A stretch of 40,242 nt of DNA. Source: Candidatus Limihabitans stercoravium (lineage in GTDB: Bacteria; Bacillota; Clostridia; Christensenellales; CAG-314). The notes below the pieces were generated by a model, which was given only the letters and a program-made list of their open reading frames with translations, did no database searches and had not been told where the DNA came from. Shown here piece after piece: positions 1 through 40,242 of the stretch. Location of the stretch: contig DVLO01000016.1 of NCBI GenBank assembly GCA_018715495.1, forward strand, positions 1 to 40,242, in the 5' to 3' direction. The first letter of the stretch is position 1. Each line of letters opens with the position of its first letter. The translations under genes and the position numbers were made by a program.

Positions 1-301
1 ATGGTAAAATGTTTATAGTTCATACAGATCTCCTCTTGTGTAAATGGTTTTGCAACTCTATTTTACCACAGATTTGTATGAACTCCTTTTTTTCTTCCTC
101 ACCTGTTGCACTTAATAGTATAATTCACCAACTACAAAAAAAGCTCTGAATCTTTTACGATTCAGAGCTTTTATTTATTGTCAGAATGAATGTTCAGACT
201 GTTCAAGTTCAATACAGTTTAATCAGATGTCAGGATTTTATTTGCTTTCCTGTAAAAAACCGCAAAATCCCCCTTATGCTGCAGAAAAAGTAAATTTGTC
301 C
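1..301. other. Intergenic stretch downstream of aroK
   Basis: No convincing gene lies here. Short open frames lack a ribosome binding site and family resemblance. The only clear element is the bidirectional terminator hairpin at 141-170. About 130 bases between that hairpin and the aroK stop hold nothing I recognise. Confidence 0.6.
130..180. terminator. Bidirectional intrinsic terminator after the aro operon
   Basis: A perfect 12-bp stem (AAGCTCTGAATC at 141-152 with GATTCAGAGCTT at 159-170) encloses a 6-nt loop. On the minus strand it is followed by a T-run (A-run at 135-140 on plus), so it fits the end of the aroK operon. On the plus strand it is followed by TTATTTATT, so it may also stop transcription entering from the left. 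Confidence 0.85.
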
Positions 302-796
302 TTATCTATTCAAGATTGCCGCTATCTCCGAAGCAACTGCACTGCTTGTCTTGTTGTCGGTAAACAGTGTGTAATCGGCGTACTGTTGGTAGATCTCATT
401 ACGTTGCGCTATAAATTCCGCAAGTTCTTCCTTTGTCAGTTTGTCATGCAGGGGACGTGAGTAATCGCCACGCAGACGTTCGCTAACCGTTTCAACATTA
501 CTGCGCAACCACACAACGGTGTAATGTTGTTTGATGTGTTTCATTGTTTCGGCATTCAACGGAACACCGCCGCCCGCCGACAACACTGTGTTTTCGGTAG
601 GAATACTGAGAACAGCCTTCCTTTCCATTTCACGAAAGGCTTTTTCGTCTGTCTTGATGAGCTGAGCAATACTTGTCTTTTGCTGTTCGGCAATCATGAG
701 ATCGGTGTCGTACCAATCCGCCTTTAAAATGTTGGCAAGTTTGTTTCCTGCTGCCGTCTTGAAATTGCATGCAAACCCTATCAATGCTACTGACAT
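302..796 (-). CDS. aroK: Shikimate kinase with altered P-loop
   Basis: Shikimate kinase (ATP + shikimate to shikimate 3-phosphate), step five of the shikimate pathway, cytosolic; 164 residues, close to the usual 165-175. Visible family features are the shikimate-binding D in YDTD (residues 29-32), R in FREME, the GGG motif in SAGGGVPL, the lid arginine in SRPLHD and a C-terminal R-x3-Y. The oddity is the Walker A loop: where the family has GxxxxGK[ST], this protein reads GFACNFKT, so the last glycine is phenylalanine and the fourth position is cysteine. The remaining catalytic residues are kept, so I infer an active but unusual kinase. It is the last gene of the aro operon, 3 nt after aroQ, and is followed by a strong terminator. 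The family call is firm; activity is less certain. Confidence 0.88.
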   Translation of the reverse strand: MSVALIGFACNFKTAAGNKLANILKADWYDTDLMIAEQQKTSIAQLIKTDEKAFREMERKAVLSIPTENTVLSAGGGVPLNAETMKHIKQHYTVVWLRSNVETVSERLRGDYSRPLHDKLTKEELAEFIAQRNEIYQQYADYTLFTDNKTSSAVASEIAAILNR

Positions 797-799
797 ATT

Positions 800-1225
800 T
801 TACTCTCCTTTGGTGGCAAAGTAATCTACCGCCCTGAAATAACTGTATTTTTTTTCGCCGTAATATACTGCCTTTACAACATCATGCAGTACATCAGTCT
901 TGCGAAATTCCTCCCTGTTGTAAACGTCCGATAAATGCACTTCCACCACATCAACCGACATGTCGGCAATGCAATCACGCAATGCGTAACTGTAATGAGT
1001 GTAAGCACCGGCATTAAGTATTACGCCGTCCGCCTTACACTTTTGCAAGTAATATACCAACCTACCTTCACAGTTACTTTGACGGAACACCGTCTTTATC
1101 CCCTTACTTTTAGCGTAATTTTTAATTTCCTTGTTGAGCTCAGCCAATGTCAACGTGCCGTAATGCGTGCTGTCACGCTTTCCAAGCATGTTGAGATTGA
1201 CTCCGTTTAAAACCAACAATTTCAT
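800..1225 (-). CDS. aroQ: Type II 3-dehydroquinate dehydratase
   Basis: Converts 3-dehydroquinate to 3-dehydroshikimate, the third shikimate-pathway step; type II dehydroquinases are small flavodoxin-like proteins that assemble as dodecamers. The 141 residues match the family length. Motifs in order are NGVNLNMLGKR (residues 7-17; active-site Asn and Arg), the catalytic Tyr in HYG (about 22), QSNCEG (usually QSNHEG, so His is Cys here), NAGAYTHYSYALRD, and EVHLSD with the conserved His. The start ATG overlaps the TGA of the upstream aroA-aroE gene in an ATGA junction (1222-1225), which suggests translational coupling. It is followed by aroK after 3 nt. Family identity is secure. Confidence 0.95.
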   Translation of the reverse strand: MKLLVLNGVNLNMLGKRDSTHYGTLTLAELNKEIKNYAKSKGIKTVFRQSNCEGRLVYYLQKCKADGVILNAGAYTHYSYALRDCIADMSVDVVEVHLSDVYNREEFRKTDVLHDVVKAVYYGEKKYSYFRAVDYFATKGE

Positions 1226-3183
1226 ATCCTGCTCCTAAACAATGTCAAGCAACTTTCGTCTGTTTGCTTGCCCGTCCATATTTCAAAAGACTTGCAACCT
1301 TGAAAGTACAACATTTCCAGCCCGTCAATTGATTGTATTCCCTTTTGTGCAGCTTTGTCAAGTAAACAATCATGCGTCTTGTATTCCGCAGTAAAGACGA
1401 AATCAACGCCCGAAACATCAACATCGGCGGAAAACTTGCAGGGCGGAACAAAGCTCAACACCCCGTCCAATCGATCGTAGTTCTTTTCCAATCCGTACTT
1501 CTCCCTTACCCGACAAGCCTTACTTTCCGTTCGGTTGGTAACGTACACCGTTGCTCCTGCCGACAACAATGTTTCCACTGCCGTAATACCTGCGCCTCCG
1601 CAACCGATTACAAGCAGTTTCTTGCCCTTTACGTCAATTCCGTGCAGTTTCAGACTACTTAAAATTCCGTAGCCGTCTGTACTTGTAGCGCACCCGTTAC
1701 AAACTGTATTTACAGCGGAAAGACCGCTTCCGCAGATCTGTGCCACACGTTGCTTAAATGGCATTGTGACATTCAGTCCGTCGTAGCTTTTAAGAATGTT
1801 TAGAAGTCTTTCATCAGTCACATCTTGCGGTAGTTCTACCTTGTCATAGGTACAGCACACTCCGTGATGACATGCAAGCAACGACATCAACAACGGCGAC
1901 TTGCTCTCAGAAATTCCCTTTCCGATAAGTGCGAATCTTTTAGGTTGTATTCCCATCATGCTGTAAAAGTGCGGACAGGAAACACTTACACACTTGTAAC
2001 CGAAGACGCTGCCACAACCTGCAATCAAGGCAGCTACCGTTCCGCACATGGCAATGCGGTGATCTCCGTTACTGTGAGTTTCTACCATGGATGAAACATT
2101 GCCGTCACTTTCTACAATGAGGTTGCCGTCACTTACGTAGGCAATTTGCCCCATTGACCTTACAATGTTCATTGTTCCTTCAATGCGGTTACTTTCCTTC
2201 AATGCAAGTTCGCCCACGTTTTCAAATACATGCTTTCCCCTGATTGTGGCGGAAACGACTGCAAGCAATGGGATTTCATCTATTGCGTCTGCAGTATTCT
2301 GAGCCGTGCAGTACATCGGTTTTAAAACAGATGGGTTTACAACAATTGTTGAACGCCTTTCACCACACACAGTTTCAACATTTTCCAAACGAATGTCAGC
2401 ACCGGCTTTACGCAGTACATCAATAGCACCCGTCCTGCAACTGTCAATGCCTACATTGTGAAATGTTTCCTGCTGTCCTTTGCACAATGCCAGCGCAATG
2501 GAATAAATGACAGATGAAATGTCATTGGGCACATCAATAACACTGCCCTTCAATATGCTTTTGCCCACTGTGAAGGATTGTCCGTCAACAGAAATGTCCG
2601 CTCCCAGAAAACGCAACATGTTTTCGGTGTGGTGACGTGTTTCCACCTTTTCGGTGACGGTGGATTTTTCCGTAAAAAGAGATGCAAGCAACAATGCGCT
2701 CTTTACCTGAGCGGATGTAACTGCCGTGTCAATTACGGAAGAAACAAGCGTTGACGGATGCACCTTAAAAAGAATGTCTTTGTCTGTTGTAATATCTGCA
2801 CCCATCTTGCGCAACGGTTCGATCACTCTACCCATCGGACGGCGCATGAGTGACCTGTCACCGATAAATGTAGCGGTAACGCCAAGTCCCGACACAAGAC
2901 CGCACAAAAGCCGTGCCGTTGTACCGCTGTTTCCGCAATACAATGTTACGTTGTCGTGCGGAGTTTTAATCGGACTGATATGAAAAACAGTACCACGCCT
3001 TGTGATTTTAGCACCAAGTTTACGCAAACAACTTGCAGTGCTTAAAACATCCTGACACACTGAGGCATTGTTTATCACACTGTCACCTTCGGCAATTGCA
3101 GACAAAATCAACGCACGGTGTGTAACCGATTTATCACCGCAATTTATATCGGTAATGTGAAATTCGCCGTTTAACGCAAGCAT
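1222..3183 (-). CDS. aroA-aroE: Bifunctional EPSP synthase / shikimate dehydrogenase fusion
   Basis: A single 653-residue protein carries two shikimate enzymes. Residues 1 to about 411 are EPSP synthase (shikimate-3-P + PEP to EPSP): GDKSVTHRAL (16-25), GNSGTTARLL (84-93), GDRSLMRRPM, SAQVKSALLLA, DEIP (302-305), LKESNRIEG and DHRIAM (about 374-379). From about residue 415 follows shikimate dehydrogenase (3-dehydroshikimate + NADPH to shikimate): IGKGISESKSP, GLNVTMPFKQ with the catalytic Lys, the Asp in STDGYG, the Rossmann loop GCGGAG, the NRT cofactor-binding motif and GLEMLYFQG. The joint has almost no linker. The start was chosen because GGAGGT lies 6 nt upstream, inside the end of aroB (13-nt overlap, 3171-3183). 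All family motifs are intact in both halves, so I expect both activities. The fusion recalls two modules of fungal AROM but in a different arrangement. Confidence 0.94.
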   Translation of the reverse strand: MLALNGEFHITDINCGDKSVTHRALILSAIAEGDSVINNASVCQDVLSTASCLRKLGAKITRRGTVFHISPIKTPHDNVTLYCGNSGTTARLLCGLVSGLGVTATFIGDRSLMRRPMGRVIEPLRKMGADITTDKDILFKVHPSTLVSSVIDTAVTSAQVKSALLLASLFTEKSTVTEKVETRHHTENMLRFLGADISVDGQSFTVGKSILKGSVIDVPNDISSVIYSIALALCKGQQETFHNVGIDSCRTGAIDVLRKAGADIRLENVETVCGERRSTIVVNPSVLKPMYCTAQNTADAIDEIPLLAVVSATIRGKHVFENVGELALKESNRIEGTMNIVRSMGQIAYVSDGNLIVESDGNVSSMVETHSNGDHRIAMCGTVAALIAGCGSVFGYKCVSVSCPHFYSMMGIQPKRFALIGKGISESKSPLLMSLLACHHGVCCTYDKVELPQDVTDERLLNILKSYDGLNVTMPFKQRVAQICGSGLSAVNTVCNGCATSTDGYGILSSLKLHGIDVKGKKLLVIGCGGAGITAVETLLSAGATVYVTNRTESKACRVREKYGLEKNYDRLDGVLSFVPPCKFSADVDVSGVDFVFTAEYKTHDCLLDKAAQKGIQSIDGLEMLYFQGCKSFEIWTGKQTDESCLTLFRSRI

Positions 3184-4088
3184 TTCTTTACCTCCGCAAA
3201 CAAGCCTTCAAGATCGTTTGTGGCGAAAAATTTTGTTGCGTGATTGTCACACGGTAACACAAACACAACTTTGTCGTCAAGATTTTTCTTGTCAAATTTC
3301 ATCAAACGCAATGTCTCTTCGGTAATTTCCGGGCACTTGCCTACAAGATTTTTTTGCCATTTACTGCGGTACTCTGCAGATGCGTAACCAAGTGAAAAAG
3401 CAATGTCAAGTTCGTATTTGAGTCCCCATGTCACCGCCTTGCCGTGAGCAAGATTGTACTGCAATTCCAAGGCATGTCCAACGGTGTGTCCAAGGTTCAA
3501 GGTACGGCGGACACCTGCGTCAAGTCTGTCTTGGGCAACAACGCTTTCCTTATACAATGCGCAAGGTTTTACGTAATCGACAACGCTACCGTTGATTTGG
3601 TCTATTTCCGCCGACAACATGCGATACTTAAGAACTTCACCCATTGCGTAGTCGAACTGACGTTTGGGCAACGTCTTTAAAAAATTGACGTCAATTACAG
3701 TGTCACACTGTATAAAAGACCCCAGTACGTTTTTAACTCCGCACATGTCAATGGCAGTCTTTCCGCCAATTGCGCTGTCCACCATTGAAAGAAGTGTCGT
3801 TGGAACATTGACAACGGCTATACCACGCTTGTACACAGACGCAACAAATCCTGCCAAGTCGCCTACACTTCCGCCACCTACCGCAATTACCCTTGATTGC
3901 TTGGAAACATTACGTTCCACCATCCATTTGGCTAGCTTGAAAAAGTGATATTGACTTTTCGCCCTTTCTCCACGTGGAAGAATGTAAACATTGTCGCCAG
4001 TGATGCCGTACAAAGAGGAAATAAGACTGTCCGTTACTATGACGTCATTGACGTATTTGTATTTGTCGAAGGTTTCGAATGTAATCAT
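3171..4088 (-). CDS. aroB: 3-dehydroquinate synthase, short form
   Basis: Converts DAHP to 3-dehydroquinate, using bound NAD and a divalent metal. Motifs in order are LPRGERAKS, the NAD-binding GGGSVGDLAGFVAS, PTTLLSMVDSAIGGKTAID, GEVLKY (metal-binding Glu), NLGHTVGHALE (His) and HGKAV (His). At 305 residues it is about 50 shorter than typical 350-360-residue enzymes. The missing part is mostly the N-terminal strands: the sequence starts almost at the VIVTD strand. No longer start is possible without running into aroC, which ends 3 nt upstream. All three metal ligands and the NAD loop are present, so I infer a compact functional enzyme. Its C-terminal codons contain the ribosome binding site for the aroA-aroE fusion. 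Confidence 0.93.
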   Translation of the reverse strand: MITFETFDKYKYVNDVIVTDSLISSLYGITGDNVYILPRGERAKSQYHFFKLAKWMVERNVSKQSRVIAVGGGSVGDLAGFVASVYKRGIAVVNVPTTLLSMVDSAIGGKTAIDMCGVKNVLGSFIQCDTVIDVNFLKTLPKRQFDYAMGEVLKYRMLSAEIDQINGSVVDYVKPCALYKESVVAQDRLDAGVRRTLNLGHTVGHALELQYNLAHGKAVTWGLKYELDIAFSLGYASAEYRSKWQKNLVGKCPEITEETLRLMKFDKKNLDDKVVFVLPCDNHATKFFATNDLEGLFAEVKKCLR

Positions 4089-4091
4089 AAA

Positions 4092-5129
4092 CTATTTTTT
4101 CAGTAAATGACTGTAAACTTCACTGTGTTGGATTTCATCAAGCAGCACCATTGCCAACACGCACTCTGCAATTGTTCCCACATTGGGAACAACACATGTG
4201 TCTGCACGTTCGTACATTTGCGTGACGGTTTCACCCGTTGAAATGTCGACGCTGTCAACATTTGGCACCGTTGGAATAGGTTTGACAGTCAGCGTAACAA
4301 CAATGTCGGCACCGTTGGTAATTCCGCCTGTAACACCGCCACAATTATTTGTAATATATTCCACGCCGTCATTCCAACGCACCTTGTCAATACTCTGTCT
4401 TCCGCCAATACTTGCAAATTCCGTTCCCAATCCTATTTCCACCGCCTTGACGGAAGGAATGGACATCAACGCACCTGCAATTATTCCGTCGATGCGCTTG
4501 CTGTACGGCATTGTGTCCCCTATTCCTGCAGGAACACCCCTTGCCACAACAACTGTCTTGCCACCAAGACTGTCTCCATTCGCACGTGCATTGTCAATCT
4601 GCAACATCATCAGTTTGTTAGCGTTACTGTCAAGACAGCTCATTTCGTTGTTGCCTTCGCAGTCGTTGTTACGTGCCACAACGTCGCCAACCTGAAGGGT
4701 GTGACTTGTAGTTGTTATACCAACTTGCTGTAAAATCTGCTTGGCAATTGCTCCGCCAATTACATATCCCACACTGTTACGTGCGCTTGCACGTTCACTG
4801 AGCAGTCGAAGATCAGTTGTACCGTATCTTACGCTTGCCGCCCAATCGGCGTGATTGGGTCTGATTGCAGTAAAAGGTTGCTTTGCCGAATGTTTACGGT
4901 TGTGTAACTGAAATTGAATGTCATCTACAATGATTCCGTTGTCCAGTCCGTTAAAAAATTCAACGACATCCCTTTCGGTGTGCTGACGTACGCTACGACC
5001 GTATCCGCATTTTCGCAGTTTCAACAACCTGTTGACTTCTTTAACATCAATGCTGAATCCCAAGGGCAACTGACTGATTGTGCCACTGTAACCACTGCCG
5101 TGGCTTGTTCCGTCAAAATTCAACTTCAT
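4092..5129 (-). CDS. aroC: Chorismate synthase (diverged)
   Basis: Makes chorismate from EPSP, using reduced FMN; last step of the pathway. 345 residues, slightly short of the usual 350-390. The signature regions are recognisable but drifted: GTSHG (usually GESHG), RPNHAD (usually RPGHAD), SERASARNS (usually GRxSxRET), GRQSIDK, NNCGGVTGGITNG, KPIPTV and CVVPNVGTIAE. The two histidines thought to be catalytic in the family, in the SHG and NHAD motifs, are both kept. It starts in a 4-nt ATGA overlap with the upstream metallo-hydrolase gene and is the first aro gene of the operon, followed 3 nt later by aroB. Identity is firm; the substitutions in the flavin and phosphate-binding motifs are noteworthy. 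Confidence 0.93.
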   Translation of the reverse strand: MKLNFDGTSHGSGYSGTISQLPLGFSIDVKEVNRLLKLRKCGYGRSVRQHTERDVVEFFNGLDNGIIVDDIQFQLHNRKHSAKQPFTAIRPNHADWAASVRYGTTDLRLLSERASARNSVGYVIGGAIAKQILQQVGITTTSHTLQVGDVVARNNDCEGNNEMSCLDSNANKLMMLQIDNARANGDSLGGKTVVVARGVPAGIGDTMPYSKRIDGIIAGALMSIPSVKAVEIGLGTEFASIGGRQSIDKVRWNDGVEYITNNCGGVTGGITNGADIVVTLTVKPIPTVPNVDSVDISTGETVTQMYERADTCVVPNVGTIAECVLAMVLLDEIQHSEVYSHLLKK

Positions 5130-6307
5130 GACACGCTACCCCATTCGCTGGGCGTAAATCTATACATCTTAAACCAATCGGTATCCTTAAGCACAGTGTT
5201 GTTGTTAGAACAACTAACGGTAATTTCCCCGTCAGTACAGTTAAACACAACGTCACCGTTCATTGAGGTGTACCCGTCAGCGTTGTCAGTCACCATACTG
5301 GTAACGTACACCTTGTCGGTGTAAGGTGCAATGTTGTTGATGAATGTTTGAGTTGGAAATTGATTTGCAACTGTATCCGTGTACTGGTCACTACCTGCAA
5401 CTGCCGTTACCACTGCGTATTGAGGCTCTATTTGTTCTAGTAGTTCTGGACTTGAAGATGTCTTAGAACCGTGGTGACCCGCCTTATACAATGTGCATTT
5501 CGGAAGTCCGCCGTGATTTTTGTTGTAGTAATTTACCATTTCAATTTCGCCGTCCGCTTCAAGGTCGCCCGTGAACAGGTAGTTGTTGCTTCCGTGACGA
5601 ATCAGGAAACAAACAGAGTAGTCATTTTCACTTGATGCCTTGTGTTCGTAGTAGTAGCTGTACAAAATTTCCAACTGAATAGTTCCCTCATCGTTGAGGT
5701 TGTACACTCTTTGAGCGCCGTTTTCATTGTTGTAGCACTCCAAAGCGGTATAATGCTTAGCCCCCTCTTGAACTTCAAGATCGCGTTGTTCTATGTAACT
5801 TTTAAAAGTGTCTTTGATTTCTTTATTCCACATTGGGAAGTCAATTATCGTTTCACACACATACTTAGTAAACAAACTTGGGTAATTGCCTTTTCCCGCA
5901 AACCCTGCATAGTGATCTTCATGTGCATGAGTCACAATAACAAATTCCAATGTGTTGTCAGTGCAGTATTGGTCAACGTAGTTTTCAATGTCGTCCACAC
6001 TGTCGTAGTAAGATCCGGCATCCACAAGTATGTCAACGTCACCCACCTTTATGTAAATGCAATCACCTGTTTTGTCGTTGCCCAGCTCGGGGAAATGAAC
6101 GGACACTTCGCCTTCCGCAACAATCGGAGTCTCGTTGCCCGTAATGGGATTTAAAAATTTGTCAAACCAACCTTGGTAGTAGCCGTACACCGCTACGGCA
6201 ATTATGGCAACAATTACAATAAACAGTACAACCTTTTCAAAGGTCGACATCTTCTTTACTGCTTTAGCCGCATCTCTTGCAATGCGCTTGTTTGAACGTT
6301 TAGACAT
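5126..6307 (-). CDS. Membrane-anchored metallo-beta-lactamase-fold hydrolase (ComEC C-terminal-like)
   Basis: A 393-residue protein with a basic N-terminus, one hydrophobic segment at about residues 26-44, then a metallo-beta-lactamase domain probably outside the membrane. Metal-binding motifs are THAHEDH (about 126-132), FTGDLEADGE and KAGHHGSKTSS. This HxHxDH, GD, GHHGS pattern is typical of the late-competence ComEC/Rec2-like hydrolase group, which often occurs as free-standing anchored proteins. No ComEC channel domain is present, so I do not call it comEC. The substrate is unknown; family members act on phosphodiesters or related bonds. It is 2 nt downstream of the patatin gene and overlaps aroC by 4 nt, so it is transcribed with the shikimate genes, an unexpected association. 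Confidence 0.82.
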   Translation of the reverse strand: MSKRSNKRIARDAAKAVKKMSTFEKVVLFIVIVAIIAVAVYGYYQGWFDKFLNPITGNETPIVAEGEVSVHFPELGNDKTGDCIYIKVGDVDILVDAGSYYDSVDDIENYVDQYCTDNTLEFVIVTHAHEDHYAGFAGKGNYPSLFTKYVCETIIDFPMWNKEIKDTFKSYIEQRDLEVQEGAKHYTALECYNNENGAQRVYNLNDEGTIQLEILYSYYYEHKASSENDYSVCFLIRHGSNNYLFTGDLEADGEIEMVNYYNKNHGGLPKCTLYKAGHHGSKTSSSPELLEQIEPQYAVVTAVAGSDQYTDTVANQFPTQTFINNIAPYTDKVYVTSMVTDNADGYTSMNGDVVFNCTDGEITVSCSNNNTVLKDTDWFKMYRFTPSEWGSVS

Positions 6308-6309
6308 GT

Positions 6310-7140
6310 TTATCTCTCCAATCCTAACAAATATTTAATTTCATCCATTTTCTTGAGAGTTGCACGGTAGCCTTCTTCAATCATGCTGTCAACATCTCCG
6401 ATGGATGTGTTCTTAAATTCTTTAAGTTCCGGTTCTATGATGATATCGCTGTTCATCTGCCCCTTGAAAGCCGTTGCCTTCATCAGTATTCGCCATGACG
6501 CCATCAGTGTACTCCACATTCCCGTCGATGTAGTTCCTTCACCACGGGTGTGATTGAGGTCGACAGCGATGACCACTTCCGCCCCCATGTGTCGTACGGT
6601 GTCGGCAGGGATGTTGTTCAGCAATCCGCCGTCCACCAACATCATGTCGTCGTATTGAACGGGTTTGAACACAGCAGGCACTGCACTCGATGCCGAACAT
6701 GCCTTGGCAACCGAACCGCTGTTCAATACAATTTCGTTTCCGCTGATCAAGTCAACAGCCACGGCAGAAAAAGGAATTTGCAACTGTTCGAATGTGGTGT
6801 CGCCAATCAAACGGCGCATCAGATCCTCGATATTTGATGAACGTGACCCAATCTTGATGAATCTCTTGTCAATTAGATCTCGGTCTTCCACGGTAAGAGA
6901 GAAGTCACGCATCTTCTGCCAAGGTATACCTGCACAGTACGCTGCTCCCATGATACTTCCAACACTTGTTCCTGCAACGTAATCAAACCTGATGTGATTC
7001 TCTTCAAAAGCCTTGAAAGCTCCAATGTGTCCGAATCCCCTGGCACCGCCACCTGACAGAGCAAGACCCAACTTTACCTTTGGTCTCAAGTAATTGTTTG
7101 TCTTTTTTAATTTACCTTGTTTTCTTTTGAATCCGAACAT
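6310..7140 (-). CDS. Patatin-like phospholipase (RssA/NTE family)
   Basis: Patatin-fold serine hydrolase, 276 residues with the start chosen here. It shows the oxyanion loop SGGGARG, the nucleophile elbow GTSVG and the catalytic Asp in VDGGLLNN, the Ser-Asp dyad of bacterial RssA/YlbK-type proteins; family members hydrolyse phospholipid or other acyl esters. An in-frame ATG at 7167 would add nine residues, but it has no ribosome binding site and sits very near the predicted transcription start. The ATG at 7140 has a purine-rich AAAGGCAGGG upstream and begins the positively charged stretch MFGFKRKQGK. It is the first gene of the predicted seven-gene transcript ending with aroK. Substrate unknown. 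Confidence 0.85.
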   Translation of the reverse strand: MFGFKRKQGKLKKTNNYLRPKVKLGLALSGGGARGFGHIGAFKAFEENHIRFDYVAGTSVGSIMGAAYCAGIPWQKMRDFSLTVEDRDLIDKRFIKIGSRSSNIEDLMRRLIGDTTFEQLQIPFSAVAVDLISGNEIVLNSGSVAKACSASSAVPAVFKPVQYDDMMLVDGGLLNNIPADTVRHMGAEVVIAVDLNHTRGEGTTSTGMWSTLMASWRILMKATAFKGQMNSDIIIEPELKEFKNTSIGDVDSMIEEGYRATLKKMDEIKYLLGLER

Positions 7141-7188
7141 ATCAGTGCCCTGCCTTTGTAAAAGCATTGAATTTGAGTTTTATTTTAT

Positions 7189-7217
7189 ATTATACAATAT
7201 AAACAGGTAAAAGTAAA
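7189..7217 (-). promoter_or_regulatory. Sigma-A promoter for the patatin-MBL-aro operon
   Basis: Minus-strand -35 TTTACT (7212-7217) and -10 TATAAT (7189-7194) are separated by 17 nt. Transcription would begin near 7182, leaving about a 40-nt leader before the ATG at 7140. There is no room for a riboswitch or attenuator, so amino-acid control of this operon is not visible here. Confidence 0.7.
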
Positions 7218-7337
7218 TAACTAAATGTATATTGTTTATTTGACAGACTGGATTTCAATGTAAAAACATACTGTACGATGTTTAAGAACAATTGCGGATT
7301 CGATGCAAAATTTAATGTCACGTGACTTAAAATCGTG

Positions 7338-7373
7338 AAAAAAATCCCCGTCGGCGGTAAACCTACGGGGATT
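7338..7373 (-). terminator. Intrinsic terminator after rubrerythrin
   Basis: A 9-bp stem (AATCCCCGT 7343-7351 with ACGGGGATT 7365-7373) encloses a 13-nt loop. On the minus strand it is followed directly by a run of T residues (plus-strand A-run at 7338-7344). Confidence 0.85.
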
Positions 7374-7388
7374 GAAAATTCAATTTAA

Positions 7389-7931
7389 TTACTTCTTGAA
7401 GTATCTGTTGTACAGACCAAGGAAAGCCTTGCCGTGTCTTGCTTCGTCACGAGCCATTTCGTGTACTGTATCGTGAATTGCGTCGTAGCCAAGTTCCTTA
7501 GCACGCTTAGCAAGAGCTGTCTTACCTGCTGTTGCACCGTTTTCAGCTTCAATACGCATGGAAAGGTTTTTAGCTGTGCTGTCTGTGATTACTTCGCCAA
7601 GAAGTTCAGCAAATTTAGCAGCGTGTTCAGCTTCTTCCCAAGCAGCCTTTTCGTAGTACAGACCAACTTCGGGGTAACCTTCACGGTGAGCAACACGTGC
7701 CATTGCAAGGTACATGCCAACTTCACTGCATTCGCCGTTGAAGTTCATTCTGAGATCATCGATGATGTCTTGAGGAACACCTTGTGCAACGCCAACAACG
7801 TGTTCGGAAGCCCATGACATGTCGCCTGTCTGTTGGATGAACTTGGAAGCGGGAGCCTTGCATTGTGGACAAAATTCGGGTGCGGAATCTCCTTCGTGAA
7901 CGTATCCGCAAACGGAACATACAAATTTCAT
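7389..7931 (-). CDS. Reverse rubrerythrin (N-terminal rubredoxin + ferritin-like diiron domain)
   Basis: Peroxide-reducing non-haem iron protein, 180 residues. Residues 1-30 are a rubredoxin-type Fe(SCys)4 site, CSVCGY...CPQCKAP. From about residue 50 follows a ferritin-like four-helix domain with diiron ligand pairs visible in [25 protein letters not shown] and [14 protein letters not shown]. This domain order is the reverse of classical rubrerythrin and matches the clostridial reverse rubrerythrins, which act as NADH-linked H2O2/O2 reductases with rubredoxin partners. The start has AAAGGAGA upstream. It lies 67 nt downstream of a tiny rubredoxin and perR, the expected setting for a peroxide-stress enzyme. 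Cytosolic. Confidence 0.93.
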
Positions 7932-7998
7932 ATTGTTTAATCTCCTTTAATTAAGTGTAATTGTGTTTTGTTTAAATCAATTTGGTCAAAAACGAAGA

Positions 7999-8112
7999 TT
8001 AGTCTTCAACTTTTTCAAACTGTGTGGAATCAACACCGCACAATGGGCAAACTTCGGGAGCGGAATCTCCTTCGTGTACGTAGCCGCAAACAACGCAAAC
8101 AAACTTAGCCAT
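7999..8112 (-). CDS. 37-residue rubredoxin-like protein
   Basis: A very small gene encoding [20 protein letters not shown] followed by VCPLCG and a short acidic tail ending in KVED. The two CxxC pairs (C6/C9 and C22/C25) give a full rubredoxin-type iron site, but the protein is shorter than normal rubredoxin (about 52 residues). It closely matches the N-terminal domain of the neighbouring rubrerythrin; 17 nt (GCGGAATCTCCTTCGTG on plus) are identical in both genes (7882-7898 and 8060-8076), which suggests duplication. A strong GGAGGT ribosome binding site precedes the ATG, which overlaps the last 8 nt of perR. A probable electron donor to the reverse rubrerythrin; inference from family and context. 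Confidence 0.88.
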   Translation of the reverse strand: MAKFVCVVCGYVHEGDSAPEVCPLCGVDSTQFEKVED

Positions 8113-8479
8113 TGACATTACCTCCTTTGGCACACTGTGAACAAGTGCCGTATACCATTACTTCCACTGAGTCTACCAGACATCCACTACATTCCAAAGA
8201 CACCTTGCTGTCGAAGATGTCGGTGATGTTTCCGCAACAATTGCAGACAAAGTGACCGTGCGTGCTTGTCCGTGCGTCAAACCGTTCCACGTTGTTTGAT
8301 GCGGAAATTCGCTTGACCATCCCACAATCGCACAGTTCCTTCAAGTTGCGATAAACAGTACCAAGACTGATGTTTGGTATTGTCTGCCTTACCTTGGTGT
8401 AAACCCACTGCGCATCGGGATGAGTATCAGTTTGTTGCAATGTCTGATACACTACATCTCTTTGCCTAGAATATCTCAT
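8105..8479 (-). CDS. perR: Peroxide-responsive Fur-family repressor PerR
   Basis: Fur-family regulator, 124 residues: an N-terminal winged helix with NISLGTVYRNLKEL as recognition region, then a metal-binding dimerisation domain with FDARTSTHGHFVCNCCG and C-terminal YGTCSQC. Two CxxC pairs make the structural zinc site. The position that is Glu in Fur and Asp in PerR appears as Asp in NITDIF, and the HxH and FD ligands are present, supporting PerR rather than Fur or Zur. PerR senses H2O2 by metal-catalysed histidine oxidation. It begins a three-gene operon with rubredoxin and rubrerythrin. A palindromic box lies just upstream of its start, so autorepression is likely. Confidence 0.88.
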   Translation of the reverse strand: MRYSRQRDVVYQTLQQTDTHPDAQWVYTKVRQTIPNISLGTVYRNLKELCDCGMVKRISASNNVERFDARTSTHGHFVCNCCGNITDIFDSKVSLECSGCLVDSVEVMVYGTCSQCAKGGNVNG

Positions 8480-8493
8480 GTCTGCTCCGTAAT

Positions 8494-8508
8494 TAGTAAT
8501 GATTACTA
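8494..8508. promoter_or_regulatory. Candidate PerR box (7-1-7 palindrome)
   Basis: TAGTAATGATTACTA is a perfect 7-1-7 inverted repeat with the AT-rich layout of Per boxes. It sits immediately downstream of the -10 element, where a bound repressor would block initiation of perR, rubredoxin and rubrerythrin. Confidence 0.8.
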
Positions 8509-8512
8509 TTTA

Positions 8513-8541
8513 ATATTAGCACCTTAAACTCTTTTTGTAAA
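8513..8541 (-). promoter_or_regulatory. Promoter of perR-rubredoxin-rubrerythrin operon
   Basis: Minus-strand -35 TTTACA (8536-8541) and -10 TAATAT (8513-8518) with 17-nt spacing. The perR ribosome binding site GGAG lies just upstream of the start at 8479. Confidence 0.65.
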
Positions 8542-8572
8542 GCGTTTGACGTGAATTTTTAGAAAAAAATAG

Positions 8573-8601
8573 TTGTCATTTTTTTCATTGTACATTACAA
8601 T
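8573..8601 (+). promoter_or_regulatory. Promoter of the ttcA-like gene
   Basis: -35 TTGTCA (8573-8578) and -10 TACAAT (8596-8601), spacing 17 nt. It is divergent from the perR promoter about 30 bp away. The predicted start would leave a very short leader that nearly overlaps the AGAGG ribosome binding site, so the exact start is uncertain. Confidence 0.5.
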
Positions 8602-8619
8602 GTTGAAGAGGTTTACGAC

Positions 8620-9387
8620 ATGACATTACAAAGATTACTTGCACCACTTCGCCGTGCAATACAAGATTACAACATGATTCCGCAGGGTAGCAAGATTGCT
8701 GTAGGCGTTTCGGGAGGAAAGGACAGCATTGCACTTCTTGCACTGCTCAATGCTTTTAAAAGATTCAGCGACAATCCCTTCGAACTGATGGGAATTACCA
8801 TTGACATGGGATTTAAAGACGTTGACTACTCCCCCATACAGCAGTACTGTGACAAAAACAACATCAATTACGTTGTTAAAAAGACAGACATTGCGGAAAT
8901 TCTGTTTGACGTAAGAAAGGAAAGCAATCCTTGTAGCTTGTGCAGCAAGATGCGCCGTGGAGCGTTGAACGCAACAATGAACGAATACGGTTTCGACACG
9001 CTAGCCCTTGGACATCACAGCGATGACGTCATACAGACATTCCTCTTGAGCTTGTTTTTCGAAGGCAGATTGTCAACATTTGCTCCCAAGAGTTTCATGA
9101 CCAAAACGCAGGTGTCATTGATCAGACCGATGATCTACATTGAAGAACGTAACATTACCGCCCTGGTCAAGAGTCTTGAACTGCCTGTTGTGTTCAATCC
9201 ATGCCCTGCCAACAAGCACACGCAAAGGGAAACAATGAAGGAACTTACCGACAGCTTGCGTACAAAGTATCCCGACATCAACAAGAGATTTGCTTCGGCA
9301 ATCATGCATCCCGAAAGATACAACCTGTGGGACAAGGTGGAAACACTGTACAATACGCAAAAAAACGCACCTGTTGACAAAGAGTAA
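8620..9387 (+). CDS. TtcA-like tRNA thiolation PP-loop ATPase
   Basis: N-type ATP-pyrophosphatase of the TtcA/TtuA group, 255 residues. Motifs are the PP-loop SGGKDS (residues 31-36), CSLC (a CxxC pair that holds part of the [4Fe-4S] cluster), ALGHHSDDVIQTFLLSL and a third Cys in FNPCPAN. TtcA makes 2-thiocytidine at tRNA position 32; related enzymes thiolate other positions, so the modified base cannot be fixed from sequence alone. The start has AAGAGGT about 8 nt upstream. A single-gene transcript divergent from perR and ended by the hairpin at 9507-9545. Confidence 0.87.
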   Translation: MTLQRLLAPLRRAIQDYNMIPQGSKIAVGVSGGKDSIALLALLNAFKRFSDNPFELMGITIDMGFKDVDYSPIQQYCDKNNINYVVKKTDIAEILFDVRKESNPCSLCSKMRRGALNATMNEYGFDTLALGHHSDDVIQTFLLSLFFEGRLSTFAPKSFMTKTQVSLIRPMIYIEERNITALVKSLELPVVFNPCPANKHTQRETMKELTDSLRTKYPDINKRFASAIMHPERYNLWDKVETLYNTQKNAPVDKE

Positions 9388-9414
9388 CGTCGTGTTTGTG
9401 TAAAACACCGAAAC

Positions 9415-9448
9415 TGTATAATTTTGCAACTTTGTGAATAATTATACA
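9415..9448. repeat. AT-rich 9-bp inverted repeat
   Basis: TGTATAATT (9415-9423) and AATTATACA (9440-9448) form perfect 9-bp arms around a 16-nt centre, just past the ttcA-like stop. Each arm contains TATAAT in opposite orientation. It may be a structural hairpin or a protein site; no function can be assigned. Confidence 0.5.
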
Positions 9449-9506
9449 ACATCGCCATTACATCAGACACCACTACTTATTTAATTTAAAACTTCAGCGA
9501 AAGAAC

Positions 9507-9550
9507 AAACACGCCCTGAAACAAACAAAGTTTCAGAGCGTGTTTTTTGT
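9507..9550. terminator. Intrinsic terminator between ttcA-like gene and spoIIID
   Basis: Arms 9507-9522 and 9530-9545 pair over 16 positions with one internal C/A mismatch and a 7-nt loop. The plus strand continues with a T-run. The minus-strand side is also T-rich, so it may serve both convergent genes. Confidence 0.8.
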
Positions 9551-9653
9551 TGTATACTAATTTAAATCATGGCAATTGCCTTACAATCCATATGTCCTAA
9601 ATCAAACATGCTGAGTCGCAAATCAATGTTGACATAAACTTGCAATCAAAAGA

Positions 9654-9923
9654 TCAATGAGATAATGCACCTGAGTTTTTGTACTTATTTTTTGTTGCTT
9701 CACCGCCACGCAGGTGACGTTGACTTAAATTGCAATGTAACACATCCATTACTTTTGAATATCTTTCGCTGTCAATATGGGGCAACCTGAATGACAGATC
9801 CTTGTGTACCGTGGATTTACCCACACCAAAGCGACAAGCCGCCTGTCTTACCGTGCTACCCGTTTCTATTACAAAATCGGCTACGGCAAGCACTCTGTCC
9901 TTGATGCAACTGTACAACAACAT
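9654..9923 (-). CDS. spoIIID: Sporulation regulator SpoIIID
   Basis: 89-residue DNA-binding protein of the SpoIIID family, the mother-cell regulator that acts after sigma-E during endospore formation. The family signature is complete: IKDRVLAVADFVIETGSTVRQAA, then the helix-turn-helix FGVGKSTVHKDL, RLPHID, and the basic C-terminal RHLRGGEATKNKYK. It is the strongest lineage marker in the window and indicates an endospore-forming or recently endospore-forming bacterium. A purine-rich AAAAGGGAGA is close to the ATG. It sits 118 nt downstream of the DUF2804 gene on the same strand; I saw no clear terminator between them. No sigma-E promoter could be assigned with confidence. Confidence 0.93.
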   Translation of the reverse strand: MLLYSCIKDRVLAVADFVIETGSTVRQAACRFGVGKSTVHKDLSFRLPHIDSERYSKVMDVLHCNLSQRHLRGGEATKNKYKNSGALSH

Positions 9924-10041
9924 TCTCCCTTTTGTATAGAATATTGTCGAAAATTGCCAAGTAGTACAACAATGACGATTATTTTAAAACATCAGTAGCA
10001 CAGCTAATGGCAGCACACTGATCATTGTAGCAACAAGATAT

Positions 10042-11034
10042 TTACCACCTGTTTTCAGCGTCTTCGCAAAATGCTACAAAGGGCGGAACATTCAATTCAT
10101 TGCCGTCAACAATGACTTTCCCCGAAAAGTTGTAAAACACTTGATGACATCTGTTGTTTACCCACAGCACCTTGGTTGTGGTGAAGTTGTCGTACAGCGG
10201 CGTCGCCGTCATGTCGAACAGTCCTTCTTCGTCACGGAATGTCACACTTCCGTCACTGTTCGATGTGCGTGTGACATTTCCCAATTTGTACGCTTTGTTG
10301 TTGTAAAAGAACATGTTTTCCGTGCCGCAACTTGTGTCGCCGAATCCCCAGCCAATGTTGAACCCGAAAGGTATTCCGTCAATCATTGTACTGCCGTTGC
10401 CCCACGTCCAACTGTGTTTAAAGGGCCACACGCCCCGTCCCCAATCCAACAGTCCGAAAGCATTTGTCATCTTGACGGAAAAATCTCCGAACCGCACATC
10501 AGCATTGGCAACAAAACAATTTTCCTTATAATTGAGATAAAATTGCCCTCTTTTCTCAAAGGGAATGGCAACAACAGTTTTGTGTTTATCCAAACCGCAG
10601 TTGGTCAGCAATACCGAAACTGCCGCACTGTTGTCCTGTGTTGTCAAGGTCAATTTGCGTTGATTTTCCGTAACGTCGAAACACATCGTCAGCTTCTTGT
10701 CGCTGTAAAAAACCTTGTGCGGAAGTTCGCCGTTTGTGGGCAAATTGAGTTTTTTGTTGGGGAAAAGCGGAAAACTTCCCACGCTGTATCTTGTACCGTC
10801 CTTTAGAGAAAACAGCGTTGCTGCAACATTTCCGCAGTAAGACACATGCCCCATCGTCATTTGCAGGACATATTGGTCGTTACTTATCTGATAGAAATCC
10901 CATTCTTTAAGGCGGCGTTTACCCTTTCCGCTGTATTGGTGGTAAAGGTGAAAACTGTAACCGCTGTTGAGTTTTCCGTTTGTCATCAACGGCACTTCTT
11001 CGGTAAATTGCCGTCCGTATTTAGTGGTAATCAT
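10042..11034 (-). CDS. DUF2804 family protein
   Basis: 330-residue protein of the DUF2804 family, recognised from the typical segment DWGRGVWPFKHSWTWGNGS and the following GFNIGWGFGDTS. Rich in aromatic residues and beta-strand-like stretches, with no signal peptide or catalytic motif I can name. Family members are uncharacterised; the fold suggests a sugar- or lipid-binding beta protein, but that is inference. Its start overlaps the stop of the upstream MFS transporter by 4 nt (11031-11034), so the two are translationally coupled and probably act on the same compound. Confidence 0.75.
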   Translation of the reverse strand: MITTKYGRQFTEEVPLMTNGKLNSGYSFHLYHQYSGKGKRRLKEWDFYQISNDQYVLQMTMGHVSYCGNVAATLFSLKDGTRYSVGSFPLFPNKKLNLPTNGELPHKVFYSDKKLTMCFDVTENQRKLTLTTQDNSAAVSVLLTNCGLDKHKTVVAIPFEKRGQFYLNYKENCFVANADVRFGDFSVKMTNAFGLLDWGRGVWPFKHSWTWGNGSTMIDGIPFGFNIGWGFGDTSCGTENMFFYNNKAYKLGNVTRTSNSDGSVTFRDEEGLFDMTATPLYDNFTTTKVLWVNNRCHQVFYNFSGKVIVDGNELNVPPFVAFCEDAENRW

Positions 11035-12356
11035 GATTGACTTACACGCTTCTTATACAATTTCCATGCAAAGAGCAACGGAATGATTGCCAGCACCGAA
11101 ACAATTGCGCCAACAAGAAAAATGTTTTCATTGGGAATGTATTCCATGCCCACTTCACCTGCAATCTGCAATCCGCTGAGCTTTATGGTAGGAGTTGCAA
11201 TGATTGAACCGAAAATCATCGGAATCAACACGAAGAACACAATACGGACTCCTTCGAACTGTCCCTTGCTGTCAGCAGGATACAATGCCTTAGCCCACAC
11301 GGTCGTGCTTTGGACAATTACAACGTATCCAACACCTACCAGGAATACGCCTACGATAAGAGGAAGATTCAAAACTGCAAAAGCGCTTGTCGGATCTACG
11401 TTTTGCGGTTTTACAATGAAGTAAATCCACATCAATCCCACTATTGCAACCACAATTGCAATGAGGCACACAAGCGGTGTTTTGTTGCGGTTGATAAGGA
11501 AGATTGCAGGAATTACCATCAACATTGCAAGAATCAATCCGATGCCCTGCATCAATCCCATGTCACCTTCGTTGAAACCAAGGTAATGCAACATGTAGTT
11601 GCCCATGTGTACAAAGTAGACGTTAAAACCTATAAAGAACACTGCCACGCACACATTGACAAGTACAAGTTCCTTATAACTGAAAAACTTTTTAAAATTG
11701 AAAACGCTTGCAAATTGTTTCCAGAAAGAACCTTCCACGTGCGGTTGCAATGTGCCGGGTTCCTTCATTGTAAACAATGTTAGAACACCAACTGCAATTA
11801 CAATACCACCCATAACAAGGAACAACAACATGTAGTTTTCTTCCGTACCTATCAACGCACCGCCCACAAGGGTACCAACAATTGTACCAATGACAGGTTG
11901 AGTTGCAAGTACAGCGCCTATTTGTCCACGGTTGCCGTCGCACATGAGGTCGTTAGACCAGGCGTTAAATCCTGCGTCGTTACCCATCGAACCGAAGAAA
12001 CTCATTACGGCGTCAGCCACAACAACCATCACCGCAGCAACAATAAGGTGTTCCTTCGGGATGAATTCCGTCAATCCGAAACCTATTGTACAAATTCCCC
12101 AGATGATGTATCCCCATGCAATAAAGGGTTTGCGTTTTCCAAGTCTGTCGGACAACGTACCGAAAAAGAACGTCGCAAAGGTCGTTGCCGTTGCGCTCAC
12201 ACCCACCATCCACGAAATGATTGAAGGGTCCTTGGCAATCTTGGCGTAAATAAAGGTGTTGAACCACTGATTTTCAATGTTCCAGCACAATTGACCGGCA
12301 ATACCTAATCCCCAGATCAGTAGCCATGTTTTAAGGCCCAGTTTTTTGCCTTCCAT
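11031..12356 (-). CDS. MFS / GPH-type transporter
   Basis: 441-residue membrane protein with about twelve hydrophobic segments. The N-half carries the MFS motif A, GTLSDRLGKRKPF, between helices two and three. The early polar segment (GIAGQLCWNIENQWFNTFIYAKI) resembles sugar-type transporters of the glycoside-pentoside-hexuronide/SLC45-like group. Substrate unknown. It has its own promoter (12389-12417) and a strong AGGGGGAG ribosome binding site, and is coupled to the DUF2804 gene by a 4-nt overlap. Confidence 0.85.
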   Translation of the reverse strand: MEGKKLGLKTWLLIWGLGIAGQLCWNIENQWFNTFIYAKIAKDPSIISWMVGVSATATTFATFFFGTLSDRLGKRKPFIAWGYIIWGICTIGFGLTEFIPKEHLIVAAVMVVVADAVMSFFGSMGNDAGFNAWSNDLMCDGNRGQIGAVLATQPVIGTIVGTLVGGALIGTEENYMLLFLVMGGIVIAVGVLTLFTMKEPGTLQPHVEGSFWKQFASVFNFKKFFSYKELVLVNVCVAVFFIGFNVYFVHMGNYMLHYLGFNEGDMGLMQGIGLILAMLMVIPAIFLINRNKTPLVCLIAIVVAIVGLMWIYFIVKPQNVDPTSAFAVLNLPLIVGVFLVGVGYVVIVQSTTVWAKALYPADSKGQFEGVRIVFFVLIPMIFGSIIATPTIKLSGLQIAGEVGMEYIPNENIFLVGAIVSVLAIIPLLFAWKLYKKRVSQS

Positions 12357-12388
12357 TGTAACTCCCCCTGAATTTAAACTGTACTTGT

Positions 12389-12417
12389 ATTGTAGTATTT
12401 TTCTTGCATTAAGTCAA
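12389..12417 (-). promoter_or_regulatory. Promoter of the MFS-DUF2804 genes
   Basis: Minus-strand -35 TTGACT (12412-12417) and -10 TACAAT (12389-12394), spacing 17 nt. The leader is about 25 nt. Confidence 0.75.
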
Positions 12418-12711
12418 TAGTAACTGTCCAACTGCAAATTATTTAGAGTTTCGTTCACTTTAAATCATTTTGCCCGCCATCAGAAAGTCCTGTCTTTACA
12501 ATGCAACTGCGCAACGCTGATACCTTAAAACACAAGCTGAACCTTACACACCGGTTTCACTGCGCTTACTTATGTTCAATTCTTTTAATGGGATTTATGA
12601 CCGTATTTACTTGCTGTGTTTCTTCCACTTTTTAAACTGCCTGATCTTCATACTACTTTTCTTCGCTGTTTCTCTTTAGTCTGTACCACTCATTTTCTTT
12701 ACTACTTTATA

Positions 12712-12845
12712 TTTTTACTACTCCTTTTTACTACTACTTTTTACTACTACTTTTTACTACTACTTTTTACTACTACTTTTACTACTACTTTTACTACTAC
12801 TTTTACTACTACTTTTACTACTACTTTTACTACTACTTTTACTAC
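12712..12845. repeat. Tandem repeat changing from 13-bp to 12-bp unit
   Basis: After one degenerate copy (12712-12724) there are four exact 13-bp units TTTTTACTACTAC (12725-12776), then five exact 12-bp units TTTTACTACTAC (12777-12836) and a partial copy to 12845. The units differ only by one T. The array begins exactly where the minus-strand terminator of the Bax-inhibitor gene leaves its T-tail. Likely a slippage-prone variable-number repeat. Confidence 0.95.
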
Positions 12846-12880
12846 AAAAAACGCACCGAAACAATCAGTTTCGATGCGTT
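12846..12880 (-). terminator. Intrinsic terminator of the Bax-inhibitor gene
   Basis: AACGCACCGAAAC (12850-12862) pairs with GTTTCGATGCGTT (12868-12880) with one mismatch and a 5-nt loop. On the minus strand it runs into TTTTTT and then into the tandem repeat. Confidence 0.85.
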
Positions 12881-12935
12881 TAATTAAATTACTTGTTTAA
12901 ATACCGATATTCAGCACAAGTTCCCCAAATCGGTA

Positions 12936-13694
12936 CTAACTTCTGTCGCCAAACAGTATCACCAATCTCAACAGGATGTCAAGAATTTCGATGTACAACC
13001 AAATCAACGTTGTAATGAGTGCGAAAGATGCTTGCCATTCGTATCTCTTGTCAACACCGTTCTGCACCATTGCGTCAATGGCTTTCAAATCCATCAGCAA
13101 TACAATTGTTGCGTAAATTACCATTACTACGCTGATACCCAACTGCAACAGGAAGTAGGTCTTGTACAATGCCATGTTGCCTGTGAACAACATTGCAAGA
13201 AACAATACCAACTGTACGGCAACAAGCGCCGACAAAGCGATGAATACAAACTTGGTTACGCTGGAATATGCCGTAGTGCTGAACTTTCTGAACAACAACA
13301 TTGCGAACACAAATACGCCACAAGTAGCAAGAAAAGCTGCAAGAGCAATACCCTGTGCGTAGATGTCTACAAGTATAACCAAAAATCCCAATGTAAGACC
13401 TTCGATGACACAGTACACTATGCCAAGTGACTTAGCTCTTGCGGGATTGGATGAAATTGCAATTCCTAAAAAGATCTGCACAATTGCGCATACGATCATG
13501 CCAATGATTACAGCCATTAAATTTTGTACCAACAGCCCGAAAAAGGCAATTCGGCACACAAATGCACTTACCATTGTCACCAAAGCAAATACAATGGTTT
13601 TCCAGGTAATACCTGCGTAGGTGGCAGGTTGAGCAATCTCCTGTGTTGAATTCTTTTGCATACTGCGAATTGCAGGGTTGCCTCCAAATCTCAT
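12936..13694 (-). CDS. Bax inhibitor-1 family membrane protein
   Basis: 252-residue multi-pass membrane protein with about seven hydrophobic segments after a 35-residue cytosolic N-terminus. The C-terminal segment YEWQASFALITTLIWLYIEIL is typical of the bacterial YccA-like BI-1 group. BI-1 proteins such as B. subtilis YetJ are pH-sensitive calcium leak channels; the substrate here is not shown. The start at 13694 is chosen over an upstream TTG at 13712 because GGAGGT lies 6 nt before it and it begins MRFGGNPAIR. Single gene with its own promoter and terminator. Confidence 0.85.
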   Translation of the reverse strand: MRFGGNPAIRSMQKNSTQEIAQPATYAGITWKTIVFALVTMVSAFVCRIAFFGLLVQNLMAVIIGMIVCAIVQIFLGIAISSNPARAKSLGIVYCVIEGLTLGFLVILVDIYAQGIALAAFLATCGVFVFAMLLFRKFSTTAYSSVTKFVFIALSALVAVQLVLFLAMLFTGNMALYKTYFLLQLGISVVMVIYATIVLLMDLKAIDAMVQNGVDKRYEWQASFALITTLIWLYIEILDILLRLVILFGDRS

Positions 13695-13745
13695 AAATAT
13701 ACCTCCGTACAAATGCCCTACATCCTAAAGATGTAACTGTATATA

Positions 13746-13774
13746 ATATTAGCATTTGTTGGGATATTTTGCAA
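13746..13774 (-). promoter_or_regulatory. Promoter of the Bax-inhibitor gene
   Basis: Minus-strand -35 TTGCAA (13769-13774) and -10 TAATAT (13746-13751), spacing 17 nt. It is only moderately close to consensus. Confidence 0.5.
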
Positions 13775-13918
13775 TACCTAACTGAAATAGACATTAAAAA
13801 TTTTTAAAAAATGAAGATTTTATCACTGTTAACCGTTGCAAACACACAATTAGACATACTGACTCATTTTGCCCGACCGCAAACGCCCTTCAGGTTGCCC
13901 TAAAACTCATTCAATCAA

Positions 13919-13947
13919 TTGACAAAACAATCAAAAAAAACTACAAT
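13919..13947 (+). promoter_or_regulatory. Sigma-A promoter of glyQS
   Basis: Perfect -35 TTGACA (13919-13924), 17-nt A-rich spacer, and -10 TACAAT (13942-13947). The leader is only about 55 nt, too short for a T-box; none of the T-box conserved sequence is visible. A small hairpin (TTGCA 13965-13969 with TGCAA 13986-13990, inner TGAC/GTCA) lies in the leader. The rest of the 13695-14009 gap holds the divergent promoter and nothing else recognised. Confidence 0.85.
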
Positions 13948-14009
13948 GTGATAGACAAAAATTGTTGCAAGTGACAACCGTCAACTGCAAGAAGGAGAAA
14001 GTAGAAATT

Positions 14010-15398
14010 ATGTCAAAAGTTACAATGGACAAGCTGGTAAACCTGTGCAAAGGACGTGGATTTATTTACGCAGGAAGTGAAATTTACGGCGGATTGTCCA
14101 ACAGCTGGGACTACGGTCCTCTGGGCGTTGAAATGAAAAACAACATCAAGCAGGCTTGGTGGAAGAAATTTGTCAAGGAAAACCCACTAAACGTTGGACT
14201 TGACAGCGCAATCATCATGAACCCTAAGACATGGGAAGCAAGCGGACACATTGGCGGATTTTCCGATCCTTTGATGGACTGCAAGAGCTGTAAAGCAAGA
14301 CACCGTGCTGACAATCTCATTGAAGATTACCAGACCAAGCACAATCTTCCCGTTACCGTTGCTTCAATGTCCAACGAAGAGATGTCACAGTACATTGCGG
14401 ATCACCACATCTGCTGTCCCGTGTGCGGAAATTGTGACTTTACACCCATCAGACAATTCAACCTGATGTTCAAGACATTTATCGGTGTTACGGAAAGTAG
14501 CGCATCTACAGCCTACCTTCGTCCCGAAACAGCACAAGGTATATTTGTAAACTTTAAGAACGTACAACGTACAACACGCCGCAAGTTGCCGTTCGGTATC
14601 GGACAAATCGGTAAATCTTTCCGTAACGAAATCACACCGGGTAACTTCATCTTCCGTGTCAGAGAATTCGAACAGATGGAACTTGAATTCTTCTGCAAGC
14701 CGGGAACAGACCTTGAATGGTTTGAGTACTGGAAAAACTTCTGTAAACAATGGCTGCTGAGCCTTGGCATGAAGGAAGAAAACCTGCGTCTGAGAGATCA
14801 CGACAAGGAAGAACTTGCATTCTACTCTAAGGCAACAACTGACTTCGAAACAATGTTCCCCTTCGGTTGGGGCGAACTGTGGGGAATTGCAGACCGTACC
14901 GACTACGACTTGTCCTGCCACCAGAAGGTATCGGGACAAAGCCTGGAATACATCGATCCCAACACCAACGAAAAGTACATTCCTTACGTAATCGAACCTA
15001 GTCTTGGTGCAGACAGAGCATTCCTTGCATTCCTGACAAATGCTTACGACGAAGAAGTTGTAGGTGAAAACGACACACGTGTTGTACTTCACCTTCACCC
15101 CGAAATTGCACCTGTCAAGGCATGTGTGTTACCGTTGTCCAAGAAGTTGTCCGACAAGGCACTGGAAATCTACAACGACTTGCTGAAGACATGGGCTGTT
15201 GACTTCGACGAAACAGGCAGTATCGGCAAGCGTTACCGCAGACAAGACGAAATCGGTACACCGCTGTGCATCACCGTTGACTTCGACACCGAAACAGACG
15301 GTTGCGTGACAGTTCGTGATCGTGACACAATGCAGCAGGAACGTATTGCATTGGCTGATCTCAAGAAGTACATGGCTGAAAAACTCAACATATTCTAA
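14010..15398 (+). CDS. glyQS: Glycyl-tRNA synthetase, dimeric type
   Basis: Class II aminoacyl-tRNA synthetase charging tRNA-Gly, 462 residues, the single-chain alpha2 form. Motifs include [25 protein letters not shown] at the N-terminus, a zinc-type insertion with CKSCKARH and [42 protein letters not shown] (motif 2), [14 protein letters not shown] (motif 3), and a C-terminal anticodon-binding domain with [19 protein letters not shown]. The start at MSKVTM is preferred because AAGAAGGAG precedes it; an upstream TTG in frame would add 16 untypical residues. It is a single-gene transcript with a near-consensus promoter and a strong terminator. Confidence 0.96.
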
Positions 15399-15410
15399 CA
15401 GCTTATTAAA

Positions 15411-15448
15411 GCGTCCTCCCACAATATGGGCGGACGCTTTTTTGTATT
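15411..15448 (+). terminator. Intrinsic terminator of glyQS
   Basis: AAGCGTCC (15411-15418) pairs with GGACGCTT (15434-15441) and inner CCCA/TGGG extend the stem past a single T/C mismatch. It is followed by TTTTTT. Confidence 0.9.
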
Positions 15449-15500
15449 CACCACCGAAATTTTTAAAGAATAATAATTGCCAAAAATAAAAAACACACTG

Positions 15501-15529
15501 TTGCATTTAATTTGTGACTGCGGTATAAT
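15501..15529 (+). promoter_or_regulatory. Promoter of tex
   Basis: -10 TATAAT (15524-15529) is perfect. The -35 TTGCAT (15501-15506) is weak but correctly spaced at 17 nt. It predicts a leader of about 134 nt. Confidence 0.6.
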
Positions 15530-15537
15530 AGATTTCG

Positions 15538-15643
15538 GCGGTCTGACAGCACATCTTGTATTGTAAAAGGCTGTAAATTTACCGCATTGTAACAACCTTA
15601 TACCCCTGCGTTGGACTCCAATGCTACAAGCAACAAATGTTGC
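15538..15643 (+). promoter_or_regulatory. Possible structured leader RNA of tex (unassigned)
   Basis: The leader can fold into GCGGT/ACCGC (15538-15542 with 15581-15585) enclosing ACAGC/GCTGT (15546-15550 with 15570-15574), then GCGTTGG/CCAATGC (15608-15614 with 15618-15624, loop ACT) and GCAAC/GTTGC (15630-15634 with 15639-15643). I do not recognise a known riboswitch class. The stems are short and could be chance, so this is only a candidate. Confidence 0.35.
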
Positions 15644-15669
15644 ACATCATTACAAAAAAGGAATGTAAA

Positions 15670-17823
15670 ATGGATATCAACAGTAAAATTTCCGACGAAT
15701 TACAAGTCAACAAATGGCAGGTAGATGCCGCAGTCAACCTCATCAATGAAGGAAACACCATTCCATTCATTTCACGTTACCGCAAGGAAGCAACAGGCGC
15801 ATTGAACGATGAACAACTGCGCAAACTTTCCGAACGTCTTACCTACCTTACCAACCTTGAAGAAAAGAAAGCACAGGTACTTTCCAGCATTGACCAACAA
15901 GGCAAACTGACAGACGAACTGCGTCAGAAGATCGAAGATGCCGAAACCTTGGTTACAGTAGAAGACCTGTACCGTCCATATCGTCCCAAGCGCAGAACAC
16001 GTGCTACAATTGCCAAGGAAAAGGGACTTGAACCGCTTGCAGGCATCATCTTGCTGCAACGCACGGACAAACCCGTTGAAGAAAGCGCATTGCAGTTTGT
16101 CAACGAAGAAAAAGGCGTTGCAACTGTTGAAGAAGCAATCGAAGGCGCAAAGGACATCATTGCGGAATTTATTTCCGATGAAGCGGATTTCCGCACCAAG
16201 ATTCGCCAACTGACCGAAAAAGAAGGCGTGATGACATCATGCGCCAAGGAAGAAGGTACGCAAAGTGTGTACGAAATGTACTACAATTTCAGCGAACCGG
16301 TCAACAAACTTGCAGGACACCGTATTCTTGCATTGAACCGTGGCGAAAAGGAAAAGATACTTACAGTCAAGATTGTTGCACCTGAAGAAAAGATACTGCA
16401 ATATCTCAACCGTAAGATCATACGTTTTGACAACAAGTACACCAATGACATACTGAAAGCAACGGTAGAAGACGCTTACCGCCGTCTGATTGCCCCATCC
16501 GTTGAAAGAGAAGTACGCAACGCACTTACCGAAAAGGCGGAAGAAGGCGCAATCAACGTATTTGGCAAGAACCTCACTCAACTGTTGATGCAACCGCCCA
16601 TTGTGGGACAAGTTGTATTGGGTTGGGACCCTGCATTCCGTACAGGTTGCAAACTTGCAGTAGTTGACGCTACGGGAAAGGTGCTGGACACAGCTGTCAT
16701 CTTCCCCACAGCTCCCACCACACCTGCCAAGATCGAACAGGCAAAGGAAACATTGCGTTACATCATCAAGAGATACAATGTTTCGTTGATTTCCCTTGGT
16801 AACGGCACAGCATCCAGAGAATCGGAACAAATCATTGTTGACCTTCTAAAGGACATTCCGCAAAAGGTAAGTTACGTAATTGTAAACGAAGCAGGCGCAT
16901 CTGTTTACTCTGCAAGCGAACTTGCGACCAAGGAATTCCCCAACTTCGACGTAGGACAACGCAGTGCGGCGTCCATTGCACGCAGACTGCAAGACCCGCT
17001 TGCCGAACTGGTAAAGATTGACCCCAAGTCCATCGGTGTAGGTCAGTACCAACACGACATGGATCAGAAGAAACTCAACGACACATTGAACGGCGTAGTA
17101 GAAGACTGCGTAAACAAGGTAGGCGTTGACCTCAACACCGCTTCCGCACCGTTGTTGCAATACATCAGCGGTATCAGTTCTTCCATTGCTAAAAACATTG
17201 TAGAGTACCGTGAAAAGAACGGCAAGTTCACCAACCGTGAACAATTGCTCAAAGTCGACAAGTTAGGACCAAAGGCGTACCAACAATGCGCAGGTTTCAT
17301 GCGTATAAAGGGCGGTGACAATGCACTTGACTGCACCAGCGTTCACCCCGAATCCTACGACGTGGCAAGAAAACTGCTTGAAAGTCGCAACATGACTGCA
17401 CAGGACATTCTTGACGGCAAGCTCAAGGGATTGTCACAAAGCATCACCGATTACAAGGAACTTGCAAAGCAACTTGATGTGGGCGAAATGACCCTGAAAG
17501 ACATCGTGTCGGAACTTGAAAAGCCCGCACGTGACCCACGTGACGAAATGCCAAAGCCCATCCTTCGTACCGACGTGCTGGAAATGAAAGACCTTCAGGA
17601 AGGAATGGTTTTGAAAGGAACAGTTCGAAACGTAATTGACTTCGGTGTGTTCGTTGACATCGGCGTGCACCAGGACGGACTTGTCCACATTTCACAAATC
17701 ACAGACAGATACATCAAACACCCGCTTGAAGCAGTGAGCGTCGGAGATGTTGTCAACGTAAAGGTAATGAGCGTTGACCTCAAGAAGAAACGTATTCAAC
17801 TTACAATGCGTTCGGTAAACTGA
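15670..17823 (+). CDS. tex: Tex family S1-domain RNA-binding protein
   Basis: 717-residue Tex/YhgF protein. It has an N-terminal helical region (NKWQVDAAVNLINEGNTIPFISRYRKEATGALN, a hallmark), a YqgF/RuvC-like domain with GWDPAFRTGCKLAVVDATG, helix-hairpin-helix motifs around SSIAKNIVEYREKNGKFTNREQLLKVDKLGPKAYQQCAGF, and a C-terminal S1 RNA-binding domain from LQEGMVLKGTVRNVIDFGVFVDIGVHQDGLVHISQI. Tex-type proteins bind nucleic acids and affect transcription and stress tolerance. The start at MDINSK is chosen for its AAAAAAGGA ribosome binding site; an upstream in-frame start lacks one. Own promoter and terminator. Confidence 0.95.
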   Translation: MDINSKISDELQVNKWQVDAAVNLINEGNTIPFISRYRKEATGALNDEQLRKLSERLTYLTNLEEKKAQVLSSIDQQGKLTDELRQKIEDAETLVTVEDLYRPYRPKRRTRATIAKEKGLEPLAGIILLQRTDKPVEESALQFVNEEKGVATVEEAIEGAKDIIAEFISDEADFRTKIRQLTEKEGVMTSCAKEEGTQSVYEMYYNFSEPVNKLAGHRILALNRGEKEKILTVKIVAPEEKILQYLNRKIIRFDNKYTNDILKATVEDAYRRLIAPSVEREVRNALTEKAEEGAINVFGKNLTQLLMQPPIVGQVVLGWDPAFRTGCKLAVVDATGKVLDTAVIFPTAPTTPAKIEQAKETLRYIIKRYNVSLISLGNGTASRESEQIIVDLLKDIPQKVSYVIVNEAGASVYSASELATKEFPNFDVGQRSAASIARRLQDPLAELVKIDPKSIGVGQYQHDMDQKKLNDTLNGVVEDCVNKVGVDLNTASAPLLQYISGISSSIAKNIVEYREKNGKFTNREQLLKVDKLGPKAYQQCAGFMRIKGGDNALDCTSVHPESYDVARKLLESRNMTAQDILDGKLKGLSQSITDYKELAKQLDVGEMTLKDIVSELEKPARDPRDEMPKPILRTDVLEMKDLQEGMVLKGTVRNVIDFGVFVDIGVHQDGLVHISQITDRYIKHPLEAVSVGDVVNVKVMSVDLKKKRIQLTMRSVN

Positions 17824-17833
17824 TTTAAACACT

Positions 17834-17864
17834 AAAAAAACCGTCTTTTAAAGACGGTTTTTTT
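17834..17864. terminator. Bidirectional intrinsic terminator after tex
   Basis: A near-perfect palindrome: CCGTCTTT (17841-17848) and AAAGACGG (17850-17857) flanked by A7 and T7, so it has a T-tail in either direction. The A/T flanks extend the stem. Confidence 0.9.
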
Positions 17865-18140
17865 AATGCATATAAACTTCAATTTTGCGTGTTTTTTCAC
17901 ACCACGTCATGTAAAAATCTTTACTTTATAAACAACAAGGGCATATACCTTCTGAACACATTTATGTGGTTTAATGCGGTGACTACGCACATTGCAATTA
18001 CAATGGACAATGATGCCTGTAACAGCGCACCAACAGCACAATGCCGAAAACAATGCCGTCGTGGTCAACTTGTACAATACACTTTCTTTCAGAGTTCCCT
18101 TTTATACTACGTCTATTAAATTTGACAACTGTTTAAAGCA

Positions 18141-18174
18141 AAAAAATGGCAGTCAACTTTAACAGTCAACTGCC
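18141..18174 (-). terminator. Intrinsic terminator of the cyclophilin gene
   Basis: On the minus strand an 11-bp stem (two G-U pairs) from 18174 to 18148 with a 5-nt loop is followed by ATTTTTTT. Confidence 0.8.
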
Positions 18175-18181
18175 TTTAACA

Positions 18182-18706
18182 TCAACCCTTGTATTTTACG
18201 GGTGCAGGGTAATCCACCCCGAAAGTTTCCACTTCAGCGTTCTTCATGATTTGCGGTTCAAACGGTCTGTCGGAAAAATCGGTGTACTCATCGGCAATTT
18301 CGTCCACTACGTCCATGCCTTCCACCACTTCGCCGAATGCAGCGTAACTTCCGTCAAGGTGAGGTGCGTCTTCGTGCATGATGAAGAACTGACTTCCTGC
18401 GCTGTTCTTGTCCATTGCTCTTGCCATACTCAGCACGCCTCTTGTGTGCTTCAGAGTATTGGCAAATCCGTTTTGTGAAAATTCCCCCTTGATGGAGTAT
18501 CCGGGACCGCCTGTTCCTGTTCCCTTGGGACATCCGCCCTGAATCATGAATCCCCTGATGATACGGTGGAAACACAATCCGTTGTAAAAACCACTCTTTA
18601 CAAGTGAGATAAAGTTGTTTACAGTGTTTGGTGCAATTTCGGGATACAGTTCGGCAACAATCTTCTTGCCGTTGTTCATTGTAATTGTAACCTTTGGATT
18701 ACTCAT
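18182..18706 (-). CDS. Cyclophilin-type peptidyl-prolyl cis-trans isomerase
   Basis: 174-residue cyclophilin catalysing proline cis-trans isomerisation during protein folding; no signal peptide, so cytosolic. Family motifs are FHRIIRGFMIQGG (active-site Arg in FHRII), GYSIKGEF, GVLSMARAMDKNSAGSQFFIMHEDAPHLDGSYAAFGEVVEGMDVVDEIA. The tryptophan that binds cyclosporin in eukaryotic forms is not seen, as in many bacterial ones. A clear AAAGGAGA precedes the ATG. Single gene with its own promoter, divergent from the aminopeptidase gene. Confidence 0.94.
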   Translation of the reverse strand: MSNPKVTITMNNGKKIVAELYPEIAPNTVNNFISLVKSGFYNGLCFHRIIRGFMIQGGCPKGTGTGGPGYSIKGEFSQNGFANTLKHTRGVLSMARAMDKNSAGSQFFIMHEDAPHLDGSYAAFGEVVEGMDVVDEIADEYTDFSDRPFEPQIMKNAEVETFGVDYPAPVKYKG

Positions 18707-18743
18707 GATGATCTCCTTTAAAATTTCTAGTTTGTTCTACTCT

Positions 18744-18772
18744 ATTAAACCACACAAGCCAAATTTTGACAA
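18744..18772 (-). promoter_or_regulatory. Promoter of the cyclophilin gene
   Basis: Minus-strand -35 TTGTCA (18767-18772) and -10 TTTAAT (18744-18749), spacing 17 nt. Confidence 0.65.
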
Positions 18773-18789
18773 GTTGAACGGGTAATTAT

Positions 18790-18818
18790 TTGACTAAAAC
18801 TATTGCAAGTTGTATAAT
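18790..18818 (+). promoter_or_regulatory. Promoter of the M29 aminopeptidase gene
   Basis: -35 TTGACT (18790-18795) and -10 TATAAT (18813-18818), spacing 17 nt, divergent from the cyclophilin promoter. Confidence 0.8.
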
Positions 18819-18852
18819 GTTTTAAAATATTGTAAACAAGGAGATTTTATAT

Positions 18853-20085
18853 ATGCTATCTGCTCAAAAAATGGAAAAATTTGCAGAACTTGCTGTCACA
18901 ATTGGCGCAAATATGCAAAAAGGACAGGAAGTAGTAATCCGTTGTGACGTCAACTGTCAGGAATTTGCTCACCTTATCGCTAAGAAGGCGTACGAATTGG
19001 GTGCTAAACAAGTACTGATGCAATGGCGTGACGAACAACTTTCCCGTCTGTCCATGCTTCACGCCGACACAGAAACACTGTGCGACATTCCCGAATACAC
19101 CATTCAACAACTTCAATACTTCATTGATCACAAGTGTTGTCTTATATCTATTTCGGCAGGCGATCCCAACATCTACAAGGGTTGCGATCCCGAAAAGTTG
19201 GCAAAGGTAAACGTTGCTTCCAGCAAGGCAATGGCTGAATTCCGTAAGGCTACAATGTCCAACTATCTTCGTTGGACAATTGTGTCCGTACCTACTGCAG
19301 GTTGGGCTAAACAAGTGTTCCCCAACGATCCTGTGGACGTTGCTATCGACAAGATGTGGGACAGCATTGCTTCCATCATGCGCTTGAACGAAGAAGATCC
19401 CGTTGAAGCATGGAGAAAGCACATTGCAACACTTCACCGCAGAGCTGATTTCCTGAACGCACACAACTTCAAGTACATCCACATGACATCCGCTAACGGT
19501 ACAGACTTGAAGGTCGGTCTTGCTAAGGATCACCTGTGGCTTGCTGCCGAAGAAATGGGACAGGACGGCTTGAAGTTCACAGCCAACATGCCCACAGAAG
19601 AAATCTTCACAGCTCCTCACAAGGACCACGTTGACGGTGTTGTAAAGAACGCACTTCCTCTTGTAAACAACGGAAACATCATCGACGGTTTCAGCCTGAC
19701 ATTCAAGGACGGCAAGGTTGTTGACTTCTCAGCCGAAACAGGTTACGAAGCATTGAAGGGATTGCTTTCCACAGACGAAGGCGTGCTTCACCTTGGTGAA
19801 ATTGCACTTCTGGGCAAGAACTCCCCCATTGCAGAAAGCGGAATACTGTTCTACAACACATTGTTTGACGAAAACGCAAGTTGCCACCTTGCATTCGGTA
19901 AGGCTTACCCCACAACAGTCAAGAACGGCAACGACAAGACCAAGGAAGAACTTCAGGAAATGGGCGTAAACGACAGCCTGCAACACGTTGACTTCATGGT
20001 CGGAACTAAAGACATCAACATCAAGGGCGTTGGTTTCGACGGTAGCGAAACAGTGCTGTTTGTAGATGGCGAATGGGTTATCTGA
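18853..20085 (+). CDS. M29 family leucyl aminopeptidase
   Basis: 410-residue metallo-aminopeptidase of the M29 (AmpS/PepS, aminopeptidase T) family, releasing N-terminal amino acids from peptides in the cytosol. The metal and active-site regions are recognisable: MPTEEIFTAPHKDHVDGVV (two Glu), SAETGYEAL, HLGEIALLGKNSPI, and FYNTLFDENASCHLAFGKAY (His and acidic ligands). Length fits the family. Start ATG has AAGGAG at proper distance. It is followed by a strong terminator at 20102-20125, so it is transcribed alone. Confidence 0.94.
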   Translation: MLSAQKMEKFAELAVTIGANMQKGQEVVIRCDVNCQEFAHLIAKKAYELGAKQVLMQWRDEQLSRLSMLHADTETLCDIPEYTIQQLQYFIDHKCCLISISAGDPNIYKGCDPEKLAKVNVASSKAMAEFRKATMSNYLRWTIVSVPTAGWAKQVFPNDPVDVAIDKMWDSIASIMRLNEEDPVEAWRKHIATLHRRADFLNAHNFKYIHMTSANGTDLKVGLAKDHLWLAAEEMGQDGLKFTANMPTEEIFTAPHKDHVDGVVKNALPLVNNGNIIDGFSLTFKDGKVVDFSAETGYEALKGLLSTDEGVLHLGEIALLGKNSPIAESGILFYNTLFDENASCHLAFGKAYPTTVKNGNDKTKEELQEMGVNDSLQHVDFMVGTKDINIKGVGFDGSETVLFVDGEWVI

Positions 20086-20101
20086 TGACGCATTAATCAG
20101 G

Positions 20102-20129
20102 GCGGACAGCGGCAAAGCTGTCCGCTTTT
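20102..20129 (+). terminator. Intrinsic terminator of the aminopeptidase gene
   Basis: GCGGACAGC (20102-20110) pairs with GCTGTCCGC (20117-20125), loop GGCAAA, followed by TTTTCT. Confidence 0.85.
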
Positions 20130-20209
20130 CTGCACTCTGTACACATTCAGTTACATTTAAGTGATAAAATTTACAATATAGTAAATTGGGAGTAAAAGAG
20201 GATTTCTAT

Positions 20210-20884
20210 ATGAAAGTACTAATTATAGATGATGAAGTAAAACTTGCAGACGCACTTGCAGAGTTGTTTAAACAAAACAAAATACTTGCCGACGTCGTTT
20301 ACGACGGCGAAGACGGATTGTTTTACGCTAAAAACGGAGACTACGATGTAATCATACTTGACGTAATGATGCCCCACATGAACGGATACGAAGTGGTACA
20401 GCGTCTGCGTCAGAACAAAAACAATGTGCCGGTAATCATGCTGACCGCCAAGGAAGAAGTCAGCGCACGTGTCAAGGGACTTGACTGCGGAGCAGACGAC
20501 TACCTCACCAAGCCATTTGCTACCGAAGAACTGCTTGCCAGAGTCAGAGCATTGGCACGCCGTCAATCGGAAATGATTTACGACACGATCAGCTACAAGG
20601 ACATCACACTGAACACATCCAACTACAAGCTGGAATGCGGCAACAAGAGTGTCAGCCTTGGTGCTAAGGAATACGAAATACTGAAGTTGTTGCTTACCAA
20701 CCCCACGCAGGTAATCAGTAAAGACACCATCATTTCCAAGGTGTGGGGATTAGACTGCGACATAACCGAAAACAACGTAGAAGCGTACATGTCCTTTATT
20801 CGCAAGAAGTTGTTTTACGTCGGAAGCAAACTCAACATATTGACAAAGCGTATGCTTGGTTACTACCTGGAGATGGAAGAGTGA
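20210..20884 (+). CDS. OmpR/PhoB-family response regulator
   Basis: 224-residue response regulator. The receiver domain (1 to about 118) has IDDE acidic residues, the phospho-acceptor Asp in VIILDVMMPHMNG (D51), MLTAKEE and the conserved Lys in LTKPF. The C-terminal winged helix (about 130-224) carries SLGAKEYEILKLLLTNP, ISKDTIISKVWG, ENNVEAYMSFIRKKL and a terminal beta hairpin. The start at 20210 is chosen because AGAGGA precedes it; eight further upstream residues are possible but lack a site. It overlaps the sensor kinase gene by 4 nt. Promoter not convincing by eye. Confidence 0.93.
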   Translation: MKVLIIDDEVKLADALAELFKQNKILADVVYDGEDGLFYAKNGDYDVIILDVMMPHMNGYEVVQRLRQNKNNVPVIMLTAKEEVSARVKGLDCGADDYLTKPFATEELLARVRALARRQSEMIYDTISYKDITLNTSNYKLECGNKSVSLGAKEYEILKLLLTNPTQVISKDTIISKVWGLDCDITENNVEAYMSFIRKKLFYVGSKLNILTKRMLGYYLEMEE

Positions 20885-22104
20885 TTACTAAACTCAGAAA
20901 TAAAATCATCATCATAAACGTTGCCTTGATGGGATTGATACTGCTTACTGCACTGATTACGGTATTTACCATTGGTTTTACCAGGCTGAAGAAGGATTCC
21001 GACACACGATTGTCCACAGCATTGCAGTACGACTTAAATGATGGACATTACACCGACAACCCACTGTTTAGAGACATCACATTGATTGTGTACGATTCCG
21101 AAAACAGGACGTTGACGGAATTCTACAACAATGCGTCCATTGACATTCCCGAAGACCAGATATTCAACCACCTCAGAAACATCGTACATCAGAACGAAAG
21201 CGGATTCTACATGCCGCTGCAGTGTTACTACAAGTACACTTACGAAGGGGATATTTTCAAGTTGGCTTTACTCAATGTCCAGCAAAACAGCATGGGAACA
21301 TTTTCCTTCTTTTCGGTACTGACTTGCGTGATAAGTTTGTTGTGCTACTTCGTTGTAAGTTACATTCTGGCAAACATTGCATTGAAACCGGTTGAAGAAA
21401 ACTGGAAACAGCAAAAGCAGTTCATCGCCGACGCTTCGCACGAACTCAAGACGCCACTGTCAGTAATCATGGCAAATACCGAAATTATTGCTTCTCACCC
21501 CGATTCAACGGTGGAAAGTCAGATGAAATGGATTGAGAACACACGTTCGGAATCCAAACGCATGGCGGAACTTGTTTCCAACCTGCTGTTCATTGCCAAG
21601 TCAGACGACGGTTTCCGTGTACAGATGTCCAACACCAACCTCAGCGATTGCATTGACAGCATGGTACTTAACTTCGAATCCAAGTTCTACGAAAATCACA
21701 AAAACTTCCATTACGACATCAAGCCTGACCTGTTCATTAACGGAAACGATTCGCAGATAAAGCAGCTTGTTTCCATACTTCTTGACAACGCCAACAAGTA
21801 TTCAAGTGACGACGGAAACATCGAACTGATGCTGGACAGCACTCCTAAAACCGCAATACTTACGGTATCCAACGACAGTCAACCGTTGACGGACTTGCAA
21901 CTGCACCACCTCTTTGACCGTTTCTACACAATTGACCAATCAAGAAACAAGGGCAATGCAGGTAACGGACTTGGTTTGTCCATTGCAAAGGTAATTTGCG
22001 AAAATCACAACGGACGTATCAATGCGGAATACAGTGAAAACAGACTGACATTCACTGCAGTGTTCCCATTGAACAAGAAATCTTCAAAAAACAAGAACAA
22101 CTGA
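20881..22104 (+). CDS. Sensor histidine kinase
   Basis: 407-residue membrane histidine kinase starting at GTG 20881, in a GTGA overlap with the response-regulator stop. Transmembrane segments at about 9-33 and 142-167 flank an extracellular domain of about 110 residues. The H-box FIADASHELKTPLSVIMANTE (phospho-His about 187), N-box QLVSILLDNANKYS and G-box GNGLGLSIAKVI are intact. No clear HAMP domain is seen. It forms a two-component pair with the upstream regulator; the signal is unknown. An in-frame open stretch reaches farther upstream inside the regulator, but the coupled GTG is far more plausible. Confidence 0.92.
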   Translation: MITKLRNKIIIINVALMGLILLTALITVFTIGFTRLKKDSDTRLSTALQYDLNDGHYTDNPLFRDITLIVYDSENRTLTEFYNNASIDIPEDQIFNHLRNIVHQNESGFYMPLQCYYKYTYEGDIFKLALLNVQQNSMGTFSFFSVLTCVISLLCYFVVSYILANIALKPVEENWKQQKQFIADASHELKTPLSVIMANTEIIASHPDSTVESQMKWIENTRSESKRMAELVSNLLFIAKSDDGFRVQMSNTNLSDCIDSMVLNFESKFYENHKNFHYDIKPDLFINGNDSQIKQLVSILLDNANKYSSDDGNIELMLDSTPKTAILTVSNDSQPLTDLQLHHLFDRFYTIDQSRNKGNAGNGLGLSIAKVICENHNGRINAEYSENRLTFTAVFPLNKKSSKNKNN

Positions 22105-22130
22105 AATTGATTGCAGATTACATTTAAACA

Positions 22131-22176
22131 AAAAAAACTCCGACATTTGGGGTGTACCCCAAAAGTTGGAGTTTTT
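22131..22176. terminator. Bidirectional intrinsic terminator between kinase and HAD operon
   Basis: Arms 22133-22152 and 22157-22176 pair with one A/A mismatch and a TGTA loop. T-runs follow on both strands, so it ends both the two-component operon and the convergent six-gene operon. Confidence 0.88.
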
Positions 22177-22278
22177 ATTTACTTACTTTTACAAATATTT
22201 GTCGGAAGTGACCTGCTGTCATTAAGTAATTGTGCTACAAAACGCATCAATTTTAATACAACGTGGGTGCTTTTTACA

Positions 22279-22926
22279 TCACTTAGACAGTATTGCATTC
22301 AGTAGTTGCCGGCAGTCGTCTACTATTTCCGTTGCACCGTGGTTGACAAGAAACTCCCTGTCTTTAAATCCCCAGCTTACACTTATACAATACAGCCCTG
22401 CGTTGCGTGCGGTCTCAATGTCAACTTCACTGTCGCCAACAAATAGAGCGTCTTCCTTGGCAACGGCAAATTTATCCAATATCATGAAAACGCCTGTCGG
22501 GTCAGGTTTCTTCGCCTTGCCCGTGTACGTTCCCTGGGCATAGGCAATGCTGTCTCCGAAATAACTGTGACACAGCGGCCCTACATTTTCGTGTGGTTTG
22601 TTGGAAAATACTGTGCATGCAATGCCCTTTTCATTCAACTTGTCCAGCATTTCGGCAATACCCGGGTAGGGCTTGGTGTTGTCCTGTCTGTGCCTGCCGT
22701 AGAAGTAGTCGAAACCGTCAAGTGCCTTGGACAAAAGATGTTCATTTCCCTGTCCCATGGCACGGATCATCAGCTTTTCCGCTCCGTTTCCCACCATTTG
22801 TCGTACTTCGTCCAACGTGCGTGTGGGGAGATTTAATTGTTCCAGTGAGTAATTGACGGCGTTTTTCAGATCGTCAAGAGTGTTTAGCAATGTGCCGTCA
22901 AGGTCAAATACTACAAGTTTTTTCAT
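22279..22926 (-). CDS. HAD-family phosphatase (phosphoglycolate phosphatase-like)
   Basis: 215-residue haloacid-dehalogenase-type hydrolase. Motif I is FDLDGTLLNT with the nucleophile Asp, motif II is the Ser in VFSNKP, motif III the Lys in KKPDPTGV, motif IV GDSEVDIETARNAG. The helical cap after motif I is the C1 type of Gph/PpaX proteins (phosphoglycolate or pyrophosphate phosphatases). Exact substrate cannot be read from sequence. Last gene of the operon, 3 nt after sdaA. Confidence 0.87.
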   Translation of the reverse strand: MKKLVVFDLDGTLLNTLDDLKNAVNYSLEQLNLPTRTLDEVRQMVGNGAEKLMIRAMGQGNEHLLSKALDGFDYFYGRHRQDNTKPYPGIAEMLDKLNEKGIACTVFSNKPHENVGPLCHSYFGDSIAYAQGTYTGKAKKPDPTGVFMILDKFAVAKEDALFVGDSEVDIETARNAGLYCISVSWGFKDREFLVNHGATEIVDDCRQLLNAILSK

Positions 22927-22929
22927 AAT

Positions 22930-24114
22930 TCATCCTTTGTAAAGTTTGGCAAGTCCTGATTTGGCTGTTTCACGGTAGCCTTCGCCAAGATCTTTACCTG
23001 TTTCATACATTGTCATGATTACCGTGTCCAGCGTAATTTTTCTGGAATCGGCAAGAAACGTCGCAAGTCTCATTGCATTGATGGCACGCATTGCCGACAC
23101 GGCATTACGTTCAATGCAGGGTATCTGCACCAGACCATTTACCGGGTCACATGTCAACCCAAGGTGATGCTCAAGTGCAACTTCCGCTGCGTATTCAATC
23201 TGTTCAATCGTCATACCGCGCATTTCCGCAAGACCGGCGCTTGCCATTGCACAAGCCGTACCTATTTCAGCCTGGCATCCACATTCCGCACCGCTGATTG
23301 ATGCGTTGGTCTTGACAATGTTTCCCACAATACCTGCCGTAAGCAGTCCGTTTACAATTGTTTCATCGTCAAAGCCGTTCTGCAGCTGAAAGTATCTGAA
23401 CGTAGCGGGCAACACTCCGCACGAACCGCATGTAGGCGCCGTTACCACCTCTGCACCGTCGGCATTTTGTTCACCGACTGCAAATGCGTAGGCGGAAACA
23501 AGTCTGTCTTCAGTGGTCTGCGGATCTTCATTGGCATCCACTACAAGCAATCTTTTTGCACGACGTTGCACTCCAAGTCCACCTTCCAATTCTCCTTCAG
23601 CGGAAAGTCCTTCTTCAATGTTTTTCAACATCACGTGCCAGATGTTTTTCATGTAATTCCTGATGTCCTTTCCTTCGCGCTGCTCTGCATATTGCCACAG
23701 TCTCATGTTGTGTTTGCGACAGTAGTCGGCAATGTGTTTGAAAGTATTAAGGTCGTAAACTTCCTGATGTTCGGCAGGGCTTTCACCTGCGATTACGATT
23801 TCTCCACCGCCGATACTGAACACCTGCATCCTGTCCACTGTATCGCTGTAAATTGCGTAGAAATCCATTGTGTTGGGATGAACACAGGGACTTTCCGTAT
23901 CGAACACCACTTCACAGTTACCTAGCACACGTCTGAGTGCTCTGTCTGTGCCGTGCCCCTTTCCTGTAAGCGCAAGAGATCCGTACAGCACTACTTTAAA
24001 GTGCGTGCAATCGGGATGTTTGTTCAAAAACAGCCTTGCTGCCTTAGCAGGTCCCATTGTGTGAGAGCTGGATGGTCCGACTCCCACCTTGTACAACTGT
24101 CTTAAGGATTTCAT
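22930..24114 (-). CDS. sdaA: Iron-sulfur L-serine dehydratase (single chain)
   Basis: Deaminates L-serine to pyruvate and ammonia using an oxygen-sensitive [4Fe-4S] cluster; 394 residues. The N-terminal beta domain starts with VGPSSSHTMGPAKAA; the alpha domain contains APTCGSCGVLPA, GAECGCQAEIG and LTCDPVNGLVQIPC. C280, C322 and C333 have spacings 42 and 11, identical to the cluster-binding cysteines known in single-chain enzymes. The coding region is shorter than the 450-residue E. coli enzymes. It overlaps the start of nothing but begins 4 nt inside the dtd stop (ATGA-type coupling). Gives the operon a serine-to-pyruvate catabolic step. Confidence 0.95.
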   Translation of the reverse strand: MKSLRQLYKVGVGPSSSHTMGPAKAARLFLNKHPDCTHFKVVLYGSLALTGKGHGTDRALRRVLGNCEVVFDTESPCVHPNTMDFYAIYSDTVDRMQVFSIGGGEIVIAGESPAEHQEVYDLNTFKHIADYCRKHNMRLWQYAEQREGKDIRNYMKNIWHVMLKNIEEGLSAEGELEGGLGVQRRAKRLLVVDANEDPQTTEDRLVSAYAFAVGEQNADGAEVVTAPTCGSCGVLPATFRYFQLQNGFDDETIVNGLLTAGIVGNIVKTNASISGAECGCQAEIGTACAMASAGLAEMRGMTIEQIEYAAEVALEHHLGLTCDPVNGLVQIPCIERNAVSAMRAINAMRLATFLADSRKITLDTVIMTMYETGKDLGEGYRETAKSGLAKLYKG

Positions 24115-24551
24115 TTTTTCTCCATCAATATGGTTACAGGTCCGTCGTTGACCTGTGTGATTGTCATATCTGCGCCAAATACACCGTATCTGACAGGCAC
24201 ACCCTCATTTTCCAGAAGTTTACCTGCGTCAAGATACATTTGTTTAGCAATGTCCGGACGTTCGGCAAGTTCGAACCCCGGACGATTGCCCCTGCTTGTA
24301 TCCGCCATCAATGTAAACTGCGAAACAAGTAAAATTTCCCCGCCTACATCCTTGACGGAAAGATTCATCTTGCCATTTTCATCGGAAAAGATACGCATGT
24401 TAGCAATCTTTCTTGCAAGATACGCACTGCTGTCTTGAACGTCGCCCTTTTCCACGCCCCAGTACACAACCATTCCGTGTCCGATACTTGACACGACGCT
24501 GCCGTCCACTTCAAGCACCGCACTTTTTACACGTTGAATTACTGCCTTCAT
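24111..24551 (-). CDS. dtd: D-aminoacyl-tRNA deacylase
   Basis: 146-residue DTD enzyme that removes D-amino acids mischarged on tRNA. Hallmarks are MKAVIQRVKSA at the N-terminus, the SQFTL motif (LLVSQFTLMADTSRGNRPGF) and the C-terminal NDGPVTI with the cis Gly-Pro used for chiral selection. Cytosolic homodimer in the family. It lies 5 nt after mgsA and overlaps sdaA by 4 nt. Confidence 0.96.
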   Translation of the reverse strand: MKAVIQRVKSAVLEVDGSVVSSIGHGMVVYWGVEKGDVQDSSAYLARKIANMRIFSDENGKMNLSVKDVGGEILLVSQFTLMADTSRGNRPGFELAERPDIAKQMYLDAGKLLENEGVPVRYGVFGADMTITQVNDGPVTILMEKK

Positions 24552-24556
24552 GATTG

Positions 24557-24931
24557 TTAAATTTCGTTGTTTTTAAGGGCCGTAAGCATGATTTCGGCAC
24601 TTTTTACATTGGTTGCAAGGGGAATGTTCTGAACGTCGCACAATCTCAGCAATGCAGATACGTCCGGTTCGTGAGGCTGACTTGTCAACGGGTCACGCAG
24701 GAAAACAACAAGATCAAGCAGACCGTCGGCAATCATTGATCCTATTTGTTGGTCGCCGCCCAGAGGACCACTCTTCATGCGTGTGATCTTCAAACCTGTT
24801 TCGCCCATTACAAGAGTACCTGTAGTACCTGTTGCAAACAAGGTGTGTTTAGCAAGAACATCCTTGTACTTGATGGCAAGGTCAATCATGAGATTTTTCT
24901 TTTTGTCGTGTGCGATAAGTGCAATTTTCAT
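24557..24931 (-). CDS. mgsA: Methylglyoxal synthase
   Basis: Converts dihydroxyacetone phosphate to methylglyoxal and phosphate, a phosphate-releasing bypass of lower glycolysis. 124 residues, all catalytic signatures visible: [26 protein letters not shown] (with the catalytic Asp), [12 protein letters not shown] (with the catalytic His) and NIPLATN. The start is preceded by AAAGGGG. It sits in the six-gene operon between the esterase and dtd. Confidence 0.96.
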
Positions 24932-24947
24932 CTTTTTTACCCCTTTA

Positions 24948-25829
24948 TCAATTTAATTTATTTGCAACGTATTTAAACACTTCGGTAGCTTCCGGTATGG
25001 GCATCAGCGGGAAAACATGCTGCATATAAGGAAATTCAAACAGATTTACCCGTCCTCCCTTTTTATCGGCATTGTGTTTCATCAACAGACAATCGAAAAG
25101 CAACATTTCGCTTGACCCGACAAACACGTCAATAGGCGGAAATTTTTCATCCACTACGTCAACGCTGTATACCATGTAGTTGTCACGTGATTGCTTGCCA
25201 AGGTAACAGGTACCGTACAACATCAACTCAGGCAGATAAAGCATGTGATCGCTGTCAATATTCTTTTTTATGTCGGGATTTCGCATTGAAACGTCCAGCC
25301 ACGGCGAAAACAAGATGAGTTCCGACGGTAAACTGAGATTGTTGTCAATGCAGTACTTTGTGATTGCTACCGACAATCCGCCTCCTGCCGAATCGCCCAT
25401 TACAATTACGTTTTCAGCACCGTACTGTTCCATTGTCCACTGCAACAGTTGCACCACTTCGGGCACCACAACGTCACATGTGTACTGAGGTGCTTTTCTG
25501 TAAATGGGCATTACAATTCTTGCGCCCGTGCGATTGTGCAGCTTTTGTAAAAATCTCCAGTGAAACACCATTGGCTGAAACACGTATGACCCACCGTGAA
25601 GGTAAAACACACACTTTTTACCTTCGCCAAAGGTATAGCACAGTGTATCAAACATAGTGAATGACTGCGGTTTGATGATTCGTGAATACAACAGCGGAAC
25701 CTTGTAGCTTCGGCTGTTGTTGCGCAACTGCGTGTCTACGCACTTGGACAAATTGCCAACCAATCGAATGTGCGCTTGTTTGGTCTTACTGAGTATTTCA
25801 TCTGTAAAAGCACTTTGTATACTTTTCAA
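24948..25829 (-). CDS. Alpha/beta hydrolase (esterase/lipase, HSL family)
   Basis: 293-residue serine hydrolase of the hormone-sensitive-lipase type. The oxyanion motif reads YLHGGSYVF (family HGGG), the nucleophile elbow GDSAGGG, with a candidate Asp in SSEML-type context and a C-terminal His in [10 protein letters not shown]. No signal peptide. Members hydrolyse short acyl esters; substrate unknown. Its start overlaps the regulator stop by 4 nt (25826-25829), so the two are coupled. Confidence 0.88.
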
Positions 25830-26194
25830 TTGTCACCTTCTGCAATTTGTTTTATTTTTAAAAAAGTTTCCTCACTGATTACGTGTTCCATACGGCAGGC
25901 ATCCTTTTCGGCAACACTTTCACTTACGCCCATCTTGCACAAAAAACGTGTTAAAACCTTGTGTTTTTCGTAAATGCTGTTGGCGTATTGCAATCCTTCA
26001 TCGGTGAAGTCAATTGCTCCATCCTTGCCTACGACAATGAGGTTGGAATCTCTCAGTATCCCCAACGCACGGGAAACACTGGGTTTGGAATACTGCAAAA
26101 AGTTGGCAACATCGGTGGCATGTACCTTTTTAATGGAATTTTTTAAAACAAAAATGCTTTCAAGATACATTTCGCCCGATTCAAGTTTCTTCAT
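25826..26194 (-). CDS. DtxR-type metal-dependent repressor without C-terminal SH3 domain
   Basis: 122-residue DtxR/MntR-family regulator: winged helix (about 1-65) followed by the metal-binding dimerisation domain. The ligand pattern is DtxR-like: Met at the first ligand (SGEMYLES) and C-x2-EH in DACRMEHVISEE, matching M10, C102, E105, H106 of DtxR rather than the Asp-containing MntR site, so iron sensing is suggested. The C-terminal SH3-like domain of DtxR is absent. The start is placed at MKKLESGEM because GGAGGTGA lies 6 nt upstream; an upstream in-frame ATG has none. First gene of a six-gene operon that contains no obvious metal transporter. Confidence 0.87.
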   Translation of the reverse strand: MKKLESGEMYLESIFVLKNSIKKVHATDVANFLQYSKPSVSRALGILRDSNLIVVGKDGAIDFTDEGLQYANSIYEKHKVLTRFLCKMGVSESVAEKDACRMEHVISEETFLKIKQIAEGDN

Positions 26195-26216
26195 GCAGTC
26201 ACCTCCATACTCACTA

Positions 26217-26245
26217 ATTATACCATGTTTTCGGTGCAAATTCAA
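26217..26245 (-). promoter_or_regulatory. Promoter of the DtxR-to-HAD operon
   Basis: Minus-strand -35 TTGAAT (26240-26245), 17-nt spacer, -10 TATAAT (26217-26222) with an extended TGG just before it. Transcription would start about 16 nt before the regulator ATG. No clear inverted-repeat operator was seen. Confidence 0.78.
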
Positions 26246-26272
26246 CTGTAGCACACAACATTTCAACAAGAC

Positions 26273-26299
26273 AAAGGGCGGACAACGTGTCCGCCCTTT
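26273..26299. terminator. Strong hairpin after the alkyl-DHAP-synthase-like gene
   Basis: A perfect 12-bp GC-rich stem AAAGGGCGGACA (26273-26284) with TGTCCGCCCTTT (26288-26299) and a 3-nt loop. The T-tail on the minus strand is short (TTTGTCTT), so termination is likely but not textbook. Confidence 0.7.
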
Positions 26300-26317
26300 A
26301 AAATTGCTATAGTATTG

Positions 26318-28051
26318 TCACCACTTGGGTCTGATGAACTTCTTGTCCTTTTCTTCAAGATCAAGGCCAAGTGTTCCGCCCGGATTCATCAGATTGTCGG
26401 GGTCGAAATGGTTCTTCAACACCTTGAAGATTTCCATCTGATTGGTACCGATCTGTCCTTCCAGCCACGGTGCAAAGAATTTGCCTATTCCGTGATGGTG
26501 CGAAATTGCCGCACCGCTCTTTTGAATGTGGTCTAAAATGCCCGTCCAGTAATCGACAAATTCTTCAAGAGTGGTCATTCGTGCAATAAAGATAAAGTAC
26601 AAGTTAGCGCCCTGTGGGTAACAGTGCGACATGTGTGTCATGCAGATTGTGTTCGGTCTGCTGTGGCAGTATTCACGCACAAGTTGATGTACGTGTTCCA
26701 TCTGACTCCATGTGACGCTGCATTCCAGAGTGTCTGTCATTATACCGAAATCCTGCATACTGTCACGAAGATAGGGGTCATTGAAACGTCCCTTTTCCCA
26801 TGCAGAAGTTACGGCGCCCGTCAGACTCAACGCCTTGTACTTGCGACAAATCTTTCTGACGTTGCGGGCAATGTTCTTGCAAAAGCCCTTTTCACCGTCG
26901 GTAAATCCCAAAAACAGACAACGTTGATGTGGTTTGTAACCAAGGGATGACAACATTCCTGCAATGGGCGATTCGTCAACGCCGTACAAACGCATCATGC
27001 AGTCCGTTTCTTCGGGGTCGGACAGTCTGAATACACTTGGACGTCCACATTCACATTGCATGATTTCACGGGCAGCTTCCATTGCCGTGTTCCAGTCCTT
27101 GAACATGTAGGAGAACTTGTAGTGATTTTCCGGCATATGGCGGAACACCTTCAACGTAACGTGAGTAAGCACCCCGAAGGTACCTTCCGATCCCATCATG
27201 ATTTGATTGATATCAGGTCCTGTTGCTTTTGCAGGGAAAGGTTCCGTCTTGACAATTCCACGTGGTGTTGCGTATTCCTGCGCAATTACAATGTCTTCAA
27301 TCTTGCCGTAGTAGGTAGAGTTCTGCCCTGCACCACGTGTTACAGTCCAGCCACCGACAGATGAGTACTCAAAAGACTGCGGGAAGTGTCCGCAAGTATA
27401 GGCACGTTTAGCGCCAAACAGCTTGACGGCGTTGTTCAATGTTTCTTCCAGTTTAGGTCCCGACATACCTGCTTCGACCGTAATTGTCTGGTCAATTTCA
27501 TTGAAATCCACCACTTTGTTGAAGTTCTTGCGCATGTCAAGCGAAACGCCGCCCTTCATACATTCCACGCCACGTGTTACACTTGAACCGCCGCCGTAGA
27601 CGTACAGCGGTACTTTAAACTCAGTACACAGTTTTACAATAGCTTCAATTTGCTCTTTGTTTTCGGGATACACAACCACATCGGGGATATTTTCCACAAT
27701 GTGCTGACGAAGACGCAACACGTCATACATCGTCTTACCGTAAGCAACGGACAGACGGTCGTAGTCCGTTGTCGACATTTCATCGCCCACAATTTCTTTA
27801 AGTTTTTCTAAAAAGCCCTTGGGCAGATTGATGGGTCTGTCGAACTTAACTTCTTCCAAACCCAAAGGTTCGCTGTAATCCTTGAAATCTTCGTCGGTCA
27901 GATTGAAGATTTCCTTCATCATCTTGTACAGTGTTTCCTTGGGAACTTTGTTAAATTCGGGGTCGCCCCACTTGAAAATTGATCTGTAACTGTTTTTCGG
28001 CGGCTTTTCAAGATGCCACTTGGGTTCAAATCCCTTGTACGGTTTACTCAT
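26318..28051 (-). CDS. Alkyl-DHAP-synthase-like FAD-binding oxidoreductase
   Basis: 577-residue flavoprotein of the VAO/PCMH fold, closest in appearance to alkyldihydroxyacetone-phosphate synthase (ether-lipid synthesis). Visible are FKWGDPE near the N-terminus, the FAD-binding core PENKEQIEAIVKLC, YGGGSSVTRGVE, SSVGGWTVTRGAGQNSTYYG and IMMGSEGTFGV, a late THMSHCYPQGANLYF that aligns with the family catalytic Tyr region, and SHHHGIGK, the triple His of AGPS. The start at MSKPYKGF is chosen for AGAAGGAG 7 nt upstream. Last gene of the five-gene cassette, 13 nt after the FGGY kinase. Substrate could be an acyl- or polyol-phosphate; true ether-lipid synthesis is inference. Confidence 0.82.
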   Translation of the reverse strand: MSKPYKGFEPKWHLEKPPKNSYRSIFKWGDPEFNKVPKETLYKMMKEIFNLTDEDFKDYSEPLGLEEVKFDRPINLPKGFLEKLKEIVGDEMSTTDYDRLSVAYGKTMYDVLRLRQHIVENIPDVVVYPENKEQIEAIVKLCTEFKVPLYVYGGGSSVTRGVECMKGGVSLDMRKNFNKVVDFNEIDQTITVEAGMSGPKLEETLNNAVKLFGAKRAYTCGHFPQSFEYSSVGGWTVTRGAGQNSTYYGKIEDIVIAQEYATPRGIVKTEPFPAKATGPDINQIMMGSEGTFGVLTHVTLKVFRHMPENHYKFSYMFKDWNTAMEAAREIMQCECGRPSVFRLSDPEETDCMMRLYGVDESPIAGMLSSLGYKPHQRCLFLGFTDGEKGFCKNIARNVRKICRKYKALSLTGAVTSAWEKGRFNDPYLRDSMQDFGIMTDTLECSVTWSQMEHVHQLVREYCHSRPNTICMTHMSHCYPQGANLYFIFIARMTTLEEFVDYWTGILDHIQKSGAAISHHHGIGKFFAPWLEGQIGTNQMEIFKVLKNHFDPDNLMNPGGTLGLDLEEKDKKFIRPKW

Positions 28052-28064
28052 AAATCTGCTCCTT

Positions 28065-29591
28065 CTAGTCTTCAAGTTTTAAATAAAATCTTTGCAGCTT
28101 GGAATACAATTTGAGATATACTTTCTTGTAAATTTCATCGTATTTTTTAACACACTGTGGCTGAGGCATGAATGTGTCTGTGTAATGTACCATTTCTTTC
28201 ACGGCTTGTTCGGGATTACCGTAAACGCCCTTAGCAGTCATGACAACGATTGCCGCACCCAAAGCGCTTGTTTCGTAAGTCTGAACACGTCTTACAGGCT
28301 TGTTGAAAACATTTGCCGCAATCTGACAGATCAGATCACTTTGCGAACCGCCGCCCGATACCGATATGTACTTGATTTTCATTTTTCCACGGCGTTCCAT
28401 ACGTTCAAGACCTTCACGCAACGCAAAGTCAATACCCTCAACAATTGCACGATAAACGTGCGCACGTGTGTGGAAATCGGTAAATCCGATAATTGCGCCC
28501 TTAGCTTCAGGGGTAGTAAGTCCTGCCTGCCAGAAAGGTTGCAACACCAGTCCTTCGCTACCTGCAGGTATAGCCGCCATTTCTTCGTTCATCAGTTCTT
28601 CAACGCTCTTGCCGCTTTCTTCCGCTTTCTTTTCAAGATGTTGTGCGAAATTGTTTTTAAACCAACTGATCATCCAGTATCCACGGAATATCTGCACTTC
28701 AGGATTGTAGTAATCCTTCAATACCGACGGATAAGCAGGCATGAATGGTTCCGGTTCGAAATACTTTTTCGTGCTGAACTGCACCGTACTACTTGTTCCG
28801 AAAGAAATGCTTGCAACGTCATTGCCTACACAGCCCACACCCAACGTTTCACAACCTTTGTCACTGCCCGACGCCACTACTTCAAGTCCTGCGGGAAGTC
28901 CCGTAAGTTCACTTGCCTGTTGCGTGATTATTCCCATCACTTCACCGGGAGCAACAAGGGGAATCATCATTGACAACGGCAATTCGAAAATGGGGAAAAG
29001 CAATTCATGGCTTTTAAACCAACGCTTTTTCTTGTTGTAGAATGGAAGATGTCCGATAGATGATGCGTAGCAATCAACAAGATTGTCCGTCAGCTTGTAA
29101 TTGATAAACGCCGACAAATGCACCACCTTGTCAACCTTCGCCCAGATTTCGGGCTGATTCTGACGTATCCAGGTTGTCTTGATCTTCTTGCGGATTGCAT
29201 TGATGGAACGTGTCATGCCAACGACGGAAAATGCAAGTCGTTGCAAAAGAGGCAACTTGGTGTCCAGTTTAGCCATGCGTTGATCGGACCAAAGAATTGC
29301 GTTTCGAAGCACTTGTTTGTCCTTGTCAAGCAACACCGCCGTGTCACGGAAGGTGTCAACGGACATTGCAACGACATCTTTCATTATATCGGGATGGTTC
29401 TTGTTGATATCACGACAGATTTCACACATAACTTCCCAGTACATTTCGGGATCTTGTTCCATGTATCCGTTTTTCCTAGACAAATAGGGCTTGTACTTGA
29501 CTTGTTTTTTAGCAAGCATGTTTCCATGATGATCAAATACAATTCCACGCATACTTTGCGTTCCTATGTCTACTACAAAAGCATTTGGCAT
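28065..29591 (-). CDS. FGGY-family carbohydrate/glycerol kinase-like protein
   Basis: 508-residue sugar kinase of the FGGY superfamily: N-terminal DIGTQSMRGIVFD (phosphate loop), MEQDPEMYWEV, the catalytic Asp region SDQRM, then GSDKGCETLGVGC, SFGTSSTVQFS, and the C-terminal adenosine motif SGGGSQSDLICQIAANVFNKPV with YETSALGAA. The group phosphorylates glycerol, pentoses or related polyols; the substrate is not set by sequence. The ATG at 29591 (GGAG upstream) is preferred to a TTG two codons earlier. It begins 2 nt after the DUF1667 stop, so co-translated with the redox genes. Confidence 0.87.
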   Translation of the reverse strand: MPNAFVVDIGTQSMRGIVFDHHGNMLAKKQVKYKPYLSRKNGYMEQDPEMYWEVMCEICRDINKNHPDIMKDVVAMSVDTFRDTAVLLDKDKQVLRNAILWSDQRMAKLDTKLPLLQRLAFSVVGMTRSINAIRKKIKTTWIRQNQPEIWAKVDKVVHLSAFINYKLTDNLVDCYASSIGHLPFYNKKKRWFKSHELLFPIFELPLSMMIPLVAPGEVMGIITQQASELTGLPAGLEVVASGSDKGCETLGVGCVGNDVASISFGTSSTVQFSTKKYFEPEPFMPAYPSVLKDYYNPEVQIFRGYWMISWFKNNFAQHLEKKAEESGKSVEELMNEEMAAIPAGSEGLVLQPFWQAGLTTPEAKGAIIGFTDFHTRAHVYRAIVEGIDFALREGLERMERRGKMKIKYISVSGGGSQSDLICQIAANVFNKPVRRVQTYETSALGAAIVVMTAKGVYGNPEQAVKEMVHYTDTFMPQPQCVKKYDEIYKKVYLKLYSKLQRFYLKLED

Positions 29592-29593
29592 AG

Positions 29594-29944
29594 TCAAATC
29601 TCCATTTCAGTTGTTGTAATTACATCAGCATTGCTGTTGAATACGTTACTCAAAACCACACTGCCAAGCGGTAACGGTTTAGTCACCACCACGGCAGACA
29701 GTAGTTGCATTAAAAGAAAAATCTTGTCCTTGGGAATTTCCGCCGTTGTTCTGACTGACACCACAGGAAATCCCTTGACTGTTGTGCGCACACTGCTTGT
29801 AACCGTACGCATGGGACAAGTCAGTTCGTCATGAGCAAACTGTTTGCCACGCTTACACCTTGCTCCTTCAACTGTAATCTCATCGCCCTCTTTGTTTACC
29901 GTCAGACGGCAACTGTTAGGGCACACAATACAAACCAGTTCCAT
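29594..29944 (-). CDS. DUF1667 protein, small four-Cys redox subunit
   Basis: 116-residue DUF1667 protein. The N-terminus has CIVCPNSC followed by C in EGARCKRG and TCPMRTVTSSVRT, a four-cysteine motif fitting an iron or zinc site. DUF1667 proteins are commonly encoded directly after two FAD-dependent oxidoreductases in clostridial glycerol-3-phosphate gene clusters, as here, and may be a third subunit; that role is inferred. The start ATG directly follows the stop of the upstream gene. Confidence 0.85.
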   Translation of the reverse strand: MELVCIVCPNSCRLTVNKEGDEITVEGARCKRGKQFAHDELTCPMRTVTSSVRTTVKGFPVVSVRTTAEIPKDKIFLLMQLLSAVVVTKPLPLGSVVLSNVFNSNADVITTTEMEI

Positions 29945-31186
29945 TTAGTCCTCCATTGTCAGCCTGATGTTGCTACGCTGACTGTTGACTGCGGAAAAAT
30001 CCACAACAATTCGCTGCATTTCAGGCGGCGAAAGATGTTGAAACTTCTTCTTGAACACACAGTTACCGTCAACGTACACGGCAACGGTTTTATTTGCCAC
30101 TGTGTTGCTGCTTCTGAAATACATCACAACGTCTTTTTTGTCGGCATTTATGTTGATTTTTTGAGGTACGTTGTACAAAAATTCCTTACCGCTTACAATG
30201 TCCACAAGACACCTGTCAGTGTGAATAAATACGCTGTTTGTACCTGCAATTTCACCGCTTTCTGAAACGTAGTCCACCAGGTCATTGACGTGCAGGGCGT
30301 TTCCGCAACTGTAAATGCCGCTTTCTAAAGTTTCAAGACACTGGTCAACAATGGGACCCTTCGTACGCGGGTCAAGCATTACGCCAAGCGACGTTGCAAT
30401 TTCATTTTCAGGAATAAGTCCTACGGCAAGTATTAAAGCATCGCAATCGATACGTCTTTCAGTACCCTTTATCGGTCGCATGTTTTCATCAACATTTGCA
30501 ACCTCAACCCCTTCAACACGTTGATTGCCAAACACACGTGTTACAGTAGTTGACAGGTGGAGCGGAATGTTGAAATCCACAAGACACTGGTGAATGTTTC
30601 GTGGCAATCCGCTTGGTGTGTTTTTGGCTTCGTACACACCTTCTACCTGTGCGCCTTCCAACGTCAGTCGGCGTGCCATGATCAATCCGATGTCGCCCGA
30701 ACCCAATATTACACACTTTTTAGTAGGCAATACACCTTCAAGGTTTACAAGATTTTGCGCTGTCCCCGCAGTAAATACTCCCGCACCACGTTCCCCCTGA
30801 ACAAAAATCTGGTTTCGGGTACGTTCTCTGCAACCTGTTGCAAGGATGATGTTGCTACATGTAATGCGTTTTACTCCATCACGGCAAAGATAGGTAACGT
30901 GAAAGTTGCCATCCTTTTTCACAATTTCCGTTACAAACGCCCACAACTGCACCTTGACATTACTGTCAGGCAATTGACGGACAAATCTGTCGGCGTATTC
31001 GGGGCCGGACAACTTTTCTCCGAAACGCACAACGCCGAAACCGTCGTGAATACATTGTTTCAATATGCCGCCCAATCGTCCTTCACGTTCGATGAGCAGG
31101 GTCTTTTTTCCTAATTTGTCGGCTCTCAACACAGCCGCAGTACCGGCAGGGCCACCGCCTATTACTACAATGTCGTAAAATTCCAT
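29945..31186 (-). CDS. FAD-dependent pyridine-nucleotide oxidoreductase (GlpA partner)
   Basis: 413-residue two-dinucleotide-binding flavoprotein: FAD-binding GGGPAGTAAVLRA near residue 10-22, GRLGGILKQCIHDGFG, LATGCRERTR, a second Rossmann motif GSGDIGLIMARRL for NAD(P), and ALILAVGLIPENE with GIYSCGNALHVNDLVD. A C-terminal extension of about 80 residues follows. Its place between a GlpA-like protein and DUF1667 matches the three-part clostridial G3P oxidation unit. It starts immediately after the TAA of the upstream gene; GGGAGG lies within that gene. Electron acceptor unknown. Confidence 0.88.
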   Translation of the reverse strand: MEFYDIVVIGGGPAGTAAVLRADKLGKKTLLIEREGRLGGILKQCIHDGFGVVRFGEKLSGPEYADRFVRQLPDSNVKVQLWAFVTEIVKKDGNFHVTYLCRDGVKRITCSNIILATGCRERTRNQIFVQGERGAGVFTAGTAQNLVNLEGVLPTKKCVILGSGDIGLIMARRLTLEGAQVEGVYEAKNTPSGLPRNIHQCLVDFNIPLHLSTTVTRVFGNQRVEGVEVANVDENMRPIKGTERRIDCDALILAVGLIPENEIATSLGVMLDPRTKGPIVDQCLETLESGIYSCGNALHVNDLVDYVSESGEIAGTNSVFIHTDRCLVDIVSGKEFLYNVPQKININADKKDVVMYFRSSNTVANKTVAVYVDGNCVFKKKFQHLSPPEMQRIVVDFSAVNSQRSNIRLTMED

Positions 31187-32908
31187 TTACTTGCCCTCCC
31201 TGTACTTGTCCTGGATGTTTCCGTAGCACAAATTGCTACCCTCATCCCCCTTCCTTACTTCGGAAATGTCTGTGCCCTTGCACTCTGCAATGGCTTTCAT
31301 GACTGTCGGCATACAAAATCCGCCCTGGCATCTTCCCATCCCTGCACGAACACGACGCTTTACTGCGTCTACTGTGGGAGTGCCTATGCAACTGTTGACG
31401 GCATCCTTGATTTCCCCAAGGCTCACCTGTTCACAGCGGCACACAATTGTACCGTAATCGGGATTGCTTTCTATCAACCGCTGTTGTTGATTGCTGTCAA
31501 GTTTCGACACGCAGACGCAAGGATTACGCAACGGCGACCAGTTATCTTTCAATTGTACAACCATTGACTGATCTTGTAAAGCCTCAACTGTCATTTGTCT
31601 GACGTCAATGGCTATAGCAGGAGCTGCTGTAAGCCCCGGTGACTGAATACCTGCCACGTGGATGAGGTTTTTCACATGACTGCTGCGTTCAATGATGAAA
31701 TCTTCCTCATAAGTTGAGGCACGTACCCCTGAAAAGTAGGCAATTACGCTGCTCTTCTGTAGCAGCGGATAGCACAGTTTCTGTTTGTTGAACACATTGT
31801 CAACGCTTTCAGCCGTTGTAGAAGTATCCTCCCTTTCGGGGATTTCCACCGCATCGGGACCAAGCAGAACATTTCCGTCTACGGTAATGACAATGCCGCC
31901 TCCCTTGGTGTTTTTGTTGGCTTTCATTGTCTTCAATGTTGGCGCAAGGCTGATTGCGTGTGTCGGAAGATTTGAAAAATTCTTGTCCAACAGCAAGTCT
32001 GTTCCCTTGCGTGGATGTATCGAAAAGTATCTGTCATCTGCCATTTCAGCAATCTTGTCGGAAAACACGCCCGCACAGTTGATTACCACCTTGGAATGAA
32101 GCGTACCACGGTTTGTAACAACGGAAGTTACCCTGTCACCCACACGCACCATTGACAACACCGCTGTGTCCATTGAAAACTCTACTCCGTTCTGACGGGC
32201 GTTTTCGGCATAGGCAATTGTCAGTTTGTAAGGTGAAACAGCGCCCGTTGTACCCACCTTTAAAGCCCCCTTACTGTAAGTTAGAGTAGGTTCTACGGCA
32301 GTCATGTCATTGATAATTGAAACATTGGGTATCTTGTGTTTTTTAGCCCTGTGTAATATGGTCTTGGCAAGGAACTTAGTAAGCCTGTCTTTAAACACAA
32401 CGTACTGACCTTCACGCTTGAATTCAACCCCCAGCTGTCGGCACACTTCGTCGTACATGGCATTGCCCTTGACTCCGTAATGAAGTTTGAGACTCTTGCC
32501 TTTAAGGTCAATACCTGCATGCACCATTCCGTCATTTGCACCGCTTGCACCATGCGCCACGTCGCTGTGTTTTTCCACAAGCAGAGTACGACAATCAAGT
32601 TGCGACAACTCTCTTGCAACAGCGCAACCTACGACACCGCCGCCAATTACGACAACATCCCAGGTTGTGTCTTGCAATGTGCTGTCAGACACCACGGGCA
32701 AGTACGGTTGAGGTTCAACGTATCCACGCAGTTTGATGTCATTGACAACGTGTTTGCCACTCTTTTTGTCTACAAACATCTTACCAACCTTTACAATGTC
32801 CTGCCAGTTGTCCATCTGTCCACGCAACACCACACTACGGTCGGTAACAGTAACATCCACATCAACACCGTACAGTTTTTTAACCTTTTTTACAATGGAT
32901 TTTGTCAT
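31187..32908 (-). CDS. GlpA-like glycerol-3-phosphate dehydrogenase with N-terminal BON domain
   Basis: 573-residue flavoprotein. About 65 N-terminal residues resemble a BON domain (VDVTVTDRSVVLRGQMDNW and HVVNDIKLRG). Then comes a DAO-type FAD domain: VVVIGGGVVGCAVARELSQL, GASGANDGMVHAGID, and RKGTDLLLDK. The C-terminus is a BFD-like [2Fe-2S] domain with CRCEQVSLGEI and GMGRCQGGFC (C-x-C, C-x4-C). This layout fits the anaerobic GlpA type that oxidises sn-glycerol 3-phosphate to DHAP; the BON domain is an unusual addition. The start ATG 32908 has GAGGGA just upstream and replaces a farther TTG. First gene of the cassette. Confidence 0.87.
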   Translation of the reverse strand: MTKSIVKKVKKLYGVDVDVTVTDRSVVLRGQMDNWQDIVKVGKMFVDKKSGKHVVNDIKLRGYVEPQPYLPVVSDSTLQDTTWDVVVIGGGVVGCAVARELSQLDCRTLLVEKHSDVAHGASGANDGMVHAGIDLKGKSLKLHYGVKGNAMYDEVCRQLGVEFKREGQYVVFKDRLTKFLAKTILHRAKKHKIPNVSIINDMTAVEPTLTYSKGALKVGTTGAVSPYKLTIAYAENARQNGVEFSMDTAVLSMVRVGDRVTSVVTNRGTLHSKVVINCAGVFSDKIAEMADDRYFSIHPRKGTDLLLDKNFSNLPTHAISLAPTLKTMKANKNTKGGGIVITVDGNVLLGPDAVEIPEREDTSTTAESVDNVFNKQKLCYPLLQKSSVIAYFSGVRASTYEEDFIIERSSHVKNLIHVAGIQSPGLTAAPAIAIDVRQMTVEALQDQSMVVQLKDNWSPLRNPCVCVSKLDSNQQQRLIESNPDYGTIVCRCEQVSLGEIKDAVNSCIGTPTVDAVKRRVRAGMGRCQGGFCMPTVMKAIAECKGTDISEVRKGDEGSNLCYGNIQDKYREGK

Positions 32909-32952
32909 CTTTCCCTCACATAAAATGAACAAGATTTCTTTATGCTAACTAA

Positions 32953-32981
32953 ATTATATGCCACTGTAAATGAAATTTCAA
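32953..32981 (-). promoter_or_regulatory. Promoter of the glp-like cassette
   Basis: Minus-strand -35 TTGAAA (32976-32981) and -10 TATAAT (32953-32958), spacing 17 nt. Leader about 38 nt. Confidence 0.8.
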
Positions 32982-33002
32982 TTGGGGATTTTTCGCTATT
33001 AC

Positions 33003-33017
33003 TGTACATATTGTACA
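33003..33017. promoter_or_regulatory. Candidate operator upstream of the glp-like promoter
   Basis: TGTACATATTGTACA is an inverted repeat of two TGTACA halves around 3 nt. It lies about 22 nt upstream of the -35 element, a position more typical of an activator. The binding protein is unknown. Confidence 0.45.
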
Positions 33018-33069
33018 TTATATAAATAAAAAAGCCAATAGCTAAACTGAATTTACTGCCCTTCACAGC

Positions 33070-33100
33070 AAAAAAAATTGACCCTGCAAAGCAAGGTCAA
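33070..33100 (-). terminator. Intrinsic terminator of metNIQ
   Basis: GCAAGGTCAA (33091-33100) pairs with TTGACCCTGC (33078-33087) around an AAA loop (one G-U type pair on RNA). On the minus strand it is followed by eight T residues. Confidence 0.9.
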
Positions 33101-33119
33101 ATCTTTCAACTGTTAAATT

Positions 33120-33947
33120 TTACTTTACCACTTGTACTGCGTCGCCGTATTTGTCTGCAATGAACTGGGCAACTTCTTCACCTGTCAGCACTTCTTTCAA
33201 TGCCTTGGCAATGTCACTGTCAAGATTTTCGGGACGCACGGCAATGATATTTGCGTACTGACTTGTCACCGAACTGTCTTCCGTTGCAAGAGCCTCTTTC
33301 AGTCCAGCAAGAAGTGCGTAGTTACCGGGAATTACAGCAAGATCGACGTCAGCAAGAGATGATCCCAACAGGCTGGCATTGATTTCACGGTACTGATGAC
33401 CCTGCCAGTCACAGTCCTCTGCAGTAATTATTTCTTTGTCGTTGGTAACAGTGATGACGCCAAGACTTTCAAGCAAACGCAATGCGCGTGATTGGTTGGT
33501 CGCATCATTGGTCAGAGAAATGACAAGGCTGTCTTTTTCAAGAATTTCTTGAAGTGTTGTTCCCGTTGCCTTACCGCCCTTGTAAATGCCAAGTGGCTCA
33601 ACGTGGACACTGCACACGCCGACAAGTCTGTCGCTTTCCGCAACTGACTGATTGTATTCTTCAAGATAAATTCCGTGCTGGAAGTAATTGGCAAATGTAT
33701 CGCCTGCAGCGGTTGCAGGATTAAGTAAAGAATACTCATCGACACGCTGAACTTCAATCCTGATGTTGTAATCTTCCAAGAGAATATCTTTAGCAAATTC
33801 TAAAATTTCGGCATGAGGCACAGAGGTTGCACCGATGTAAACTGTACCGTCTTTACCTATTCCGTTTTCAATCGGGTTACAAGCTACTGCTGTCGAACAC
33901 ACCAACAGCAAACACAAAACTACTGCAATTACTGAAATTTTCTTCAT
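33120..33947 (-). CDS. metQ: Methionine ABC transporter substrate-binding lipoprotein MetQ
   Basis: 275-residue NlpA/MetQ-type binding lipoprotein. The signal peptide MKKISVIAVVLCLLLVCS ends at a lipobox-like TAVAC, with Cys about residue 23 as lipid anchor. The mature part has the family pattern VYIGATSVPHAEILEF, EVQRVDEYSLLNPATAAGDTFANYFQH and VHVEPLGIYKGG. It captures methionine (or related amino acids) outside the cell. The start is placed at 33947, preceded by AGGAG; the longer frame has no such site. 16 nt after metI, last in the operon. Confidence 0.93.
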   Translation of the reverse strand: MKKISVIAVVLCLLLVCSTAVACNPIENGIGKDGTVYIGATSVPHAEILEFAKDILLEDYNIRIEVQRVDEYSLLNPATAAGDTFANYFQHGIYLEEYNQSVAESDRLVGVCSVHVEPLGIYKGGKATGTTLQEILEKDSLVISLTNDATNQSRALRLLESLGVITVTNDKEIITAEDCDWQGHQYREINASLLGSSLADVDLAVIPGNYALLAGLKEALATEDSSVTSQYANIIAVRPENLDSDIAKALKEVLTGEEVAQFIADKYGDAVQVVK

Positions 33948-33963
33948 GATTCTTCTCCTTATC

Positions 33964-34631
33964 TCAAATATTCTTTTTATCAATTACTTTTACCAAAAGA
34001 TTGAACAACAACTGTGCAAGTTGAACAATGACTATCAGCACCACCACGCACAGCAAAATCATGGTAAAGTCGTAGTTTATGAAACCGTCCTGGTAGGCAA
34101 GATTTCCAAGACCTCCACCCCCTACCGTTCCTGCCATTGCAGAGTAGCCTACAAGGTTGATAAACGTCAGACAGATTCCACGTATCAGACCGGGCAAACC
34201 TTCGGGGACAAGCACCTTTGTTACAATCTGCCTCCAGTTAGCGCCCATGGATCTTGAGGCTTCAATCAACCCCCAGTCCAATTCACGCAGTGAGCTGTCT
34301 GTCACCCTTGCGGAAAACGGAATGGCTGCAATGGTCAACGGAACAATTGCCGCCGATGTACCAAGAGTTGTTCCTACAATCCAACGTGTAAAAGGAAGCA
34401 ACAATATCAACAGAATGATGAAGGGAATGCTTCGCCCTATGTTGACAATAAACTCACAAACAATGTTTACAAATCCATTGCGTTTTATACCGTTTTTTGA
34501 GGTGACGTACACAACAATTCCAATCGGAATGCCAATCAGACAAGCAACCAATGTGGCAACCACAACCATGTACAGTGTTTCGCCCGTTGCTTGTAAAATC
34601 TTACTAAAATACACATCCCATGTATATTTCA

Positions 34632-34632
<1 letters not shown>
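33964..34632 (-). CDS. metI: Methionine ABC transporter permease MetI
   Basis: 222-residue permease with about five transmembrane segments. It carries the MetI core RSIPFIILLILLLPFTRWIVGT, and the EAA loop that docks with the ATPase (IEASRSMGANWRQIVTKVLVPEGLPGLIRG). Its start and the metN stop share one base in TAATG, so the two are translationally coupled. Works as a homodimer with MetN2 and MetQ. Confidence 0.95.
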
Positions 34633-35405
<773 letters not shown>

Positions 35406-35443
35406 GTCATTTCTCCTAAAAAAATTTCCGAAAAATAAAAAAA

Positions 35444-35474
35444 AAGAATTAGTATCGGGTTGTTACTAATTCTT
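35444..35474 (-). terminator. Attenuator terminator T2 upstream of metN
   Basis: On the minus strand AAGAATTAGTA and TACTAATTCTT form a perfect 11-bp stem with a 9-nt loop, followed by nine T, one A and five T. It lies between the promoter and metN, so it must be overcome for metNIQ expression. Confidence 0.92.
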
Positions 35475-35477
35475 CGC

Positions 35478-35528
35478 AAAAAAAGCCATGGGTATGTAGT
35501 TTTCGTCAAACTGTCATTCCCATAGCCT
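35478..35528 (-). promoter_or_regulatory. Attenuator hairpin T1 overlapping the Met leader ORF
   Basis: On the minus strand AGGCTATGGG (35528-35519, inside leader codons 14-17) pairs with CCCATGGCTT (35492-35483) with two G-U pairs. An inner AGTTT/AAACT helix extends it. A run of seven T starts within the last bases of the right arm, so it can serve as pause hairpin or first terminator. Confidence 0.75.
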
Positions 35529-35567
35529 ACGCATCATCATCATGTTGTTGTTTGTAAAAATCTTCAT
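35514..35567 (-). CDS. Methionine-rich leader peptide of metNIQ
   Basis: A 17-codon ORF, MKIFTNNNMMMMRRLWE, then TGA. Codons 9-12 (35532-35543) are four consecutive ATG, preceded by three AAC (Asn). The ribosome binding site AAAGGTGA is about 7 nt upstream of the ATG, and the ORF lies fully inside the transcribed leader, 25 nt after the predicted start. The last codons form the left arm of hairpin T1. By analogy with leader peptides of amino-acid operons, it should make ribosomes stall when Met-tRNA is scarce. The ORF is seen directly; its role is inferred. Confidence 0.82.
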   Translation of the reverse strand: MKIFTNNNMMMMRRLWE

Positions 35568-35598
35568 AAAAAAGTCACCTTTTTCATCAGTTTTGACC

Positions 35599-35627
35599 AT
35601 TATACACACAATGTAGTACTTTGTAAA
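35599..35627 (-). promoter_or_regulatory. Sigma-A promoter of the metNIQ operon
   Basis: Minus-strand -35 TTTACA (35622-35627) and -10 TATAAT (35599-35604), spacing 17 nt. Predicted start near 35592, giving a leader of about 187 nt. Confidence 0.85.
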
Positions 35628-35782
35628 GCGATTTTTAATAAAAAATTTTTATAGTTTGCCGAAACAAACTGCCTTAAGAGCTGAACTCACTGATCAAAAT
35701 CACGTTTATATTTGTTGAAATGCTTTGTTCAATACACTAAAAATTTTTCTTGCACCCCACTTCCCAAGGACATACTTGCCAC

Positions 35783-35819
35783 AAAAAAAATGAGTTCGAC
35801 ATATGTTACCGAACTCATT
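35783..35819 (-). terminator. Intrinsic terminator of clpB
   Basis: AATGAGTTCG (35789-35798) pairs with CGAACTCATT (35810-35819), loop 11 nt. A run of eight T follows on the minus strand. Confidence 0.9.
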
Positions 35820-35898
35820 TTCTTGAATATTAAAATTTAAATGCCTGTGTTTGTTTAGAACACATCAAAGTCTTGAATTGACTTTGTTACTGCTGACA

Positions 35899-38475
35899 TT
35901 ACAGCACAACAAGGCTACCATCCTTAACGTCAACCGTCAAAGTTGTGTCAGGTTCAAGGTCGCTTTCAAGTATCTTACGTGCAACAATGGTTTCCACATT
36001 GTGTTGGATGAAACGCTTCAGCGGTCTTGCACCGTAGATGGGATCGTAACCGTTGTCGGCAATGAACTTGCGTGCTTCATCGGTAACAACAAGTTTGAGT
36101 TGCTTGTCTTCGATTCTGGACTGCAGCGAAGCAATGAGCAGGTCAACAATCTTGGCGATTTCGTCCTTCGACAAAGGTTTGAACAAAATGATTTCGTCCA
36201 ATCTGTTCAGGAATTCCGGACGGAATTGACGTTTCAACAGTTGATGTACTTGGTCTTCGGCGTCAGATGTCAGTTGTCCGTTTTGTTCAATGCTGTCAAG
36301 AATTATCGAAGAACCAAGGTTGCTTGTCAGGATGATGATTGTGTTCTTGAAGTCAACGGTTCTGCCCTGACTGTCAGTTACACGTCCGTCGTCAAGTATC
36401 TGCAACAACACGTTGAACACATCGGGGTGGGCTTTTTCGATTTCATCGAACAACACTACAGAATAGGGCTTGCGGCGTACTGCCTCTGTAAGCTGACCGC
36501 CTTCTTCGTAACCGACGTATCCCGGGGGCGCACCGATCAGACGAGACACGGAGTACTTTTCCATGTATTCGCTCATGTCGATACGTACGATGTTGCGTTC
36601 GTCATCGAACAGGTTTTCGGCAAGAGTTTTAGCAAGCTCCGTCTTACCAACACCGGTAGGACCAAGGAACAGGAAGCTGCCGATAGGTCTGTTGGGATCG
36701 ACAATGCCTGCACGTGAACGCAAGATGGCGTCGCACACCTTGGTTACAGCGTCGTCCTGACCGATTACACGTTGGTGCATGATGGAGGGCAATTGCAACA
36801 GCTTTTGCTTTTCGCTGGTTTCCAGTTTGGATACGGGAATACCTGTCCAACGGCTGATGATACGGGCGATTTCTTCGTCGGTAACCTTGTCACGCAGCAA
36901 ACTGTCCTTGCGGTTGTTGATACGTTGTTCCTGTTCTTCAAGTTGCTTTGTAAGTTGCGGAAGATCTCCGTACTTCAACTTGGACAGTTTAGCAAGGTCG
37001 TAGCTGTGTTCGGCGCTCTGGATTTCAAGGTTGAGTTTGTCCAGTTTTTCACGCAATGCCTGAACCTTGGCAATGTCCTGCTTTTCGTTTTCCCAACGTG
37101 CCTTCATGCCGTTGTACTGTTCTTTAAGTTGCGAAAGTTCCTTAGCGATTTCTTCCTTGTGAGCAATGGCAAGTTTGTCCGTTTCGTTTTTAAGTGCTTC
37201 CTGCTCAATTTCAAGTTGCATGATCTTACGGCTGATGTCGTCCATTTCGACGGGCATAGAATCCATTTCCGTTCTTATCATTGCGCACGCTTCGTCCACA
37301 AGGTCGATCGCCTTGTCGGGAAGGAAACGGTCGGTAATGTAACGGTCGGAAAGAACGCTTGCGCTGATCAATGCGCTGTCCTGAATCTTGACGCCGTGGA
37401 ATACTTCGTATCTGTCCTTCAATCCACGAAGAATGGAGATTGTGTCTTCAACTGTGGGCTGATTTACCAGCACGGGTTGGAAACGACGTTCCAATGCAGG
37501 GTCTTTTTCGATGTACTGACGGTATTCGTCAAGAGTTGTTGCACCGATACAGTGCAATTCACCACGGGCAAGCATGGGTTTCAACAAGTTGCCGGCATCC
37601 ATTGCACCGTCACTCTTGCCTGCGCCCACTATTGTGTGCAGTTCGTCGATGAACAGGATGATCTTGCCTTCGCTCTTCTTGACTTCTTGCAATACAGCTT
37701 TAAGTCTTTCTTCGAATTCGCCACGGAATTTCGCACCTGCGATGAGTGCGCCGATGTCCAGCGAAAACAGTTTACGATCCTTCAATGCGGTAGGAACGTC
37801 GCCACGCATGATACGTTGAGCAAGTCCTTCGGCAATTGCCGTCTTACCGACACCCGCTTCACCAATCAAAACAGGGTTGTTCTTGGTCTTACGGGACAGT
37901 ATCTGTATGCAGTTACGGATTTCGTTTTCACGACCTATTACAGGATCAAGTTTTTGCTGACGTGCAAGTTCCACAAGGTCACTGCCGTACTTCTTCAACA
38001 CATCGTAGGTCGATTCGGGGTTGTCGCTGGTAACACGAACGTTACCTCTGACATTCATCAAAGATTTTAAAAACACCTGCTTGTCAACGCCGCACTGTCT
38101 GAACAGCGTTGAAACAGTATTGTCGGGACTTTCCAACATTGCAAGGAACAAATGTTCCACCGAAACGTACTCATCCTTCATTTCCATTGCAAGTTTTTCG
38201 GCACTGTTCAGCGTTTCATTGAGTTTGTTGCCCAAATACACCTGACCGCCCGACATCTTGGGAAGTCTTGCAACTTCCTTTTGTGCAAGCTGATACAATC
38301 TGTTGTCGTCAGCACCCGAAGACTGCAAGACCGATCTTACGATAGATTGTTCATCTTCAAGCAAACCGCACAACAAATGCACCTGCTGCATTTCACTGTT
38401 ACCGTTGTCCATTGCAAGAGTTTGTGCCTGTTGCAATGCAGTAAGAGATTTTTGTGTAAGTTTTTGCATATTCAT
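35899..38475 (-). CDS. clpB: ClpB AAA+ disaggregase
   Basis: 858-residue Hsp100 chaperone that, with DnaK, extracts proteins from aggregates. N-terminal Clp repeats (about 1-145), first AAA domain with [25 protein letters not shown] and the arginine region PALERRFQ, a long coiled-coil middle domain (about 405-525), second AAA domain with [31 protein letters not shown] and [13 protein letters not shown], and the D2-small domain with [16 protein letters not shown]. The middle domain separates it from ClpC or ClpE. Start ATG has AGGTGGTGA upstream. It follows an RHH gene by 58 nt. No CIRCE or CtsR-type operator was seen directly before it. Confidence 0.97.
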
Positions 38476-38533
38476 TGTAATTCACCACCTTAGGCTGTGC
38501 CTTAGAAATTGTCGTTAATTTAAAATGTACACG

Positions 38534-39166
38534 TCACACATGCACGTTGTTTTTCAGATAGTTTGCATAAATGCGCTTGATGTCATCAATGCAACCGTCA
38601 CTACAATTGCCTGCGAAAAACGCCGACAACAACTCATCCAACATGTTGATGTAGTTGGTGATGGCTTCCGCCACTTCCGTGTAGGTCATGTCACCTGGTT
38701 TCTCAAGCAACCTTACAAACCTGCCGTTGTCCACGTTGCTGCTGCGTTTCCCGACGTTGTACAATTCCAGCTGTTGAAACAATGTGTAAAAGTTTTCAAT
38801 ATTGTACAGTAGCTGACTGTTCTGACTGCGCAATGAAACACGCAGTCTGCCGATGTACTTGTCATCGTCAATCAGCTCAACATTGTACCTTACCGTGGGT
38901 TTGTATCTGCAAGGCAATGCGCTCAACACACATGCCATACTCGCAGACGGCATGTTGGAAAACCTCATTGAACTGTGCGGATCAATCAACTGTTGAACAC
39001 AGTTGAATATATCCTGCATACGTTGTTCCGGGATATCGCAAGAAAAGTACTCACCTAAAATACGATTGACCATATTCGACCGTGAAATACCTTGCTTGAT
39101 TGCAAGATTGTCTATCTGCTCCACTACATCATCGTTGAGCAACAAGCTGTAAATCTTTTTAGCCAT
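38534..39166 (-). CDS. Ribbon-helix-helix protein upstream of clpB
   Basis: 210-residue protein. Residues 1-45 (KKIYSLLLNDDVVEQIDNLA, SRSNMVNRILGEYF) have the ribbon-helix-helix DNA-binding pattern: a short beta strand, helix, turn, helix with SRSNMV. The remaining 165 residues match no family I know; they look folded, alternating helix and strand, with no membrane segment. It has a very strong promoter and AAAGGAG ribosome binding site and is 58 nt from clpB with no terminator between, so co-transcription is likely. A role as regulator of clpB or of itself is plausible but unproved. Confidence 0.78.
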   Translation of the reverse strand: MAKKIYSLLLNDDVVEQIDNLAIKQGISRSNMVNRILGEYFSCDIPEQRMQDIFNCVQQLIDPHSSMRFSNMPSASMACVLSALPCRYKPTVRYNVELIDDDKYIGRLRVSLRSQNSQLLYNIENFYTLFQQLELYNVGKRSSNVDNGRFVRLLEKPGDMTYTEVAEAITNYINMLDELLSAFFAGNCSDGCIDDIKRIYANYLKNNVHV

Positions 39167-39220
39167 AACACTCCTTTAATTACAAACCACTGTTTATACA
39201 TTGTTTCTTATTGCATTGTA

Positions 39221-39248
39221 ATTATATCACATTATATTAAATTGTCAA
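39221..39248 (-). promoter_or_regulatory. Consensus promoter of the RHH-clpB genes
   Basis: Minus-strand -35 TTGACA (39243-39248) and -10 TATAAT (39221-39226), both perfect, with a 16-nt spacer and an extended TGA before the -10. The downstream leader contains two ACAATG copies (direct repeat), possible operator halves. Confidence 0.85.
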
Positions 39249-39517
39249 CGAAATTATTAACATTATTGACAAATTATTTTTAAATTTTAACACTTTTTTA
39301 TTTAAAGCCTGTACGACAATGATTTTGACACACCACAACGGTAAGTCAGAAAAATAATCAGTTACACTTGCCCCATTGCAAATGCACATGAACGCAAACC
39401 TTCACCACTTGAACAAAAACTGACATGTACTACTAATCACTTTTGTACAGCGGAACTGCCAGACGATGCCAATGCTTTTTACAAAAGAACCTGATCAATC
39501 TACACCACCAATCACTT

Positions 39518-39550
39518 TACAAAAAAACACAGACCCGAAAGTCTGTGTTT
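39518..39550 (-). terminator. Intrinsic terminator of mscS
   Basis: AAACACAGAC (39525-39534) pairs perfectly with GTCTGTGTTT (39541-39550), loop CCGAAA, with seven T following on the minus strand. Confidence 0.9.
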
Positions 39551-39565
39551 GATTGCAAATAAAAA

Positions 39566-40242
39566 TTATTCCTTAGGTGCAATGACATGTACATCCAGCT
39601 GGTTGTACGGAATTTCGATTTTTTCTTCATCGAAGCGACGTTTCACTTCTTCTAACATTGCGTAGTTTACTTCCCAGTAGTCGCTGTTGTTTACCCACAC
39701 TTTGACAACAATGTTTATGCTGCTGTCGGCATGTGCGGACACCTTGATGAGCGGCTTGGGATCTTCAAGTATCTTTTCGTTGTTACGGCAGATTTCCTGC
39801 AATACCTTTTCGGCACGTTCGAAATCTTCGTTGTAGGAAATTGCAAATGTCAAATCCAATCTGCGCAAAGGCTTTGCAGAATAGTTTACGATACTGTCGT
39901 TAGACAATGCTCCGTTGGGCAACAGCACCAATTTGTTGTCGGGTGTCACAATGTAGGTGTAGAACAAGTGAATGTCCTCTACCGTTCCGCTGTGTCCCTG
40001 CGCTTCGATGTAATCGCCTATCTTAAAAGGACGCATTGTGTATATGATAAGACCGCCTGCAAAGTTTGAAAGTGAACCTTGCACTGCAAGACCGATTGCA
40101 ACACCGATTGATGCAATGATTGAACCGATTGCAGCCGTTTCAACGCCGATGAAACCAAGGAAAACAATGAACAGTACAAACTTCAATCCCTTGCGGATAA
40201 ATCCGTAGGTTACCGTGTACACTGTCTTTTCCACGCCACGCT
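39566..40242 (-). CDS. mscS: MscS-family mechanosensitive channel, N-terminus beyond window
   Basis: C-terminal 225 or so residues of a small-conductance mechanosensitive channel, which releases solutes on osmotic downshift. Visible are the pore helix region IGSIIASIGVAIGLAVQGSLSNFAGGLIIYTMRPFKIGDYIEAQGHSGTVEDI (Ala/Gly-rich TM3 and the start of the beta domain), VLLPNGALSNDSIVNYS, and a cytoplasmic alpha-beta domain ending in QLDVHVIAPKE. The reading frame is open through position 40242, so the first transmembrane helices lie outside the window. The 3' end is complete and followed by a terminator. Confidence 0.92.
   Translation of the reverse strand, partial: RGVEKTVYTVTYGFIRKGLKFVLFIVFLGFIGVETAAIGSIIASIGVAIGLAVQGSLSNFAGGLIIYTMRPFKIGDYIEAQGHSGTVEDIHLFYTYIVTPDNKLVLLPNGALSNDSIVNYSAKPLRRLDLTFAISYNEDFERAEKVLQEICRNNEKILEDPKPLIKVSAHADSSINIVVKVWVNNSDYWEVNYAMLEEVKRRFDEEKIEIPYNQLDVHVIAPKE

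Follow-up and report, generated by a model that had tools for sequence, protein, structure and literature searches.

On the minus strand of the window (the whole 40,242-nucleotide stretch analysed, from an uncultured Clostridia-like bacterium), between clpB and metN, we identified a leader region followed by the genes of a MetNIQ-type methionine importer (Table 1). MetI scored narrowly above its curated NCBIfam cutoff, while the identities of MetN and MetQ were assigned from the best model together with operon order; a domain search did not find a C-terminal NIL domain in the metN product. Directly 3' of clpB, a terminator-like hairpin separates that gene from the metNIQ leader. Also identified, directly downstream of metNIQ, was a gene for an FAD-dependent oxidoreductase. 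Its product is extended at the N terminus by about 85 residues and, according to the NCBIfam models that score best yet stay below cutoff, resembles glycerol-3-phosphate oxidase/GlpA.

Elements by which an attenuator is recognised are present at the locus, namely a short open reading frame (ORF) with a Shine-Dalgarno (SD) sequence and a run of cognate codons, followed by two predicted terminators, T1 (U7) and T2 (U9), ahead of metN. The promoter, the 17-codon ORF with its SD, the four tandem ATG codons, the overlap of T1 with the end of the ORF, and T2 with its T9 run had all been described in the initial annotation, and each was confirmed base by base. Specifically, the T1 left arm overlaps codons 14-17 of the leader ORF, and the leader folds far more stably than shuffled sequences (z = -5.85). 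A three-codon mini-ORF (AUG-ACA-GUU-UGA) was also observed to overlap the leader stop codon (AUGA); in a second species of the genus (G001) it reads AUG-ACG-GUU-UAA, such that the stop is kept through a change of UGA to UAA. This mini-ORF could possibly serve re-initiation, or may possibly be due to chance. The leader SD lies within a small hairpin in the window, which is not kept in G001.

Table 1. Features of the metNIQ leader region and neighbouring genes (window coordinates).
Feature	Position	Strand	Details
Sigma-70-type promoter, TTTACA-17-TATAAT	35599..35627	minus	11/12 consensus matches; 17-nt spacer
-35 box, TTTACA	35627-35622	minus
-10 box, TATAAT	35604-35599	minus
SD of leader ORF	35576..35580	minus	AGGTG, from sequence
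Leader peptide ORF	35514..35567	minus	MKIFTNNNMMMMRRLWE; 17 codons plus TGA
Four ATG codons (codons 9-12)	35532..35543	minus	presumed sensor
Three-codon mini-ORF	35517-35506	minus
T1 hairpin with U7, terminator-like	35478..35528	minus	dG about -19 kcal/mol
T1 left arm	35528-35519	minus	AGGCTATGGG
T1 right arm	35492-35483	minus	CCCATGGCTT; runs into T7
T2, predicted intrinsic terminator	35437..35474	minus	11-bp hairpin with U9; dG about -10.6 kcal/mol
T2 left arm	35474-35464	minus	AAGAATTAGTA
T2 right arm	35454-35444	minus	TACTAATTCTT
T9 run of T2	35445-35437	minus
metN, ABC ATPase	34632..35405	minus	start at 35405; best NCBIfam model MetN, below cutoff; PF00005
metI, permease	33964..34632	minus	NF008049 MetI, 212.3 bits (cutoff 212)
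metQ, NlpA-type binding lipoprotein	33120..33947	minus	ATG at 33947; PF03180, 168.7 bits (cutoff 27)
Terminator-like hairpin 3' of clpB	35886-35866	minus
FAD-dependent oxidoreductase gene	31187-32932	minus

Conservation of the leader in related genomes

Comparison within the window's genus comprised two species, that of the window and G001, in which the leader ORF (MSIILNNNMMMMLRLWE, then a stop codon) keeps the four-Met run. G001 possesses the same promoter boxes, an SD (AGGCGG) at like spacing, and both hairpins, with T1 pairing kept and a T2 stem identical to that of the window. The two species show almost no differences in leader, T1 and T2, although metN and leader DNA together are about 75% identical overall; identity is complete between the T1 right arm and the T2 left arm, both included, and the sequence 3' of T2 is not kept. 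Among 396 genomes of the order searched, true matches to three Met codons followed by an xRLW motif were confined to the window's genus, and no second copy of the leader was found in the genome. Four matches to MMMxRLW outside the genus were rejected as chance, having neither metN nor such hairpins nearby. The restriction of this motif to one genus, along with retention of the parts in a second species, agrees with the claim in the initial annotation that the Met run is beyond chance.

The arrangement also extends to the sister genus (G007), where a leader ORF (MSIFSHNLMMMLMP, then a stop codon) with the Met run MMMLM is followed by T1- and T2-like hairpins, and is preceded by the same -35 box as in the window and an SD (GAGG) at like spacing. 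The first Met of the run is codon 9 in the window, G001 and G007, and the 5' base of T1 falls at ORF nucleotides 40, 40 and 39, respectively. Conserved Met runs and covarying hairpins in related leaders, which the initial annotation had named as a means of checking its reading, were thus found, the hairpins being kept in G001 and carrying compensatory changes in G007. In the G007 alignment, nine of ten T1 pairs are kept and one is broken, with one compensatory change (G-C to A-U) and two one-sided changes, while all ten comparable T2 pairs are kept, with one compensatory change (U-A to C-G). Because the peptide following the Met run is not kept in G007, conservation outside the run being poor, the targets of selection appear to be the Met run and the RNA. 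The G007 T1 tail contains four U only, and this hairpin may therefore not be a terminator there. An antiterminator for T2 in G007 was borderline against shuffles (P = 0.065), and an alternative hairpin to T2 was predicted at -14.4 kcal/mol, about equal to T2 there (-13.9). At about 343-420 on the reverse complement of the G007 locus (L124), the T1 loop carries GCGCACA and the T2 loop its complement, UGUGCG; the two loops may contact each other, or these sequences may contribute to an antiterminator.

Across the family, operons were located through MetI, a metN DNA search having returned mostly ABC ATPase paralogues. Clear metI loci were identified in 15 of 41 genomes, 11 of which possess Met-rich leaders at metNIQ: the window, G001, G007, seven members of genus g3 (e.g. 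MKKLTLKMVMCMCNSRAERGFLSMTF), and G014, a weaker case whose leader begins MNGLLINKTMRMF. The other four carry T-boxes (L125, L130, L134 and L136), in which GAA(C/G)AUGGCC at the specifier corresponds, by position and as read by eye, to Met (AUG); none of the 15 operons combines a leader with a T-box. Given that leaderless family members carry Met-specifier T-boxes, the uncharged tRNA-Met signal would already be in use at metNIQ.

The g3 leaders (L126-L133) mix Met and Cys codons (KMVMCMC and variants), as does metL of Streptomyces lividans, which suggests that they may sense both sulfur amino acids. In four of the seven g3 genomes, the part of the ORF that immediately follows the Met/Cys codons can pair with the left arm of the terminator better than shuffles do (P <= 0.05), and in several g3 genomes CCCGAGC at this position pairs with GCUCGGG in that arm, a predicted textbook antiterminator that would correspond to the classic attenuator design. 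With the ORF masked as far as a ribosome halted on the first Met codon, folding favoured the antiterminator over the terminator in several g3 genomes, and predicted termination even when stalled in G033 and G376. Antiterminator figures for G014 (L135) are void, its terminator having been mis-placed.

Methionine codon clusters and RNA sensors upstream of metN

To place the leader in a wider setting, 199 metN upstream regions from the family, a class sample and contig-search matches (mostly Firmicutes, including Bacilli, and some Proteobacteria; region L265 left out) were searched for short ORFs that follow an SD and contain the same amino acid three or more times within eight residues, with dinucleotide shuffles as control. 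Met clusters were found in 21 of the 199 regions versus 1.5 in shuffles and one on the antisense strand (about 14-fold over shuffles), and clusters of at least four Met in eight residues in 10 versus 0.1. Cys clusters numbered 14 versus 4.2 and Trp clusters, in small numbers, 4 versus 0.6; none of the remaining common residues rose above twice its shuffled value in these regions. Since the 21 Met-cluster loci are related within families, they do not represent 21 independent events. A looser Met score, used first, gave 23 versus 1.9; L218, L263 and L046 in that scan look like chance matches.

Outside the window's family, Met-leader loci comprise seven families (f34, f37, f48, f57, f70, f77 and f102) and two named loci, with matches including Anaerocolumna aminovalerica (MRYKVSQSNNMNMMMCCGHMCGSMYMAYCCACYDT), and their peptides are wholly different from that of the window. 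A terminator-like hairpin lies between the ORF and metN in all eleven loci checked except L184, where the match is merely 32 nt before the called metN start. Most of the Met-cluster leaders possess a terminator, and in several a clear antiterminator lies within the ORF itself. With one value taken from each of ten lineages, the sequence that follows the Met cluster was complementary to the left arm of the terminator at a combined P of 2e-5. Met- or Met/Cys-rich ORFs were also noted before metNIQ in many families of Clostridia, at L050 (A. aminovalerica), L056, L186, L222, L224, L242, L247, L248, L256 and L271. Each of these loci possesses a terminator-like hairpin, and antiterminators occur at several of them.

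The Met-leader loci gave no match to an Rfam riboswitch or T-box; 20 sampled metN regions without a leader yielded five SAM riboswitches and one T-box, and SAM riboswitches precede metNIQ in other Clostridia. The initial annotation had seen no signature of either sensor at the locus, which is borne out by searches of the window (no Rfam family match at gathering scores) and by a relaxed search of the leader (E <= 10, nothing credible). Covariance matches to the T-box (RF00230) were absent at the leader, true T-boxes being detected elsewhere in the genome, and the sole genome match to the SAM riboswitch (RF00162) precedes metK, as is the case for the genus. T-boxes of the genus precede pheS, valS and thrS, and in G001 also a trpB-like gene (identified by eye from translations). 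With the SAM riboswitch and T-boxes sitting at other genes, metNIQ thus forms an exception within the genome.

Predicted switching and alternative explanations

Taken together, we consider it highly likely that the leader is a Met-sensing leader-peptide attenuator of metNIQ. Such attenuation, already proposed in the initial annotation, is well supported by comparison through the Met-specific leaders of relatives and the exchange with Met T-boxes in the family, and is weakened by the finding of no T2 antiterminator in the genus. The element would operate as a methionine-responsive, ribosome-mediated transcription attenuator of the importer. With ample Met-tRNA, the ribosome would traverse the AUG run and depart, allowing T1 (and T2) to form and to halt RNA polymerase ahead of metN. 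Under a shortage of charged elongator Met-tRNA, the ribosome would dwell on the run and, at codons 11-12, cover the base of T1, such that T1 could not form and polymerase would continue toward metN. We infer termination at each of the two hairpins, Met-tRNA charging as the signal, and a response in this direction; because relatives carry the same or similar arrangements, the leader very probably switches the importer on at methionine shortage.

These steps were examined by folding the window leader with RNA hidden up to the stalled ribosome (A-site codon plus 10 nt). Stalls at codons 11 or 12 opened the T1 base, in keeping with the earlier proposal that a ribosome there masks T1, and a ribosome at the stop codon left no T1. 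Stalls at codons 9 or 10 left T1 intact, a consequence that for codon 9 had gone unremarked. Since stalls at codons 11-12 open the T1 base, slow passage over the Met run would suppress T1, and this occlusion step is considered likely. Conversely, since T1 survives when the ribosome stalls on codon 9, severe starvation might result in termination instead of induction. Termination upon early stalling is known as superattenuation, and a complete halt on this first Met codon would resemble it.

T2 was predicted to form in every stalled state tested. Candidate antiterminators were sought by duplex energy relative to shuffles and by folding transcripts truncated 5' of the T2 right arm. Within the window's genus, no partner of the T2 left arm exceeded shuffles by duplex energy (P = 0.46 and 0.78), which justifies the doubt over a T2 antiterminator voiced in the initial annotation. 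Neither the window nor G001 has a classical 2:3 antiterminator that exceeds shuffles; several relatives do. Passage through T2 might involve partial read-through of this weak, AU-rich hairpin, or a small hairpin predicted between the freed T1 3' arm plus U-tract and the T2 5' arm (GCU..UUUU/AGAA..AGU; about -3.1 kcal/mol, the same in both species). As occlusion of T1 needs no antiterminator, these results lower the case for membership of the classical four-segment class and leave the working principle unaffected.

The unregulated appearance of T2 in folding would also fit T1 and T2 being constitutive tandem terminators, which are common in bacteria, or transcript-end hairpins, with the Met-rich ORF having no sensing role. 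We regard this as improbable, given that a good promoter lies just upstream and clpB is followed by its own terminator-like hairpin, that two genera share both the Met run and its distance from T1, and that Met clusters at metN are some 14-fold in excess of shuffles. There is still less reason to favour action in trans of the peptide or the terminated leader RNA, besides or in place of cis control; an attenuator leader peptide of this kind is documented in Sinorhizobium peTrpL (PMC7298713), but the present peptide is poorly kept outside the Met run in G007 and is wholly different in other lineages. Similarly slight is the prospect that the ribosome pauses for another cause (an antibiotic, general translation slowing or nascent-chain arrest), such that the signal would not be methionine. 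Gram-positive antibiotic leaders of this logic are described for Bacillus subtilis bmrCD, yxjB and vmlR (PMC4191407, PMC6851288, PMC9226507); however, many unrelated leaders here have a codon run specific for the very amino acid that is imported, no comparable excess is seen for other amino acids, and relatives use Met T-boxes. Least probable of all is an undescribed SAM or methionine riboswitch with an incidental ORF, which the SAM riboswitches before metNIQ in other Clostridia might suggest, but which is at odds with a leader consisting mostly of an ORF and two simple hairpins, matching no Rfam family, in a genome whose metK riboswitch is readily recognised.

Relation to known leader systems

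Enteric trp, his, leu and thr attenuators comprise a control-codon leader ORF, a hairpin overlapping the ORF, a U-tract terminator and a 2:3 antiterminator. The putative Met attenuator of the window shares the control-codon ORF, the ORF-overlapping hairpin and the terminator with its U-tract, but differs in that the run lies directly against T1, itself terminator-like, and that no antiterminator is evident for T2. In Firmicutes, methionine control is usually described in terms of SAM riboswitches, T-boxes and repressors. Of these, the SAM (S-box) riboswitch also controls methionine genes, here metK, but is a ligand-binding RNA and absent at metNIQ; the family Met T-boxes share the operon and the signal (tRNA-Met charging) with the leader, but involve direct binding of tRNA by RNA and no translated ORF.

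A re-annotation of S. lividans TK24 includes metL, encoding a Met/Cys leader (MSTTSDRTPATEATTTPGARCMCRRMCAF) directly before metNIQ (PMC8079986). The likeness lies in a short ORF with Met and Cys codons directly preceding this operon; metL differs in having a leaderless transcript, no clear Rho-independent terminator and no tandem Met run (PMC8079986), and is actinobacterial and unrelated in sequence to the window leader. A 2005 survey of actinobacteria found no methionine leader (PMC1262725). His leader peptides have been reported in Firmicutes for hisZ/hisS* (PMC2965389, Naville and Gautheret) and for his operons (PMC9413887, 2022), and the statement in the initial annotation that ribosome-mediated attenuation is established mostly outside Firmicutes needs softening to that extent. 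These systems likewise place tandem cognate codons before attenuator and terminator hairpins, and replace T-boxes in some lineages; they differ in concerning His and other genes, and in the antiterminators proposed there, none having been found for T2 of the window. A full-text search of the open-access literature found no report of Met leader peptides in Firmicutes, absence there being no proof, and the leader, very probably a sensor, belongs to a type that has scarcely been described in this group.

As a plausible if tentative scenario, Clostridia may have repeatedly evolved Met (often Met plus Cys) leaders at metNIQ, exchanged with Met T-boxes and SAM riboswitches, with the window's genus carrying a reduced form of the device; there, the terminator hairpin would be occluded by the stalled ribosome itself, and no classical antiterminator would be used. 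The locus and its relatives indicate that Met sensing through ribosomal translation is an option that recurs at the methionine importer, which bears on whether transcription-translation coupling in these bacteria is close enough for attenuation. A Met leader is also present in the cultured type strain A. aminovalerica DSM 1283 (L050), making the proposal testable. These leaders would provide a natural case of one operon switching among three RNA sensors of related signals.
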